Positions 1 to 64,000 of a stretch of 64,000 bases of DNA are shown piece by piece. Each line of letters begins with the position of its first letter. Positions within the stretch are counted from its first letter, which is position 1. Location of the stretch: the NCBI RefSeq assembly GCF_004363725.1, contig NZ_SNZF01000003.1, positions 124,001-188,000 of the forward strand. Direction: 5' to 3'. The position numbers and the translations under genes are program-made. The DNA is from Aquamicrobium defluvii (lineage in GTDB: Bacteria; Pseudomonadota; Alphaproteobacteria; Rhizobiales; Rhizobiaceae). The notes beneath the pieces are model-generated. The model was not told where the DNA came from, made no database searches, and saw only the letters and a program-made list of their open reading frames with translations.

Positions 1-90
1 ATGCTCGAAAGCGGCAATGTCGTCGCCGGCAACGAGGCCATCCACCGCGCGCTGGTCAACACGCTCTCGAAACCCGTCTCATCACGCTGA
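1..90 (+). CDS. 3' end of an unidentified gene (partial)
   Basis: The last 29 codons of a reading frame that enters from outside the window and stops with TGA at 88-90. Nearly all codons end in G or C as in the neighbouring genes, which supports real coding. The ATG at position 1 may be internal. It runs convergently into the acyltransferase gene and overlaps its stop by 9 bases. The fragment is too short to assign a family. Confidence 0.55.
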   Translation: MLESGNVVAGNEAIHRALVNTLSKPVSSR

Positions 91-1068
91 CGCCATCAGG
101 CGCGGCGCCTTTCGCGGCGGGCTGAACAGCCTCCGCATCGGGCCGTCCGCCAGCGCGGTCGCCAGCGCGATCAGCAGCGAAAACATGGCCAGCACCGGCA
201 AAGGCAGCGCTGAAGGAATCAGCGCCGGCGCGCCGGAGGCGACGAAGGCCATTACCACCAGCCCATGCAGCAGGTAGACCGCCAGCGAGCGCTCGCCCAG
301 CCAGCCGAGCAGCACCGAACCGCGCGGCACGATGGCAGCGAACCCCGCCGCCGCCGCCGCGCCGAGCAGCATCAGGCTCAGCCGCGCCAGCGCCGGATAA
401 TTGCTGTCGGCCGCGCCGCTGGTATAATCGCGGCTGCCGGTCAGCGCCGCCGGGTTGAGCCCGAGCTTCCACCATGCCAGCACCCCGCCCACAGCGGCGC
501 AGAACAGCAGCGCGAACCGCAGCGGATGGCGCCGCGCCATGGCCACAAGCTGCTCGCCATAGAGATGGCCAAGCACGAAGAAGGGCAGGAAATAAAGCGT
601 GCGCGACACGCTCAGCGTATAGCCGATGCCGTCGTCATAGCCTGCCGCGACGGAAATCGCGATGGCCACGGCAAGTCCGGCCGGCGATGCGAACAGCGGC
701 AGGAGCAGCCGCCAGAAGATCATGCTGGCGATGAACCACAGCAGCCAGTAGGGCGTGAACAGCGAATATGCGTACCAGCCCGTCAGCCTGCTCATGCCGA
801 TATAGGCGAGCTGGAAGACGACCAGCGGCAGCACAAGCGTCCACACGATCTTGCTGTAATCGCGCCCCTCCAGCCTCTCACGGGCGAAAATGCCGGACAG
901 GAAAGCGAACAGCGGCATATGGAAAGAATAGATGCCGACATAGATGGACTGGAGAACTGGTGAGCCTGATGACGGCTGTTCGATCATATGTCCGAAGACG
1001 ACGAGCAATATACCTGCGCCACGGAGGGCATCCAGATGGGTATTCCGGCTTGTTTTTACTGAACTCAT
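82..1068 (-). CDS. membrane acyltransferase family 3 (OafA/NolL-like)
   Basis: A 328-residue integral membrane protein of the acyltransferase-3 family, which transfers acetyl or other acyl groups to sugars at the inner membrane. The N-terminus carries the family hallmark HLDALRGAGILLVVFGH (about residues 11-27), with the conserved Arg and the His at the end of the first helix, and roughly ten hydrophobic segments follow. The length fits the short fucose/sugar O-acetyltransferase branch without the extra SGNH domain. The start is the ATG at 1068; no strong Shine-Dalgarno is visible. It is divergent from the MotA/ExbB-like gene across about 200 bases. The acceptor (lipopolysaccharide, capsule or a Nod-factor-like glycan) cannot be told from sequence. 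Confidence 0.85.
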   Translation of the reverse strand: MSSVKTSRNTHLDALRGAGILLVVFGHMIEQPSSGSPVLQSIYVGIYSFHMPLFAFLSGIFARERLEGRDYSKIVWTLVLPLVVFQLAYIGMSRLTGWYAYSLFTPYWLLWFIASMIFWRLLLPLFASPAGLAVAIAISVAAGYDDGIGYTLSVSRTLYFLPFFVLGHLYGEQLVAMARRHPLRFALLFCAAVGGVLAWWKLGLNPAALTGSRDYTSGAADSNYPALARLSLMLLGAAAAAGFAAIVPRGSVLLGWLGERSLAVYLLHGLVVMAFVASGAPALIPSALPLPVLAMFSLLIALATALADGPMRRLFSPPRKAPRLMASA

Positions 1069-1265
1069 GGGCGGCGGCGCAAACAGACGTCTTTTCTCTC
1101 GAAAGCCCCTCCCGCCATCACCGAATCGACATCTCCACTATAATTGGGAGGTGGGCGAGACTGTGGCGCTCCGGCCCTATGCCTTCATCTCGCCAGGGCG
1201 GCTTCCAATTTCACCGGAATTCCGATTAGAGTTGCCGCGACACGCGCAAACCAGATGGAAGACGC

Positions 1266-2294
1266 ATGGCCCTGCTCAGATCGTTCGGTATTGGCGGCGG
1301 CTCGGATGTGCTGAGCTACGATCCCCACAAACTCTCCAGCCCCCAGGTGTTCCTGCTCACCATGGTCATCTTCCTCGGGCTGGTGGGCTTCATCGCCATC
1401 ATCCTCAGCCGGCAGATCCAGTCGGCCTTCGTCACCAATCCCGGCCTCAACGGCCTTATCCTCGGCGTGCTGATCGTGGGCATCCTGTTGGCTTTCGCGC
1501 AGGTCGGCCGACTGTTCCGCGAGGTCCGCTGGGTGAATTCCTTCCGCGCCGGGGCCGAAACGACGGACCCCGTGCTGCTGGCGCCGATGCAGGCCATGCT
1601 CGGCCGCTCCGCCTCGATCGCCGTCTCGACCAGCTCGATGCGCACCATGCTCGATTCCATCGCCACGCGCCTCGACGAGACCCGCGACACCTCGCGCTAT
1701 CTCGTCGGCCTTCTGGTGTTCCTCGGCCTGCTCGGCACCTTCTGGGGCCTGTTGCAGACCATCGGTTCGATCAGCGAGACCATCCAGTCCCTCGACCCCG
1801 GCACCGGCGATTCGGCTTCCGTTCTGGAAGCGCTGAAGCAGGGCCTTTCGGCTCCGCTTTCGGGCATGGGCACGGCCTTCTCGTCCTCGCTGTTCGGCCT
1901 CGCCGGCTCGCTGATCCTCGGCTTCCTCGACCTTCAGGCAGGCCGCGCCCAGAACCGCTTCTACACCGAACTGGAGAACTGGCTCTCTTCGGTGACCGAT
2001 CTGTCCTCCGATCTGGCCGGTCCCGAGAACGGGCGCAGCGCCGGCACCACCGACGAGTTGCGCGCGCTTTCCGAACGCCTGCGTTCGCTTCAGGAAAACG
2101 GCGGCTCCAGCCCGCGCGTGGCGGCGGCCATGGCCAACCTCGCCGATGGCATCGCCGGGCTCGTCAAGAACATGCGTTCCGAACAGCAGATCATGCGCGA
2201 CTGGGTCGAGGCCCAGTCCGACGAGCAGCGCGCCATGCGCGAGACGCTGGAGAAGATCGCCGAGGCCCTCAAGGCGCAGCGGGGAGTGAAGTAA
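1266..2294 (+). CDS. MotA/TolQ/ExbB-like proton-channel protein
   Basis: A 342-residue inner-membrane protein with hydrophobic helices near residues 29-48, 61-82, 145-170 and 195-218. The central stretch (LVGLLVFLGLLGTFWGLL...) and the later GMGTAFSSSLFGLAGSL match the MotA/TolQ/ExbB fold, whose members form proton channels that drive a peptidoglycan- or outer-membrane-engaging partner. The soluble C-terminus is charged. The next gene starts on the base after this stop and encodes an OmpA-domain protein with one N-terminal helix, so the two should form one stator-like complex. The ATG at 1266 is preceded by GGAAG. Rhizobial genomes annotate this pair as MotA/MotB-like, but no flagellar genes are nearby. 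Confidence 0.85.
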   Translation: MALLRSFGIGGGSDVLSYDPHKLSSPQVFLLTMVIFLGLVGFIAIILSRQIQSAFVTNPGLNGLILGVLIVGILLAFAQVGRLFREVRWVNSFRAGAETTDPVLLAPMQAMLGRSASIAVSTSSMRTMLDSIATRLDETRDTSRYLVGLLVFLGLLGTFWGLLQTIGSISETIQSLDPGTGDSASVLEALKQGLSAPLSGMGTAFSSSLFGLAGSLILGFLDLQAGRAQNRFYTELENWLSSVTDLSSDLAGPENGRSAGTTDELRALSERLRSLQENGGSSPRVAAAMANLADGIAGLVKNMRSEQQIMRDWVEAQSDEQRAMRETLEKIAEALKAQRGVK

Positions 2295-3326
2295 GTGGCT
2301 CTCGCACGCGGCCGCCGCAGCTATCGCCACATCGACTACTGGCCGGGCTTCGTCGATGCGCTGTCGACATTGCTGCTCGCCATCATGTTCCTGCTGTCGG
2401 TGTTCGTGCTGGCGCAGTTCCTGCTCAGCCGCGAAATCTCCGGCAAGGACGAGGCGCTGAACCGCCTGAACGCGCAGATCAACGAGCTGACCCAGCTTCT
2501 GGCACTCGAACGCGGCAATGTGCAGGACGCGCAGGATGCGCTGGCCAACCTTCAGGCATCGCTGTCCGCTTCCGAGGCCGAGAAGAGCCGGCTCGAACAA
2601 TTGCTGGCCGCCGGCGAAGGTGCGGGCAGCGCCGCCACCGCCCGGGCCGACAAGCTGGCGGGCGAACTGGACAGCGAGCGCCAGATCAGCCAGCGGGCGC
2701 TGTCGCAGGTGGAACTGCTCAACCAGCAGATCGCCGCGCTGCGCCGCCAGATCGCAGCGCTTGAGCAGGCGCTCGACGCCTCGGAGGCGCGCGACCGCGA
2801 ATCCAATACCAAGATCGCCGACCTCGGGCGCAGGCTGAACGTGGCGCTGGCCCAGCGTGTGCAGGAGCTGAACCGCTACCGCTCCGACTTTTTCGGACGC
2901 CTGCGCGAAATCCTTGCCGACCGCGAGAACATCCGCATCGTCGGCGATCGCTTCGTGTTCCAGTCGGAAGTGCTGTTTCCCGTCGGCTCCGACCAGATCA
3001 ACGACGCCGGTCAGGTGGAGATGAAGAAACTCGCCGATGCGATCATCGAGTTGCAGAAGGAGATCCCGCCCGAGATCAACTGGGTGCTGCGTGTCGACGG
3101 CCATACCGACGACCGGCCCCTGTCCGGCACCGGCCGTTTCAGGGACAACTGGGAGCTTTCCGCCTCGCGCGCCATTTCGGTCGTCAAGTTCCTCATCGCC
3201 AACGGCGTTCCGGCCAACCGGCTTGTCGCCGCCGGCTTCGGCGAATACCAGCCGCTGGACGAGACCGGCACGCAGGAAGCGCGCGACCGCAACCGCCGCA
3301 TAGAACTGAAGCTGACCGAGCGCTGA
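2295..3326 (+). CDS. MotB-like OmpA-domain peptidoglycan-binding protein
   Basis: A 343-residue protein starting at a GTG that abuts the stop codon of the upstream channel gene, implying translational coupling. One hydrophobic helix lies at about residues 15-42 and is followed by a long Glu/Arg/Ala-rich coiled coil (about 45-195). A C-terminal OmpA/MotB domain follows, with the peptidoglycan-binding signature VDGHTDDRP and the NWELSASRA and AAGFGEYQP motifs. This is the layout of MotB, TolR and ExbD-like partners, with a longer periplasmic coil than MotB. It probably anchors the 1266-2294 channel to the cell wall. The substrate or force output is unknown. Confidence 0.87.
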   Translation: MALARGRRSYRHIDYWPGFVDALSTLLLAIMFLLSVFVLAQFLLSREISGKDEALNRLNAQINELTQLLALERGNVQDAQDALANLQASLSASEAEKSRLEQLLAAGEGAGSAATARADKLAGELDSERQISQRALSQVELLNQQIAALRRQIAALEQALDASEARDRESNTKIADLGRRLNVALAQRVQELNRYRSDFFGRLREILADRENIRIVGDRFVFQSEVLFPVGSDQINDAGQVEMKKLADAIIELQKEIPPEINWVLRVDGHTDDRPLSGTGRFRDNWELSASRAISVVKFLIANGVPANRLVAAGFGEYQPLDETGTQEARDRNRRIELKLTER

Positions 3327-3644
3327 CATCACAGTTGCGCCGAGCAGACGCCACCCGACTGCAAAGCACCAAATAAAGAGGAAAAGCGACGGAAACGGCA
3401 TTCGCCGGAACGCCGCCGGGCTAGTGATTCTTACCAACTCGCGGCAACATTGTGGCAGCGCGCCCCAATTGTGGCCCAAACACGCCATTAGCAATTATCT
3501 TTTTGTAATTATTATTCTTTTCAGATCATCACTAAGTTCATCCGCGAACCGGGAACTGCCGGGGCCTCGTTGAGGTCTGGAGTCGGCAGAACCTGACGGT
3601 TCGGCTGGAGAAGTCATGCTTCTCCCAAGACAGGAGACGCAATC
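3327..3644. other. intergenic region with AT-rich promoter-like block and structured leader
   Basis: 318 bases without a gene between the OmpA-domain gene and the small exported protein. The A/T-rich patch at about 3488-3532 stands out in GC-rich DNA and is the likely promoter region of the downstream gene. From 3545 on, the sequence folds into nested stems (separate entry). No open frame with coding character was seen. Confidence 0.5.
3545..3625 (+). ncRNA. candidate structured 5' leader (nested stems)
   Basis: Three nested 6-bp stems can be read directly: CGAACC (3545-3550) with GGTTCG (3598-3603), CTGCCG (3556-3561) with CGGCAG (3584-3589), and GGCCTC (3563-3568) with GAGGTC (3572-3577, one G-U pair). 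A separate perfect hairpin follows, GGAGAAG (3607-3613) with CTTCTCC (3619-3625), ending 19 bases before the ATG at 3645. It matches no RNA family I recognise. It could be a cis-regulatory leader or a small RNA. Confidence 0.4.
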
Positions 3645-4016
3645 ATGCGCCCCATTTCACTCCCCTCCCTCGCTCTTGCCGCCGCGTTTGTTGCGGCCCC
3701 TCTCGTCGGTGCCTTTGCAGCCGCGGAAGATGCTGGTCTTCTCCCGAACCAGATCGCCTCTCAGGCTCCGCCGTCCAAGGTCGTCCTCGATCAGTTGAGC
3801 AGCCTGGGCGACGGGATCAACTCCGCCCTGACGACAAACTCCATAACACCGCAGCAGGCCAGCAGTCTGCGCAGCCAGATTGCCGACATTCGCAGCGAAG
3901 TTCTGACGCTTTCGCGCTCGGCAGGCGGACACATCCCCCAGAGGGAATACCGCCAGTTGCTGGGCAAGGTTCACAACGTCTCCAGTCAGATCTACGTGGT
4001 GGACCACGGTAACTGA
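3645..4016 (+). CDS. small exported protein of unknown function
   Basis: A 123-residue protein with a signal peptide: basic MR, hydrophobic core to about residue 26, then a plausible cleavage after AFA or AFAA. The mature part is about 100 residues, Ser/Gln-rich and mainly helical in character, without cysteine or a recognisable motif. The start at 3645 is set by GGAG nine bases upstream and by the signal peptide that begins there. The gene stands alone behind a structured leader. Family and function are not recognised. Confidence 0.65.
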   Translation: MRPISLPSLALAAAFVAAPLVGAFAAAEDAGLLPNQIASQAPPSKVVLDQLSSLGDGINSALTTNSITPQQASSLRSQIADIRSEVLTLSRSAGGHIPQREYRQLLGKVHNVSSQIYVVDHGN

Positions 4017-4035
4017 TTGTCGTGACATGAATCAC

Positions 4036-4057
4036 GGGCGGGGCGAATGCCTCGCCC
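4036..4057 (+). terminator. hairpin after the small exported protein gene
   Basis: GGGCGGGGC pairs with GCCTCGCCC (one G-U) around a GAAT loop, 20 bases after the stop codon. No run of T follows, so it may be a weak or factor-dependent terminator, or only a 3' stabilising hairpin. Confidence 0.35.
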
Positions 4058-4177
4058 GCTACACATCACATGGGTTGACACGATGCGATGACGAGACCAA
4101 AGGCCCGCCATCAGGTCGTGACTTTATGAGTCCATGCCTGAGCAAGGCGGCTCTACGCCCCCGAGCCAGACAATATT

Positions 4178-4753
4178 TTATCGATCAATCCCCAATTCCA
4201 ATCCTTCCTCCGCCGTCATGAAATGGTCGCGGTCGAGCGCCTGCTCCACTTCCTTGTAGCTGCGGCCGCAATGTTCGGCGTAAAGCCGGGTCATGCGCCG
4301 CTTGGTGCGCTGGATTTCCTCGGCATGGATGAAGATGTCCGATGCCTGCCCCTGGAAGCCGCCCGAGGGCTGGTGGACGAGCAGGCTCGCATTGGACAGG
4401 GCCGCGCGATGGCCGGGCGCGCCCGCCATCAGCAGGAACGATCCCATGGAGCGTGCCGTGCCCATGCACAGCGTATGCACCGGGGCACGGATGTAGCGCA
4501 TGGTATCGTACATGGCGAGGCCGCTGGTCACCACGCCGCCCGGCGAGTTGATGTAGAGATGGATCGGCTTCTCCGGGTTCTCCGATTCCAGAAACAGCAT
4601 CTGCGCGCAGACCAACGCAGAAACCGTATCGTTGACCTCGCCATTGAGGAAAATGATCCGCTCGCGCAGCAGCCGCGAGAAAATGTCGAACGACCGCTCT
4701 CCACGGCTCGACTGCTCAATGACCATAGGGACAAGTTGCATCGTTTCGCGCAT
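4178..4753 (-). CDS. clpP: orphan ClpP protease subunit, 3' end apparently frameshifted
   Basis: A ClpP-family serine protease subunit, 191 residues. It forms a self-compartmentalised degradation chamber with an AAA+ unfoldase. The triad is readable: Ser102 (in ARSMGS), His127 (HQPSGG) and Asp176 (DRDHF). Canonical ClpP has Ala-Ala before SMG, whereas here it is Ala-Arg. The open frame ends in ELGIDR. One base less in the G-run near 4192-4196 would give the normal family ending GLIDKILSG..., stopping at 4153. The gene lies 45 bases downstream of the SRPBCC gene and probably shares its transcript. There is no clpX or tig nearby, so this is an accessory copy. GGAG precedes the ATG at 4753. Confidence 0.85.
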
Positions 4754-4798
4754 CGGCGAACTCCGGTTTTCGATGGTTGAGGAAGGTGCGAAAAGACG

Positions 4799-5158
4799 TC
4801 AGGCGGCGCGCATGACGGGCATTCCGTTGCTGTTGGCCGCCTGCCTGCCACCCGCCGCCAGCCGCGCATCGGCAAGCCGGTGGATGATATGCAGGCTGGT
4901 GCCGCCATCCGCATCGGCGACGATGCGGAACGTCACCGTGCTTTCCAGGAAAGGCGGGCTGGATTCGCGCATACGGTAGCGCACCTCCTCGCCCGGCGTC
5001 ACGGATTCGGCTTCCGGATCGGCCAGGTCCGTGCCCGGCAGCCATTGCTCGCGGAACTGCGGCAGGCTGATCGCCCGCCAGACCTTTTGCGGGGGCGCAT
5101 CCAGCTCGTAAATCTGCTCGATACCGGCATCCTGCTCTTCGGTCGGTGCGTCGCTCAT
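4799..5158 (-). CDS. SRPBCC/AHSA1-type domain protein
   Basis: A 119-residue START-like (SRPBCC) protein. The opening IEQIYELDAPPQKVWRAIS and the turn FREQWLPG match the beginning of the helix-grip fold of the AHSA1 (activator of Hsp90 ATPase homologue) group, here in a short form. Its ATG overlaps the ArsR stop by four bases (ATGA), so the two are translated together. The pairing is common in bacteria, where the SRPBCC partner may bind a hydrophobic ligand, but the ligand is unknown. clpP follows 45 bases downstream on the same strand. Confidence 0.8.
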   Translation of the reverse strand: MSDAPTEEQDAGIEQIYELDAPPQKVWRAISLPQFREQWLPGTDLADPEAESVTPGEEVRYRMRESSPPFLESTVTFRIVADADGGTSLHIIHRLADARLAAGGRQAANSNGMPVMRAA

Positions 5159-5469
5159 TGGTCCATGTCCTTCAGGAGGTCCATGAGAGCATCGATGCGC
5201 GCCGGCCAGTAGTTGCGGTATTTCGCCATCCAGCGCGCCATCGCCATCAGCCCTTCGGGATCGACCTCGTAGTTGACGAAACGCCCCTGCCGCTCTTCGC
5301 GCACCAGCCGGGCGCTGCGCAGCACGCCCAGATGTTGCGACATCGCCGGCTGGCTGATCGCCATGCCTTCGCGCAGGGCGCTGGCGTTCATGGCGCCGCC
5401 CGCCAGCTTCTCGAAGATCGCGCGGCGGGTGGGATCGGCCAGCGCGCGGAATATCTCATTCTCGTTCAT
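5155..5469 (-). CDS. ArsR-family transcriptional regulator
   Basis: A 104-residue winged-helix repressor. It starts NENEIFRALADPTRRAIFEKL and carries the recognition region ISQPAMSQHLGVLRSARLV, typical of ArsR/SmtB proteins. No CxC or metal-site cysteines are present, so it may sense something other than a metal. The start is placed at 5469: the upstream extension of the open frame is Cys-rich and unlike the family, and the inverted repeat 5478-5493 lies just in front of 5469. It heads an operon with the SRPBCC gene (4-base overlap) and probably clpP. The divergent neighbour is an M32 carboxypeptidase. Confidence 0.85.
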   Translation of the reverse strand: MNENEIFRALADPTRRAIFEKLAGGAMNASALREGMAISQPAMSQHLGVLRSARLVREERQGRFVNYEVDPEGLMAMARWMAKYRNYWPARIDALMDLLKDMDQ

Positions 5470-5477
5470 GCAAACAC

Positions 5478-5493
5478 ATAAGCATACACTTAT
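5478..5493. promoter_or_regulatory. inverted repeat, probable ArsR operator
   Basis: ATAAG (5478-5482) and CTTAT (5489-5493) form perfect inverted arms around 6 bases, 9 bases upstream of the ArsR start codon, in the space shared with the divergent carboxypeptidase gene. ArsR proteins of this type bind A/T-rich inverted repeats in their own promoter. Assignment is inferred from position. Confidence 0.5.
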
Positions 5494-5592
5494 CTGATTC
5501 GCAAGCACCGATAACGGCCCGCATGCCGCCCCTCTTGCCAGCCGCGCCGCATTCCTGTCCCCTGCCATTCGTTACAGAATCAGGAATACGGA

Positions 5593-7089
5593 ATGTCGTT
5601 TCAGAAGCTCGATGATCTTTGCCGCCGGCTCGAAGCGCTCGAACATGCGCTGGCCATACTGGGCGCCGACGAGGCCACGCACATGGCCGTCGGCGGCGGC
5701 GAAAAGCGCGCCGAGGCGATGGCCGCCCTTTCCGGCATGTATCACCGGCAGGCGACAGCACCCGAGATCGGCGACTGGATCCATGCTGCCGAAAGAGAGG
5801 CGCTGAACGAGGACCAGACGGCGGCGCTGCGTGAGTTCAGGCGCCACCACACCAATCTCACCTGCCTGCCCGCCGACTTCGTCGAGCGCCAGACGGCGGC
5901 GCGCCTGCGCTGCGAGCAATTGTGGCGTGACCTGCGCGCCAAAGGCGACTGGATGAGCTTCCAGCCGGCACTTGAGGGCGTGATGGCGCTGGCGCGCGAG
6001 GAAGCCGCCATGCGCGCGGAAGTGCTGGGCCTCTCGCCCTATGACGCGCTGATGGAGCAATACGATCCCGGCAACCGCACAGCCGACATCACCCCGGTCT
6101 TCACCGACCTGAAGGCGTTCCTGAAGGATTTCGTGCCGCAGGCGCTCGACGTGCAGGCCCAACGGCTTGCAAAACGCCCCCTGAAGCCGCTCTCCGGCAA
6201 CTATTCCATCGACAGGCAGCGGGCGCTCGGTCTCGCCATGATGGAAGCGGTGGGATTCGACCTGACGCGCGGCAGCCTGTCTGTCTCCCACCACCCGTTC
6301 TGCGGCGGCGTGCCGAGCGACGTGCGCATCACCACACGCTATCGCACCACCGAGTTCCTGTCGGCGCTGATGGGCATATTGCACGAGACCGGCCATGCGC
6401 TCTACGAGCAGAACCTGCCGCAGGACTGGTCACACTGGCCGCTCGGCAAGGCGCGCGGCATGGCCATCCACGAAAGCCAGAGCCTGTTCGTGGAAAAGCA
6501 GATCGGCCGCAACCCCGCCTTCTGGCGCTGGGCGCTGCCGGTGGTGGACAGCTATCTCGGCGAAAGCTGGTCGCTGGACGACATCCTGCCTCATGTCCAT
6601 CAGGTCGAGCGCGGGCTGATCCGCGTCGATGCTGACGAGGTGACCTATCCGCTGCATGTCATCCTGCGCTACGAGCTGGAGCAGGAGCTGATCGCCGGAA
6701 AACTGGACGTTGCCGACATTCCGCAAGCATGGGATGCCGGCATGCGCGACTGTCTCGGCCTTTCGACCATCGACAACCCGGCCGACGGGCCGATGCAGGA
6801 CGTTCACTGGCCGGGCGGGGCATTCGGCTATTTCCCCTCCTATACGCTGGGCGCGATGATGGCGGCGCAGCAATGGGCGGCACTGCTGCGCGAACACCCT
6901 GACACGGACGACGCCATCGCCAGAGGCGATTTCTCCGCCGTCAACGAATGGCGGCGGGAGCGCATCTGGTCGCAGGGCTCGCGCTGGTCGACGCCCGAAC
7001 TGATGCATCGCGCCACCGGCGAAAAGCTGGATGCGCGCCACTTCATCGCTCATCTGCAAAAGCGCTACGGCGACCGGGGAACGCTTTAA
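5593..7089 (+). CDS. M32-family metallocarboxypeptidase
   Basis: A 498-residue zinc carboxypeptidase of family M32 (Taq carboxypeptidase type), a cytoplasmic enzyme that trims C-terminal residues from peptides. The zinc motif HETGH is at residues 264-268 and the family's second conserved block HESQS at 293-297, supplying the downstream Glu ligand. Length matches the family (about 500). The start at 5593 follows AGGAATACGGA. It overlaps the next gene by one base (TAATG), so the two peptidases are coupled. It diverges from the ArsR-SRPBCC-clpP unit across 123 bases and might share its regulation. Confidence 0.92.
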   Translation: MSFQKLDDLCRRLEALEHALAILGADEATHMAVGGGEKRAEAMAALSGMYHRQATAPEIGDWIHAAEREALNEDQTAALREFRRHHTNLTCLPADFVERQTAARLRCEQLWRDLRAKGDWMSFQPALEGVMALAREEAAMRAEVLGLSPYDALMEQYDPGNRTADITPVFTDLKAFLKDFVPQALDVQAQRLAKRPLKPLSGNYSIDRQRALGLAMMEAVGFDLTRGSLSVSHHPFCGGVPSDVRITTRYRTTEFLSALMGILHETGHALYEQNLPQDWSHWPLGKARGMAIHESQSLFVEKQIGRNPAFWRWALPVVDSYLGESWSLDDILPHVHQVERGLIRVDADEVTYPLHVILRYELEQELIAGKLDVADIPQAWDAGMRDCLGLSTIDNPADGPMQDVHWPGGAFGYFPSYTLGAMMAAQQWAALLREHPDTDDAIARGDFSAVNEWRRERIWSQGSRWSTPELMHRATGEKLDARHFIAHLQKRYGDRGTL

Positions 7090-8237
7090 TGAACCTCACC
7101 AATCAGGACATCGAAGACCTCGTCGCCTTCCGCCGCGAGCTGCACCGCTTCCCCGAAATCTCCAACGAGGAGAAGGAGACCGCGCGGCGCGTGGTTGGCT
7201 TTCTGCACGACACCGGCGCCGACGAGGTGCTGACCGGGCTCGGCGGCCATGGCGTGGCCCTTGTCTATGACAGCGGCAGGCCCGGACTCACGATCCTGTT
7301 CCGTGCCGAGCTGGATGCGCTGCCCATTGCCGAGGTTTCGGACATTCCTCACCGTTCCAACGTGGAGGGCAAGGGCCATATGTGCGGCCATGACGGCCAT
7401 ATGGCGATCCTCGCCGCACTCGGCCGCCTGTTCGGGCGGCAGCGGCCGGCAAGCGGCCGCGTCGTGCTGATGTTCCAGCCGGCGGAAGAAACCGGCAACG
7501 GCGCGGCCGGCGTGGTTGCCGACCCGCGCTATGCGGCGATCCGCCCGGATTTTGCCTTTTCGCTGCACAATCTGCCCGGCACACCGCTTGGCCATGTCCG
7601 GCTGCGCGACGGCGTCGTCAACTGCGCATCACGCGGCCTGCGCATCACGCTGGAAGGCAGGACCGCCCATTCCTCGATGCCGGAAAGCGGCGTCTCGCCG
7701 ATGCTGGCGGTGAGCCGGCTGATGCCGCGGCTGGCCGCGCTGGGCAGCGGCTCGTTCGACAGCGACGAATTCTCGATGGCCACCGTCACCCATGTGTGCA
7801 TGGGCGAACCGGTCTTCGGCGTTGCTCCCGGCCATGCGGAAATCCGCGTGACCCTGCGCACCCGGCAGGATGCACGCATGGCCGGCCTGTGCGCCGCAGC
7901 CGAGGCGATGGTGCGCGAGGAGGCCGAAGCCCACCGACTTCAGTGCGGCTTCGACTATCACGAGATATTCGTCGCCAGCCTCAACGAACCGCAGGCAGTG
8001 GCGCATCTGGCGGCGGCGCTCGATGCCGAAGGCGTGTCCCATGACGGGGCGGAACTGCCGATGCGCGCCTCCGAGGATTTCGGCATCTTCGGCCACGCCT
8101 CGAAATCGGCGATGTTCTATCTTGGTTCGGGGGTCGACCGGCCGAACCTGCACAATCCCGACTACGACTTCCCGGACGATCTGATCGCCATCGGAGCCCG
8201 CATTTTCATGCGCACCGCGCGCAACCTCCTGGGGTAG
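7089..8237 (+). CDS. M20-family amidohydrolase/peptidase
   Basis: A 382-residue M20D-type enzyme (hippurate hydrolase, N-acyl-amino-acid and IAA-amino-acid hydrolase group). It removes an acyl group from an N-acylated amino acid using two metal ions. Visible motifs: RAELDALPI (72-80), the metal motif CGHDGH (99-104) and PAEE with the catalytic/metal Glu pair 133-134. A dimerisation domain follows with SRGLRITLEGRTAHSS. The start codon overlaps the stop of the M32 gene (TAATG). The open frame continues upstream of 7089, but that part lies inside the carboxypeptidase gene. Exact substrate unknown. Confidence 0.88.
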   Translation: MNLTNQDIEDLVAFRRELHRFPEISNEEKETARRVVGFLHDTGADEVLTGLGGHGVALVYDSGRPGLTILFRAELDALPIAEVSDIPHRSNVEGKGHMCGHDGHMAILAALGRLFGRQRPASGRVVLMFQPAEETGNGAAGVVADPRYAAIRPDFAFSLHNLPGTPLGHVRLRDGVVNCASRGLRITLEGRTAHSSMPESGVSPMLAVSRLMPRLAALGSGSFDSDEFSMATVTHVCMGEPVFGVAPGHAEIRVTLRTRQDARMAGLCAAAEAMVREEAEAHRLQCGFDYHEIFVASLNEPQAVAHLAAALDAEGVSHDGAELPMRASEDFGIFGHASKSAMFYLGSGVDRPNLHNPDYDFPDDLIAIGARIFMRTARNLLG

Positions 8238-8242
8238 ATCCC

Positions 8243-10036
<1,794 letters not shown>

Positions 10037-10226
10037 GTTGCGGGTCTCTCCTCGCCCTTCGACCGCGACCATTATGCGTCGGTGCGACCTTGTGATTCAA
10101 TTCCGGTTGATGTATAGGCTCGCCGACCGTTTCAGGGGCCGCGGCTTTTTGAATAGCTGCGGCTTCGAGTTTTAAAAAGGGGCGCATCGCCGCAGGGCCG
10201 CCGTCCCCCCAGACAGGACGAGAGCG

Positions 10227-10448
10227 ATGAAGGCAGACATCCATCCCGATTACCACGCCATCAAGGTCGTCATGACCGATGGCACCGAATACATGACCCG
10301 TTCGACCTGGGGCAAGGAAGGCGACACGATGAACCTCGACATCGACCCGACCACGCACCCGGCCTGGACCGGCGGCCAGCAGACCCTGCTCGACCGCGGC
10401 GGCCGCCTGTCGAAGTTCAAGAACAAGTTCGCCAATCTCGGCATCTGA
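10227..10448 (+). CDS. rpmE: 50S ribosomal protein L31 (bL31)
   Basis: A 73-residue protein with the alphaproteobacterial L31 sequence ([10 protein letters not shown] at the start, [10 protein letters not shown] in the middle, a basic C-terminus). It lacks the CxxC zinc ribbon found in zinc-binding L31 forms. It binds the large subunit at the central protuberance, bridging to the small subunit. AGGACGAGAGCG precedes the ATG. It is a single-gene unit closed by a strong terminator. Confidence 0.97.
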
Positions 10449-10470
10449 TCCGGGCAAATGGCCTGAAACG

Positions 10471-10497
10471 AAAAACCCGCCTCCGAGGCGGGTTTTT
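10471..10497 (+). terminator. rho-independent terminator after rpmE
   Basis: AAAAACCCGCCT (10471-10482) pairs with AGGCGGGTTTTT (10486-10497) around CCG, followed by a T-run. The arms are A-rich on one side and T-rich on the other, so it can also serve the gene arriving on the opposite strand. Confidence 0.93.
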
Positions 10498-10547
10498 TTA
10501 TGGGCTGAGCCCTTTTGGCGGCCGGGCTGGCGAAAGATGCTTTCCGG

Positions 10548-10844
10548 TCAGCCCTGCGGCTTGCGGTCGGAATGGCCGAGGTCGCGTTCCGGCTCGATCA
10601 CGTCGCGCACAAGCTGCTTGAGCCGCGCGGCGTCCGGAAAGCCGCCGTCCCGCTTGCGTTCCCATATCGGCTGGCCCTGACAGGTAATGGAAAAGACGCC
10701 GCCGGTGCCGGGCACCAGCGCCACTTCGCCTAGGTCGGGGCCGAAGGTGGACAACAGCTCCTGCGCCATCCAGCCTGCACGCAGCAGCCATTGGCACTGC
10801 GTGCAATAGGTGATGACGATGCGGGGCTTGCCCTCCCCGGTCAT
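10548..10844 (-). CDS. SelT/SelW/SelH-family thioredoxin-like protein
   Basis: A 98-residue protein of the Rdx (SelW-like) family. The redox motif CTQC sits at residues 14-17 after the first strand, as expected, with Cys replacing selenocysteine. The conserved GTGGVFSI and DGGFP segments are present. Its ATG overlaps the yebC stop by four bases (ATGA), so it is translated from the yebC message. The family is thought to act in thiol redox chemistry; the partner is unknown. Confidence 0.9.
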
Positions 10845-11590
10845 GCCGCGCTGAGCTTGGCCAGCGTTTCTTCGTCGACCTCGAAATTGGCGTAGACGTT
10901 CTGCACGTCGTCGTCGTCCTCGAGGACGCCGACAAGCTTCATCAGCGACTGCGCGCGATCCTCATCGACCGGTACGGTGTTCTGCGGCTTCCAGATGGCC
11001 TTGACGGAACTCGCTTCGCCGAGCGCGCTTTCCAGCCCCTTGGAAACCTCGTTGATGGCCTCGAACGCGCAATAGATGGTGTGGTTCTCCTCGTCGGATT
11101 CGACGTCCTCGGCGCCGGCCTCGATCGCGGCTTCCATCACCGCATCGGCACTGCCGGCGGAAGCCGGATAGACGATCTCGCCGACGCGGTCCCACATGAA
11201 CGACACGGAGCCGGTTTCGCCGAGCGATCCGCCGGCCTTGGTGAAGGCGGCGCGCACATTGGAGGCGGAGCGGTTGCGGTTGTCGGTCAGTGCCTCGACG
11301 ATCACCGCCACACCGCCGGGGCCATAGCCCTCGTAGCGCACTTCCTCGTAATTCTCGCCGTCATTGCCGGCCGCCTTGTTGATGGCCCGCTGGATGTTGT
11401 CCTTCGGCATGGACTCGGCCTTGGCGTTCTGGATGGCCAGACGCAGGCGCGGATTCATGGCCGGGTCGGGCATGCCCGTCTTGGCGGCGACGGTGATTTC
11501 GCGCGCCAGCTTGGAAAACAGCTTCGAGCGCATCGCGTCCTGACGGCCCTTGCGATGCATGATGTTCTTGAATTGTGAATGGCCGGCCAT
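10841..11590 (-). CDS. yebC: YebC/PmpR-family regulatory protein
   Basis: A 249-residue member of the YebC/TACO1 family, starting [18 protein letters not shown], which is the diagnostic N-terminus. Members have been described as transcriptional regulators (PmpR) and as factors that relieve ribosome stalling. The conserved [14 protein letters not shown] segment is present. The start is placed at 11590, because the longer open frame upstream does not belong to the family. First gene of a two-gene unit with the SelW-like gene. In many genomes yebC precedes ruvC, which is not the case here. Confidence 0.95.
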
Positions 11591-11754
11591 GGGACTCCCT
11601 GGTTCTTGGCGGCGTCCGGATCGCGGCGGGCTTAGGTGCCCCGGATCGGACCTGATTTTCTGGTAAAGCATCGGGTGGTCCGCAAGCCGGATTCCGCCTG
11701 GGGAACCGATGCTGGAATGGCCGGCTTATAAAGAAATCGGCGCAATTCGTCCAG

Positions 11755-11772
11755 CCGGACCGCCCGGTCCGG
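11755..11772. repeat. short palindromic hairpin
   Basis: CCGGACC (11755-11761) and GGTCCGG (11766-11772) form a perfect hairpin in the space between yebC and the MBL gene. It resembles the core stem of the TAGAGCAT repeats but lacks their ends. Confidence 0.4.
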
Positions 11773-11825
11773 TCGCGAAAACGTGACTGGTGGTCCCCGC
11801 GCCGGCAATCGTAGTTTGTGCTCTC

Positions 11826-11855
11826 CTGTCTGGAGAGGGCCTGTCTGGAGAGGGC
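11826..11855. repeat. 15-bp perfect tandem duplication carrying the ribosome binding site
   Basis: CTGTCTGGAGAGGGC occurs twice back to back (11826-11840, 11841-11855). Each copy contains GGAGAGGG. The second ends one base before the ATG at 11857, so the Shine-Dalgarno is duplicated. The unit is a multiple of three, so the upstream frame remains open and repeats CLERA. Confidence 0.9.
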
Positions 11856-11856
11856 A

Positions 11857-12669
11857 ATGCCGGTTCCACGCCTCCTGCTCGTCTGCCTTGGCATCTTCTG
11901 GCTCATGGTCCTGCCGGCCATGGCGCAGGAGCAGTCTGCGCCCTCGCGCTGCCTGGCCATCGCGCAGGCATTTCCACACGTCACCTATGCCAGCTTCATG
12001 CCGGCGCAGGCCGGGGCGAAGGAAGAGGTCCGCATCACCTATGCGGGCCACTCGACCTATGTCATCAAGACGCCGGGCGGGGTGCGCATCGCCACCGATT
12101 ACAGCAGCGCCTATGGCTCCGCCCCGTTGCCCGACGTGGTTACCATGAACAAGGCCCACCGCACCCACTACACAGACGCGCCCGAGCCCGGCATCGCCCA
12201 TGTGCTGCGCGGCTGGAACCCGGAAGGTGGGCCGGCCCGTCATGCGCTCGGCATCGGCGATGTCTATATCCGAAATGTGCCCACCGATATCCGCAGCTGG
12301 GGCGGCGATCTGGAGCGTGACGCCAATTCCATCTTCATCTTCGAGGTGGCCGGCCTGTGCATCGGCCATCTTGGCCATCTCCATGTCCGCCTGAGCGACG
12401 CCCACTATGCGGCAATCGGGAGGCTCGACGTGGTGATGGCGCCCGTCGATGGCGGCATGACACTGTCGCTCGACGCCATGAGCGAGATCGCGGAGCGGCT
12501 GAGTTCTTCAATCGTCCTGCCCATGCACCGGCATTCCACGCCGATCGGCGCATTCACCGGCCGCATGGGACCTGCCTTCACGGTCGAGTTTCGTGACAGC
12601 CCGACGCTGACCGTCTCGCTGCGGACGCTTCCGCGCCAGCGCACCATCATCGTGCTGAAGGGCGTCTGA
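11857..12669 (+). CDS. exported MBL-fold metallo-hydrolase-like protein
   Basis: A 270-residue protein with a signal peptide (MPVPRLLLVCLGIF..., likely cut after AMA before QEQ). The mature region resembles the UlaG-like branch of the metallo-beta-lactamase superfamily: ITYAGHSTYVIKTPGG near its start, NKAHRTHYTD where other members have HxHxDH, then GHLGHLH and MHRH segments that could supply metal ligands. The first metal motif is thus altered, and activity may differ from classical hydrolases. The start at 11857 is chosen because the signal peptide begins there and GGAGAGGG lies upstream; an ATG at 11818 is in frame. Substrate unknown. Confidence 0.75.
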   Translation: MPVPRLLLVCLGIFWLMVLPAMAQEQSAPSRCLAIAQAFPHVTYASFMPAQAGAKEEVRITYAGHSTYVIKTPGGVRIATDYSSAYGSAPLPDVVTMNKAHRTHYTDAPEPGIAHVLRGWNPEGGPARHALGIGDVYIRNVPTDIRSWGGDLERDANSIFIFEVAGLCIGHLGHLHVRLSDAHYAAIGRLDVVMAPVDGGMTLSLDAMSEIAERLSSSIVLPMHRHSTPIGAFTGRMGPAFTVEFRDSPTLTVSLRTLPRQRTIIVLKGV

Positions 12670-12677
12670 AACCGCAG

Positions 12678-13001
12678 TCAGTCGCCGAGATCGCTCCTGA
12701 GGCGGTCGAGGATGCTTATCGCATGGCTGGCATATTCGCTGATCCAGCGGTCATGGATGCGCTTGATGGGGAGCGCGTCGAGATGGTTCCAGCGCTCGCG
12801 CCCCTCGCGCCGCGCCACCACCAGCCCGGCTTCCTCCAGAACCTTCAGATGCTGCATGACGGTGCAGCGGTCCATGTCGTCGAACTCTTCGCACAACGCC
12901 CCGGTGGTCCTCGGCCCGTCCTTCAGCGCGTCCAGCATCATGCGCCGGCGCTGATGCGCCAGAGCCCTGAAAACACGGTCGTCTTCCGCTTCGTTTGACA
13001 T
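12678..13001 (-). CDS. ArsR-like winged-helix regulator
   Basis: A 107-residue helix-turn-helix protein (VFRALAHQRRRMMLDALKDG, then CTVMQHLKVLEEAGLVVARREG as recognition helix and wing). It is divergent from the SRPBCC gene and its ATG lies inside a perfect palindrome. Closely similar pairs in other bacteria are ArsR-family repressors of their SRPBCC neighbour. It is not overlapping or co-directional as in the first ArsR/SRPBCC pair of this window. Confidence 0.85.
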   Translation of the reverse strand: MSNEAEDDRVFRALAHQRRRMMLDALKDGPRTTGALCEEFDDMDRCTVMQHLKVLEEAGLVVARREGRERWNHLDALPIKRIHDRWISEYASHAISILDRLRSDLGD

Positions 13002-13019
13002 GTTATATTTTTATAACAT
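13000..13019. promoter_or_regulatory. perfect palindrome, probable operator of the ArsR/SRPBCC pair
   Basis: ATGTTATA (13000-13007) and TATAACAT (13012-13019) are perfect 8-bp inverted arms around TTTT. The element covers the first bases of the regulator gene and lies 35 bases upstream of the SRPBCC start. Its position and symmetry fit an autoregulatory ArsR operator controlling both directions. Confidence 0.7.
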
Positions 13020-13053
13020 ATTATGCCTGCCATCAAGGGAAGGAGTTGTGGAT

Positions 13054-13536
13054 ATGTCCATTGGATTTCGCGTTTCAGGGCGCATCGGCAAGCCGGTCGC
13101 CGAAGTGTTCGACGCCGTCGTCAATCCGGCGAAGCTGTCGGGCTATTTCACCACGCTCGGCGGCGCCAGCGCCCCGCTGGTCGCCGGCACCACGGTGACC
13201 TGGTGGAAGACGGTTCCGGTCGAAGTGGACGAGGTGGTGCCCAATCAGCGCATCGTGCTGCGCTGGGACGCAGAGGCCGCCGACGGCCGGCCGGCCTACA
13301 AGACCCGCATCGAGATGGGCTTCGAGCCGCTGGAAGACGGCGGCACCTTCGTCACCATCGCCGAATCCGGCTGGCGGGAGGACGAGCAGGGCCGCAAGGC
13401 GTCCTACGGCAATTGCGAAGGCTGGTCGCAGATGCTGTCCTGCATGAAGGCCTATGTCGAATACGGCATCAACCTGCGCGAGGGTTTCTACCCGAGCGAG
13501 ATGCGCGGCGAACTGCCCACTTCGGACAGCAAATGA
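13054..13536 (+). CDS. SRPBCC/AHSA1-domain protein
   Basis: A 160-residue START-like protein: MSIGFRVSGRIGKPVAEVFDAV, the Trp-rich VTWWKTVPVEV and the C-terminal helix GWSQMLSCMKAYVEYGI match the AHSA1-type SRPBCC fold, which binds hydrophobic ligands. AGGAG nine bases before the ATG fixes the start at 13054, although the frame is open further up. It is divergent from the ArsR-like regulator and presumably repressed by it. Ligand or substrate unknown. Confidence 0.85.
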   Translation: MSIGFRVSGRIGKPVAEVFDAVVNPAKLSGYFTTLGGASAPLVAGTTVTWWKTVPVEVDEVVPNQRIVLRWDAEAADGRPAYKTRIEMGFEPLEDGGTFVTIAESGWREDEQGRKASYGNCEGWSQMLSCMKAYVEYGINLREGFYPSEMRGELPTSDSK

Positions 13537-13552
13537 CGTCGAGCGGCAGGTG

Positions 13553-14317
13553 TCAGCGCCTGCCGCCGCCTCTCGCTTGCGCCTTGCGCCGCCGCGCCAG
13601 CATGTTGAGGCCCTCGACCATGGCCGAGAAGCCCATGGCGGCGTAGATGTAGCCCTTGGGCACATGATAGCCCATACCGTCGGCGATCAGCGTCATGCCG
13701 ATCATCAGCAGGAAGCCCAGCGCCAGCATGACGATGGTGGGATTCTTTTCGATGAAGGCCGACAGCGGATTGACGGCAAGCAGCATCACCGTCACCGCGA
13801 CGATCACCGCAATATACATGATGGCGATCTCATCGGTCATGCCGACAGCCGTGATGATGGAATCGATCGAGAAGACCAGGTCGAGCAGCAGGATCTGGAA
13901 GATCGCGCCCACCAGCGACACCTGGATCGTGTCGCCGATCATCTCGCTCTTGTCGGTGTCGGGATCGACCGAATGATGGATTTCCTTGGTCGCCTTCCAC
14001 ACGAGGAACAGGCCGCCCGCGATCAGGATCATGTCGCGCCAGGAAAAGCCGTGGTCGAACAGCGTGAACACCGGATTGGTGAGCTTCACGATAACGGAGA
14101 TGGTCGCCAGCAGCAGAAGCCGCATGATGAGCGCGGCACCGATGCCCAGCCTGCGCGCCATCACCCGGTGCTCGGCCGGCAGCTTGTTGGTGAGGATGGA
14201 GATGAAGATCAGGTTGTCGATGCCGAGAACGATTTCCAGCACCACAAGAGTGAGCAGGGCTACCCATGCCGTGGGGTTGCTCAACCAGTCGAAGTGGTCG
14301 GCGACGAGATCCAGCAT
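13553..14317 (-). CDS. TerC-family integral membrane protein
   Basis: A 254-residue membrane protein with seven to eight helices and the TerC hallmarks: Glu and Asp in [13 protein letters not shown] (helix 1-2), and [11 protein letters not shown] later. TerC proteins are linked to metal (manganese) efflux and co-translocational metalation of exported proteins. The C-terminus is Arg-rich. CAGGAG lies upstream of the ATG at 14317. I looked for a yybP-ykoY manganese riboswitch in the 89 bases upstream and did not find one. Single gene. Confidence 0.9.
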
Positions 14318-14406
14318 GTGTGTTTTGCTCTCCTGAGGAAACGGAGAACGAAATTAGAGACACCACGGGCGACATTCAATGCGTGCGCCCGCTTTTTTTC
14401 TGCGCC

Positions 14407-15231
14407 TCAGGTCCAGAAGGAAGGAACCGCTTCCTCAAGCCGCGGCCCGCGCCGGAACGGCGCGATCCGCTCGGCAAGCCCGGTGCGGTCGGAAATGTCG
14501 ACGCCGACGCCGCACAGCGTTGCCGGACCGTTGGCCGCCTCGAAACGACCCTTCGGAACCTTGGAGAGAAACCGGTTGAGCGGCTCTTCCTTGTCCATGC
14601 CGAGCGAGGAATCATAGTCGCCGCACATGCCCGCATCGGAGATGTAGGCGGTGCCGCCGTTGAGGATCTGGTGGTCGGCAGTCGGCTGGTGGGTGTGGGT
14701 GCCGACGACGAGCGAGGCGCGCCCGTCGACGAAATGCGCGAAGCACATCTTCTCGCTGGTGGCCTCGGCATGAAAGTCGAACACCACCGCGTCGGCCTGC
14801 TCGCCCAGCGGACAGGCCGCCAGTTCCTGCTCACCGGCCTGGAACGGGTCGTCCAGTTCGGGATGCATGAACACGCGCCCCATGATGTTTGCGACCATCA
14901 CGCGCGCGCCGTTGCGGGCCATGTAGAGCCCGGCGCCCTTGCCGGGCGTGCCTTTGGGGAAGTTGGCCGGACGCAGGAACCGGTCCTCGCGCGGCGCGAA
15001 ATTCAGCGCGTCGCGCTGGTCCCAGACGTGGTTGCCGGTGGTCACCACATCCGCACCTGCCTCGATGGTGGCATGGAATATCTGTTCGGTGATACCGAAG
15101 CCGCCGGCCGCATTCTCGCCATTGACGATGACGAAATCGAGCCGGAAATCGGAAATGAGGCCGGGAAGCTGTTCCCAAACTGCCGTGCGGCCGGACTTGC
15201 CAACCATGTCGCCGAGAAAAAGAAGTCGCAT
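14407..15231 (-). CDS. ymdB: YmdB-like metallophosphoesterase (TIGR00282)
   Basis: A 274-residue phosphoesterase. Metal-binding motifs appear in family order: FLGDMVG (first Asp), NGENA, TGNHVWD, FHAEATSEK and GTHTHQPTAD. Characterised relatives hydrolyse 2',3'-cyclic nucleotides. It lies 44 bases downstream of the 5-formyltetrahydrofolate cyclo-ligase gene on the same strand, a pairing also common in related genomes. A short palindromic repeat occupies the space between them. Confidence 0.93.
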   Translation of the reverse strand: MRLLFLGDMVGKSGRTAVWEQLPGLISDFRLDFVIVNGENAAGGFGITEQIFHATIEAGADVVTTGNHVWDQRDALNFAPREDRFLRPANFPKGTPGKGAGLYMARNGARVMVANIMGRVFMHPELDDPFQAGEQELAACPLGEQADAVVFDFHAEATSEKMCFAHFVDGRASLVVGTHTHQPTADHQILNGGTAYISDAGMCGDYDSSLGMDKEEPLNRFLSKVPKGRFEAANGPATLCGVGVDISDRTGLAERIAPFRRGPRLEEAVPSFWT

Positions 15232-15241
15232 GGCAGGCTTC

Positions 15242-15277
15242 TAGAGCATTTTTCCACCGAGTGGAATCCCGCCGCTC
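15242..15277. repeat. TAGAGCAT palindromic repeat, copy A
   Basis: Starts TAGAGCATT at 15242 and ends GCTC at 15277. Inside, TTCCAC pairs with GTGGAA around CGA. The 15277 end overlaps the TGA stop of the cyclo-ligase gene (15276-15278, minus strand). Same family as copies at 32681, 33302, 42260 and 52635. Confidence 0.65.
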
Positions 15278-15884
15278 ATCTGGAAACGACGTCGAGATTG
15301 TCCGCCTTGCGGAAGCGGTGCAGACCGCGCTCCGTGAGGATTTCGTCCAGCATCACGTCATGTGCCTCGTCCGGCACGCGCTCCACCCGCTGGCAGCCGA
15401 ATGCCGTGCCGATCAGGCGGGGCCTGAGCCCCCTGGCATGCAGGCGCGCCACGGCACGGTCGTAGTGGCCCGCGCCGTATCCCAGCCGGTGACCGCGGGA
15501 ATCGAAGGCCGCCAGCGGCAGGAAGATGATTCCGGGGTCGAGCACTGCGGCCTGCGCGCCCGGTCCGACCGTGCCGAAGCCGGTCTGCACCAGTTCGGCC
15601 CCGCGCTCCAGTTGCCGAAACACGATCGTTTCCCTGTCGAGCACGGCCGGTACGCACAATCGCGCGCCCTTGTCGCGCAAAGCCGACATCAGCGGCCTGA
15701 GATCGATCTCGGACCGGATCGGCAGGAAGCCCGAGATGACGGTGCCCGGTGCAAAATCGATGGCGCGCGCGCCGATTTCCGCCACGCGCAAGGCGAGTTC
15801 GATGCGCAAGGTGGCGTCCAGAGCATCGCGCCGTGCCAGAGCCTCGCGCCGGACGGAATTCTTCTGCTCGTTGGGCACCATCAT
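15276..15884 (-). CDS. 5-formyltetrahydrofolate cyclo-ligase
   Basis: A 202-residue ATP-dependent enzyme that converts 5-formyl-THF to 5,10-methenyl-THF. Family features: basic N-terminus RREALARRDALD, FLPIRSEIDLRPL, and the phosphate/substrate motif LGYGAGHYDR in its usual place. The start is put at the ATG of the MMVPNEQ doublet (15884, or 15881); the frame is open for 95 more codons, but those cover the 6S RNA gene and are not protein-like. It is immediately downstream of 6S RNA, the same neighbourhood as ssrS-ygfA in E. coli. Confidence 0.92.
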   Translation of the reverse strand: MMVPNEQKNSVRREALARRDALDATLRIELALRVAEIGARAIDFAPGTVISGFLPIRSEIDLRPLMSALRDKGARLCVPAVLDRETIVFRQLERGAELVQTGFGTVGPGAQAAVLDPGIIFLPLAAFDSRGHRLGYGAGHYDRAVARLHARGLRPRLIGTAFGCQRVERVPDEAHDVMLDEILTERGLHRFRKADNLDVVSR

Positions 15885-16295
15885 GCGCAGACCATGCGGG
15901 AGAAAGCAAAACGGCGGGGGCTGGACTGCGACGTTCCATGACGGGAACCGCAATGTCCGCAAACACGGGTACGCAACACAGACGGAAGGCGACGATCCAC
16001 GCGACCGGTGGAGAAGTCGATCCCGGGAACCTACAAAGTAGGTGGGCGCCATATGTCCGGGCCCACGGGCCCGGTCAGGGACAGCTCCCTTCGAGATCGA
16101 TAAGGCCCCGGGGAAATGTCTCTCCTGCCGCGAAGCGCAGACCGTCATGTGCAATATAGGCCGAACCATGCCGCCGCGCCAGAGTCGCCGGACACATCAT
16201 TGCCGAAAGCCGGCATCTTTCTACATGACCGGTTCCCTTGGCAGCTTCGCCCGGATTGGCTACACACCTGCGCAACCGTTCTTGGAAGGAAGACC
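15885..16295. other. 411-base divergent intergenic region with 6S RNA
   Basis: Space between the cyclo-ligase (minus strand) and the MoxR ATPase (plus strand). Most is taken by the predicted 6S RNA gene (about 15986-16146). The rest should carry the 6S promoter (TATATT read on the minus strand at 16153-16158) and the moxR promoter, for which I see no clear hexamers. Confidence 0.6.
15986..16146 (-). ncRNA. ssrS: 6S RNA
   Basis: On the minus strand the region shows alphaproteobacterial 6S features: a closing stem that includes GGAGA (about 16125-16121) with TCTCC (about 16013-16009), the GGGAGCTGTCCCTGA segment (16089-16075), an 8-bp hairpin CCGGGCCC/GGGCCCGG (16074-16057), and CACCTACTTTGTAGGTTCCC (16044-16025) with GGGATCGA next to it. 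It lies directly upstream of the 5-formyl-THF cyclo-ligase gene, the classical location. 6S RNA mimics an open promoter and sequesters housekeeping RNA polymerase. A TATATT -10 box sits about 7 bases before the proposed 5' end. Ends are approximate. Confidence 0.8.
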
Positions 16296-17135
16296 ATGCG
16301 CTTTGAAGGCACCTCGGCCTATGTTGCCGACAAGGATCTGATGGTAGCGGTCAACGCCGCGATCGCACTGGAGCGGCCGCTTCTGGTCAAGGGCGAGCCG
16401 GGCACCGGCAAGACCGAACTCGCGCGGCAGGTGGCATCTGCCCTGGGGCTGGAGCTGATCGAGTGGAACGTGAAGTCCACCACGCGGGCGCAGCAGGGCC
16501 TCTACGAATACGATGCCGTCTCGCGCCTGCGCGACAGCCAGCTCGGCGACGACCGCTTCAACGACATCAGGAACTATATACGGCGCGGCAAGCTGTGGGA
16601 GGCGTTCGCCTCGGACAAAAAGGTCGTGCTGCTCATCGACGAGATCGACAAGGCCGACATCGAGTTCCCCAACGACCTGTTGCAGGAACTCGACCGCATG
16701 GAGTTCTTCGTCTACGAGACCGGCGAGACGATCCGCGCCGTGCAGCGGCCCATCGTCATCATCACCTCCAACAACGAGAAGGAACTGCCCGACGCCTTCC
16801 TGCGCCGCTGCTTCTTCCACTATATCCGCTTCCCCGACATCGACACGCTGACCCGCATCGTTGAGGTGCACTATCCGGGCATCAGGAAACGTCTGGTCGA
16901 GGCCGCGCTCTCGCAGTTCTTCGAGATCCGCGAGGTTCCGGGCCTCAAGAAGAAGCCATCCACCTCCGAAGCGCTCGACTGGATCAGGCTGCTTGTAACA
17001 GACGACGTCGCGCCCGAGGATCTGCGCGGCGAGGCCAAGAACGCCCTGCCCCGGCTGCACGGCGCGCTTCTGAAGAACGAGCAGGACGTGCACCTGTTCG
17101 AGCGCCTCGCCTTCATGGCAAGGCGCAACGCCTGA
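16296..17135 (+). CDS. MoxR-family AAA+ ATPase
   Basis: A 279-residue AAA+ protein. Walker A is GEPGTGKTEL (from about residue 33), Walker B VVLLIDEIDKAD, sensor 1 in IITSNNEKELPDAFLRRC with the Arg finger. GGAAGGAAG precedes the ATG at 16296; a longer open frame upstream is rejected because the family begins MRFEGT.YVA. MoxR ATPases act as chaperones for metalloenzymes and usually sit next to a von Willebrand A (CoxE-like) gene. Here the following gene is a convergent transporter, so that partner is not adjacent. Confidence 0.92.
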   Translation: MRFEGTSAYVADKDLMVAVNAAIALERPLLVKGEPGTGKTELARQVASALGLELIEWNVKSTTRAQQGLYEYDAVSRLRDSQLGDDRFNDIRNYIRRGKLWEAFASDKKVVLLIDEIDKADIEFPNDLLQELDRMEFFVYETGETIRAVQRPIVIITSNNEKELPDAFLRRCFFHYIRFPDIDTLTRIVEVHYPGIRKRLVEAALSQFFEIREVPGLKKKPSTSEALDWIRLLVTDDVAPEDLRGEAKNALPRLHGALLKNEQDVHLFERLAFMARRNA

Positions 17136-17163
17136 CGGAGTTTACGGTCTGACGGAGTTTACG
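17132..17163. repeat. 15-bp direct duplication across two gene ends
   Basis: CTGACGGAGTTTACG occurs at 17132-17146 and again at 17149-17163 (17-base period). The first copy contains the TGA stop of the MoxR gene and the second contains the stop codon (TAA on the minus strand, 17159-17161) of the convergent transporter gene. A recent local duplication at the junction. Confidence 0.88.
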
Positions 17164-17836
17164 CCGTCAGCGGACGGCTCCAGCGCAGGATCATCAGCCG
17201 GTAGGGAATGAGCGCGAAGACGGCGATTGCCAGCTTCACCGTGAAGTCGCCCGCCGCCCACGACACCCAGCGCACCACGTCGGCCGAGAAAACACCCATC
17301 AGCGGGGCCTGTTCCAGCGCGAACGGCTCATTGGGGCCGAGGAAGGCGAAGGCCGGCGCGAAGGCGACCGAGAAGAACACCAGCGTGTCGAGCACCGAGC
17401 CCGCCAGCGTGCCGAAGATCGGCGCGCGCCACCAGCTCTGCCGGCGCAGCCGGTTGAACACGGCGACGTCCAGAAGCTGCGCGGTGAGGAAGGCGGCACC
17501 GGAAGCGCAGGCGATTCGCACAAGCCGCGCCGCCGCCGTGTCGAACTCGATCAGACCGAGCTTGTAAAGCAGCGGCGGGCTGACGATGGAGCAGGCCACG
17601 GCCGCCATGAAGCCGACAAAGACGACGCGGCGCGCCACCGCCGGGCCATAGCGCCGGTTGGCGAGGTCCGTGACGAGGAAGGCGAAGGGATAGGTAAAGG
17701 CACCCCATGTCAGCACGTCGGCCAGAGACAGGCCGCCGAGATCGACATCGAGCGGGAATTGCACAAGCACGTTCGACGCCACGACGACGAGCGCCATGGC
17801 GGCCACGAAAGGCAGGTACCTGAGAAGGAATTTCAT
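17159..17836 (-). CDS. yhhQ: queuosine precursor transporter (YhhQ/VUT family)
   Basis: A 225-residue membrane protein with six hydrophobic helices. The motif YPFAFLVTDLANRRYGPAVARRVVFVGF is the signature of the VUT/YhhQ family, which imports queuine or preQ0/preQ1 for tRNA queuosine synthesis. AGGA lies before the ATG at 17836, followed by an A-run. I did not recognise a preQ1 riboswitch in the short leader. Downstream of rpmB on the same strand, with a strong GC hairpin (17864-17890) between them. Confidence 0.9.
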   Translation of the reverse strand: MKFLLRYLPFVAAMALVVVASNVLVQFPLDVDLGGLSLADVLTWGAFTYPFAFLVTDLANRRYGPAVARRVVFVGFMAAVACSIVSPPLLYKLGLIEFDTAAARLVRIACASGAAFLTAQLLDVAVFNRLRRQSWWRAPIFGTLAGSVLDTLVFFSVAFAPAFAFLGPNEPFALEQAPLMGVFSADVVRWVSWAAGDFTVKLAIAVFALIPYRLMILRWSRPLTA

Positions 17837-17863
17837 TTTTTTATCCTGGGTGATGGAACCAGT

Positions 17864-17890
17864 GCAGCGCCGGCCATCCGGCGGCGCTGC
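17864..17890 (-). terminator. GC-rich hairpin between rpmB and yhhQ
   Basis: GCAGCGCC (17864-17871) pairs with GGCGCTGC (17883-17890), 13-40 bases after the rpmB stop. No T-run follows on the minus strand, so it may be an attenuating or mRNA-end-protecting hairpin rather than a full terminator. Confidence 0.4.
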
Positions 17891-17902
17891 GCAAGATCAG
17901 GC

Positions 17903-18199
17903 TCAGGCGGCCGGCTGTTCGGCAGCCTTCTTGGCGATCTGCTTCTTCAGCAGGCGTGCACGCTGCGACAGCTCGGCCTCATCGGCCTTGGCCAGAAAAG
18001 CGTCGAGACCGCCGCGATGCTCCACCGAGCGCAGGGCGGCAGCGGAGATGCGCAGACGCACGTTCTGGTTCAGCACCTCGGAGATGAGCGTGACATTGAC
18101 CAGATTCGGCAGGAAGCGGCGACGGGTCTTGTTGTTGGCGTGGCTGACATTATTGCCAGTCTGAACGCCTTTGCCGGTAAGTTCGCAAGCGCGGGACAT
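17903..18199 (-). CDS. rpmB: 50S ribosomal protein L28 (bL28)
   Basis: A 98-residue ribosomal protein: [28 protein letters not shown] at the N-terminus is diagnostic. The C-terminus is Ala/Lys-rich ([14 protein letters not shown]). The start at 18199 is the family start; the same frame is open for 113 more codons upstream, but those residues do not belong to L28. Divergent from the DUF3108 gene. Confidence 0.97.
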
Positions 18200-18437
18200 G
18201 ATTGCACCCTTCAATTCTTGTTCCGGCCAAACTCCGGTGCCCGCGCCATATGGCGCGCGGTCTCCAGCAGGCGGCCTAAAGGAAAGTCGGCGTTCCATAG
18301 TGGCATTTGGCCGGGGCGTCAAGCACAAGCTCGCCGCAACAGGGCAAACGGTTTTCTTAGAAAGGCCGGAATTCTCCCTATATGCAGACTGAAAGGGACA
18401 CGGAGCGCGCCGGCGCTCATGCATCAGGAAACGAGCC

Positions 18438-19238
18438 ATGCCACCCTGCCCGCTTTCTCTCAGGCTTGCTGCAACAGCCTTTCTGTTGCCCGCCCTCGTG
18501 CCTTTTGCCGCGACGGCGGCCGCGCCGCAAACCTTCAATGGCGATTACAGCGTCACCTATCTGGGGCTGCCCGTGGCGCGCGCCGCAATCCGCAGCGTCT
18601 ATGACGGCGACGCCTACAACATTAGCGGCACAGTCAACAGCGCCGGTCTCGGCCGCATTTTCGACGACACGAAAGGCTCCCTGACCGCCACCGGACGCAT
18701 CACCGGAGCGGGCCCCACCCCGCGCGCGTTCCGTGCCGAATACACCTCGGCCAAAAAACCCTCCCTCGTCGATATCCGTTTCGCCGATGGCATCGTCGCC
18801 TCGACGAAGGTGAAGCCGAAGCCGAGGAAGCGCGGCAAGGACTGGGTGGCGCTGGATGCGGGCCATCTGCGCCAGGCGATCGATCCGATCGCCTCCACCA
18901 TGGTGCGCGCCGACAGCATCGATCAGGTGTGCGGGCGGACCGTGAAAATGTATGACGGTGAAATCCGGGCCGACCTCAGGCTCAGCTTCGCCTCAAAGGG
19001 CAATATTTCGGTGAAGGGCTACAAGGGGCCTACCGTGACCTGCCGCATGAATTTCCAGCCCGTTGCGGGCTACCGGCAAGGCAAGAAGTCGCTGGACTAT
19101 CTGAAAAACCGAAGCCGCATCATGGTCACGTTTGCCCCGGTTGGAGAGACCGGTGTATATGCCCCCATCTACGCGACGATCGGCACCCAGATCGGGACGA
19201 TCACGGTCAGCGCGCACCGATTCGAGGCCGCAAGGTAG
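18438..19238 (+). CDS. DUF3108 periplasmic protein
   Basis: A 266-residue protein with an N-terminal signal peptide (hydrophobic to about residue 28, AAA/APQ cleavage region). The mature part is beta-rich with the DUF3108 pattern: [30 protein letters not shown], and [10 protein letters not shown] with a Cys. Function of the family is not established. A gene of this family often neighbours rpmB in Rhizobiales, as here. Confidence 0.85.
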
Positions 19239-19288
19239 GCGGTCGTGACCGGCTCCGCGCAGTGACGGGGGATCAAACGGGGGATACA

Positions 19289-20170
19289 ATGGGACGGGCA
19301 ACGCTGATCGGCTTTTCGGCCGTCGCCATGTGGGCGCTGCTCGCATTGCTGACCGACGCCTCCGGCGAAGTTCCGCCATTCCTGCTTTCGGCCATCACCT
19401 TCGCCATCGGCACCGGGGTCGGGCTGCTGGCGCGCCTGTTCATGCCCCGGCCGCAGCAGAAGGTCCGCATTCCGCCGCAGGTGTGGGTGATCGGCATTGC
19501 CGGCCTGTTCGGATACCATTTCTTCTATTTCACCGCGCTGCGCAACGCGCCGGCGGTGGAAGCCAGCCTCATCGCCTATCTGTGGCCGCTGCTGATCGTC
19601 ATCGGCTCGGCGCTGATGCCGGGCGAGCGTCTGGCATGGAACCATGTTGCGGGCGCCCTGCTCGGCCTTGCCGGCACCTTCCTCATCGTCACCCGCGGGG
19701 GCGGGCTTTCCTTCGACGCCAGCTATGCCTTCGGCTATGCCATGGCCGGCGTCTGCGCGCTGGTCTGGTCGGCCTATTCGCTGCTGTCGCGCCGTTTCCC
19801 CTCGGTGCCTACGACGATCGTGACATGGTTCTGCGCGGCGACCTCGGTGCTGTCGCTGGCCTGCCACCTGATGCTTGAGGAAACGGTGCTGCCGGCCAAT
19901 GCCGGCCAGTGGCTTGCCGTGCTCGGTCTCGGCCTGATGCCGGTCGGCGCGGCCTTCTATGCGTGGGACATCGGCGTGAAGCGCGGCAACATCCAGGTGC
20001 TGGGCGCTGCCAGCTACGCCGCGCCGCTTTTGTCCACGCTGGTGCTGATCGCCACCGGCTTTGCCGAGCCCGGCTGGCGCATCCTCGCCGCCTGCCTGCT
20101 GATCACCGGCGGCGCCGTTCTGGCCGGCAAATCGCTGCTGTTCGGTACAAGAGTTCCGGCAAAAGCCTGA
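19289..20170 (+). CDS. EamA/DMT-family permease (YddG-like)
   Basis: A 293-residue drug/metabolite transporter with ten predicted helices in two EamA halves. The sequence IGIAGLFGYHFFYFTALRNAPAVEASLIAYLWPLLIV is typical of the aromatic amino acid exporter YddG group. The ATG at 19289 is preferred (GGGGGA upstream) over a GTG at 19262. It converges on gloB, with 36 bases between the stops. Confidence 0.87.
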   Translation: MGRATLIGFSAVAMWALLALLTDASGEVPPFLLSAITFAIGTGVGLLARLFMPRPQQKVRIPPQVWVIGIAGLFGYHFFYFTALRNAPAVEASLIAYLWPLLIVIGSALMPGERLAWNHVAGALLGLAGTFLIVTRGGGLSFDASYAFGYAMAGVCALVWSAYSLLSRRFPSVPTTIVTWFCAATSVLSLACHLMLEETVLPANAGQWLAVLGLGLMPVGAAFYAWDIGVKRGNIQVLGAASYAAPLLSTLVLIATGFAEPGWRILAACLLITGGAVLAGKSLLFGTRVPAKA

Positions 20171-20206
20171 AGCGGGCCGCGATCCTTGTAGCCCGCTCCT
20201 TGCGCT

Positions 20207-20974
20207 TCAGAAATTGTCCTTGCGGCGGCGGATTTCGGCGAACACCTCGACATCGGCCGCATTTTCCATGCCGAGATGCCTGCGGATTGCAGCATCGCCC
20301 CAGCGCAGGAACGGGTTCGTTTCGAGTTCGGCGCCGATGGTGGTCGGCAGCGTCGCCTTGTCCTGCGCCCGCAGCGCCTCGATCTCTCTCGCCCGCGCCT
20401 GCAGCGCGGCATTGTCCGGGTCGACGGTGAGCGCGAAGCGGGCGTTGGCCAGCGTGTATTCATGGCCGCAATAGACCGAGGTTGCCGCAGGCAGCGCCGC
20501 CAGCTTCTTCAGCGATTCGAACATGACCGGCGGCGGGCACTCGAACAGCCGTCCGCAGCCCAGCGCGAACAGGGTGTCGGCGGTGAAGACCACCTTCGAC
20601 CCGGGCAGATGGTAGCTGACATGGCCCGCCGTATGGCCCGGCGTGGCGATCACCTCGATGGTCTCGCCGCCGAAGGGAATGCGCGATCCATCCTCCACCG
20701 TCTCGTCGATGCCGGGGATCCTGTCCTTCTCGGCTTCCGGTCCGACGATGCGCAGCCCGAAACGTTCCTTCAGGGCCAGGTTGGCCGCGACGTGATCGCC
20801 ATGATGATGGGTGACGAACAGGCGCGACGGCACCCATCCGGTCCGCCCGATGGCGGCAAGGATCGGCGCTTCCTCCGGCGCGTCGATCAGCGCAACCTCG
20901 CCGGTGCCGGAATCGCGCATCAGCACGCCGAAGTTGTCCTGCCGGCACATGAACTGTTCGATTTCTATGGCCAT
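20207..20974 (-). CDS. gloB: hydroxyacylglutathione hydrolase (glyoxalase II)
   Basis: A 255-residue metallo-beta-lactamase-fold enzyme that hydrolyses S-lactoylglutathione, the second step of methylglyoxal detoxification. The dinuclear metal motif is THHHGDH (55-61), with TPGHTAGH and the C-terminal CGHEYTLAN motif of glyoxalase II. The start at 20974 follows GGAG at eight bases; a 13-codon in-frame extension upstream is not family-like. Divergent from the methyltransferase gene. Confidence 0.95.
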   Translation of the reverse strand: MAIEIEQFMCRQDNFGVLMRDSGTGEVALIDAPEEAPILAAIGRTGWVPSRLFVTHHHGDHVAANLALKERFGLRIVGPEAEKDRIPGIDETVEDGSRIPFGGETIEVIATPGHTAGHVSYHLPGSKVVFTADTLFALGCGRLFECPPPVMFESLKKLAALPAATSVYCGHEYTLANARFALTVDPDNAALQARAREIEALRAQDKATLPTTIGAELETNPFLRWGDAAIRRHLGMENAADVEVFAEIRRRKDNF

Positions 20975-21106
20975 GCCAAAATCTCCGCTTCGCCCCAGAG
21001 ATAGGCGCTGCAATGGCCCCTGTCACCCCGTGGGACCGATGCTGCTTTGTTGAAGTCGCGGGCCGCACGGGCTACCGTCCCGCCGAACTCGCAACACAGG
21101 CTTCCT

Positions 21107-21937
21107 ATGCATTCCGACATCGTCGATCTGCGCTCCTTCTATGCCTCGCCGCTCGGCCGCCTTGCCGAGCGCTCGATCACCATGGCGCTGTCGTCGATCT
21201 GGGCGCCCGTTCCGAACGAAAGGCTGGTGGGACTGGGCTATGCCCTGCCCTGGCTGGAACGGTTCGGCTCGGATGCCGAACGCGTATTCGCCTTCATGCC
21301 GGCCACGCAAGGCGCCGTGATATGGCCCTCTAGCGGGCCGGCATCCACGGCGCTGGTGTTCGACGAGGAAATGCCGCTGATGGATTCCTCCATCGACCGC
21401 ATGCTGCTGGTGCACTCGCTGGAACATGCTGAAAACCCGCGCGAGACACTGAACGAGATCTGGCGGGTCTTGTCGCCGGCGGGCCGCGTCGTCATTGTCG
21501 TGCCCAACCGGCGCGGCGTTTGGGCGCGCTTCGAGCACACGCCGTTCGGCACCGGCCGGCCCTATTCGCGCGGTCAGCTCGGTGAATTGCTGCGCGAGGC
21601 CAATTTCACGCCGGCGGCATGGTCGGATGCGCTTTTCTTCCCGCCCTCGCGCCGGCGTTTCATGATGCGCCTGCACGGCCTGCTCGAAAGCGGCGGCCGC
21701 CGGCTGTGGCCGATCTTCTCCGGCGTCATCGCCGTGGAGGCGCAGAAGCGCCTCTATCAGGGCATTCCGGCCGCCCAGCGCGCCTCGCGCCGGGTCTTCG
21801 TGCCGGTGCTTTCGCCACAGGGCGCGCCGAGCCTCGGCATGCGCTTCGACCCCGACAGCGCCCCCGATGAGGCAAGGCCGGGTCAGGCGCGCTCCGGAAT
21901 ACCCACCTTCTCCAGATCGAAGGACGTGGTCTGGTAG
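21107..21937 (+). CDS. class I SAM-dependent methyltransferase
   Basis: A 276-residue protein. [17 protein letters not shown] opens the family. The core shows the methyltransferase-11 pattern around [41 protein letters not shown], with motif IV-V in place but a degenerate glycine-rich motif I. An upstream ATG at 21047 is in frame but would add a non-conserved leader. The gene commonly neighbours gloB in alphaproteobacteria; the substrate is not known. Its last 55 bases overlap the 3' end of metA on the opposite strand. Confidence 0.82.
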
Positions 21938-22812
21938 ACCTGGTTCAGCCAGTTACCGAACAGCAGATGGGCATGCGAGCGCCAGCGGTTGAGCGGCGGC
22001 CGGGACGGATCGTTGTCCGGGTAGTATTCATGCGGCACCTCGATGGGCGTTCCCGCGGCGACATCCCGGTCGTACTCCTCCTTCAGCGACGTCGAATCAT
22101 ATTCGATGTGGTTGAACATGTAGAGCCGGTTGCCGGTCGGCTCCGACAGCAGACAGGGGCCGGTGACCTCCGATTCCATCAGCAGATCGAGGCCGCAGCC
22201 GGCCGGGATGTCGGCGCTGCGCACTTCCGTCCAGCGCGACACGGGCACTGCGAAATCGTCGGAGAAGCCGGCGAGATAGGGCGAGGCCGGCGCATTGTTG
22301 CGATGGCGATAGACGCCGAAAGCCTTCTTCTCCAGCGTGTATTTCGGAATACGGTGGAAATGCCACGCCGCCGCCATGGCCCCCCAGCAGATGAAGAAGG
22401 AGGAATGGACGTTGCGGGTGGTCCAGTCGAGAATCTGCTCCAGCTCGTTCCAGTAGTTGACCTCTTCGAACGGCAGCAGCTCGATCGGCGCGCCGGTGAT
22501 GATGAAGCCGTCGAACTTGCGGTCCCGCACCTCCTCCCATGTCTGGTAGAAGGAGATCAGATGCTCCTCGGGCGTGTTCCTGGCCTTGTGGTTGCCGACG
22601 CGCACCAGCGTAAGCTCCACCTGAAGGGGGGTGGCGCCCATGAGGCGCGCGAACTGCGTCTCGGTGCGGATCTTGTTCGGCATCAGGTTGAGCAGGCCGA
22701 TCTGCAGGGGCCGGATGTCCTGCCGCAGCGCCGTGCGCTCGTCCATCACGGACACGCCCTCGCGCACGAGCACTTCGCGGGCGGGAAGCTGATCGGGAAT
22801 CTTGATCGGCAT
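21883..22812 (-). CDS. metA: homoserine O-acetyltransferase, MetA type
   Basis: A 309-residue MetA-family enzyme acylating homoserine in methionine synthesis. The catalytic Cys142 lies in FFICWGAM and the partner His in NHIEYD. Residue 111 is Glu ([12 protein letters not shown]); in characterised MetA proteins Glu at this place gives acetyl-CoA specificity, whereas Gly gives succinyl-CoA. Family members are therefore often misannotated as succinyltransferases. GGAG precedes the ATG at 22812. The long leader carries a SAM-II riboswitch and a terminator hairpin. Confidence 0.94.
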
Positions 22813-22824
22813 CGGACAAGCTCC

Positions 22825-22859
22825 AAAACAAAAGACCGGCGGCGAAATCGCGACCGGTC
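22825..22859 (-). terminator. terminator-like hairpin in the metA leader
   Basis: Read on the minus strand, GACCGG (22859-22854) pairs with CCGGTC (22839-22834) with partial inner pairing. It is followed by TTTTGTTTT and then the metA ribosome binding site. It sits between the SAM-II aptamer and the start codon, so it could be the expression platform (transcription termination) or a readthrough barrier. Confidence 0.6.
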
Positions 22860-22875
22860 CCGACATGCTCGTCAG

Positions 22876-22938
22876 CCTCGGCCTTTTTAGCGACTTCTTT
22901 AACGTGGCTGCAAGCCGACCGGCCAAATCACCACGGAA
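22876..22938 (-). ncRNA. SAM-II riboswitch (metA motif)
   Basis: On the minus strand the leader contains the conserved SAM-II blocks in order: GTGGTGATTTGG, GGCTTGCAGCCACGTTAAA and AAGTCGCTAAAAAGG (about 22934-22881). This class binds S-adenosylmethionine through an H-type pseudoknot and lowers expression of methionine genes. It is a classic element upstream of metA in alphaproteobacteria. A matching promoter ends about 9 bases upstream. Confidence 0.9.
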
Positions 22939-22946
22939 TGGACTTC

Positions 22947-22975
22947 TATCTAGGACCGGGCATGGTCTGCGTCAA
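22947..22975 (-). promoter_or_regulatory. sigma-70-type promoter of metA
   Basis: TTGACG (22975-22970) and TAGATA (22952-22947), separated by exactly 17 bases on the minus strand. Transcription would begin near 22940, just before the SAM-II aptamer. Confidence 0.75.
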
Positions 22976-23073
22976 TGCTCCCCGCCGGACCTTCACCCTC
23001 GACATTGCCGTTTGCGCCGGGTATTTCGGTGCGTCTTGCCGGAATGTCCCGGCCTTCCAATGGATTTCGAATC

Positions 23074-24183
23074 ATGACCACGGCACAAGAACAGTCTCGT
23101 CCCCAGCCCCGCGCCGGCATTCTGGACATCGAGGCTTATGTGCCGGGCAAGAGCGCCGCGCCCGCCGGCGTGAAGCTGCACAAGCTGTCGGCCAACGAGA
23201 ACCCGCTGGGCGCCTCGCCGAAGGCGATAGAGGCCGCGCGCGAGGTCGCGGGCCGGCTGGAATTCTACCCCGACGGCTCGTCGACGCGCCTGCGCGAGGC
23301 GATTGCCGAGGCGCATGGGCTGAACATGGCCAACATCATGTGTTTCAACGGCTCGGACGAGGCGCTGGCGCTCCTGTCGCGCATCTACCTCGCCCCCGGC
23401 GACGAGGCCATCTACCCGCAATATGGCTTCCTCGCCTATCGCATCGCCATCATGGCGGCGGGCGCGACCCCGGTCGTGGCGCCGGAGAAGGACGAGCGCG
23501 TCGATGTCGACGCCATCCTCGCCAGCGTCACGGACAGGACGCGCATGGCGTTCCTCGCCAATCCGGCCAATCCGACCGGCACCTACATCCCCTTCGAGGA
23601 GGTGCGCCGGCTGCACGCCGGCCTGCCGAAGAACGTGATGCTCCTGCTCGACGCCGCCTATGCCGAATATGTACGCCGCAACGACTATGAAGCCGGCGTC
23701 GAGCTGGTGGCCGGGGCCGAGAACGTGGTCATGACCCGCACCTTCTCCAAGGCCTATGGCCTCGGCGGTGCGCGTATCGGCTGGATGTATGCGCCCACCC
23801 ACATCATCGACGCCGCCGAGCGCGTGCGCGACGCATTCAACGTGACGGCGACCGCCATCGCAGCCGGCACGGCCGCCGTGCGCGACCGCGCCCATGTCGA
23901 GCACTCGGTCGCCCACAACGAGACCTGGCTGCCCTGGCTCACCACGGAACTGACCGCGCTCGGGCTCAGGGTGACGCCCAGCGTCACCAACTTCATTCTT
24001 GTTCATTTTCCGGAGAATGGCAGGCATTCGGCTTCGGCCGCCGACGAGTATCTGACCGCGCGGGGGTATATCCTGCGGCGCGTTGCAGGCTACGGTTTTC
24101 CCAACGCGCTGCGGATGACAGTCGGAACCGAAGAAGCCAATCGCGGCGTTGTCGCCGCACTGACCGAATTCCTGAAAAGTTGA
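23074..24183 (+). CDS. hisC: histidinol-phosphate aminotransferase
   Basis: A 369-residue PLP-dependent class II aminotransferase. Lys226 in [16 protein letters not shown] is the PLP Schiff-base lysine, Asp193 in LLDAAYAEY contacts the ring nitrogen, and LSANENPLG begins the substrate region. It catalyses the histidinol-phosphate step and, in this pairing, may also transaminate in Phe/Tyr synthesis. The start is the ATG at 23074; an in-frame ATG at 22975 falls within the promoter region shared with metA. tyrC follows four bases after the stop. Confidence 0.93.
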
Positions 24184-24187
24184 GAAA

Positions 24188-25123
24188 ATGTCCGAACCCC
24201 TGTTTGAGAAGATTGCCCTTGTGGGCATCGGCCTGATCGGCTCGTCCCTTGCACGCGCCGTCAGGCAGAATGGCCTCGCCGGCCACATCGCCATCTCCAC
24301 CCGCAGCGCCGACACGCTGAGGCGCGCCGAAGAGCTCGGCCTCGGCGACACCTACACCACCGATGCCGCGCAGGCGGTGCGCGATGCCGATCTCGTCATC
24401 GTCTCGGTGCCGGTCGGCGCGTCGGAAGCCGTGGCGAAACAGATCGCTCCGGCGCTGAAAAAGGGCGCGATCCTCACCGATGTCGGCTCCACCAAGACCT
24501 CGGTGATCGCGCAGATGCAGCCGCATGTGCCGCAAGGCGTGCATTTCATTCCCGGCCACCCGCTGGCCGGCACCGAGAATTCCGGCCCCGATGCCGGCTT
24601 TGCCGATCTGTTCCAGAACCGCTGGTGCATCTTCACGCCGCTGCCCGGCACCGATCCGGCTGCGCTGGAGAAGCTGTCGCAGTTCTGGCGGCGCTGCGGC
24701 GCCAACATCGACACGATGGACGCCGACCATCACGACATGACGCTGGCCATCGTCTCGCACCTGCCGCACATCATCGCCTACAACATCGTCGGCACGGCCG
24801 ACGATCTGGAAACGGTGACGAAATCGGAGGTCATCAAATATTCCGCCTCCGGTTTCCGCGACTTCACCCGTCTGGCCGCTTCCGACCCGACCATGTGGCG
24901 CGACGTGTGCCTGCACAACAAGGACGCCATCCTCGAAATGCTGGCGCGCTTCTCGGAAGACCTCGCCTCGCTGCAACGGGCAATCCGCTGGGGCGACGGC
25001 GAGAAGCTGTTCGAGCTGTTCACGCGCACCCGCGCCGTGCGCCGCTCGATCATCGAGGCCGGCCAGGAAGTCGACGCGCCGAACTTCGGCCGTCAGGAGA
25101 TCGCCCAGCCGGTCAGCACCTGA
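24188..25123 (+). CDS. tyrC: prephenate/arogenate dehydrogenase
   Basis: A 311-residue NAD(P)-dependent enzyme of tyrosine synthesis. It has an N-terminal Rossmann motif (ALVGIGLIGSSLA) and the family motifs PGHPLAGTE, MDADHHDMTLAIVSHLPH and GFRDFTRLAASDP. It decarboxylates and oxidises prephenate or arogenate; the cofactor and substrate preference cannot be read here. It starts four bases after hisC, forming a hisC-tyrC unit closed by a terminator. Confidence 0.93.
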   Translation: MSEPLFEKIALVGIGLIGSSLARAVRQNGLAGHIAISTRSADTLRRAEELGLGDTYTTDAAQAVRDADLVIVSVPVGASEAVAKQIAPALKKGAILTDVGSTKTSVIAQMQPHVPQGVHFIPGHPLAGTENSGPDAGFADLFQNRWCIFTPLPGTDPAALEKLSQFWRRCGANIDTMDADHHDMTLAIVSHLPHIIAYNIVGTADDLETVTKSEVIKYSASGFRDFTRLAASDPTMWRDVCLHNKDAILEMLARFSEDLASLQRAIRWGDGEKLFELFTRTRAVRRSIIEAGQEVDAPNFGRQEIAQPVST

Positions 25124-25140
25124 AGCGCTTTGCCTTCGCA

Positions 25141-25176
25141 AAAGGCCCGGCCTGCCTGTGCATGCCGGGCCTTTTT
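25141..25176 (+). terminator. bidirectional terminator between tyrC and the DUF2125 gene
   Basis: AAAGGCCCGGC (25141-25151) pairs with GCCGGGCCTTT (25164-25174), with a T-run to 25176. It sits between two convergent genes and can end both. Confidence 0.9.
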
Positions 25177-25180
25177 CCGT

Positions 25181-26176
25181 TCAGTCCAGCGGCCCGATCC
25201 TGCCCAGCGGAATGAAGCCCAGCGTGGCGTTGCCCCTGACGATCTTAAGCGGCAGTGTCGGTTGCTTGCCCATCATCGCGAGAGCGCCGAAACCCTGCCT
25301 TATCTGCCGGGCCTGTTCCGGGATCGCCGTGGCCAGAACCTCCGCCACGGCTTCCGGACTGGTCACGCGGATCATCAGGTCCGCATCGATCAGGCCCTCT
25401 TCACCCACGGAACCGGAGCCGGAAACAGAAATGGCGGCTTCGCCGGAGGACAGCTGGAGGTGCGCGATGTCGAAGGCATGACCGCGCAGGCTGCGCGGAG
25501 TCGACCGGAGCAGGGCCACGCCGTTTTTCAGCCGCGCCTCGCCCGCGCCGTCGAGCGAAGGCACGTTGCGGCCGTCCAGCGCATCGGCGGTGATGTCCAG
25601 CTCCGCGAAACTGCCGCGATAGAGCAGATCGTCGCCCTCCGGCCACAGGTCGAGCGCGAGGTCGGTCACGTTGAACAGCGCAACGGGTTCGCTGTCCTCC
25701 GGATCGGTCTGGCCGGAAAGCCCCCGCGTCGTCAGCGTTAGGCGGCTCGGCATCGATCCCGGCAGACCGGTCCGGATATCGAGCTGGTCCCAGTCCAGCC
25801 ACAGCGGAGCGAGACCCGGCGCCAGCGTGCGCAGCGGACCACGCAGGTTGACCTCGGTCGTCAGCGGACTGAAGATGCTTGTGCTGGCTTCCAGCGCGCC
25901 CGTCGTGGCGGCCATGCCCCTGGCATCGTCCTGATAGGCGAGCCCGTTGCACAGTACGGCAAGCTTCAGCGGATAGCCCTCGACGCGCAGCCGGGCGCAG
26001 TCGGACCGGATGCCCTGCCGCGAAAGATCGGCGATCGTCTGCTTCGCCCCGTCGCGGATCCGCTCCGCCAGATAGAACCAGCCGGCGCTGTAGAGCCCGA
26101 ACAGGGCCGCCAGGAAAATCAGAAGCCACAGCAGCCCCCGCCGCCTTTTCGGTTGCGCCTCTTCACTTGACGTCAT
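25181..26176 (-). CDS. DUF2125 membrane-anchored protein
   Basis: A 331-residue protein with an N-terminal membrane anchor (RRRGLLWLLIFLAALFGLYSAGWFY, about 12-36) and a beta-rich remainder matching DUF2125 (ADLSRQG...DCARLRVEGYPLKL..CNGL, and NVTDLALDLWPEGDDL). The family resembles the outer-membrane-biogenesis AsmA-like fold in pattern, but no function is established. The start is the ATG at 26176; the frame stays open far upstream, antisense to chaC, and that part is ignored. Confidence 0.82.
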   Translation of the reverse strand: MTSSEEAQPKRRRGLLWLLIFLAALFGLYSAGWFYLAERIRDGAKQTIADLSRQGIRSDCARLRVEGYPLKLAVLCNGLAYQDDARGMAATTGALEASTSIFSPLTTEVNLRGPLRTLAPGLAPLWLDWDQLDIRTGLPGSMPSRLTLTTRGLSGQTDPEDSEPVALFNVTDLALDLWPEGDDLLYRGSFAELDITADALDGRNVPSLDGAGEARLKNGVALLRSTPRSLRGHAFDIAHLQLSSGEAAISVSGSGSVGEEGLIDADLMIRVTSPEAVAEVLATAIPEQARQIRQGFGALAMMGKQPTLPLKIVRGNATLGFIPLGRIGPLD

Positions 26177-26269
26177 GCCGCCGCTCTCGCTAACCCGTTG
26201 ATGCGAGGGAATGGACCCCGCGATATGGCACGGCGCGATTGTCGCCGTGCCCGACTCTGGTCTTGCGAT

Positions 26270-26788
26270 ATGGGCGATTTTTGGGTTTTTGGCTATGGCT
26301 CTCTGATCTGGCGGCCGGGCTTCGACTATATCGAGGCGCACCGCGCGCGCCTGCATGGCTATCGCCGCGCCCTGTGCATCTATTCCTTCGTCCATCGCGG
26401 CACGCCGGAGCGGCCCGGCCTCGTTCTCGGGCTGGACCGCGGCGGCTCCTGCATCGGCATGGCCTTCAGGGTGGAAGGCTCGGCACGCGAGCAGGTGATC
26501 GCCTATCTGCGCGAGCGCGAGCAGGTCACGGGCGTCTATCTGGAGCGCATGCTTCCCGTACATCCGGAAGGCGGGGGGCGCGCCGAGGCGGTGGCCTATG
26601 TGGCGGATCGCAGGCACAGCCAGTATGCCGGCGCGCTGGACGAGGACGCGGCGGCCGCGATGGTGCGCGGCGCTTCGGGCCAGTCGGGACCGAACGAGGA
26701 TTACGTGGCGAACACGGTACGCCATTTGCAGGCGCTCGGCATTCGCGACCACTGGCTGGAAGATGTGGGCCGCCGGATTGCGCTTTAG
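26270..26788 (+). CDS. gamma-glutamylcyclotransferase, ChaC family
   Basis: A 172-residue GGCT-fold enzyme. FGYGSLIW (7-14) is the substrate-binding loop and Glu84 in REREQV is the probable catalytic acid. ChaC-type enzymes cleave glutathione to 5-oxoproline and Cys-Gly. The start at 26270 (MGDFWVFGYGSL) follows the family, although the frame is open to 26198. Divergent from the DUF2125 gene; the next gene, an aldo/keto reductase, follows on the same strand after 86 bases. Confidence 0.9.
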   Translation: MGDFWVFGYGSLIWRPGFDYIEAHRARLHGYRRALCIYSFVHRGTPERPGLVLGLDRGGSCIGMAFRVEGSAREQVIAYLREREQVTGVYLERMLPVHPEGGGRAEAVAYVADRRHSQYAGALDEDAAAAMVRGASGQSGPNEDYVANTVRHLQALGIRDHWLEDVGRRIAL

Positions 26789-26874
26789 GGATCGTCATTG
26801 GCAATTCGCCTCGCTGCCCTATCTTCGGCCCGGCACTGGCCTATGCTGCCGGTGATTCCCGAAAGGAGACTGAT

Positions 26875-27825
26875 TTGCATAAGAGAACGCTCGGCCGCAC
26901 CGGTCTTGAAATCGCGCCGCTGGTCTTCGGCGGCAACGTCTTCGGCTGGACCGCGGACGAAAGGACCTCTTTCGACCTGCTCGACCGTTTCGTCGATGCC
27001 GGGCTCGACGCCATCGATACGGCCGACGTCTATTCGCGCTGGGCGCCGGGCAATTCCGGCGGCGAATCCGAAACCATAATCGGCAACTGGCTGAAGAAAA
27101 GCGGCAAGCGCGACAAGGTCGTGCTCATAACCAAGGTCGGCTCCGACATAGGGCAGGGCCGGATCGATCTCTCGCCCATGCACATCGAGAAGGCGGTCGA
27201 AGCGTCGCTGAAGCGTCTTCAGACCGACGTGATCGACCTTTACCTCTCCCACTGGCCCGATCCGACCGTTCCCCATGCCGAAACGCTCGGCGCATACCAG
27301 CGCCTGATCGAGAAGGGCAAGGTGCGCCATGTCGGCGCCTCCAATCTGGACGCCGGACAGCTCAAGGCCGCGCTCGACGCGGCCGATCATCATAGCCTGC
27401 CGCGCTACGAAGTGCTTCAGCCCGCCTATAACCTCTATGACCGCAGCGAGTTCGACGGCCCGCTGCGCGACCTGTGCATGGCCAGGGGCATCGGCGTCAT
27501 CAGCTATTACGGGCTGGCCAAGGGCTTCCTGTCAGGCAAGTACCGCAGCAAGGCGGATCTCGGCAAAAGCACGCGCGGCAGCAGCGTCGTGTCCTACCTG
27601 AACGAGCGCGGCATGCGCATCCTCGCCGCGCTGGACGATGTGTCGGGAAACCATGGCGTCACCCAGGCGCAGGTGGCGCTGGCATGGATCATGGCGCGGC
27701 CGGGCATCACGGCGCCCATCGCCTCCGCGACCTCGCTGGAGCAGCTCGAAAGCCTGATCGGCGCGGTGTCGCTGAAGCTTTCGGAAGCCGACATGAAAAG
27801 GCTGGACACCGCCAGCGCGCCCTGA
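26875..27825 (+). CDS. aldo/keto reductase (TTG start)
   Basis: A 316-residue NADPH-dependent oxidoreductase of the aldo/keto reductase superfamily. The catalytic tetrad is visible: Asp in DTADVYS, Tyr in VYS, Lys in LITKVGS, His in YLSHWPDP. The start is a TTG (26875) with AAGGAG eight bases upstream. It gives LHKRTLGRTGLEI, the standard opening, and the nearest in-frame ATG would remove the first strand. The same frame is open through much of chaC but that is not protein-like. Physiological substrate unknown. Confidence 0.88.
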   Translation: MHKRTLGRTGLEIAPLVFGGNVFGWTADERTSFDLLDRFVDAGLDAIDTADVYSRWAPGNSGGESETIIGNWLKKSGKRDKVVLITKVGSDIGQGRIDLSPMHIEKAVEASLKRLQTDVIDLYLSHWPDPTVPHAETLGAYQRLIEKGKVRHVGASNLDAGQLKAALDAADHHSLPRYEVLQPAYNLYDRSEFDGPLRDLCMARGIGVISYYGLAKGFLSGKYRSKADLGKSTRGSSVVSYLNERGMRILAALDDVSGNHGVTQAQVALAWIMARPGITAPIASATSLEQLESLIGAVSLKLSEADMKRLDTASAP

Positions 27826-27829
27826 TGCG

Positions 27830-28621
27830 TCAGGGCAGGTCGGCGCCCAGTTCCTTCAGCCGCCTCACCGCCGTGGGCGGCATCGGCGGCGGGTTCGGCG
27901 CGCGGGCGGCCTCGATCAGCAGTTCATCGCACGCTGCTTCGGTTTCCGTCGTCAGCCTGTGCATGAACTCTTCCCTATCCAGTCCCGGCGGTATGGGCTT
28001 GAGGAAGCGCGCCTTGATGGTTCCCGGATAGCGCAGGAACTTGCGGCGTGGCCAGTAGAGCCCCGCCACATGGGCGACCGGGACCACCGGCACACCCAGC
28101 TGGGTATAGAGTTCGACGATGCCCCATTTGTAGTTCGGCACATCTCCGGGCGCACGGCGCGTGCCTTCCGGATAGATGATGAGCTGGCGCGGGTTGCGCG
28201 CCATCTCCGCCCTGGTGGCGATAACGACCTCCTTGAGCGCGCGGGCGCGGTTGCCGCGATTTACCGGGATCATGCGCATCTTGAGCAGATACCAGCCGAA
28301 GAACGGTATCCACATGAGCTCGCGCTTGAGGATGTAGATCGGGTCCCTGAGGTAAGGGAAAAAGGCGATCGTATCCCAGAACGACTGGTGCTTGGGGGCA
28401 AGGATGAAAGAGCCCTCCGGCAGGTTCTCCTGACCCGTGATTTCCTTGCGCGTGGCGGCGATCTTCTCATAAAGCCACATGCTGGAGCGCGACCAGAACC
28501 GGGGCACGAACCATGCCCGGTGCCGTGGCGACAGAAAATAATAGGGCGCCCAGAAGAACATCTGGAAGATCAGGCTGGCGTAGAAGGCGAAGTTGAAGGC
28601 CAGCGAGCGGATGTGAAGCAT
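27830..28621 (-). CDS. plsC: 1-acyl-sn-glycerol-3-phosphate acyltransferase
   Basis: A 263-residue membrane-associated acyltransferase of the PlsC family. The catalytic motif HQSFWD (H78-D83) and the phosphate-binding motif YPEGTRR are both present, and a hydrophobic N-terminal segment (7-30) anchors it. It makes phosphatidic acid from lysophosphatidic acid. The start at 28621 fits the family. It ends five bases from the convergent aldo/keto reductase gene. Confidence 0.9.
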   Translation of the reverse strand: MLHIRSLAFNFAFYASLIFQMFFWAPYYFLSPRHRAWFVPRFWSRSSMWLYEKIAATRKEITGQENLPEGSFILAPKHQSFWDTIAFFPYLRDPIYILKRELMWIPFFGWYLLKMRMIPVNRGNRARALKEVVIATRAEMARNPRQLIIYPEGTRRAPGDVPNYKWGIVELYTQLGVPVVPVAHVAGLYWPRRKFLRYPGTIKARFLKPIPPGLDREEFMHRLTTETEAACDELLIEAARAPNPPPMPPTAVRRLKELGADLP

Positions 28622-28763
28622 AGGGCGATGCAAGCCTGTAATCGGAGCAATGCCGGGGAAGCGCAGAGCGCCCTGCCGCCCGCAATTGCGTGGATGCGAA
28701 GGAACAGGCGCCTTCGTTACACCAGCTGCGGCAAAAATGGAAACCGGCGGGAAGGGGCCGGGA

Positions 28764-29441
28764 TCATTCCTTTGCGGAAGCATCCGCCACCGACATGCCG
28801 GCGTGTTGCAGGCGCACCGGCACCACACCCCGGGCCAGCGCGACGAGATACTTGTTGTATTCGGTGAACAGGACCCTGAGCGCCTGCGGCTTCACCAGCC
28901 AGCTTCCGTCGTCGAGCTTCGAGTTGACCACCGGATAGGGTTCCAGCCGCGCATCCCGCAGCAGGCGGCCCATCTCCAGCAGGCTGCGCGGCATATGGTA
29001 GTTGTTGGTCACCAGAATGATGCTGCCATAGGCGTGCTCCTCGACCCATTTGGCGCTCTCCTCGGCGTTGCCGATGGTGTCGAGCGCAGCCCGGTCGATG
29101 TCGACGCAGCAGGCGAAGAGCTTGCTGTCGCCGCCCATGGCGAGCTGCAGCTGCTTGCGGCTGGCCGCCGGATGCACACCGCTGATCAGCAGGCGCTCGC
29201 CCTTGCCTGATTCGAGCAGGTTCATCGCCGCGTCGAGCCGCGACTGCCCGCCCGTCAGCACGATGATGGCATCGGCCTTCTGCGGGTCGAGAGGCGCGGT
29301 CATGCGGCTGACATGGCTGGAAAACCAACCGAAGCCGGCTACAAAGCAGGTGGCGACGGCAAGCGTGAAGATCGCAACGACGCGCAGCACAGCGCGGGCA
29401 CGCCTGCGCGTTCTGACCTCAATGCGCGATGTCTGCACCAT
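28764..29441 (-). CDS. YdcF-family protein (DUF218)
   Basis: A 225-residue protein with one N-terminal transmembrane helix (about 18-40) and a DUF218 domain: DAIIVLTGGQSRLDAAMNLL, LLISGV, and ILVTNNYHMPRSLLEM. Relatives (ElyC, SanA) act in envelope and lipid-carrier homeostasis, but the biochemical activity is not firmly known. The start is uncertain: 29441 is chosen, and 29525 is also in frame. It lies between plsC and ftsX, in the same direction. Confidence 0.8.
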   Translation of the reverse strand: MVQTSRIEVRTRRRARAVLRVVAIFTLAVATCFVAGFGWFSSHVSRMTAPLDPQKADAIIVLTGGQSRLDAAMNLLESGKGERLLISGVHPAASRKQLQLAMGGDSKLFACCVDIDRAALDTIGNAEESAKWVEEHAYGSIILVTNNYHMPRSLLEMGRLLRDARLEPYPVVNSKLDDGSWLVKPQALRVLFTEYNKYLVALARGVVPVRLQHAGMSVADASAKE

Positions 29442-29563
29442 CCCGGCTGTCACACCTGTTTCCTTCCCAAGCAAGGATACATGGTAAACCGTGATTCGTG
29501 CGCTTTGGCGGAGTGCCGGATGCACATTGAGTTACGAATTGTTTCAGGTCGTGATGCGCGCCG

Positions 29564-30550
29564 TCACACATCTGCCTGCCCCGCTTCCAGATCGCTGAGA
29601 TAGGCCACAACCGTCGCGTGGGACGTTGCCGCAGTGAGCGCCCCGATGACCACCACCATCATCAGCACGCCGAGATATCCGGCGGAACCGATGGCGAAAT
29701 TGCCGAACAGGGCCGCAGCCTGATCGCCCTGCGGCGTCGCCATGTTGCGCGACGACCACCACGAGAAGGCGACGAACACGGCGATGGCGGCGACGCCGCC
29801 TGCCGCAGCTCCCTTCATGCCGGTGAACAGGAAACGGTTGCGGAACTGGCGGGCGATGAACGAAGCTTCCGCCCCCACGAAATGCAGCACCTCGATGATG
29901 TGGCCGTTGCCGGCCATGGCGCCGCGCGTGGCGAACACCACCGTCATCACCGTGGCCGACAGCATCAGCGCCAGCACGGCGATGCCGATCGTCACCGTCG
30001 TGTGCGCCATCGCCACCAGCCGGTCGACCCAGGTCCGGTGATCGTCCAGCGTGGCGCTGGGAACCGCCGTGGCTATGGCGGTGCGCATGGCGGCGAAATC
30101 CGGCGGGCTGTCCTCGTTTATCGTGACGATGACGAGGCGCGGCACCGGCAACTGCCCGATATCGAAGCCGGACCCCAGCCACGGCTCGAGCAGGCGAACG
30201 GTAGCGGCACGGTCCACGATGCGGGTGCCTTTCACGCCATCGAATTCGGAGGCGATGCCTGCGGCTGTGGCCAGCGCGATCTCCATGTCGATGCCATCCG
30301 CCGGCTTGATCTGGATTGTCGCCTCGCGTGAAATCTGGTTCTCCCACACGGATGCCGTGTCGCGCACCAGCGTCACCGCGCCGAAGGTAACGCAGGACAG
30401 GAAGGTCATGATGGCGATGACCACCACCAGCGCGCGGCCGGCAATGTTCTGGGCCGGCACGATGGGCGCGGTCTTGCGCGGCGCGCGTTCGGCCGGCACG
30501 GGACGCTCGAAATCCTCTTCAGCCGGGGGGGCGGCCTGAACGTCAGTCAT
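29564..30550 (-). CDS. ftsX: cell division protein FtsX
   Basis: A 328-residue inner-membrane protein with four transmembrane helices (about 44-66, 200-222, 245-270, 290-315) and a large loop between the first two, the FtsX topology. The N-terminal cytoplasmic part is Pro/Glu-rich. FtsEX couples ATP hydrolysis to peptidoglycan hydrolase activation at the septum. The ATG at 30550 overlaps the ftsE stop by 8 bases, so the two are coupled. Confidence 0.92.
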   Translation of the reverse strand: MTDVQAAPPAEEDFERPVPAERAPRKTAPIVPAQNIAGRALVVVIAIMTFLSCVTFGAVTLVRDTASVWENQISREATIQIKPADGIDMEIALATAAGIASEFDGVKGTRIVDRAATVRLLEPWLGSGFDIGQLPVPRLVIVTINEDSPPDFAAMRTAIATAVPSATLDDHRTWVDRLVAMAHTTVTIGIAVLALMLSATVMTVVFATRGAMAGNGHIIEVLHFVGAEASFIARQFRNRFLFTGMKGAAAGGVAAIAVFVAFSWWSSRNMATPQGDQAAALFGNFAIGSAGYLGVLMMVVVIGALTAATSHATVVAYLSDLEAGQADV

Positions 30551-31202
30551 AGATGTCCAGCCTTCCATTGGCCAGGATCAGCCGGCGCGCATCGACCTGA
30601 TCCATCAGGGTGAGATCGTGGGTGGCGATGACCACCGCCGTGCCAAGCCTGTTCAGTTCGATGAACAGCCTGAGCAGCCGCCTTGCAAGCTGCGGATCGA
30701 CATTGCCGGTCGGCTCGTCGGCAAGCAGGATCTCCGGCTGCTCGATCAGTGCGCGCGCAATCGCCGCGCGCTGCTTCTCGCCGCCGGAGAGCACCGGCGG
30801 CAGCACATGCATGCGCTCGCCCAGCCCCACCCACTTCAGCAGTTCCATCACGTCGGTGCGGTAGCTCGATTCCTCGCGGCCGCGCACGCGCAGCGGCAGC
30901 GCCACGTTCTCGTAGGTCGTCATGTGGTCGAGCAGGCGGAAATCCTGGAAGACGATGCCGATGCGCCGGCGCAGCAGCGGCAGTTCGGCCCGCGAGATGC
31001 GGGCGCGATCCTTGCCGAAGATGGTGATGAGGCCGCGTGTCGGCTTCAGCGACATGAACAGCAGGCGCAGAAGCGTCGTCTTGCCCGCGCCCGATGGGCC
31101 GCTCAGAAACTGGAACGAGCCGGCCGGTATGTGCAGGGAGATGTCGCGGAGAATCTCCGGACCCATGCCATAGCGCAGACCGACATTTTCGAAACGGATC
31201 AC
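30543..31202 (-). CDS. ftsE: cell division ATP-binding protein FtsE
   Basis: A 219-residue ABC ATPase: Walker A GPSGAGKT (35-42), signature LSGGEKQR, Walker B ILLADEPTGNVD and a switch His in VIATHD. The start codon is GTG (31202), giving MIRFENVGLRYG as in other FtsE proteins. It forms a membrane complex with FtsX. A CtrA-type site lies 71-85 bases upstream. Confidence 0.95.
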   Translation of the reverse strand: MIRFENVGLRYGMGPEILRDISLHIPAGSFQFLSGPSGAGKTTLLRLLFMSLKPTRGLITIFGKDRARISRAELPLLRRRIGIVFQDFRLLDHMTTYENVALPLRVRGREESSYRTDVMELLKWVGLGERMHVLPPVLSGGEKQRAAIARALIEQPEILLADEPTGNVDPQLARRLLRLFIELNRLGTAVVIATHDLTLMDQVDARRLILANGRLDIYD

Positions 31203-31272
31203 GTTGAACGACCTGAAAGCTGAACGGGCGAAGCGCCGACCGTTTCCTCAGGCCGAAAATCGTCAGGCATGG

Positions 31273-31287
31273 TTAATGGCAGGTTAA
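31273..31287. promoter_or_regulatory. CtrA-type binding site upstream of ftsEX
   Basis: TTAA (31273-31276), seven bases, then TTAA (31284-31287): an exact match to the TTAA-N7-TTAA consensus of the cell-cycle regulator CtrA known from Caulobacter and Sinorhizobium. A further half-site-like TTAACCAT is at 31334-31341. It lies between ftsE and the divergent gene at 31385. Confidence 0.65.
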
Positions 31288-31384
31288 ATTCCGGCAATTT
31301 CGTCACCGACAGGTGGCCTCCGGTCGTGAAGCATTAACCATTTTCCGGCTAGCTGGCCGGAACGATGTGCGAACGGGGACCAGC

Positions 31385-32047
31385 ATGGCCGCCCACAAGA
31401 TGGCACGACCGGTTTCCGGCGAAATCATGACCGCCCCGCGGGAACAGACCGACGGGAGCATTTTTTGCGCCTCTGCTGCGTGCGCGGACGATATCGTCGA
31501 CGCCGACTATGTCACGCTCGGCACTGCTTCGGATATCCGCCCGGCGCGCGAAGACGCGGCAGACGTCAGGGCGAAGACCGGCGCGCCGCAGACGACGGCA
31601 GGCGGCATGGCGATGCTGCGCAGAAGCGAGCCGGTCCGCCCGCAACCCTTTGCCCGGTCCGCAGGTCCTGCCTTCTGGCTGGGCGGATGCGGTGTCGCCG
31701 CCGCCGCATTCTGGATAGCGGGCGGTCACGCCCTGGTGAGCGGCAGCGAGCTTCTCCGGTGGCCTCCCCAATCGGCGCTCAGCATTTCCGCCGTGACCTC
31801 GCACATCGATGATTCGGGAACGCGGGCGCTCCTGTTCGTCGATGGCGAGGCCGGCAATGACGGCACGGCGGCAGCGCAACTGCCGCCGCTGGAAATCCGC
31901 GTTACCGGCGATGATGGCCGTGTCACCCGCTACAGGTTGGGGACATTGGACCGCACATTGGCCCCGGGCGAAAGATTCGCCTTTTCGGGACGCGTCGAGG
32001 TGCCTAGAAACGGGGTGAAATCCGTATCCGTGGTCTTTGCCGGATAA
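31385..32047 (+). CDS. membrane-anchored protein, DUF3426-like C-terminus
   Basis: A 220-residue protein with a disordered N-terminal half, one transmembrane helix (about 97-118, FWLGGCGVAAAAFWIAGGHAL) and a C-terminal domain (LSISAVTSHIDDSG..LLFVDGEAGN, LEIRVTGDDGRVTRYRLG) that resembles the beta-sandwich of DUF3426/zinc-ribbon proteins. In related genomes the gene between ftsE and hpt has an N-terminal MJ0042 zinc ribbon; here the CxxC pattern is not evident. GGGGA precedes the ATG at 31385. Function unknown. Confidence 0.6.
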   Translation: MAAHKMARPVSGEIMTAPREQTDGSIFCASAACADDIVDADYVTLGTASDIRPAREDAADVRAKTGAPQTTAGGMAMLRRSEPVRPQPFARSAGPAFWLGGCGVAAAAFWIAGGHALVSGSELLRWPPQSALSISAVTSHIDDSGTRALLFVDGEAGNDGTAAAQLPPLEIRVTGDDGRVTRYRLGTLDRTLAPGERFAFSGRVEVPRNGVKSVSVVFAG

Positions 32048-32095
32048 AGCACCTCCCCCGAAAGCGGAAACCGGTTTCGGGATGGCGAGATGCGA
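32045..32095. repeat. palindromic repeat, divergent copy (F)
   Basis: Begins at the TAA stop of the preceding gene (TAAAGCACC). It contains CCCGAAA (32057-32063) and TTTCGGG (32075-32081) as inverted arms around GCGGAAACCGG, and ends near GAGATGC. Related in its core to the copy at 42260, but the least certain member. Confidence 0.45.
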
Positions 32096-32140
32096 AAAAC
32101 GAACTGAAGCCAGAGAGATTCCAGCGGGAGTATCGCCAAA

Positions 32141-32683
32141 ATGCCAATCGTGCGCGGCAAGGACATCGAAGTCCTGTTTTCAGCCTCGGCGATCGCCCGC
32201 CGCAATCTGGAACTGGCCAAGGAGATCGCCGGCCGCGAATATCACGACCTGCTGGTCATCTCGGTGCTGAAGGGCTCGTTCATCTTCGCCGCCGACCTGA
32301 TCCGGGCCATGCACGATGCAGGGCTTGCCCCGGAGGTGGAGTTCATCTTCATCTCCTCCTACGGCGCCGGCACGGAGAGCGGCGAGGTCAGGGTGCTGCG
32401 CGACATCGACAACGAGGTTGCGGGCCGTGACGTGCTGCTGATCGACGACATTCTGGAATCGGGCAAGACATTGCAGTTCGCCCGTAATCTCATGCTTTCG
32501 CGCGGCGCGAAAAGCTGCTCGCTGGCGGTGCTGCTCGACAAGCGCATGCGCCGCAAGACCGACCTCGAAGCGGACTATGTGGGTTTCGACTGCCCCGACC
32601 ATTTCGTCGTGGGTTACGGCATGGATGTGGGTCACGCCTTCCGCGAACTGCCCTTCGTCGGCATCGTCAAGGGCGATGCCTAG
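32141..32683 (+). CDS. hpt: hypoxanthine phosphoribosyltransferase
   Basis: A 180-residue purine salvage enzyme that converts hypoxanthine (and often guanine) plus PRPP to the nucleotide. The PRPP motif VLLIDDILESGKTL is intact, as are the ISVLKGSFIF and FISSYG segments of the active site and the C-terminal DFVVGYGMD-like sequence (HFVVGYGMDVGHAFRELPFVG). Its stop codon TAG is the first three bases of a palindromic repeat. Confidence 0.96.
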   Translation: MPIVRGKDIEVLFSASAIARRNLELAKEIAGREYHDLLVISVLKGSFIFAADLIRAMHDAGLAPEVEFIFISSYGAGTESGEVRVLRDIDNEVAGRDVLLIDDILESGKTLQFARNLMLSRGAKSCSLAVLLDKRMRRKTDLEADYVGFDCPDHFVVGYGMDVGHAFRELPFVGIVKGDA

Positions 32684-32733
32684 AGCATTTGCAGCCGGAC
32701 GGAATCGTCCGGCGTAGCACAAATGCGGCCAGA
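32681..32733. repeat. TAGAGCAT palindromic repeat, copy B
   Basis: Starts with the TAG stop of hpt. GCATTTG pairs with CAAATGC and, inside, GCCGGACG pairs with CGTCCGGC around GAAT. It is nearly identical to copy C, which lies inverted on the far side of the response-regulator gene. Confidence 0.8.
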
Positions 32734-32859
32734 CAGGCAGCCGAAGCAACGAGGCGGCATGCGCCGGAATGCCCGGCACTTCGGGCAGGGCGGCGCGTAA
32801 CTCTTTTCTTACCATGACGGGTCAGCAAAATTCAACTTTTGGCCGCCAGAGTCGGCCCC

Positions 32860-33243
32860 ATGGCAAAGCTTCTGATCGTCGAGGACGATGATTCCGTCCG
32901 CATGTTCGTCTCCCGCGCGCTGGAACGCGCGGGCCACCAGATTCATATCGCCGCCGATGGCGCACAGGGGCTGGAAATGATCCGCGCCGCCGATGGCGGT
33001 TACGATCTCGTCGTCTCCGACATACGCATGCCCGAGATGGACGGCATCGGGATGGCCCTGTCGGCCGCGAAGAGCTTCCCCGGCCTGCGCATCCTGCTGA
33101 TGACCGGCTATGCCGACCAGCGCGAACGCGCCGACGAACTGAACGGCGTCATCGTCGATGTCGTCAACAAGCCGTTCTCGCTGGCCGAAATCCGCGGCCG
33201 GGTCGATGCGGCGCTGGCGATGGAACTCACCCGCGCCGCCTGA
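32860..33243 (+). CDS. single-domain response regulator (CpdR-like)
   Basis: A 127-residue receiver domain with no output domain. Asp54 in VVSDIRMPEMDG is the phosphorylation site, Asp10/Asp11 form the acidic pocket, Thr82 and Lys104 (NKPFS) complete the active site. Stand-alone receivers of this type in Rhizobiales include CpdR, an adaptor for ClpXP proteolysis, but the assignment to CpdR is a guess from overall form. Flanked by inverted copies of one palindromic repeat (32681 and 33302). Confidence 0.85.
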   Translation: MAKLLIVEDDDSVRMFVSRALERAGHQIHIAADGAQGLEMIRAADGGYDLVVSDIRMPEMDGIGMALSAAKSFPGLRILLMTGYADQRERADELNGVIVDVVNKPFSLAEIRGRVDAALAMELTRAA

Positions 33244-33301
33244 GCCGGCCAGAACGGCGGACGCCCGGATAGATCCGGGCTGCCGCTCTATCTGTTTGTT
33301 T

Positions 33302-33352
33302 CAGCCGCATTTGGCAACGCCGGACGATTCGGTCCGGCTGCAAAATGCTCTA
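33302..33352. repeat. TAGAGCAT palindromic repeat, copy C (inverted)
   Basis: Read on the minus strand it begins TAGAGCATTTTGC with the TAG stop of the TIGR02302 gene (33352-33350). It has GCCGGAC/GTCCGGC arms around CGAATC and outer GCATTT/AAATGC arms. It matches copy B along about 50 bases in opposite orientation. Confidence 0.8.
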
Positions 33353-35908
33353 CCGCGCTTCCAGAAGTCTTTCGAGATAGCGGCGCTCGACCTGCGGCGA
33401 CAGCGCATCGCCGAGCCGCTTGCGGATCTCGTCGAGGATGCGGCGGGCGCGCTGAACGTCGATCTCGTCCGGCACCTTCACCGAATCGCCGAAATCCGGC
33501 CCCTGCGTGGCGCGCGGCCGGCCGAGCGGATCGCGGTCGGCGCTCTGCTGGCGGCCGCCCTGCCCCTGCTGGCCGTCCTCGCCCATCATCGCCTGCAATT
33601 GCTGCATCATGCCGCGCGCGCCCTGCCGCAACGCTTCGAGCGCCCGGCCCTGATGGCCGACGGCGCGGTCGCCCTCGCCTTCGCCAAGCGACTCGCCGGC
33701 CTGCCCCATCGATCGGTCGGCCTGCCCGAAGCCCTCGTTCGGCTGCATGCCCAGACCTTCGAGGTCCTTGCCGAGCTGCTGCAAGTCCTTCTGGAGCTGG
33801 CCCTGGCCTTCCTGCAATTGCCTGAGCGCCTCGGCCAGTTCCTCCGGGCTCATGCCGCCCTGACCCTGCTGGCCTTCGTTGCCCTGCTGACCCTGCTGCT
33901 CCTCGCCTTCCTCGCCCATCCGGCCCTCGTTGCGGCCATTGTCGCCGCGCTGCATCTGGTCGAGGCGGAAGGTCTCGTTCATCATCTCCTGCTGGCGGCG
34001 CATGATCTCGCCCAGCTTGTTCATCTGCTGGCTGAACTCGCCCTGCTGGCCCTGCTGGCCTTGCTGCGGCTGCGCCATCTGGAGGTTGTTCATCATGTCC
34101 TGAAGCTGGGCCAGGAGGTCCTCAGCCTGCTCGCGATTGCCCGAGCGGGCCAGATTCTCGATCTGGTCCAGCATGCGGTCGAGATCGCTCTGGCGCAGCT
34201 CCTGCCCGTTCTGCGGCATGCGGGCGTTGTTCTGGTTCTGGTTGCGTTGCGCGAACTCGCGCAGGAAATCGTTCATCGCCTGCCGCAATTCCTGCATCAG
34301 CTTCTGGATTTCCTCGTCGGAAGCGCCATTGCGCAGGGCCTCCTGCAGGGCCTGCTGCGCCTGCCGCAGGCGCTGTTCCGCATCCGAAAGGCTGCCGTCC
34401 TCGATGCCCAGCGCCACCTGCCACAGATAGGACACCACATCGCGAAGCTGATCGTCGCTCTCCGCCAGCCTGAGGCGGCTGCGCGCGCTCATCAGCGCCA
34501 GATAGCTGGTGGGACTGTCGAACGTATCCTCGGGGCGCAGCGTGACGGCGTCCATCAGGTCGAGCACGCGCTGCTTGGCGTTGGCGTCGAGGCCAAGCAG
34601 GCGGCGATGCTCGATCACCGCCCGTGCCAGCGGATTGGTGAAGGTCCGCTCCGGCATCACCATGGCGACGGTCTCGCTGTTGGCGCTTTGGCCGGCATCG
34701 TCGGTGGCCGAAAGCGTCAGCCGGATGGAACTGCCGGCCCACACATGCTCGGTCAGGTCCTTCGAGGTCTTGGCCGCATTCGCCTTGGAACCGCGCCGCG
34801 GCAGGTTGAGCTTTATTTCCGGCGCATCGTAGAGCGGGCGCGCATCGGGAGCGGGCGCTTGCGTCAGCTCGAACCCGGCCTCGGCCTGCGCCGCGCCATA
34901 ATCGTCCTCGATCTCGTATTGCAGTTCGAGCGTGCCGTTGACGGCGCGCTTCGGCTCGCCGGCAAAGCGGATCAGCGGCGGCTTGTCCGGCGTCACCGAA
35001 AAGGCCCAGCGGCCGATTTCCTGCCGGCCCGATTGCAGCACAAGTTCGCCGTCCTGCGTGAGCGTTCCGGCGAACTGCCTGACGCCGCCCGCAACAGGCG
35101 CCGTATCGCTCTCGGACGCCTTGGCGGGATCGATCGCCTGCGCCTCGCGACCTGAAGGCGCATAGCTCAGCGTTTCATCGCCCGATCCGCCGGTGACGCG
35201 CAGGGAAAGCGCGCTGTCCTGCGGCGCCGTGAAGGCCGAAACGCCACGGTTGGCATCGGCGGTCAGGAACATCGGCGCCTTGCCGGTATAGGGCGGCGGC
35301 GTCACCCAGGCATCGATGCGCGGCGCAACCGCCTCACGCGCCGCCGCCGGCCGGAAGGGATCGGAGAGCCGGCCGCCGAGCGGGCCGAACGAGAAGGCGA
35401 AAGAGATGAACAGCAACAGCGCGACAGCCGCGCGCAGGCCCCAGGGATCGCGCTCGGGAATCCGCGCATCGGGAACGGCGGCGTCGAGGCGTCCGAGGCT
35501 TGCGGCCATGCGCTTCTGATGCTCGCGCCACAGCGCTTCGCCAAAGGGCGTTTGCGAACCGCTCGGCCTGTCGGCAAGCGTGCGAAGCGGGTTGTGCTCA
35601 AGCCTGTTGGCCGATTCGAGGCGGCGGTCGATCTCCGCCGCTGACGGCGGGCGGAAGGAACGCAGCGGCCACAGCGCCGCCAGCGCACCAAGCCCGAAGA
35701 TCGCCACCAGCGCGGTGCGCAGGCCATCCGGCATCAGCGCGAACACGCCGAACCAGGACAGGCTGACGAAAAGCCCGACGACCAGCAAAAGCGGCAGGAC
35801 CAGCGGCCAGAAACGCTCGGCGATCATCGCCGCGCACGTCATTGTGCGGCTGAAAAGAAGCCGCTGCTTCAGTCTCCGGGGGATGCTTGCGTCGCGGCGG
35901 TCAGTCAT
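33350..35908 (-). CDS. TIGR02302/DUF4175 membrane protein
   Basis: An 852-residue protein with two N-terminal membrane helices (about 30-52 and 62-82) and a third near 160-180. A beta-rich middle follows, and then a long Gln/Gly/Glu-rich, coiled C-terminal region (about 470-800) with many QQGQQGQ stretches. This architecture is TIGR02302, found in Rhizobiales and other alphaproteobacteria, of unknown function; it is presumed to be inner-membrane with a large periplasmic part. It lies 165 bases downstream of lysA on the same strand. Its TAG stop is the terminal TAG of a palindromic repeat. Confidence 0.88.
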   Translation of the reverse strand: MTDRRDASIPRRLKQRLLFSRTMTCAAMIAERFWPLVLPLLLVVGLFVSLSWFGVFALMPDGLRTALVAIFGLGALAALWPLRSFRPPSAAEIDRRLESANRLEHNPLRTLADRPSGSQTPFGEALWREHQKRMAASLGRLDAAVPDARIPERDPWGLRAAVALLLFISFAFSFGPLGGRLSDPFRPAAAREAVAPRIDAWVTPPPYTGKAPMFLTADANRGVSAFTAPQDSALSLRVTGGSGDETLSYAPSGREAQAIDPAKASESDTAPVAGGVRQFAGTLTQDGELVLQSGRQEIGRWAFSVTPDKPPLIRFAGEPKRAVNGTLELQYEIEDDYGAAQAEAGFELTQAPAPDARPLYDAPEIKLNLPRRGSKANAAKTSKDLTEHVWAGSSIRLTLSATDDAGQSANSETVAMVMPERTFTNPLARAVIEHRRLLGLDANAKQRVLDLMDAVTLRPEDTFDSPTSYLALMSARSRLRLAESDDQLRDVVSYLWQVALGIEDGSLSDAEQRLRQAQQALQEALRNGASDEEIQKLMQELRQAMNDFLREFAQRNQNQNNARMPQNGQELRQSDLDRMLDQIENLARSGNREQAEDLLAQLQDMMNNLQMAQPQQGQQGQQGEFSQQMNKLGEIMRRQQEMMNETFRLDQMQRGDNGRNEGRMGEEGEEQQGQQGNEGQQGQGGMSPEELAEALRQLQEGQGQLQKDLQQLGKDLEGLGMQPNEGFGQADRSMGQAGESLGEGEGDRAVGHQGRALEALRQGARGMMQQLQAMMGEDGQQGQGGRQQSADRDPLGRPRATQGPDFGDSVKVPDEIDVQRARRILDEIRKRLGDALSPQVERRYLERLLEAR

Positions 35909-36073
35909 CGGCCTTTCCGTGGCCGGCCCTATGGCATGGCCTCTTCGCCAACATTAGCAGTCCAACCATAACAGCAAAGACGGCAAAGGCGAGGCGGCTT
36001 CCCGAAAACGTGATCGGAGCGCCCGCCTCGAAACACGCGAGACACGGCATCCGCAACCGCGCCCATCCGGCCT

Positions 36074-37339
36074 TCAGAGCCAGTCGGGCACGCTGTCGAG
36101 CCCGATCAGCTCCTCATAGGTCTGGCGCCTGCGTACGACGGCGAAGCGGTCGCCATCGACCAGAACCTCGGGAACGAGACGGCGGGTGTTGTAGGTGCCG
36201 GACTGCACGGCGCCATAGGCGCCGGCCGTGGAAACGGCCACCAGATCGCCTGGCCCCATGCGCGGCAGATTGCGGTCGAGCCCGAGATAATCGCCCGTCT
36301 CGCACACCGGCCCCACCACATCGGCCCTGATCCATTCCACATCGGCGGCAGGTTCCGCCACCGGCCGGATGGCATGATAAGCCTCGTAGAGCGTCGGGCG
36401 GATCAGGTCGTTCATGCCCGCATCGACAATGAGGAAGTTCTTCGCCTCGGCTTCCTTGAGATAGATCACCTCGGTGACGAGGATGCCGGCATTGCCGACG
36501 ATCAGCCGGCCCGGCTCGAAGACCAGCCTGACGCCCATATCGCCGAAGCGCTTGCGCACGATCTCGCCATAGGCCACGGGAAGCGGCGGCGGCGAGTTGT
36601 CCTGATGGTAGGGAACGCCGAGGCCGCCTCCCATGTCGACATGGGTGATGTCATGCCCGTCCGCGCGGAGCTGCCCGACCAGTTCCGCCATCAGCGCGAA
36701 GGCGTTGTCGAACGGCTCCAGATCGGTGATCTGGCTGCCGATATGGGCATCGACGCCGCTGACCTTCAGGCCGGGAAGCGATGCCGCGCGGGCATAGACC
36801 TCGCGCGCCCGCGACAGCGGAATGCCGAACTTGTTCTCCGACTTGCCGGTCGCGATCTTGGCATGGGTGCGCGCATCGACATCCGGGTTGATGCGCAGCG
36901 ATACCGGAGCCACCTTGCCGAGCGCCGTGGCCCGCGCCGACAACAGCTCCAGCTCCGGCTCGGATTCCACGTTGAAGCAGCAGATGCCGGCCTCCAGCGC
37001 GAAGTCCATTTCGCCAGACGTCTTGCCGACGCCCGAGAACACGATCTTGCCGGCAGGAATGCCGGCGGCGAGCGCGCGGCGGATCTCGCCTTCCGAAACC
37101 GTGTCGGCCCCGGCGCCAAGCTTCGCCAGCGTCTTCAGGACGGCCTGGTTGGAGTTGGCCTTGAGCGCGTAGCACACCAATGTGTCGAGCCCGGCGAACG
37201 CCTGGCTGAACACATTGAAATGGCGCGTCAGCGTCGCCGTGGAATAGCAGTAGAACGGCGTGCCGACGGCGGCTGCGATCGCCCTGATCGAGACGTCCTC
37301 GGCGTGCAGGACGCCGTCGCGATATTCGAAATGGTTCAA
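36074..37339 (-). CDS. lysA: diaminopimelate decarboxylase
   Basis: A 421-residue PLP enzyme making lysine from meso-diaminopimelate. Lys60 in VCYALKAN binds PLP. The GGGLGVPY turn, the FEPGR phosphate loop and GPVCETGDYLGLDR, which carries the active-site Cys from the second subunit, are all present. It follows lptM by 16 bases and argH by about 290, forming an argH-lptM-lysA operon. Confidence 0.97.
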   Translation of the reverse strand: MNHFEYRDGVLHAEDVSIRAIAAAVGTPFYCYSTATLTRHFNVFSQAFAGLDTLVCYALKANSNQAVLKTLAKLGAGADTVSEGEIRRALAAGIPAGKIVFSGVGKTSGEMDFALEAGICCFNVESEPELELLSARATALGKVAPVSLRINPDVDARTHAKIATGKSENKFGIPLSRAREVYARAASLPGLKVSGVDAHIGSQITDLEPFDNAFALMAELVGQLRADGHDITHVDMGGGLGVPYHQDNSPPPLPVAYGEIVRKRFGDMGVRLVFEPGRLIVGNAGILVTEVIYLKEAEAKNFLIVDAGMNDLIRPTLYEAYHAIRPVAEPAADVEWIRADVVGPVCETGDYLGLDRNLPRMGPGDLVAVSTAGAYGAVQSGTYNTRRLVPEVLVDGDRFAVVRRRQTYEELIGLDSVPDWL

Positions 37340-37355
37340 GGTGAAGGTCCGGAAA

Positions 37356-37562
37356 TCAGATCAGCTTGTCGAGAATGAATGGCTTGTCGTTGTCCGGTTT
37401 CTGCGGCTCCGGCGGCAGCGGTTCCTTGTTGCGCTCCGCTTCCTTGCGTGCCTCGACCGCCGCTTCATAGGGCGTATCGAGGCCCGACTTGCGCCCGCAG
37501 GCGGCAACCGTAACCGTCGCGGCGACCAGCGCCAGCGTCACAAACATCCTGCCTGCGGTCAT
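37356..37562 (-). CDS. lptM: LptM-type small lipoprotein
   Basis: A 68-residue lipoprotein: hydrophobic signal, lipobox VAAC (Cys22), then GRKSGLDTP, which matches the short LptM (YifL) motif. In E. coli LptM assists disulfide maturation of the LptD translocon. It sits directly upstream of lysA, as in many proteobacteria. The Pro/Lys-rich tail shows no fold. Confidence 0.85.
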   Translation of the reverse strand: MTAGRMFVTLALVAATVTVAACGRKSGLDTPYEAAVEARKEAERNKEPLPPEPQKPDNDKPFILDKLI

Positions 37563-37627
37563 CGTTCCATCCGTCCGTGCTTCTGCCCACCGCTTTTAGA
37601 CAAGTTTGGTCGCCAATGCACCCGGCT

Positions 37628-39028
<1,401 letters not shown>

Positions 39029-39060
39029 CGCTATAACCCCTGTCCGGAGCAGTTGATAAA

Positions 39061-39744
39061 ATGGCAGACGGCAGAAAACTCTTCCCCACCCCGCGCCTGA
39101 TTGCGGCGGCCCTTGTGGCCGGTGCCGCAGCCGGCGCGCTCGCGGTATATGTCAGCGGCGGCCTTTCTGGCAACAACGCACCGGGCGCGACTGCCGCGGT
39201 TGCCGAAAATGACCGCGTATGCGCCGCCAGGGCTGAGCGCGCCAGGGAAGTTGCTGCGGCCGCGACCGGACATGTCGCCGCCATGCTGCCCGCCGATCCG
39301 CCGCAATCTCTCTCCGCCCTCGCCTTCAACGATCCGGATGGAAAGCCGGCTACCCTTGCCGGTCACGCCGGCAAAACCGTGCTCGTCAATCTGTGGGCGA
39401 CATGGTGTGCGCCGTGCCGTGCCGAAATGCCCGCGCTGGATCAGCTTCAGGAGAAAATGGGCGGCGACGGATTCGAGGTCGTGGCTATCAATGTCGACAC
39501 CGGCGACGATACGAAGCCGAAAGCCTTTCTCAGCGAAATCGGCGTTTCCAGCCTCGGCTATTACAGCGACCATTCCATGGGCGTGTTCAACGATCTGAAA
39601 ACCAAAGGGCTGGCGCTCGGGCTTCCCGTTACGGTGCTGGTCGACGACGAAGGATGCCTGCTGGCCCATATGAATGGACCGGCGGAATGGTCCACCCCGG
39701 ATGCGCTGAAGTTTATAGAAACGGCGCTGGGTGACGCAAAGTAA
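39061..39744 (+). CDS. tlpA: TlpA-type membrane-anchored thioredoxin
   Basis: A 227-residue protein with an N-terminal membrane anchor (about 11-33) and a periplasmic thioredoxin domain with WCAPC (115-119). TlpA keeps periplasmic thiols reduced for cytochrome oxidase assembly. The segment [23 protein letters not shown] is typical. Divergent from argH, the usual arrangement in rhizobia. Confidence 0.9.
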
Positions 39745-39795
39745 AGCCTGATTTCCACACGATCCTTAACCGGCTTTCATCGTATCGACACGCAA

Positions 39796-39813
39796 CTGTT
39801 GTCTGTCTGTCAT
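39796..39813 (+). promoter_or_regulatory. Pho-box-like site upstream of ugpB
   Basis: CTGTTGT (39796-39802), four bases, then CTGTCAT (39807-39813). This is the 7+4+7 direct-repeat spacing of a PhoB box, with a perfect second half and five of seven in the first. It lies 67 bases before the ugpB start. Rhizobial ugp genes are known PhoB targets. Confidence 0.6.
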
Positions 39814-39879
39814 ATTCGCCCCATACTTCCGATCACGGAACTGAACTCCATTCGGTCAACGATGTATCGGGAGATGACG

Positions 39880-41187
39880 ATGAAGATTCTTGGTATCGCA
39901 GCAGGTTTTGCTACCGCACTCACCCTCTGTTCCTCGGTCTCGGCTCTCGCCGCCACCCAGATCAGCTGGTGGCACGCCATGACCGGCGCCAATGCCGAAG
40001 TGGTGGAAAAGATCGCCGGCGATTTCAACGCCAGCCAGAGCGACTATGAGGTCGTCCCGGTCTTCAAGGGCACCTATCCCGAAACGCTGAACGCCGGCAT
40101 CGCCGCCTTCCGCGCCGGTCAGGCCCCCGACATCATCCAGGTCTTCGACGTCGGCACCGGCGTCATGATGGCCGCCGAGGGCGCGATCCGTCCGGTCGCC
40201 GAGGTTCTGGAAGGCGCCGGGCTGAAATTCGACAAGAGCCAGTATCTGCCCGGCATCGTCGCCTATTATTCAAAGCCCGACGGCACCATGCTGTCCTTCC
40301 CCTACAATTCGTCCTCGCCGATCCTCTACTACAACAAGGATGTGTTCGAGAAAGCCGGCCTCGACGTGAACAACCCGCCCAGGACATGGGGCGAGGTTTT
40401 CGAGGCCGCGAAGAAGATCAAGACCAGCGGCGCCGCTGCCTGCGGCTACACCTCGACCTGGCTCACCTGGATCCATCTCGAGAACTTCGCCGCATGGAAC
40501 AACATCTCCTACGGCACCAACGAGAACGGCCTTGCCGGCGGCGATGTCGAACTGAAGATCAACGCGCCGCTCTACGTCGACCACTTCCAGGCGATCGCCG
40601 ATCTGGCAAAGGATGGCACCTTCAAATATGGCGGCCGCACCTCGGAAGCCAAGCAGCTCTTCCTCGCCGGCGAATGCGGCATCCTCACCGAATCGTCGGG
40701 CGGCCTCGGCGACATCGTCAAGTCGGGCATGAACTACGGCATCGGCCAACTGCCCTATGACGAGAACGGTGTGGGCCCGCAGAACACCACGCCCGGCGGC
40801 GCCAGCCTGTGGGTGATGGCCGGCAAGTCCGACGAGCAGTACAAGGGCGTTGCCGCCTTCTTCAACTATCTGTCCCAGACCGACGTGCAGCAGTTCCTGC
40901 ATGAGCAGTCCGGCTACCTGCCGGTGACGCTGGCCGCCTATGAGGCGACCAAGGGTTCGGACTTCTACGAGAAGAACCCCGGCCGCGAGACGCCGATCCT
41001 GCAGATGATGGGCAAGGCGCCGACCGAGAACTCCAAGGGCGTGCGCCTCGCCAACCTGCCGCAGGTGCGCGACATCCAGAACGAGGAGTTCGAAAAGATG
41101 CTGGCCGGCCAGCAGACCGCCCAGCAGGCGCTCGATGCAGCCGTGCAGCGCGGCAACGCCGCGATCAAGGATGCGATCGGCAACTAG
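39880..41187 (+). CDS. ugpB: sn-glycerol-3-phosphate ABC transporter, substrate-binding protein
   Basis: A 435-residue periplasmic binding protein (E. coli UgpB is 438). A signal peptide of about 24 residues ends at LAA before TQISWWHAMTG. The UgpB ligand-region sequences SWWHAM and YPETLNAGIAAFRAGQAPDI are present. It binds sn-glycerol-3-phosphate and glycerophosphodiesters. The ATG at 39880 is preferred, with GGGAG upstream, over one two codons earlier. A stable hairpin separates it from ugpA. Confidence 0.95.
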   Translation: MKILGIAAGFATALTLCSSVSALAATQISWWHAMTGANAEVVEKIAGDFNASQSDYEVVPVFKGTYPETLNAGIAAFRAGQAPDIIQVFDVGTGVMMAAEGAIRPVAEVLEGAGLKFDKSQYLPGIVAYYSKPDGTMLSFPYNSSSPILYYNKDVFEKAGLDVNNPPRTWGEVFEAAKKIKTSGAAACGYTSTWLTWIHLENFAAWNNISYGTNENGLAGGDVELKINAPLYVDHFQAIADLAKDGTFKYGGRTSEAKQLFLAGECGILTESSGGLGDIVKSGMNYGIGQLPYDENGVGPQNTTPGGASLWVMAGKSDEQYKGVAAFFNYLSQTDVQQFLHEQSGYLPVTLAAYEATKGSDFYEKNPGRETPILQMMGKAPTENSKGVRLANLPQVRDIQNEEFEKMLAGQQTAQQALDAAVQRGNAAIKDAIGN

Positions 41188-41208
41188 GCCCTCGTATGAA
41201 TACCGATC

Positions 41209-41236
41209 AGGGGCGGCATTCCTTGCCGCCCCTTTC
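41209..41236 (+). terminator. intercistronic hairpin between ugpB and ugpA
   Basis: AGGGGCGGCA (41209-41218) pairs perfectly with TGCCGCCCCT (41224-41233), followed by a short T-run. Twenty-one bases after the ugpB stop and 142 before ugpA. A partial terminator or 3' stabiliser here would give more binding protein than permease. Confidence 0.65.
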
Positions 41237-41377
41237 CGCCATCCATGCCATGCTTCCTTCCACGGCCGGCGGCAGGCACGACGGCACGAAATTCTGCATT
41301 TGCGGCGGCGCGCGTCCGGCCACTGCTGAACCGATGTCTGGAAACGGGGACGCCAGGGCTGGAGGAGAGGCCATCGC

Positions 41378-42262
41378 ATGACGCCACGCGTCGTTTTTCC
41401 AAACCGCATCCTGCCCTATCTGCTGCTGGCTCCCCAGCTCGCCATCACGCTGGTGTTCTTCTATCTGCCGGCGGTACAGGCGCTCTACCAGTCCATGCTG
41501 CGCGAGGACCCCTTCGGCCTCAGGTCCCGTTTCGTGTGGTTCGCCAATTTCAGGAAGGTGCTGGCAGATCCCGCCTATCTGAACGCGCTCCACGTCACCG
41601 TCGTCTTTTCCGTGGCGACCGCCGTCGTCGCCATGGGGGTGGCCCTGCTTCTGGCGGTGATGGCCGACAAGGTGGTGCGCAGCCGCGGCCTTTACCGCAC
41701 CCTGCTGATCTGGCCCTATGCGGTGGCGCCGGCCATTGCGGGCATGCTGTTCCTGTTCATGTTCAACCCCTCCATCGGCACGCTGGCCGTGCTGCTGCGC
41801 AAGGCCGGCATAGCGTGGGACCCGCTGCTCAATTCGACCGATGCCATGGTGCTTGTGGTGACGGCTGCCGCCTGGAAGCAGATCAGCTACAATTTCCTGT
41901 TCTTCGTCGCCGGCCTTCAGGCGATCCCGAAAAGCCTGATCGAGGCGGCAGCCATCGACGGCGCGAGGGAGGTGAAGCGCTTCTGGACCATCGTCTTCCC
42001 GCTGCTGGCGCCAACGACCTTCTTCCTGCTGGTCATCAACACCACCTATGCCTTCTTCGATACCTTCGGCATCATCCACGCGGTGACCGGCGGCGGCCCG
42101 GGCAAGGCGACGGAAACGCTGGTCTACAAGGTCTACAATGACGGCTTCGTCAACCTGATCCTTGGCGAATCCGCCGCGCAATCGGTGATCCTGATGATCA
42201 TCGTCATCGCGCTCACCGCCATCCAGTTCCGCTACGTGGAAAGGAAGGTGCACTATGGCTAG
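41378..42262 (+). CDS. ugpA: sn-glycerol-3-phosphate ABC transporter, permease
   Basis: A 294-residue permease with six transmembrane helices. The cytoplasmic EAA loop ([24 protein letters not shown]) contacts UgpC. Length equals E. coli UgpA (295). The N-terminal [20 protein letters not shown] is typical. Its TAG stop is the first three bases of a palindromic repeat and overlaps the ugpE start (ATGGCTAG). Confidence 0.95.
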
Positions 42263-43205
42263 AGCATCGGACCGAAAAGTGGCATCCGGTTTTCGGAAAG
42301 ATCCGGTGCTCCAACAAAAAAGCCCTAAAACTCCGGCCAGCGGGCATGACAAGCTGATGATCGGTCAGTCGTCGGCCGGCATCTGGCTCGCCCACGCCAT
42401 CCTCATCCTCGGCGTGGTCATCGTCGCCTTTCCGATCTACTACACCTTCGTCGCCTCCACCCATTCGCTGCAGACGATCCTGCGCCCGCCGCTGCCGCTG
42501 CTGCCGGGGCCGGAATTCTGGACCAATTATTCGCAGGCGCTGACCGGCGGCGGCACCCGTATCGGCGGCGTCGGTGTCGTCACCCTGCTCGTCAACACCA
42601 CCGTGATGGCGCTGGGCATCGCCATCGGCAAGATCGTCATCTCGATCCTGTCGGCCTATGCCATCGTGTTCTTCCGCTTTCCGTTCCGGATGACATTCTT
42701 CTGGGTCATCTTCATCACCCTGATGCTGCCCGTCGAGGTGCGCATCCTGCCGACCTACAAGGTGATGGTCGATCTCGGCCTCATCGACACCTATGCCGGG
42801 CTGATCGTGCCGCTGATCGCCTCGGCGACGGCAACGCTTCTGTTCAGGCAGTTCTTCATGACCATTCCGGGCGAGCTGGTCGAGGCCGCGCGCGTCGACG
42901 GCGCGGGGCCGTGGCGCTTCTTCTTCGATATCCTGCTGCCGCTGTCGCGCACCAACATCGCGGCGCTGTTCGTCATCCTCTTCATCTACGGATGGACGCA
43001 ATATCTGTGGCCGCTTCTGGTCACCAACAGCAACGACATGAACACCATCGTCATCGCGCTGCGCAAGATGATCTCCTTTGCCGATGCCGACACCCAGTGG
43101 CACCTCGTCATGGTGACGTCGATCCTCGCCATCATACCGCCGATCGTGGTGGTGGTGGCCATGCAACGGTGGTTCGTCAAGGGCCTGGTCGAGTCGGAGA
43201 AATAG
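42255..43205 (+). CDS. ugpE: sn-glycerol-3-phosphate ABC transporter, permease, with repeat-encoded N-terminal extension
   Basis: A 316-residue permease whose last 282 residues (from [19 protein letters not shown]) match the usual UgpE length (281 in E. coli). They carry six helices and an [21 protein letters not shown] coupling loop. The start at 42255 has a strong ribosome site (AAGGAAGG) inside ugpA. The first 34 residues are not UgpE-like: they are translated from a TAGAGCAT palindromic repeat and adjoining DNA. If translation starts instead at 42357, the protein is of normal length, but I see no ribosome site there. Confidence 0.9.
42260..42312. repeat. TAGAGCAT palindromic repeat, copy D, inside ugpE
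   Basis: TAGAGCATCGGACCGAAAA at the left and TTTTCGG then TCCGGTGCTCC at the right form an imperfect hairpin. It starts with the ugpA stop TAG and is read in frame as residues 3-19 or so of UgpE. The sequence closely resembles a very common rhizobial intergenic palindrome. Confidence 0.75.
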
Positions 43206-43208
43206 AAT

Positions 43209-44273
43209 ATGGCGACAGTCGATCTCAACGATGTGCGCAAGGTGTATGCCGGCGGTTTCGAGGCGGTAAAGGGCGTCTCGATCGCCATTCCCGACAAGGC
43301 GCTGTGCGTTCTGGTCGGACCCTCGGGCTGCGGCAAGTCCACGCTGCTGCGCATGATCGCCGGGCTGGAGACCATCTCGTCCGGCACGATCTCCATCGAT
43401 GGCAAGGTCGTCAACAATATCGGCCCCACCGACCGCGACATCGCCATGGTGTTCCAGAACTACGCGCTCTATCCGCATATGAGCGTCTACGACAACATGG
43501 CCTACGGCCTGCGCAATCGCGGCACGCCGAAGCCCGAGATCGACAGCCGCGTGCGTGCCACGGCCAAGACCCTCGAGCTCGATCAGCTTCTCGACCGCAA
43601 GCCGCGCCAGCTTTCCGGCGGCCAGCGCCAGCGCGTCGCCATGGGCCGCGCCATCGTGCGCAACCCCAAGGTCTTCCTGTTCGACGAGCCGCTTTCCAAT
43701 CTCGACGCCAAGCTTCGGGGCCAGATGCGTGTCGAGATCAAGAACCTTCAGCGCAATCTGGGCGTCACGTCCGTCTACGTCACCCACGACCAGCTCGAAG
43801 CCATGACGCTGGCCGACATGCTGGTGGTCATGAACGCCGGCGTGATCGAGCAGATCGGCGCGCCGATGGACGTCTACGAAAAACCGGCCTCGACCTTCGT
43901 CGCCGCCTTCATCGGCGCTCCGCCCATGAACCTGATGGCACTGACGCATGGGGCGGACGGCACGGCGACGGTGGCGGGAGGAGCGAAGATCGCCGGCCAC
44001 GTGCCCGAACAGGCAGCGATCCTCGGCCTGCGGCCCGAGGATGCGATCGTCCCGGCGCCCGACGCCACGCAAAAAGGCGCGCTCTCACTGCCGGTGGCGG
44101 TGGAGGCCGTGGAACCTGTCGGGATGGAAAGCTTCCTGCACTGTGCCATCGCAGGCGAGCGCATCGTGGTGCGGGTGCCGGGCCGCAGCATGGTCCAGCC
44201 CGGCGACCGGCTGGAGATCGCAGCCGGCCTCGACCGGCTGCACTTCTTCGACAAGGACGGCAGGCGGGTTTGA
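43209..44273 (+). CDS. ugpC: sn-glycerol-3-phosphate ABC transporter, ATP-binding protein
   Basis: A 354-residue MalK/UgpC-type ATPase: Walker [10 protein letters not shown] (37-45), signature LSGGQRQR, Walker [13 protein letters not shown], and a C-terminal OB-type regulatory region from about 240 on ([10 protein letters not shown]). Last gene of ugpBAEC, three bases after ugpE. In E. coli the C-terminal domain mediates inhibition by the PhoU/PII-like systems; whether this happens here is open. Confidence 0.95.
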
Positions 44274-44281
44274 AACCCGCC
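44263..44281. terminator. short hairpin at the ugpC stop
   Basis: GGCGGGTT (44263-44270) and AACCCGCC (44274-44281) form a perfect stem with the ugpC stop codon TGA as the loop. It lies in the 21 bases between convergent ugpC and the transglycosylase gene. There is no clear T-run. Confidence 0.5.
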
Positions 44282-44294
44282 CGGCCTTTGAAGA

Positions 44295-45110
44295 TCAATT
44301 GGCGATGCGGCGGGCGAATTCGGCCAGCGCCTGCTGGTAGATGGTCGCGCGGTTCCAGTCGTTCCAGTGCTTGTAGTTGATCTGGCCGGGCCCGTATCCG
44401 CCGCCCGGCTGCCAGCCATGGCCGCGCAGGAAGTTGGCGGTCGAAGCCAGCACGTCGGCACGCGAGCGGATCAGGTCGCGACGTCCGTCGCCATCGAAAT
44501 CGACGGCATATTCGAGATATTTGGACGGCAGGAACTGGGTCTGGCCGAGTTCGCCGAACCCTGCGCCGCGCATCCGCTCGGCCGGGATATAGCGCTTCTG
44601 GGCGATGATGAGAGCCGAATCCAGCTCATTGGTGAAGAAGGCGGAGCGGCGGCAGTCATAGGCCAGCGTCGCCAGCGGACCGAACACGCTCCTGTTGCCT
44701 GAATTGGCGCCGAAGCCCGTCTCCATGCCCCAGATGGCCAGAAGCACTTCCGGCTGGACGCCGTATCTCTGCTCGATGCGGCGCAGCAGCGAGGCTTCGG
44801 ACTTCATGTAGCCCTTGGCCTTCTTGACGTAGGAAGCCGGCGCGCGGCGCTGCATGAAATCCTCCAGGCTGCCGCGGAAAGCCTTGTGCTGGGCCCGGTC
44901 GATCTTGATCACCCCGGTATCGTACTTCACGCCCTGAAGGGGGCGCGTGTCGATGCCGCGCGCCTTGGCGTCGGCGGTGTAAGCGCCTACCCATGCATTG
45001 AAGCCGCTGGCGTCATTGCCGCATTTTCCGGCGGCATGCGCGGCTCCCGCCGCCGTCAAGGCGGCAAACGCTGCCGCAGCAAAAAAACGTCCTTTGGCAA
45101 GAACTGCCAT
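44295..45110 (-). CDS. lytic murein transglycosylase, MltB family
   Basis: A 271-residue exported enzyme that cleaves peptidoglycan to 1,6-anhydro-muropeptides. Signal peptide of about 27 residues ends at AHA. The catalytic Glu130 lies in AIWGMETGFGANSGN; QTQFLPSKYLEYAVDFDGDGRRDL and SRADVLASTANFLRGHGW are typical of the SLT_2 (MltB) domain. GGAG precedes the ATG at 45110. Shorter than MltB proteins with a peptidoglycan-binding domain. Confidence 0.93.
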   Translation of the reverse strand: MAVLAKGRFFAAAAFAALTAAGAAHAAGKCGNDASGFNAWVGAYTADAKARGIDTRPLQGVKYDTGVIKIDRAQHKAFRGSLEDFMQRRAPASYVKKAKGYMKSEASLLRRIEQRYGVQPEVLLAIWGMETGFGANSGNRSVFGPLATLAYDCRRSAFFTNELDSALIIAQKRYIPAERMRGAGFGELGQTQFLPSKYLEYAVDFDGDGRRDLIRSRADVLASTANFLRGHGWQPGGGYGPGQINYKHWNDWNRATIYQQALAEFARRIAN

Positions 45111-45234
45111 ATTGGTCTCCTGAGTGCCTGAATCACGTCCCCGCGCGAATTTGCCAGTCCTGCGTGCACTTGTCATCGCTGTCCCGCAAGCCTGCGCTGC
45201 AAGCCGGGCTCTGTGCAGGCGGAACTCGATCTAA

Positions 45235-45254
45235 ATGTGGCAAAGAGGCCACAT
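45235..45254. repeat. perfect inverted repeat upstream of the CPBP gene
   Basis: ATGTGGC (45235-45241) and GCCACAT (45248-45254) around AAAGAG, about 106 bases before the CPBP start and 125 bases upstream of the divergent transglycosylase start. It may be an operator; no regulator gene is adjacent. Confidence 0.45.
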
Positions 45255-45359
45255 GGCGAAATTGGGCATTTACCATGTATGCGATTGTAGCGGCATCATG
45301 TTTCAACTTGCCCTCGACATGCGCTACTGAGCCTGAGCGGCAAAACCGGCAGAACATCA

Positions 45360-46343
45360 ATGATGGGCACTTCACGCGCTTTTGATCGATACCGCCGCTC
45401 GGCAGGCGAAAAGACGACACTGCCACGGCTCATTGCCGGAACGCTGATCGTGATTGCCTTCTGGGTTGTGAGCTCGTTCGCGGCCATCGGTATCGGCTCC
45501 TATCTCTTCGGCATGGGCCGCATCGGGGCAGGCGAAGCCCTCGAAACCGACCTGATGATGGACTTTATCGCCTCTCCGGCGGGCATCGCGGCCATGCTCC
45601 TGTCCTTCTCTGGGATATGGGTCGGTCTTTGGCTGGCCATGCGCTTCGTGCATCGCCAGCCCCTTTCCGCCCTGTTCGGCGCAGGCCGGCGCCTGTCGCG
45701 CGGCGGCTTCGCCAGGGGTTTCCTCGCGGTGATCCTCACCTCCCTGCTCTCGGAAGCGCTGATCTACCTGATCCGTCCGGAAATCGTCAGGGGCCCCATT
45801 CCGCCCGCAAGCTGGCTGCTTTTCCTTCTGCCGGCCGTTTTGCTGACATTCATCCAGACTTCGGCCGAGGAAGTGCTTTTCCGTGGCTATATGATGCGTG
45901 GGCTGGCCGCACGCTTTGCAAGCCCGCTCGTCTGGTTCCTGCTGCCCGTGATCGTCTTCACCGCGCTGCACTGGGGCGCTTCGGCAAATCCGGCCGTCCA
46001 TCTGTCCGGCATTCTCACCATAGGAGCCTTCGCGCTGGTGCTCGCGGCCACGGTCTGGCTGACCGGCAATCTGGGCGCCGCGTTCGGCGCCCACCTTGCC
46101 AACAACCTGTTCGGCTTCACGCTGATCTCCCATCAGGACACCTACGGCGCACTTGCCCTTTTCATGGGCGCATCGCTCGAAGGTCCGGGCTGGACCGCGA
46201 CCGACGCGGTCCTGCTCACCCTTATCGGCTTCGCCTGCAGCGCGCTGACCCTGGCCCTTCTGGTTCATCCGCGCTCGCCCCTCAAGCTGCAAACGGAACC
46301 GGAAGACGTCGCAGCCCCTGTTCCGTCTCAGCGTCAGCCTTGA
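45360..46343 (+). CDS. CPBP-family intramembrane metalloprotease
   Basis: A 327-residue membrane protein with about eight helices. The CPBP (CAAX protease and bacteriocin-processing) motifs are in place: EExxxR as Glu170-Glu171-Arg175 in SAEEVLFRGYMMRG, His204 in ALHWG, and His245/Asn249 in HLANN. Family members process prenylated proteins or bacteriocins, or confer self-immunity; the substrate here is unknown. The start is one of two adjacent ATGs (45360 or 45363). Confidence 0.85.
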   Translation: MMGTSRAFDRYRRSAGEKTTLPRLIAGTLIVIAFWVVSSFAAIGIGSYLFGMGRIGAGEALETDLMMDFIASPAGIAAMLLSFSGIWVGLWLAMRFVHRQPLSALFGAGRRLSRGGFARGFLAVILTSLLSEALIYLIRPEIVRGPIPPASWLLFLLPAVLLTFIQTSAEEVLFRGYMMRGLAARFASPLVWFLLPVIVFTALHWGASANPAVHLSGILTIGAFALVLAATVWLTGNLGAAFGAHLANNLFGFTLISHQDTYGALALFMGASLEGPGWTATDAVLLTLIGFACSALTLALLVHPRSPLKLQTEPEDVAAPVPSQRQP

Positions 46344-46569
46344 CTCCGGCCCGTTTTTCCTGTCTTAAGCGCACAATTCTGCGACAAGTCTTCTTTTCGC
46401 GAAGCTGACCGGGGCGCCGGGCCTTTCATGGCTGCGTGTCGACCCCGGAGGCCAACACCCGGCAGCGCGATGCGCCCCCGGGTGCTTTTCGGCTTTGGTT
46501 TCGTTTGGAGAAAGGCCGGAGCGGCACTACCTCTCGTCCATCCATGGACGGCAGGGAAAAGGAAGAGAC

Positions 46570-48174
46570 ATGTTTGAATCGCTGCAGGAACGCCTTGGCT
46601 CGATCCTGAACGGCCTTACCGGCCGCGGCGCGCTGTCGGAGGCCGACGTCTCGGCCGCGCTGCGCGAGGTTCGCCGCGCCCTGCTGGAAGCCGACGTCGC
46701 GCTCGATGTCGTGCGCTCCTTCACCGACAGGGTGCGCGAGCAGGCTGTCGGCGCTGCGGTTCTCAAGTCGATCAAGCCCGGCCAGATGGTGGTCAAGATC
46801 GTCCATGACGAACTGGTCGCCATGCTGGGCGAGGAGGGCGTGCCGATCGACCTCAACGCGCCCGCCCCGGTCGTCGTCATGATGGTCGGCCTACAGGGTT
46901 CGGGCAAAACCACCACCACCGCCAAGATCGCGCGCCGCCTGACCGAACGTCAGGGCAAGAAGGTGCTGATGGCCTCGCTGGACACGCGCCGGCCGGCCGC
47001 GCAGGAGCAGTTGCGCCAGCTTGGCGAGCAGACCAAGGTTGCCACGCTGCCGATCGTCGCCGGCCAGTCGCCTGTCGACATCGCCCGCCGCGCCGTGCAG
47101 GCGGCGAAGCTCGGCGGCCATGACGTCGTCATTCTCGACACCGCCGGCCGCACCCATATCGACGAACCGCTGATGGCCGAAATGGCCGAGATCAGGACGG
47201 CCTCGAACCCGCACGAAATCCTGCTCGTCGCCGATTCGCTGACCGGTCAGGACGCGGTCAACCTCGCCCGCAATTTCGACGAGCGCGTCGGCATCACCGG
47301 CCTCGTGCTGACCCGCATGGACGGCGACGGGCGCGGCGGCGCCGCCCTTTCCATGCGCGCCGTCACCGGCAAGCCGATCAAGCTGATCGGCACCGGCGAG
47401 AAGATGGATGCGCTGGAGGAGTTTTATCCCAAGCGCATCGCCGACCGCATTCTGGGCATGGGCGACATCGTTTCGCTCGTCGAGAAGGCAGCCGAAACCA
47501 TCGACGCGGAAAAGGCCGCGGCGATGGCGAAGAAGATGCAGTCGGGCAAGTTCGATCTGAACGACCTCGCCGACCAGCTTGGCCAGATGCAGAAGATGGG
47601 CGGCATGGGCGGCATCATGGGCATGATGCCCGGCATGGGCAAGATGAAGGACCAGATGGCCGCCGCCGGTCTCGACGACAAGATGTTCAGGCGCCAGCTC
47701 GCCATCATCTCCTCGATGACCAAGGCCGAACGCGCCAATCCCGACATCCTCAAGCACAGCCGCAAGAAGCGCATCGCCGCCGGCTCCGGCACGGATGCGG
47801 CGGAGATCAACAAGCTGCTCAAGATGCATCGCGGCATGGCCGACATGATGAAGGCCATGGGCGGCAAGGGCAAGGGCGGCGGCATGATGCGCGGCCTCAT
47901 GGGCGGCCTCGCCTCGAAGATGGGCATGGGCGGCCTTGGCGGCATGATGGGCGGCATGCCCGACCTGTCGAAGATGGACCCGAAGCAGATCGAGGCGCTG
48001 AAAAAGCAGGCGGAAGCCGCCGGTCTCGGCAAGGGACTGCCCGGTGGACTTCCGGGCGGCATGCCTGGTGGTCTGCCCGGCGGTCTGCCGGGTCTGGGCG
48101 GCGGTCTTCCCGGCCTGCCCGGCGGCATGAAGCTGCCCGGCCTCGGCGGCCTTCCCGGCAACAAGAAGAAGTGA
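46570..48174 (+). CDS. ffh: signal recognition particle protein Ffh
   Basis: A 534-residue SRP GTPase. The N domain is at residues 1-90, then G1 GLQGSGKTTTTAKIA, DTAGR and TRMDGDGRGG. The Met-rich M domain (about 325-440) binds 4.5S RNA and signal peptides. The C-terminus extends with a low-complexity tail of GLPGG/GMPGG repeats (about 489-531) ending GNKKK. The start at 46570 fits the family. aroQ and rpsP follow on the same strand, the usual order. No SRP RNA gene was recognised here. Confidence 0.97.
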   Translation: MFESLQERLGSILNGLTGRGALSEADVSAALREVRRALLEADVALDVVRSFTDRVREQAVGAAVLKSIKPGQMVVKIVHDELVAMLGEEGVPIDLNAPAPVVVMMVGLQGSGKTTTTAKIARRLTERQGKKVLMASLDTRRPAAQEQLRQLGEQTKVATLPIVAGQSPVDIARRAVQAAKLGGHDVVILDTAGRTHIDEPLMAEMAEIRTASNPHEILLVADSLTGQDAVNLARNFDERVGITGLVLTRMDGDGRGGAALSMRAVTGKPIKLIGTGEKMDALEEFYPKRIADRILGMGDIVSLVEKAAETIDAEKAAAMAKKMQSGKFDLNDLADQLGQMQKMGGMGGIMGMMPGMGKMKDQMAAAGLDDKMFRRQLAIISSMTKAERANPDILKHSRKKRIAAGSGTDAAEINKLLKMHRGMADMMKAMGGKGKGGGMMRGLMGGLASKMGMGGLGGMMGGMPDLSKMDPKQIEALKKQAEAAGLGKGLPGGLPGGMPGGLPGGLPGLGGGLPGLPGGMKLPGLGGLPGNKKK

Positions 48175-48181
48175 GGGAACG

Positions 48182-48508
48182 ATGAGCGAAGACAGGAACC
48201 TCGACGAGGCGAAGCGCCTGCTCGCAGGCTACCGCTCCTCGATCGACAACATCGACGCTGCCCTCATCCACATGCTGGCCGAGCGCTTTCGCTGCACCAA
48301 GGCGGTGGGCGTGCTCAAGGCCACCTATGGCCTGCCGCCTGCCGACCCGGCGCGCGAGGCCCAGCAGATCGAGCGCCTGCGGCGGCTGGCCGACGACGCC
48401 CATCTCGACCCCGACTTCGCGGAGAAGTTCCTAAACTTCGTCATCCGCGAGGTCATCCGCCACCATGAGCATATCGCTGCCAATGGCGGCGCCTCCCAAC
48501 CCGGCTGA
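48182..48508 (+). CDS. aroQ: chorismate mutase, AroQ class
   Basis: A 108-residue all-helical chorismate mutase domain: [50 protein letters not shown] is characteristic of the stand-alone AroQ enzyme, with conserved Arg and Glu residues for substrate binding. It converts chorismate to prephenate, the substrate of the tyrC product elsewhere in this window. Seven bases after ffh. Confidence 0.92.
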
Positions 48509-48561
48509 ACCCAGGCCGGACCGAACACAGACCGAGACATCAGAGCTTTAGGAGAAAGAAA

Positions 48562-48951
48562 ATGGCACTGAAGATCAGACTGGCCCGCGCGGGCTCCAAG
48601 AAGCGTCCCTACTACCACATCGTGATCGCCGACGTGCGCAGCCCGCGCGACGGCCGCTTCATCGAAATCGTGGGTGCATGGAACCCGATGCTGCCGAAGG
48701 ACGGCGACCGCGTGAAGGTCGACGCCGACCGCGTCAAGCACTGGCTGGACCACGGCGCCCTGCCGACCGACCGCGTCGCCCGCTTCCTCGACCAGAGCGG
48801 TATCGCCAAGCGCGAAGCCCGCAGCAACCCCACCAAGGGCCTGCCGGGCAAGAAAGCCCAGGAACGCGAGGCTCTTCTCAAGAAGGCTCAGGAACAGGCT
48901 GCCGCCGCGCTTGCCGCCGCTGCCGCCCCGGCCGAAGCCGGCGCAGAGTAA
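48562..48951 (+). CDS. rpsP: 30S ribosomal protein S16 (bS16)
   Basis: A 129-residue S16 ([24 protein letters not shown]) with an Ala/Lys-rich extended C-terminus from about residue 90. AGGAGA precedes the ATG. It is the last gene of ffh-aroQ-rpsP and is followed at once by a terminator; rimM, trmD and rplS, which usually come next, are absent at this site. Confidence 0.97.
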
Positions 48952-48970
48952 GCCAGGACTTACATTCAGG

Positions 48971-49005
48971 AAAGGCCGCCCCGGGCAGACCGGCGCGGCC
49001 TTTTT
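48971..49005 (+). terminator. rho-independent terminator after rpsP
   Basis: AAAGGCCGC (48971-48979) pairs with GCGGCC (48995-49000) and the following T-run to 49005. Placed 20 bases after the rpsP stop and just before the convergent lipoprotein gene. Confidence 0.88.
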
Positions 49006-49020
49006 ATGCTGCCGGAGGGA

Positions 49021-49371
49021 TCAGTAGCCGTCCCTGTAACGGCGGTCGCCGTAGCGGCTGTGGCTGTAACGGTCGTCATAGCGATTGCCGTAGTAGCGAT
49101 CGTCGTAGCCGCGCGGGCATTGCGCGGTATAGACGCGGCCATATCGGTCGCGATAGCGGCAGCGGTTCGGCTCGTTGGCGGAACCGATCAGCGCGCCCGC
49201 CACGGCTCCAACGGCGCCGCCGACAAGCGCACCCTCGGCACGGTTTCCGGGCGAAGCGACGGCGGTACCGATGGCCGCACCGCTCAGACCGCCTATGGTC
49301 GCACCCTGTTCGGTCTGCGAGCATGCGGCAAGCGGCACGAGCAGACCCATCACCACGATCAATTTCTTCAT
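49021..49371 (-). CDS. glycine-zipper outer-membrane lipoprotein
   Basis: A 116-residue lipoprotein: signal peptide MKKLIVVMGLLVPLAAC with lipobox at Cys17. A glycine-zipper stretch follows (GATIGGLSGAAIG..EGALVGGAVGAVAGALIGS), and then a Tyr/Arg/Asp-rich tail (about 70-116) with repeated YRDRYG/DDRY units. Similar SlyB/YmgG-like proteins are envelope stress-linked. The start at 49371 is fixed by the lipobox spacing, and a longer frame upstream is not coding. Confidence 0.85.
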   Translation of the reverse strand: MKKLIVVMGLLVPLAACSQTEQGATIGGLSGAAIGTAVASPGNRAEGALVGGAVGAVAGALIGSANEPNRCRYRDRYGRVYTAQCPRGYDDRYYGNRYDDRYSHSRYGDRRYRDGY

Positions 49372-49520
49372 TGTCTCAACCTCTCGCGGACAGTTTCTGT
49401 CCCTCACCACCCCGATAACGTGCGGAAACGGGATTCGATCCGGGGCCGCGCAAATCAGTGGCAGCCGGCGGATGAATGGCGGCTGAACGCGATTCCGGCA
49501 TCCGAAACCCCATGCGAAGG

Positions 49521-49549
49521 TTGACAGGAGCAAGCCTCGTCGTTTATGA
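49521..49549 (+). promoter_or_regulatory. sigma-70-type promoter of rpmJ
   Basis: TTGACA (49521-49526), 17 bases, TTATGA (49544-49549). Transcription would start near 49556. The 5' untranslated region then contains two 11-base copies of GGCGCGCTTTT (49565-49575 and 49577-49587). Confidence 0.7.
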
Positions 49550-49626
49550 GCCTGTCACAACTTCGGCGCGCTTTTGGGCGCGCTTTTCAGTTACGCCCGC
49601 AAAGGGCCAAATTGACGGGCAATACC

Positions 49627-49752
49627 ATGAAGATCAAAAATTCGCTCAAGGCGCTGAAGGCACGTCACCGCGACAACCGCCTGGTTCGCCGCAAGGGCCG
49701 CATCTACATCATCAACAAGACCGACCCGCGCTACAAGGCCCGTCAGGGCTGA
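49627..49752 (+). CDS. rpmJ: 50S ribosomal protein L36 (bL36), zinc-free type
   Basis: A 41-residue protein, [41 protein letters not shown] in character (YkgO-like). It has no Cys/His zinc ligands, in contrast to the 37-38 residue zinc form. It assembles into the large subunit. Single-gene unit with its own promoter 80-100 bases upstream; the open frame extends upstream but the family start is 49627. Confidence 0.95.
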
Positions 49753-49861
49753 GCCACAGCTTCGCCGGGGCTGCAAGCCTTTCAGGGTGCCGCCGCTCCG
49801 CTTATACGGCTCACGCGAAATTCAGTTTGACGAAGCGCATGACGGGGTTAGATTCCCTTTC

Positions 49862-50473
49862 ATGCGCTTTGTCGTTCTCATCGCCGCGACACTCCTGTCG
49901 CTGGACGCCGCGGCCCTTGCCGCTGCGGCAAGCGAGCCTGCCCGCCACAGCGATCCTGCGGAGAACACGCTCGAAAGGCCCGCCGAAAGCCGCGCGCAGA
50001 AGATCGACCGGCTGTTCGCGGAGCTGAAACGCGAAGGCAATGCCAAAGCCGCCGAGCGCATAGCGCGCCGAATCCAGCAGGAATGGTCCCAATCGGGCAG
50101 CGCCTCGGTGGACCTCATGATGCAATGGGCGCAGAAGGCGGCGGCAGCCCGCAAGTATGACGTGGCGCTCGACTTCCTCGATCAGGTGGTGACCTTGCAG
50201 CCGGATTTCGCCGAGGGCTGGAACCGGCGCGCCACCATCCACTACACGATGAAGAACTACGCCAAGTCGATGGCCGACATCGACCGCACGCTGAAGCTGG
50301 AGCCGCGCCACTATGGGGCGATTTCCGGCTTGGCCCGCATCATGTCCGACACCGACCGCAAGGAGCCCGCCATCGCTGCCTGGCAGCGCGTGCTCGACGT
50401 CTATCCGGCCCTGCGCGCTGCACAGGACCAGCTGGCGAGGCTGTCCGAGGAAATTGCCGGCCAGAGCATCTGA
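49862..50473 (+). CDS. exported TPR protein
   Basis: A 203-residue protein with a signal peptide ([23 protein letters not shown]) and two to three tetratricopeptide repeats (about 85-190, e.g. ALDFLDQVVTLQPDFAEGWNRRATIHYTMKNYAKSMADIDRTLKLEP). It is likely periplasmic and a protein-interaction module. Convergent with pyk, 25 bases between the stops. Related genomes also keep a TPR gene beside pyk. Function unknown. Confidence 0.82.
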   Translation: MRFVVLIAATLLSLDAAALAAAASEPARHSDPAENTLERPAESRAQKIDRLFAELKREGNAKAAERIARRIQQEWSQSGSASVDLMMQWAQKAAAARKYDVALDFLDQVVTLQPDFAEGWNRRATIHYTMKNYAKSMADIDRTLKLEPRHYGAISGLARIMSDTDRKEPAIAAWQRVLDVYPALRAAQDQLARLSEEIAGQSI

Positions 50474-50498
50474 GCGACCCCGGCCAGCCCCCGCGGCG

Positions 50499-51935
50499 CT
50501 ATTTGCGGGGCGATCCCTCTGCCCCGATGTCGGCGATGCGCAGCATGTTGGTCGCGCCCGATGTTCCCAACGGCACACCGGCGGTGATGATGATGCGCCC
50601 GCCCGCTGCGGCAAAGCTTTCCTGCACCGCAATGCGGCAGGCGCGGTCCACCATGTCGTCCAGATCCGTGGCATCCTCGGTCACCACGCAATGGGTGCCC
50701 CAGGCAAGCGACAGACGGCGTGCCGTCTCGAGGATCGGCGAAAGGGTGATGATCGGCACCTTCGGACGCTCGCGCGCGGCGCGCAGGCCGGTTGCACCGG
50801 AAGCCGTGTAGGTAACGATGGCCGACAGTTCGAGCGTTTCGGCGATTTCGCGCGCGGCGTAGGAGATGGCGTCCGGGCCGGTCGGCTCCGGCGTCGAACG
50901 CTGGGCGTTGATGATAGCCGGATAGGTGGGGTCCTTCTCGACGCGCTCGGCGATACGGTTCATGGTGGCGACCGCCTCGACCGGATAGGCCCCGGCGGCG
51001 GATTCGGCCGACAGCATGATGGCGTCGGCCCCTTCGAACACGGCGGTCGCCACGTCCGACACCTCGGCGCGGGTCGGCACGGGTGCCGAGATCATCGATT
51101 CCAGCATCTGGGTTGCAACGACCACCGGCTTGCCGGCCTTGCGGGCAGCTCGCGTGATCTGCTTCTGGATGCCGGGCACCGCCTCGGGCGGCATTTCCAC
51201 GCCGAGATCGCCACGCGCCACCATCAGCGCGTCGGTCAGTTCCATGATCTCGGAAAGCCGGGCCACCGCCTGCGGCTTCTCGATCTTGGACAGGAGCAGC
51301 GCCCGGCCATTGGCGATCCGGCGGGCTTCGATCAGGTCTTCGGGGCGCTGGATGAAGGAGAGCGCGATCCAGTCGACGCCTGCCTCCAGCGCGGCATCGA
51401 GGTCGGCACGGTCCTTCTCGGTCAGCGCGCCGACGGGCAGGTCGGTATCGGGCAGCGATACGCCCTTGCGGTCGGAAATCGACGTGCCGGCCACGACCAC
51501 GCACTGGATTGAGCGGCCGTCGCATCTCACCGCCTTCAGCTCCAGCTTGCCATCGTCGATCAGCAGGCGGTGCCCCGGCTCCACCGACTTCAGGATTTCG
51601 GGATGGGGCAGGTGAACGCGCGTGGCATCGCCCGGCGCGGTGTCGTCGTCGAGGGTGAAGGTCTGGCCGACGGCAAGCGTTTCCTTGCCGTTGGCGAAGC
51701 GGCCAACGCGCAGCTTGGGACCCTGCAGGTCGGCGAGAATCCCGATCGGACGCCCGACCTCGGCCTCGACGGCCCGGATGCGGCCGATCAGCGTGCGCAT
51801 AAGCTCGTGATCGGCATGGCTCATATTGATGCGGAAGACATCCGCACCCGCTTCGAAAAGTTTCTTCAGCGTGGCCTGCTCGGAAGAAGCCGGACCGATT
51901 GTTGCGAGTATCTTGACCTTGCGGCTACGTCTCAT
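50499..51935 (-). CDS. pyk: pyruvate kinase
   Basis: A 478-residue glycolytic enzyme making pyruvate and ATP from phosphoenolpyruvate. Conserved: KILATIGPASS, FRINMSHA, LLLSKIEKPQAV (catalytic Lys), MVARGDLGVE (metal site), ATQMLESM and MLSAESA. The ATG at 51935 overlaps the DUF1036 stop by four bases (ATGA). The frame continues upstream through the DUF1036 gene but is not coding there. Confidence 0.97.
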   Translation of the reverse strand: MRRSRKVKILATIGPASSEQATLKKLFEAGADVFRINMSHADHELMRTLIGRIRAVEAEVGRPIGILADLQGPKLRVGRFANGKETLAVGQTFTLDDDTAPGDATRVHLPHPEILKSVEPGHRLLIDDGKLELKAVRCDGRSIQCVVVAGTSISDRKGVSLPDTDLPVGALTEKDRADLDAALEAGVDWIALSFIQRPEDLIEARRIANGRALLLSKIEKPQAVARLSEIMELTDALMVARGDLGVEMPPEAVPGIQKQITRAARKAGKPVVVATQMLESMISAPVPTRAEVSDVATAVFEGADAIMLSAESAAGAYPVEAVATMNRIAERVEKDPTYPAIINAQRSTPEPTGPDAISYAAREIAETLELSAIVTYTASGATGLRAARERPKVPIITLSPILETARRLSLAWGTHCVVTEDATDLDDMVDRACRIAVQESFAAAGGRIIITAGVPLGTSGATNMLRIADIGAEGSPRK

Positions 51936-52438
51936 TGACCGTTCGTTCCTGAGGCCGAAGCCCCGTCTGTTGCCGGTTGCTCGGTCAGCTGGACCATCCA
52001 GTTCGACTGCTCTCCGGTGTCGTATTCCTGGAAGCCGGCCCGCTGGAAGCCTCGTGCCACACAATCGGTGACGCCGGCGATCTTGAATTCCTTTTCCGCC
52101 ACGCACATGTTGATCGGCCCGTCCCAACGGCCGCCGCGTTCGGCATCTTCTGCATAGAGATAGTAAAACCGCGATGACAGCGGCCCCTCGATCAGCGTCT
52201 TGCAGCTCGACGCCTCGATGTGCCACCAGCCTTCGGTGATCCAGCCGGCCTTGGCCCTGTAGCCGATGCCGACGCCGACGAGGCTCTGCGTGGCATTGCA
52301 GACCCGGAAATCGGCATGGGCAGGCGTGGCCTGCGCCAGAACGGCGATGACAGCTGCGGCGAACGGCAGTACCGCCAGGAGCGCCCTGCCTGCGCCGGAA
52401 CGGACCCTGTTCATACCCCTCAGCATCGATCCCTTCAT
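51932..52438 (-). CDS. DUF1036 exported protein
   Basis: A 168-residue protein with an N-terminal signal or membrane segment (ALLAVLPFAAAVIAVLAQATPAHA) and the DUF1036 domain: DFRVCNATQSLVGVGIGYRAKAGWITEGWWHIEASSCKTL, Cys-rich, beta-sandwich-like. The start at 52438 follows AAGGGG at nine bases; nearer in-frame ATGs at 52426 and 52414 are possible. Translationally coupled to pyk, a linkage kept in Rhizobiales although the role is unknown. Confidence 0.85.
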   Translation of the reverse strand: MKGSMLRGMNRVRSGAGRALLAVLPFAAAVIAVLAQATPAHADFRVCNATQSLVGVGIGYRAKAGWITEGWWHIEASSCKTLIEGPLSSRFYYLYAEDAERGGRWDGPINMCVAEKEFKIAGVTDCVARGFQRAGFQEYDTGEQSNWMVQLTEQPATDGASASGTNGQ

Positions 52439-52500
52439 GTGCTTCAGCCCCTTTTCGGCAAACTGCGCACGCATGTCAACGCGAGGCAGCATATAAATCC

Positions 52501-52508
52501 AATCGATT
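52501..52508. promoter_or_regulatory. AATCGATT motif upstream of DUF1036-pyk
   Basis: Palindrome AATCGATT with flanks CC and TAAATC (TTTAAATCGATTGG read on the minus strand), 63 bases upstream of the DUF1036-pyk start. The same 8-mer with similar flanks occurs upstream of fba and gap. Confidence 0.55.
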
Positions 52509-52573
52509 TAAATCAGCAGAGCGCGGTGGTTTGTCGCCCGCAGCGGAATTCTGGAGAAAACCTTGTCCAAACC

Positions 52574-52597
52574 ACGGCCCAAGCAACGGCCCAAGCA
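52574..52597. repeat. 12-bp tandem repeat, two perfect copies
   Basis: ACGGCCCAAGCA at 52574-52585 and 52586-52597, followed by a partial third unit (ACGGCA). In non-coding DNA. Confidence 0.85.
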
Positions 52598-52634
52598 ACG
52601 GCATTGCACACATGCCCCCTTCGTGGGATGAGAC

Positions 52635-52741
52635 TAGAGCATTTCCGCCCCCTCCAGAATCACGGAAACGTTGCAAGGTGCTGTTTCTGCGCAATTCCGG
52701 ACGGAAAGCCGGTTCCCACTTCGACTTCTGAATCTGCTCTA
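52635..52741. repeat. RIME-like mosaic element, copy E (107 bp)
   Basis: Terminal inverted repeats TAGAGCA (52635-52641) and TGCTCTA (52735-52741). Inside are TTTCCG/CGGAAA arms in the left half and TTCCG/CGGAA plus CCGG arms in the right half. Length and the two-palindrome layout match the description of RIME1 (about 108 bp, two large palindromes) from rhizobia; sequence identity was not tested. Confidence 0.7.
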
Positions 52742-52782
52742 TCATCCAGCCCGGAACGAAAAACGGACCTTTCCCCGCAGCC

Positions 52783-53580
52783 ATGACCCGATCCACAGTT
52801 TTTGCTCCTTTCGATCTGGTCAAAGGCGATGCCAGCCGCGGCATCCTGCTTGTCTGCGATCACGCAAGGCGCGACCTGCCGCAGGACTACGGTACGCTCG
52901 GCCTGCCGGAGGCGGAGTTCGAGCGCCACATCGCCTATGACATCGGTGCCGAGGCGGTGACGCGCGAGCTGGCCGCCCTGCTCGGCGCGCCGGCTGTGCT
53001 GGCAAACTTCTCGCGCCTGCTCATCGATCCAAACCGCGGCGAGGACGACCCGACCCTGATCCGCCAACTCTACGACGGCACCATCATCACCGGCAACTAT
53101 CCGCTTTCCGGAGCGGAACGGCAGCGCCGGCTCGACATGTTCTACAGGCCCTATCACGACGCCGTTTCGGCCGCGACGGCAGCGGTCGCCGCCCGTTCAG
53201 GCCGCGCGCCGTTCCTGTTATCCGTGCATTCCTTCACCCCGTCCATGCAGGGCATCGCCCGGCCATGGCATGTCGGCGTGCTGTGGGACCGCGACGACCG
53301 CGTGGCGAAACCATTGATCGAGGCGCTCGCAGCGGACGGCGCGCTCACGGTCGGCGACAACGAGCCTTATGACGGTGCGCTGCGCGGCGACACCATGTTC
53401 CGCCACGCCATCGTCAACGGCTATCCGCATGCGCTGATCGAGATCCGGCAGGACCTGATCGCCACGGCGCAGGCGGCCAGCCATTGGGCGCATCGCCTTG
53501 CCCCGATCGTTGACGCGATCAACCGGCGCCCCGATATACATGAGGTGCGCCGCTTCGGCTCGCGCACCGGCCCCCTGTGA
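52783..53580 (+). CDS. N-formylglutamate amidohydrolase-family protein
   Basis: A 265-residue protein of the FGase family: GILLVCDHARRDLP at the start, SRLLIDPNRGEDDPTLI, and LLSVHSFTP (metal-binding His). These proteins hydrolyse N-formylglutamate in histidine breakdown or related amides; without hut genes nearby the physiological substrate is unclear. The DUF1244 gene follows 14 bases downstream, a conserved rhizobial pairing. Confidence 0.88.
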   Translation: MTRSTVFAPFDLVKGDASRGILLVCDHARRDLPQDYGTLGLPEAEFERHIAYDIGAEAVTRELAALLGAPAVLANFSRLLIDPNRGEDDPTLIRQLYDGTIITGNYPLSGAERQRRLDMFYRPYHDAVSAATAAVAARSGRAPFLLSVHSFTPSMQGIARPWHVGVLWDRDDRVAKPLIEALAADGALTVGDNEPYDGALRGDTMFRHAIVNGYPHALIEIRQDLIATAQAASHWAHRLAPIVDAINRRPDIHEVRRFGSRTGPL

Positions 53581-53594
53581 ATGAGGAGAGCGCC

Positions 53595-53903
53595 ATGAGG
53601 CAGATCGACGAGGACAAGCAGCGCGACTTCGAGGCCGCCGCCTTCCGCCGCCTGCTCAGGCATCTGCGCGAGCGCACGGACGTGCAGAATATCGACCTGA
53701 TGAATCTCGCCGGCTTCTGCCGCAACTGCCTCGCCAACTGGTATCGCGAGGCCGCCGAAGCCGAAGGCACGGCTCTCTCGAAGGACGAGGCGCGCGAGAT
53801 CGTCTACGGCATGCCCTATGACGACTGGCGTGCACGTTACCAGCTTGAAGCTTCCGACGCGCAGAAAGCCGCCTTCGGCCAGAACCAGCCGAAGGATCAC
53901 TGA
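53595..53903 (+). CDS. DUF1244 protein
   Basis: A 102-residue helical protein. LRERTDVQNIDLMNLAGFCRNCLANWY and EAREIVYGMPYDDWRARYQ are the DUF1244 signatures, with a conserved FCRNC pair of cysteines. GAGGAG before the ATG at 53595 sets the start. Function unknown. In related genomes a DUF2312 gene often follows; here the next gene is on the other strand. Confidence 0.9.
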   Translation: MRQIDEDKQRDFEAAAFRRLLRHLRERTDVQNIDLMNLAGFCRNCLANWYREAAEAEGTALSKDEAREIVYGMPYDDWRARYQLEASDAQKAAFGQNQPKDH

Positions 53904-53906
53904 CCT

Positions 53907-54386
53907 TCAGCCGCGTCGGGCAGCCTCGATTGCCGCGACGTCGATCTTGCGCATCGTCATCATCGCCTCGAAGGCCCGCTTTGCTTCCGCACCGCCGGCG
54001 GCCATCGCCTCGGTCAGCACGCGCGGCGTGATCTGCCAGGAGATGCCCCATTTGTCCTTGCACCAGCCGCACTCGCTTTCCTGACCGCCATTGCCGACGA
54101 TGGCATTCCAGTAGCGGTCCGTCTCTTCCTGATCGTCGGTGGCGATCTGGAACGAGAAGGCTTCGTTGTGCCTGAAAACGGGCCCGCCATTGAGGCCCAG
54201 GCAGGGGATGCCGGCGACGATGAAGTCGACCGTCAGAACATCGCCGGCCTTGCCGGAAGGGTAGTCGCCCGGCGCGCGGTGGACAGCGCCGACGGAGCTC
54301 CCGGGGAAGACCCCGGCATAGAAGCGCGCCGCGGTTTCGGCATCCTTCTCGTACCACAGGCAGACCGTATTTTTGGGGATGACCAT
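53907..54386 (-). CDS. VOC-family protein (PhnB-like)
   Basis: A 159-residue vicinal-oxygen-chelate fold protein: VCLWYEKDAETAARFYAGVFPGSSV, PGLNGGP-like ligand segment (CLGLNGGPVFRHNEAFSFQI) and SECGWCKDKWGISWQITPRVL are typical of the PhnB/3-demethylubiquinone-methyltransferase-like group. AAAGGAAC precedes the ATG at 54386. Ends three bases from the DUF1244 stop on the opposite strand. Function unknown. Confidence 0.87.
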   Translation of the reverse strand: MVIPKNTVCLWYEKDAETAARFYAGVFPGSSVGAVHRAPGDYPSGKAGDVLTVDFIVAGIPCLGLNGGPVFRHNEAFSFQIATDDQEETDRYWNAIVGNGGQESECGWCKDKWGISWQITPRVLTEAMAAGGAEAKRAFEAMMTMRKIDVAAIEAARRG

Positions 54387-54616
54387 CGTCGTTCCTTTCG
54401 GCTTTACGGGAATGCCCCACGCCGCGGCTTGCAGGCAGCAACGCATTGGTCCCGGCCGTCGTTCCATTGCATGGCCGATCCGGGTCATTTTCCATTGAAA
54501 TGGCTCTGGTACCGATGCCGGCGGGAATTGGCACATGTCTTCGCTACGGGACGGTTGGACGCGACGCATAAAACGATTTAAAAGGCGGTCGTCTTCAGTT
54601 CTTCGGACTACCGATC

Positions 54617-55795
54617 ATGGATGAGCAGAGCCGGAAGGAGATTGCGGTACGCGGACGCCGGGCCGTCGCCGCCATGTTCTTCGTCAATGGTTTCATCACC
54701 GGAAGCTGGGCACCGCAGATTCCGGTCCTGCTGGTGCGGCTGGAGATCAGCAAGTTCACGCTCGGCCTTCTCATCCTGCTGTTTGGCGCAGGCGCGGTGG
54801 TAGCCATGTCGTGGTGCGGGCATCTGATCGCACGGCACGGATCGCGCATCGTCCTGACACGGTTCGCCATCGCCGCCAGCTTCGGCCTGCTTCTGGTGGC
54901 TCTGGCCCCCGACGTGCTCCTGGCGGCTCCGGCCATGATCGTGTTCGGCGGCCTGATCGGCGCCATGGACGTGGCCATGAACACCAATGCCGTGGTTGCG
55001 GAACGCCGGCTGGGGCGCGCCATCATGTCGTCATCGCACGGTTTCTGGAGTCTCGGCGGCTTCGTCGGCGGCGGTCTGGGCGGTCTGGGCATCCAGACGC
55101 TCGGGCACCTGGCCCATGCGGCGATCATCACCGCCATCGCCTTTGCCGGCGTCATGCTGGCCGCACGCCATCTGGTTGCGGAGGACCGGCCCGCCGCCAC
55201 AGGACGCATCCGCTTCGCGCTGCCGCACAATCCCTTCATCTATCTGATCGGCATCATGGCGCTGTTTTCGATGACGCCGGAAGGCGCGGTACTCGACTGG
55301 GCCGCGCTCTACCTGCAACAGGAGCTCGGCGCCGATCTCGCCACGGCGAGCCTTGCCTTCGCCGCCTTTTCCGGTGTCATGGCCTGCATGCGCTTTGCCG
55401 GAGATGCCGTACGCAATCGCTTCGGGGCGGTCACGACGCTTCGCGCCTGCGCGCTCCTTGCCGCCGCCGGAATGCTCGGGGCCGGGCTGGCCTTCTCGCC
55501 ATGGATGGCGATCGTCTGCTTTGCCTTTTGCGGCATCGGCATCGCCAATATGGTGCCGATCGCGTTTTCGGCCGCCGGCAATCAGCACGGCATACCCTCG
55601 GGCATCGGCATGAGCGTGGTCACGACCATGGGCTATTGCGGCATTCTGGTCGCGCCATCGGCCATCGGCTTCGTCGCCGAGCATATCGGCTTCGGGCCGG
55701 TTTTCATCAGCCTGTCGGGCCTGCTCTTCGTCGTCTTCCTGATGGCGGGGCTCGCGCACCGCGCGGATTTCAGCGTCGGCCAGCCGGCCGAATAG
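54617..55795 (+). CDS. MFS transporter
   Basis: A 392-residue major-facilitator protein with twelve predicted helices. FFVNGFITGSWAPQIPVL opens a group of small-molecule efflux MFS proteins (YbjJ-like), with GHLIARHGSRIVL between helices 2 and 3. Single gene. Substrate not inferable. Confidence 0.88.
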   Translation: MDEQSRKEIAVRGRRAVAAMFFVNGFITGSWAPQIPVLLVRLEISKFTLGLLILLFGAGAVVAMSWCGHLIARHGSRIVLTRFAIAASFGLLLVALAPDVLLAAPAMIVFGGLIGAMDVAMNTNAVVAERRLGRAIMSSSHGFWSLGGFVGGGLGGLGIQTLGHLAHAAIITAIAFAGVMLAARHLVAEDRPAATGRIRFALPHNPFIYLIGIMALFSMTPEGAVLDWAALYLQQELGADLATASLAFAAFSGVMACMRFAGDAVRNRFGAVTTLRACALLAAAGMLGAGLAFSPWMAIVCFAFCGIGIANMVPIAFSAAGNQHGIPSGIGMSVVTTMGYCGILVAPSAIGFVAEHIGFGPVFISLSGLLFVVFLMAGLAHRADFSVGQPAE

Positions 55796-55881
55796 GGCGT
55801 CGCGGGGGAAACCGCCCCGGCCCTCGGTGCCATAACGGGAAGCACCTGCCAGACAGGTCGGGCAGGCTGGCATCCAGGACG

Positions 55882-56040
55882 TCAGATCCGTCCCATCAGC
55901 ACCAGGATCAGCAGCACCACCAGCAGAACGCCGACAATGCCGGAGGGGCCGTATCCCCAGTTGCGCGAATAGGGCCAGCTCGGTATGGCGCCGATAAGGA
56001 TCAGCACCAGAACGATGATGAGGAGCGTCGTAAGAGGCAT
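55882..56040 (-). CDS. DUF3309 small membrane protein
   Basis: A 52-residue protein, MPLTTLLIIVLVLILIGAIPSWPYSRNWGYGPSG..., with two hydrophobic helices around the conserved P-SWPYS-NWGYGPSG turn that defines DUF3309. GGGAGAG lies before the ATG at 56040. The composition and the intact motif make it a real gene despite its size. Role unknown; the family is widespread in alphaproteobacteria. Confidence 0.87.
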   Translation of the reverse strand: MPLTTLLIIVLVLILIGAIPSWPYSRNWGYGPSGIVGVLLVVLLILVLMGRI

Positions 56041-56130
56041 GGCTGAATCTCTCCCGCCTTGTGAATGTCTCAGTTCACAATGCGCAAGCCGGTCCCGCGT
56101 TCCCTTCCCGCATCAATCGGGTGGCCATGA

Positions 56131-56155
56131 AAAAACCCGGGCGAGACGCCCGGGG
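56131..56155 (-). terminator. rho-independent terminator of fba
   Basis: CCCGGGCG (56137-56144) pairs with CGCCCGGG (56148-56155) around AGA. On the minus strand it is followed by TTTTTT, 27 bases after the fba stop. Confidence 0.9.
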
Positions 56156-56181
56156 TTCGAATGCGGGGACGCAGCGGCCGT

Positions 56182-57207
56182 TCAGACGGCCTTTTCCAGC
56201 TCGGCTTCCCACTTGCCGAGCGCGGCCAGCGAGTTCATGCGGGCGCGGTGCGTGAAGGCGGCCTGCGCGGCGGCAACGTTCTCCACCTTGCCCGCCCATG
56301 CCTTCTGCGGCGCGGCCTGCAGGGCGCGGCCATAGGAGAAGGTCAGCTTCCACGGATGCGGGCCGATGGCGTTGATGGCGTTGAGGTTCGCCGTCGCCTC
56401 TTCGTCCGACTGGCCGCCGGACAGGAAGGCAATACCCGGAACGGCGGACGGCACCGTTTCGCGGAACAGCCTGATGGTCTTCTCCGCCACTTCCTCGGGC
56501 GCGTTCTTCGTGCCCGACTTCTTGCCGGCGATGACCATGTTCGGCTTGAGGATCGTGCCTTCCAGAACCACGTCGGCAGCGTTCAGCTCGGCATAGAGCT
56601 GGAGCAGCGTGACCTTGGTGACCTCATAGCAGGTGTCGATGTCGTGGGCGCCGTCCATCAGCACTTCCGGCTCGACGATCGGCACGATGCCGGCTTCCTG
56701 GCAGAGCGCCGCATAGCGGGCAAGCGCATGGCAGTTGGCGTCGATGGCGTAGCCGGAGGGAACGCCCTCTTCGTCGTTGATGTCGATCACGGCGCGCCAC
56801 TTGGCGAAACGGGCACCGAGCTTGTGATACTCGGCCAGACGCTCGCGCAACCCGTCGAGGCCCTCGGTGATGGTGTCGCCGGGGAAGCCGGCCAGCGGCT
56901 TGGCGCCGGCATCGACCTTGATGCCGGGAATGGCGCCGGCAGCCCTGATGATGTCGACCAGCGGCGTGCCGTCGGCGGCCTTCTGGCGGATGGTCTCGTC
57001 GTAGAGGATGACGCCGGAGATGTACTTCGTCATCGCCTCCTGCGTACGGAACATCAGCTCGCGATAGTCGCGGCGGTTGTTCTCCGTGGATTCGACGCCG
57101 ATGACGTCGAAGCGCTTCTTGATCGTTCCGGAACTTTCGTCCGCCGCAAGAATGCCCTTGCCGTCGGCCACCATGGCCGCCGCGATATCCTCAAGACGTT
57201 CGCTCAT
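56182..57207 (-). CDS. fba: fructose-bisphosphate aldolase, class I
   Basis: A 341-residue Schiff-base aldolase. Lys221 in LEGTILKPNMV forms the imine; AADESSGTI, KWRAV (Lys136) and VEPEVL (Glu180) complete the active site. It interconverts fructose-1,6-bisphosphate and triose phosphates. The family start is 57207; the frame extends 28 codons upstream. Transcribed separately from pgk: its own terminator lies behind it and an AATCGATT motif lies in front. Confidence 0.96.
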   Translation of the reverse strand: MSERLEDIAAAMVADGKGILAADESSGTIKKRFDVIGVESTENNRRDYRELMFRTQEAMTKYISGVILYDETIRQKAADGTPLVDIIRAAGAIPGIKVDAGAKPLAGFPGDTITEGLDGLRERLAEYHKLGARFAKWRAVIDINDEEGVPSGYAIDANCHALARYAALCQEAGIVPIVEPEVLMDGAHDIDTCYEVTKVTLLQLYAELNAADVVLEGTILKPNMVIAGKKSGTKNAPEEVAEKTIRLFRETVPSAVPGIAFLSGGQSDEEATANLNAINAIGPHPWKLTFSYGRALQAAPQKAWAGKVENVAAAQAAFTHRARMNSLAALGKWEAELEKAV

Positions 57208-57296
57208 AGAGTCACTCCTAAATAAAGCACCGGCTGGATGAGATGCCCGCCGCATAGCAGAACCCGCCCGGCAAAGGAATGCCGGACCCACGTCCT

Positions 57297-57304
57297 AATC
57301 GATT
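57297..57304. promoter_or_regulatory. AATCGATT motif upstream of fba
   Basis: AATCGATT 90 bases upstream of the fba start, with the flank TTTCAATCGATTAG on the minus strand. Same core as upstream of pyk and gap. Confidence 0.55.
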
Positions 57305-57346
57305 GAAAGTTCACAGTTTCCGCCTTTCGGGCGAAAGCTGCGGGAA

Positions 57347-58546
57347 TCAGCGCTTCAGGACCTCGACGCCCGGCAGCGGCTTGCCCTCCATCCACTCCAG
57401 GAAGGCGCCGCCTGCGGTCGAGACATAGGTGAAGTCGTCGGCCGCGCCCGCATGGTTGAGGGCGGCCACCGTGTCGCCGCCGCCGGCCACCGACACCAGC
57501 TTGCCTTCGCGCGTGCGACCGGCGGCATGGCGTGCGGCCTCGACCGTTGCGCGGTCGAAGGGCTCGATCTCGAAGGCGCCCAGCGGACCGTTCCAGACAA
57601 GAGTCGCTGCCCGGTCGATCCACTGGTTGACCACCTCGACGCTCTTCGGCCCGGCATCAAGGATCATGGCATCGGCTGGCACGGCATCGATGGCCACCGT
57701 CTCATTCGGGGCATTCGCCCTGAACTCGCGCGCTACCACGCCATCGACGGGCAGGATGACCGCGCAGCCGGCCTCGGCGGCCTCGATCATGATCTGCTTC
57801 GCCGTCCGGGCAAGGTCATGCTCGGCCAGCGACTTGCCGACCTCCGTGCCGCGCGCGGCAAGGAAGGTGTTGGCCATGCCGCCGCCGATCACCAGCGCAT
57901 CGACCTTCTTCACGAGATTCATGAGCAGGTCGATCTTGGTCGAGACCTTGGCTCCGCCCACGATGGCGACCACCGGCTTGACCGGGCTGCCCAGCCCCTT
58001 TTCAAGCGCTTCCAGCTCGGCCTGCATGGTGCGTCCGGCATAGGCCGGCATCACATGCGCCAGCCCCTCGGTCGAGGCATGCGCCCGGTGCGCGGCGGAA
58101 AACGCATCGTTGACATAGATGTCGCCGTTTTCGGCCAGCGCCCTGACGAAATCGGGGTCGTTCTTTTCCTCGCCCTTGTGGAACCGGGTGTTTTCCAGAA
58201 GCAGCACGTCGCCATCCTTCATGGCGGCAATTGCGCTGGCTGCCTTTCCGCCGATGCAGTCGCCGGCGAAACCGACGGCGCGGCCAAGCGCTTCCGCAGT
58301 GGCCTTCGCCACAGGCTCCAGCGAGAACTCCGGATTGGCTTCGCCTTTCGGACGGCCGAAATGGGCGAGCAGGATGACCTTCGCGCCCTTGTCCGAAAGC
58401 TCGGCGATGGTCGGCCCGACACGCTCGATGCGCGTGGTGTCGGTGACCTTTCCGTCAGCCATCGGCACATTGAGGTCCACACGCACCAGCACCCGCTTGC
58501 CACGGATATCGCCAATGTCATCCAGCGTCTTGAAGTCAGCTGTCAT
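57347..58546 (-). CDS. pgk: phosphoglycerate kinase
   Basis: A 399-residue glycolytic/gluconeogenic kinase. [36 protein letters not shown] and [11 protein letters not shown] are the conserved substrate and nucleotide sites. The start at 58546 fits the family ([12 protein letters not shown]). Downstream of gap on the same strand but separated from it by a strong terminator. Confidence 0.97.
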
Positions 58547-58621
58547 GTTGAAAACACCCTTTTGAGAACGCTGCGGAAACCTCGGAACCGGCGCCGCATT
58601 GCAAGGCTTATGACACAAAGC

Positions 58622-58647
58622 AAAACGCCCGGCAAAGCCGGGCGTTT
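58622..58647 (-). terminator. rho-independent terminator of gap
   Basis: ACGCCCGGC (58625-58633) pairs with GCCGGGCGT (58637-58645) around AAA, with T-rich bases after it on the minus strand. It lies 17 bases after the gap stop, between gap and pgk. Confidence 0.88.
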
Positions 58648-58664
58648 CCTTGTGTTAATGCAGA

Positions 58665-59675
58665 TCAGGCGATGGTCTTGCCAAGCGCCACAGCCGTGTC
58701 GGCCATGCGGTTGGAGAAGCCCCATTCGTTATCGTACCACGACATGACACGCACGAGGTTGCCCTCGATCACCTTGGTCTGGTCGAGCGCGAAGGTCGAG
58801 GATGCCGGATTGTGGTTGAGGTCGATGGAGACCAGCGGCTCATTGGTGTAGGCGAGGATGCCCTTGAGCGGGCCGTCGGCGGCAGCGACCAGCGCGGCGT
58901 TGACTTCCTCGACGGTGACGTTGCGCTTCGGCACGAACTTGAAGTCGATGACCGAGACGTTCGGCGTCGGCACGCGGATCGACACGCCGTCGAGCTTGCC
59001 CTTCAGCTCGGGAAGAACGAGGCCGACGGCCTTGGCGGCACCCGTCGAGGTCGGGATCATCGAAACGGCAGCGGCGCGGGCGCGGTAGAGGTCCTTGTGC
59101 ATGGTGTCGAGCGTCGGCTGGTCGCCCGTATAGGCGTGCACCGTGGTCATGAAGCCCTTCTCGATGCCGAAAGCATCGTTGAGCACCTTGGCGACCGGAG
59201 CCAGGCAGTTGGTCGTGCACGAAGCATTGGAGATGACGACATGGTCCTTCGTCAGCTTGTCGTGGTTGACGCCGTAGACGACGGTCAGGTCGGCGCCATC
59301 GGCCGGAGCCGAGACGATGACGCGCTTGGCGCCGCCGGCAAGGTGGGCCGAGGCCTTTTCCTTGGAGGTGAAGATGCCGGTGCACTCCAGCACGATGTCG
59401 ACGCCGAGCTCGCCCCACGGCAGCTTCGAGGGATCGCGCTCTGCGAACACCTTGAAGGAGTCGGAGCCGACCGAGATGGTGTCGCCATCGACCTTCACTT
59501 CGCTCGGGAAGCGGCCATGCACGGAATCGTAGCGCAGCAGATGCGCGTTGGTCTCGACCGGGCCGAGGTCGTTGATGGCGACGACATCGATGTCCTTGCG
59601 GCCGCTTTCATAGATCGCGCGCACGATGTTGCGGCCGATGCGGCCAAATCCGTTGATGGCAACCTTCAAAGTCAT
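58665..59675 (-). CDS. gap: glyceraldehyde-3-phosphate dehydrogenase
   Basis: A 336-residue NAD-dependent enzyme. INGFGRIGR is the nucleotide motif and Cys153 in [12 protein letters not shown] the catalytic thiol. [20 protein letters not shown] holds the cofactor-specificity Asp. The start at 59675 follows the family; the frame is open 36 codons further up. Followed by a terminator; AATCGATT lies 81 bases upstream. Confidence 0.97.
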
Positions 59676-59755
59676 GTCCGTCTCCTGAAGCGGGAAAATC
59701 CCTGCCGTTCTTAAGGGAGGCGGGCTCCGGAATCCATGGCCCGCCATCTGCTTCA

Positions 59756-59763
59756 AATCGATT
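59756..59763. promoter_or_regulatory. AATCGATT motif upstream of gap
   Basis: AATCGATT with flanks TTCA and AGCC (TTCAAATCGATTAG on the plus strand), 81 bases before the gap start and 53 bases after the tkt stop. Third copy near a glycolytic gene. Confidence 0.55.
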
Positions 59764-59816
59764 AGCCGGCCCCTGGTCCACAACTTCCCGGGGCCTGCCT
59801 GTCGATCATGCGACAG

Positions 59817-61808
59817 TCAGCCGTGCAACCGGCCTTCCGCCGCCTTTGCCACCGCCTCGGCGGTGATGCCGAAATGGGCGTAGAGCTGCTCGATGGTGCC
59901 GCTGGCGCCGAAGCCGGTCATGCCGACGAAGATGCCGTCGGTGCCGATGACCGCATCCCAGCCCTGGCGAATGCCGGCCTCGACCGCGACCTTCACCTTC
60001 GCCGTGCCGATTGTCGCGGCGCGATAGGCTTCGTCCTGCTGCCAGAAGATGTCGAGGCAGGGCGCCGAGACGACGCGGGTCGGATGGCCGTGCCCCTGCA
60101 GCAGATCGCGCGCCTTGAGCGCGATCTCGACCTCGGAGCCGGTGGCGAAGATGGTCACCGCGGCCTCGCCACCCTCGGCGGCGGCCAGCTCGTAGGCGCC
60201 CTTGCGGCACAGGTTCTCTTCCACATAGGCAGTGCGCACCGCCGGCAGGTTCTGGCGGGTGAGCGCCAGCGTCGACGGGGTCTTTGCCGATTCCAGCGCA
60301 ATCTGCCAGCATTCGGCCGCCTCGGTCGCATCGGCCGGACGGAAGACGTTGTGGTTGGGGATGGCGCGCAGCGCCGCCAGATGCTCGACCGGCTGGTGGG
60401 TCGGGCCGTCTTCGCCAAGACCGATGGAATCATGGGTCATGACGAAGATGGAACGGATGCCCATCAGCGAGGCCAGACGCATGGCCGGCCGCGCATAGTC
60501 GGAGAAGCACATGAAGGTGCCGCCATAGGGGATGAGGCCGCCATGCAGCGTCAGGCCGTTCATGGCCGCCGCCATGCCCAGTTCGCGGATGCCGTAGTGG
60601 ATGTAGCGCTCGCCGTAATTATCAGGCGTGATCGCACTGGTCTGGCTGGTCTTGGTGTTGTTGGAGCCGGTCAGGTCGGCCGAGCCGCCGATGGTCTCCG
60701 GCACCACGGCATTGATGACTTCCAGCGCCATTTCCGACGACTTGCGCGTGGCGACCTTCGGCTTGTCTTCTGCCAGCTTCTGCTTGTAGGCGCCAAGGGC
60801 AGCGTCGAGGCCAGCCGGCAGCTTGCCGGACACCCGGCGCTCGAACTCGGCGCGCTGGCCGGCATCGATCCTGCCGAGGCGTTCTTCCCACGCATTGCGC
60901 GCCTGTGCGCCCCGCGCACCGGCGGCGCGCCAGGCATCCAGCACATCGGCGGGAACCTCGAACGGCTCGTAGGACCAGCCGAGCGCCTTGCGCGCGCCGG
61001 CGATTTCCTCCGCGCCGAGCGGCGAGCCATGCACCTTGTTGGTGCCGGCCTTGGTCGGCGCACCGAAGCCGATGGTGGTCCTGGCGGCGATCAGCGTCGG
61101 CCGGTCGGACTTGTGGGCGGCTTCGATGGCGGCGGCGATGGCCTGCGGGTCATGGCCGTCGATCTTCAGCGTGTTCCAGCCCGAAGCGGCGAAGCGGGCC
61201 GCCTGATCGGTGTTGTCGGACATCGTCACCGGGCCGTCGATGGAGATGTTGTTGTCATCCCAGAAGACGATCAGCTTGTTGAGCTTGAGATGGCCCGCCA
61301 GCGAGATCGCCTCCTGGCTGATGCCTTCCATCAGGCAGCCGTCGCCGGCCAGCACATAGGTGTAGTGATCGACCAGACCGTCGCCGAAGGCGGCGTTCAT
61401 GATGCGCTCGCCGAGCGCGAAGCCGACCGAATTGGCGATGCCCTGGCCGAGCGGCCCGGTGGTCGTCTCGATGCCGGCGGCGTGGCCGTATTCGGGATGG
61501 CCGGCAGTCCGCGAGCCAAGCTGGCGGAAGTTCCTGATCTCGTCGAGGGTCATGTCCTCGTAGCCGGTCAGGTAGAGCAGCGAGTAAAGGAGCATCGAGC
61601 CATGCCCCGCCGACAGGATGAAGCGGTCGCGGTCGGCCCAGTGCGGGTTCTTTGCATCGAATTTCAGGAAGCGGGTGAACAGCACCGTGGCAATGTCGGC
61701 GCAGCCCATCGGCAGGCCCGGATGGCCGGAATTGGCCTTCTCGACCGCATCCATGGAAAGAAAGCGGATCGCATTCGCCATCCGGTCGTGTTGTTCGCGC
61801 GAGGGCAT
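59817..61808 (-). CDS. tkt: transketolase
   Basis: A 663-residue thiamine-diphosphate enzyme of the pentose phosphate pathway. [16 protein letters not shown] and [13 protein letters not shown]...DNNIS form the thiamine site, and [18 protein letters not shown] is the second-domain signature. The family start ([22 protein letters not shown]) is 61808. Followed on the same strand by gap after 141 bases. Confidence 0.97.
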
Positions 61809-61961
61809 GGTTCCTCCAGCAGGATCTGGGCAGGGGAAAGAGGTGGGGCGACACATAGCAGGCGACGCCTTGAAGTCAACAAATCGGTGCGTTTTCATGG
61901 CTTTTCGGCCGATTCGACGCATCCGGTAACGTCGTTAGCGGGGGACAGCCCCAGAGCTTTG

Positions 61962-61990
61962 TTGACGCATGGTTCACACGGAGCCTAATG
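61962..61990 (+). promoter_or_regulatory. candidate promoter of DUF4164-zapA
   Basis: TTGACG (61962-61967), 17 bases, CTAATG (61985-61990). The predicted start is followed by two copies of AACGCGT (62001-62007 and 62012-62018, 11-base spacing), a possible regulator site. Confidence 0.45.
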
Positions 61991-62053
61991 TTTCTTCGAT
62001 AACGCGTTCTGAACGCGTACGATTCGGTGATGCGCATAAATGGGATATGAGCC

Positions 62054-62326
62054 ATGACCGGGGACACCACGCTCAAGGAGGTCATCGCCCGGCTGGGCAA
62101 GGCCATGGAACGCCTCGAGGACGCGGTCGCTGCCCGGCTCGAACATGAACGCGACTATGCCGAGGCCGAGGCCGAGGTACAGCGCATGAATGCGGACCGC
62201 TCGCGGCTGGCGCAGGAACTCGACAATTCGGAAGCCCGCGCCGAGCGGCTGGAAGAAGCCAACAAGGAAGTGTCGCGTCGTCTGGTAACCGCCATGGAAA
62301 CGATCCGCGCGGTGCTGGACAGGTAG
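62054..62326 (+). CDS. DUF4164 coiled-coil protein
   Basis: A 90-residue, almost wholly helical protein (heptads through residues 15-80, rich in Glu, Arg, Ala). DUF4164 proteins precede zapA in Rhizobiales and are probably its co-factors in cell division; no activity is known. zapA starts 16 bases after its stop. Confidence 0.87.
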   Translation: MTGDTTLKEVIARLGKAMERLEDAVAARLEHERDYAEAEAEVQRMNADRSRLAQELDNSEARAERLEEANKEVSRRLVTAMETIRAVLDR

Positions 62327-62342
62327 GCTCGGGAGTGTCGCA

Positions 62343-62708
62343 ATGGCGCAGGTGACGGTTTCGATCGACGGCAAGCAGTACCGTATGGCCTGCGACGAAG
62401 GTCAGGAGGAGCACCTCATCGGCCTCGCGGAGATGTTCGACCGCTATGTGCTCCACCTCAAGGAATCCTTCGGCGAGATCGGCGACCAGCGGCTGACGGT
62501 GATGGCCGGCATCATGGTCATGGACGAGTTGTCCGAGTTGCAAAAGCGCATCAAGGGCATGGAGAGCGAGATCGACACCCTGCGCAAGACCCGCGACGAC
62601 GCCCTCGCCAAGGCCAACAAGAACGATGCGGCGCTCACCGGCGCGCTGGGCAGCCTTGCCGACCGGATGGAAACGCTTGCCGCCACACTCTCTGCCCGCA
62701 AGGAATAG
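62343..62708 (+). CDS. zapA: cell division protein ZapA
   Basis: A 121-residue ZapA: the N-terminal VTVSIDGKQYRMACDEGQEEHL is the globular head, followed by a long helix forming the tetrameric coiled coil. ZapA bundles FtsZ filaments. In related genomes zapA is usually followed by 6S RNA and the 5-formyl-THF cyclo-ligase; here peroxiredoxin follows instead. Confidence 0.93.
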   Translation: MAQVTVSIDGKQYRMACDEGQEEHLIGLAEMFDRYVLHLKESFGEIGDQRLTVMAGIMVMDELSELQKRIKGMESEIDTLRKTRDDALAKANKNDAALTGALGSLADRMETLAATLSARKE

Positions 62709-62879
62709 GCATCCATTCCGCAAAACCCGGATGGCAGAATCCGGAAGCTGCAAATATTCACTTTTGTAGAATTTTTTTCCAGATTCACGGTATAAACCAA
62801 GTCTGTTTTCTTCCTGATGCGCCTCTGCGTGAGCTAGACTGCAACCCAGCCATTTCCAGACAACAGGCAGGGACAGACC

Positions 62880-63539
62880 ATGAGCCTTCGCATCAACGAC
62901 ACGGCCCCCGACTTCACGGCTGAAACCACGCAGGGAACCATCCACTTCCACGACTGGATCGGGGACGGCTATGCAGTGCTGTTCTCCCATCCGAAGGATT
63001 TCACGCCGGTCTGCACCACCGAGCTCGGCACGATGGCCGGGCTTGAGCATGAATTCAAAAAGCGCAACGCCAAAATCATCGGCATCTCGGTCGATCCGGT
63101 CGAAAGCCATGAGCGCTGGAAGGACGACATCCGCACCGTCACGGGCCATGCTGTCGATTATCCGCTGATCGGCGACACCGATCTGAAAGTCGCCAAGCTT
63201 TACGACATGCTGCCCGCCGAAGCCGGCGACAGCTGCGAGGGCCGCACGCCCGCCGACAATGCCACGGTGCGCTCGGTGTTCGTCATCGGGCCCGACAAGA
63301 AGATCAAGCTGATCCTCACCTATCCGATGTCGACGGGACGCAACTTCCAGGAAATCCTGCGCGCCATCGATTCCATCCAGCTCACCGCCAGGCATCAGGT
63401 GGCGACGCCGGCCGACTGGAAACAGGGCGACGACGTCATCATCACCGCAGCCGTCTCCAACGAAGACGCCGTCAAGCGCTTCGGCTCCTACGAGACCATC
63501 CTGCCCTACATCCGCAAGACGAAGCAGCCGGCGGCCTGA
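62880..63539 (+). CDS. 1-Cys peroxiredoxin (Prx6 type)
   Basis: A 219-residue peroxiredoxin. HPKDFTPVCTTELG holds the peroxidatic Cys45. The Prx6-type length, the C-terminal domain (DWKQGDDVIITAAVSNEDAVKRFG) and the lack of a conserved resolving Cys fit the 1-Cys class. It reduces peroxides in the cytoplasm. A TATAAA box (62791-62796) lies about 85 bases upstream. Confidence 0.93.
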   Translation: MSLRINDTAPDFTAETTQGTIHFHDWIGDGYAVLFSHPKDFTPVCTTELGTMAGLEHEFKKRNAKIIGISVDPVESHERWKDDIRTVTGHAVDYPLIGDTDLKVAKLYDMLPAEAGDSCEGRTPADNATVRSVFVIGPDKKIKLILTYPMSTGRNFQEILRAIDSIQLTARHQVATPADWKQGDDVIITAAVSNEDAVKRFGSYETILPYIRKTKQPAA

Positions 63540-63798
63540 CAAAAATCAGGCAACTCCCCAGACACCGCGAAACCATGCGGCTTTCCGCGCCGGGCCCTGC
63601 TTGTCCGCAACGGGTTCACCGTTCTCAGGCATGTGGAGAACGACCCGGCCTGCGGCGGCGCGACCGTCTTGCTGACCAGGCGCGAAGAGTGACGGCGGCT
63701 TGGTCGATCGCCGGCCGCACCGCCTTGTGATGGGCCGGGGTTCATGACAGGTTCGGCGCCAACGCATCCGCTGCGGATGCACCCGCAGAGGCAACAGC

Positions 63799-64000
63799 AT
63801 GACCCCATCCGGTTACCGGGTTCTGGCCCGAACCCCTTCCGTCGAAGATTATATGCGCCTGCGCGCTGCCGGCGGGCTGAGCGCTTTTTCCCACGAAGCT
63901 GCCAGCGCGGGACTAAGAGGCACCCGTTTTGCCGTGCTGGTGACGAAGGATGACGCGGTCGTCGGCATGGGACGGCTGGTCGGCGACGGCGGCTGCTTCT
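63799..64000 (+). CDS. GNAT-family N-acetyltransferase (partial, 5' end)
   Basis: The first 67 codons of a gene cut by the window end. SVEDYMRLRAAGGLS and GTRFAVLVTKDDAVVGMGRLVGDGG are typical of the first half of a small GNAT acetyltransferase (strand beta-2 and beta-4 region). The acetyl-CoA loop lies outside the window. Acceptor unknown. Confidence 0.8.
   Translation, partial: MTPSGYRVLARTPSVEDYMRLRAAGGLSAFSHEAASAGLRGTRFAVLVTKDDAVVGMGRLVGDGGCF

Follow-up and report, generated by a model that had tools for sequence, protein, structure and literature searches.

In Aquamicrobium defluvii, one palindromic half of a RIME1-like repeat has, with good probability, inserted at the stop codon of ugpA, adding 20 codons to a ugpE gene that was already extended. 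The position, length and frame of this insertion are established, along with its phylogeny and stop-codon pattern. Mobility of the element at or beside the T of the stop codon would account for its arrival, and its effect on transport would be near-neutral. The locus lies in a window of 64,000 nucleotides, the whole stretch of DNA analyzed, which belongs to a genome of 4.52 Mb in 91 contigs (G000).

The ugpA-ugpE junction and its repeat

The genes ugpB, ugpA, ugpE and ugpC are consecutive on the forward strand, and each passes the curated NCBIfam cut-off: the upstream neighbor ugpB, for a substrate-binding protein (39862-41187), with 513 bits against a cut-off of 411, ugpA (41378-42262) with 362.5 against 335, ugpE with 379.1 against 297, and the downstream neighbor ugpC, for an ATPase (43209-44273), with 529.4 against 432. 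The most likely start codon of ugpE, ATG 42255-42257, overlaps the end of ugpA (ATGGCTAG); of the 89 distinct junctions compared, 33 open UgpE at this overlapping ATG. A predicted Shine-Dalgarno site for it, AAGGAAGG at 42241-42248, lies within the last ugpA codons and is separated from the ATG by six bases. The inserted element occupies 42260-42319 (60 nt or 20 codons, with edges placed to within a few bases) and opens with the triplet that serves as the ugpA stop, TAG 42260-42262; it represents the left half of a two-palindrome repeat, and model R2 matches 42260-42320 with 74 bits. Folding puts the 5' and 3' arms of the outer hairpin stem at 42262-42271 and 42302-42311. Next come the remainder of an older UgpE extension, common to element-free relatives in the junction comparison (42320-42356), and conserved UgpE (42357-43205; BPD_transp_1), whose inner ATG, at 42357, offers the alternative start. 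The frame is open from 42255 to 43205, giving 316 residues as opposed to 282 from ATG 42357, and the alignment to the NCBIfam UgpE model starts at residue 45 of the long form. The earlier note on this DNA, made from the letters alone, was therefore right to place a repeat between ATG 42255 and the conserved UgpE start, to read the frame as open through it and to see a strong Shine-Dalgarno site ahead of that ATG. Searching 42000-42600 against Rfam gave three matches at E<=1, all far under their gathering scores, and a promoter and terminator scan of 41200-43300 found neither at the element.

The analysis confirms that an interspersed palindromic repeat has a copy at 42260-42319. The palindrome between the two ugpE starts folds at -28.3 kcal/mol, compared with a mean of -13.1 for shuffled sequences (z -5.7; 0 of 200 shuffles as low). 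With a 76-base query, blastn returned 20 places in G000 at E<=10 and 16 at E<0.001, the ugpE copy counted, and a covariance model of the left palindrome gave 72 rows at E<=1, reverse-strand doubles counted. Full copies in G000 are 100-104 nt long with TA ends and two palindromes (13 copies aligned over 104 columns with two paired regions), and five of the 13 retain both TA ends. Terminal inverted repeats of the form TAGAGC...GCTCTA (as in L002 and L003) and TA at both ends give full copies the features of a MITE; the ugpE copy is without the right end and consists of the left palindrome and an A-rich tail. Given the missing right palindrome, the initial insertion may have been larger and trimmed later. 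At E<=1e-6 the element occurs in 18 (G000 counted) of 61 genomes sampled within the order, and the full element was matched in 303 of 72,556 plasmid records, 253 of them from Rhizobium and 34 from Sinorhizobium. Weaker matches to the left-palindrome model lie in the window at 11657-11716 on the reverse strand (23.0 bits) and at 32045-32102 on the forward strand (17.1 bits).

The UgpE extension and its start codon

Among 116 loci inspected, a script located 101 ugpA-ugpE junctions, 89 of them distinct. An ATG that overlaps the ugpA stop in frame with UgpE is present in 33 of the 89 and absent from the other 56. Only two of the 33 extended junctions, those of G000 and G013, contain the element, and the element model found no match in any of the remaining 31, which include Aminobacter anthyllidis, A. 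ciceronei, Mesorhizobium composti, M. denitrificans and Mycoplana dimorpha. As these 31 junctions are extended without the element, the UgpE extension predates the repeat. Element-free junctions of the SGHDKL type have extensions of 11-16 residues, and that of the nearest element-free relative, G084, is 14 residues long, compared with 34 in G000. The overlapping and conserved ATGs are 102 nt apart in G000 and 42 nt apart in G084, a difference of exactly 60 nt with conserved flanks. By this comparison, the putative insertion measures exactly 60 nt and lies inside an existing extension, which it lengthens from 14 to 34 residues. In a tree of ugpE DNA (89 rows), G000 and G013 group with an SH-aLRT of 95 and G084 joins them with 100; the nearest named ugpE to that of G000 is from M. 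composti. When 146 genomes of the genus were scanned, 14 matched at E<=1e-15, and the full 216-base junction was found only in G000 and G013. One insertion on the branch leading to these sisters would explain the distribution.

The earlier note had proposed that a single insertion made both the ugpA stop codon and a new UgpE N-terminus. The bases of the TAG do belong to the edge of the element, and the ugpA stop is TAG in G000 and G013 and TGA in 31 of 31 element-free extended junctions. However, the TGA of G084 and the TAG of G000 occupy the same ugpA codon, and the UgpA C-terminus, ...RKVHYG*, is retained. Since element-free relatives stop with TGA, and G084 at that very codon, UgpA gained no new end. 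Similarly, the repeat lengthens the reading frame of UgpE, but the idea of an N-terminus that is wholly new gives way before the 31 of 89 distinct junctions, that of G084 being the nearest, in which relatives have an extension and no repeat. Long ugpA-ugpE spacers occur in other species (L076, L088, L089, L104 and L109), several with other repeats of the CCCTCCCCCTTG..GGGGAGGG type, and the junction looks like a hot spot for repeats.

Translation likely starts at 42255, where the predicted Shine-Dalgarno site favors it: the anti-Shine-Dalgarno duplex is -14.2 kcal/mol at this ATG compared with -3.4 at ATG 42357. The medians for SGHDKL-type junctions (14 rows, G000 among them) are likewise -14.2 at the overlapping ATG and -3.4 at the inner one, with L010 and L080 omitted as the script had taken a later ATG in both. 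Where the extension is absent, the median is -6.1 for the junction's own ATG (49 rows) and -3.3 for the overlap position (56 rows). If UgpE instead began at 42357, the upstream ATG and the element would form an untranslated leader and the repeat would only seem to be coding. A codon model trained on the window does choose 42357 as the best start, the coding score of the element is negative (-8.2), and the 56 of 89 junctions without an in-frame overlapping ATG begin further in. The open frame through the ugpE copy is itself unsurprising, as 76 of 120 element copies are open in that phase (41 of 50 in G000). A study of REPs also cautions that REPs at the N-termini of ORFs may often be extragenic, with translation starting downstream (PMC3733652). 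Yet the pairing before 42357 is poor even beside that of extension-free junctions at their own ATG, an overlapping ATG with an in-frame extension recurs in the 33 junctions, and the short extension is little changed among G005, G094, G109 and G083, which differ per pair at 1-4 of its 42 nt and at 23-40 of 240 nt in the core that follows. A start at 42357 is accordingly unlikely.

Assuming the start at 42255, the added 20 residues would be mostly hydrophilic and would stand ahead of the first UgpE membrane helix, and the functional effect of the lengthened tail is most likely little. Between G000 and G013, dN is 0.088 and dS 0.219 over the 34-codon extension (dN/dS about 0.40, from few changes), compared with 0.014 and 0.119 in the UgpE core (dN/dS about 0.12); constraint on the extension thus appears to be weak. 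In a predicted structure that is poor as a whole (mean pLDDT 53.7), residues 1-38 are without secondary structure and below 50. It is hardly credible in light of these values, and of the confinement of the element-bearing UgpE to two genomes, that the element-encoded residues have been domesticated for a function in UgpE, even with the frame retained in both G000 and G013 and a basic tail of 8-9 K+R. The hairpin might alternatively have been retained to tune ugpA-ugpE expression, through mRNA processing or the translation of ugpE after ugpA, as its strength, the start of its stem at +8 of ugpE and the long spacers that several species have at this junction, in some cases with other repeats, could suggest. 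This too is very improbable, since the predicted accessibility of the Shine-Dalgarno site is unchanged (0.27, equal to the median of 31 element-free rows), folding around the start is ordinary (-34.4 compared with a median of -30.8 and a lowest value of -36.5), the scan of 41200-43300 found no terminator-like site at the element, and the full junction is matched in only the two sister genomes of the 146 searched.

Siting of the repeat at stop codons

To place the ugpE copy among others of its kind, 120 copies were oriented in six genomes (50 in G000, 20 in G084, 17 in G013, 16 in G005, 11 in G069 and 6 in G094). They were taken from among the upper-ranked rows of the match lists and fall at 107 distinct sites by their upstream 60 nt; the genes around them were called by a purpose-made simple codon model. 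A same-strand gene stops within 150 nt of the element at 65 of the 107 sites, and at 23 of the 65 the stop is the first triplet of the element (offset +3), every other offset occurring at most three times. Per genome, offset +3 accounts for 11 of 24 sites in G000, 5 of 8 in G069, 4 of 11 in G084, 2 of 14 in G005, 1 of 3 in G013 and 0 of 5 in G094. Under a second rule, 35 upstream frames reach the element, and 24 of them do so in the frame that makes the triplet a stop (one third expected, p 2e-5). Selection against read-through could be a partial source of this bias; as it could favor that frame, the frame evidence is kept apart from the evidence of empty sites. The base before the TAG differs among copies and may be c, t, a or g.

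Independent annotation of plasmids agrees with stop-codon siting. In 10 records, representing 9 genes, a CDS stops on the element triplet (L346, L347, L348 with kdpB, L349, L352 and its likely ortholog L407, L353, L408, L413 and L414), and at the right end of the element a minus-strand CDS does so in L350 and L406. The annotated CDS enters or crosses the element in L350 (left side), L409, L410, L411 and L412. In L351, TAA immediately precedes the TAG of the element; the annotation of L416 to L421 has no contact between a stop and the element, and L354, L355 and L415 are records without annotation. As many of the records were picked for a feature under the match, these counts are a check and not a rate. 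In L412 (Allorhizobium ampelinum S4, pAtS4e), a thioesterase CDS spans the whole left palindrome, a C-terminal coding case, and ends on the TAG of an apparent following copy.

Other palindromes in the window also adjoin stop codons. The element at 32681-32726 on the forward strand opens with a TAG that is the stop of a hypoxanthine phosphoribosyltransferase gene (TIGR01203) ending in ...GIVKGDA. On the reverse strand, 33314-33352 repeats the palindrome at 32688 in nearly inverted form (94% complementary), and its TAG at 33350-33352 ends a minus-strand gene whose product terminates in ...YLERLLEAR and is of the TIGR02302 type, although below the cut-off with 100 residues searched. The two palindromes flank a response-regulator-like gene.

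Among the 107 distinct sites, the element lies inside the start of a well-scoring gene only in ugpE and its G013 ortholog. The candidates L159, L203, L209 and L217 were considered as ORFs running through the element and judged doubtful by eye, because other frames compete or the gene probably starts beyond the element. The exceptional position of ugpE follows from the overlap of its start with the ugpA stop, which brings anything inserted there into ugpE.

Sites that are empty in relatives argue for insertion at pre-existing stops, as far as the aligned gene ends can indicate. The leuB gene (TIGR00169, 448.5 bits) has TAA and the element in G000, and in the sister G013 TAA stands at the same codon without the element. 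In 27 of 28 further relatives leuB stops one codon earlier (TGA in 18, TAA in 6 and TAG in 3), L268 being different; G111 (L269), one of the 27, also bears an element of this kind. In G012 (L281), leuB stops on TAGAGCAGTTCACC..GCTCTAA, apparently another palindromic element opening with a stop codon. An aminotransferase-like gene (L146), which scores under every NCBIfam cut-off, has TAG and the element in G000 and G013, and among the 30 loci compared from 71 matched genomes, all 28 further relatives have their stop at that codon or at the next one (TAG 14, TAA 13, TGA 1). The L168 gene has TAA and the element in both sisters, and the five relatives that align on both sides all share this stop position, with TGA in G006, G111, G084 and G069 and TAA in G005; the ugpA pattern resembles this one. 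At the L168 stop in G084 (L423), there is a different palindrome-like sequence that begins TGAAGC, compared with the TAA-type element of G000 and G013. These sites would be read most simply as insertions at the T of the stop codon or immediately behind it. A plain TA target with duplication fits the leuB sister site, but the empty stops are TGA at ugpA and in four of the five L168 relatives; with TGA in 31 of 31 element-free extended junctions, such a target is not demonstrated at ugpA.

At ugpE, the events were probably as follows. One palindromic half of a RIME1-like repeat would have entered the ugpA stop in an ancestor shared by G000 and G013. Such elements are often placed with their first triplet, TAG or TAA, as the stop of the upstream gene, whose end, where element-free relatives are comparable, falls at the same codon or within one. 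Before the insertion, the ugpE start would already have lain on the ugpA stop (ATGGCTGA) and the UgpE extension would have been present. Because the start overlapped the stop, the insertion had to land at ugpE codons 2-3, and its length of 60 nt and open frame would have left ugpE readable with a gain of 20 residues.

Relation to known repeats

The family fits a RIME1-like element by its size, two palindromes and host range, compared with its description and not with a sequence. RIME1, the Rhizobium-specific intergenic mosaic element, was reportedly described by Osteras et al. in 1995 as about 108 bp long with two large palindromes, and is said to occur in many copies across Rhizobium, Sinorhizobium and relatives. 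Full copies in G000 are likewise 100-104 nt with two palindromes, and relatives of the element are on plasmids of Rhizobium and Sinorhizobium; the ugpE copy differs in having the left palindrome only and in not being intergenic. A RIME1 copy is also said to lie between chvI and chvG, near pckA. Of the 79 genomes with a pckA match, 20 were sampled upstream of that gene, one stretch each, and R1 matched once, in L391, the one stretch in which a ChvI/ChvG-like pair was looked up. There (G268), a full element at 2036-2138 lies upstream of pckA, beyond the ChvI/ChvG-like pair, and adjoins adenosylhomocysteinase.

The likeness to Rickettsia coding repeats seen in the earlier note holds for the outcome, a repeat in frame within UgpE, and goes no further, ugpE being the sole clear case in 107 sites. 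RPEs are described in two reports as coding palindromic repeats of about 150 bp found in many ORFs (PMC2229807, PMC10969869). As with RPEs, a palindromic repeat lies in frame within a conserved gene and adds residues without breaking it. Unlike RPEs, frequent in-frame insertion is not a feature of the rhizobial repeat, for which ugpE is the only clear N-terminal case among the 107 distinct sites, and its size is different, with 60 nt inserted and full copies of 100-104 nt. The in-frame position in ugpE seems to be a side effect of siting at a stop codon.

There are precedents for repeats as a source of stop codons. In Streptococcus pneumoniae, 58 CDSs overlap BOX and the repeat encodes the stop in 36, strong evidence of truncation being absent (PMC3049150). 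By description and not by sequence, the rhizobial repeat resembles BOX in supplying a stop codon; it differs at ugpA-ugpE, where the start of the next gene overlaps that stop. The GTAG REPs, of 20-40 bp, have termini that often give TAG to flanking ORFs, and some lie within ORFs (PMC3733652); the rhizobial copies do not have the GTAG tag, as the base before their TAG varies. In the same bacterial order, the Brucella repeats Bru-RS1 and Bru-RS2 are palindromic and of similar size (103 and 106 bp; PMC10800456), a likeness of description only. We found no report in the open-licence literature in which RIME- or Bru-RS-like elements code for protein or provide a stop codon.

Stop-codon repeats and coding palindromes are thus already in print, and the ugpE case is another instance. 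With a near element-free relative and an insertion of exactly 60 nt, it provides a polarised example of how a palindromic repeat enters the frame of a conserved protein without breaking it. For annotation it carries a caution, as the TAG or TAA ending many rhizobial genes is part of a repeat. We suggest only tentatively, as something that we regard as rather doubtful, that rhizobial palindromic repeats, through their siting at stop codons, systematically give rise to new N-termini at overlapping genes; if true, insertions of suitable length at overlapped stops would add repeat-encoded residues, ugpE would to our knowledge be the first such case, and more cases would be expected at overlapping pairs. 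Gene overlap is the link between stop-supplying and coding repeats, which are separate in print, and it predicts where coding repeats occur.
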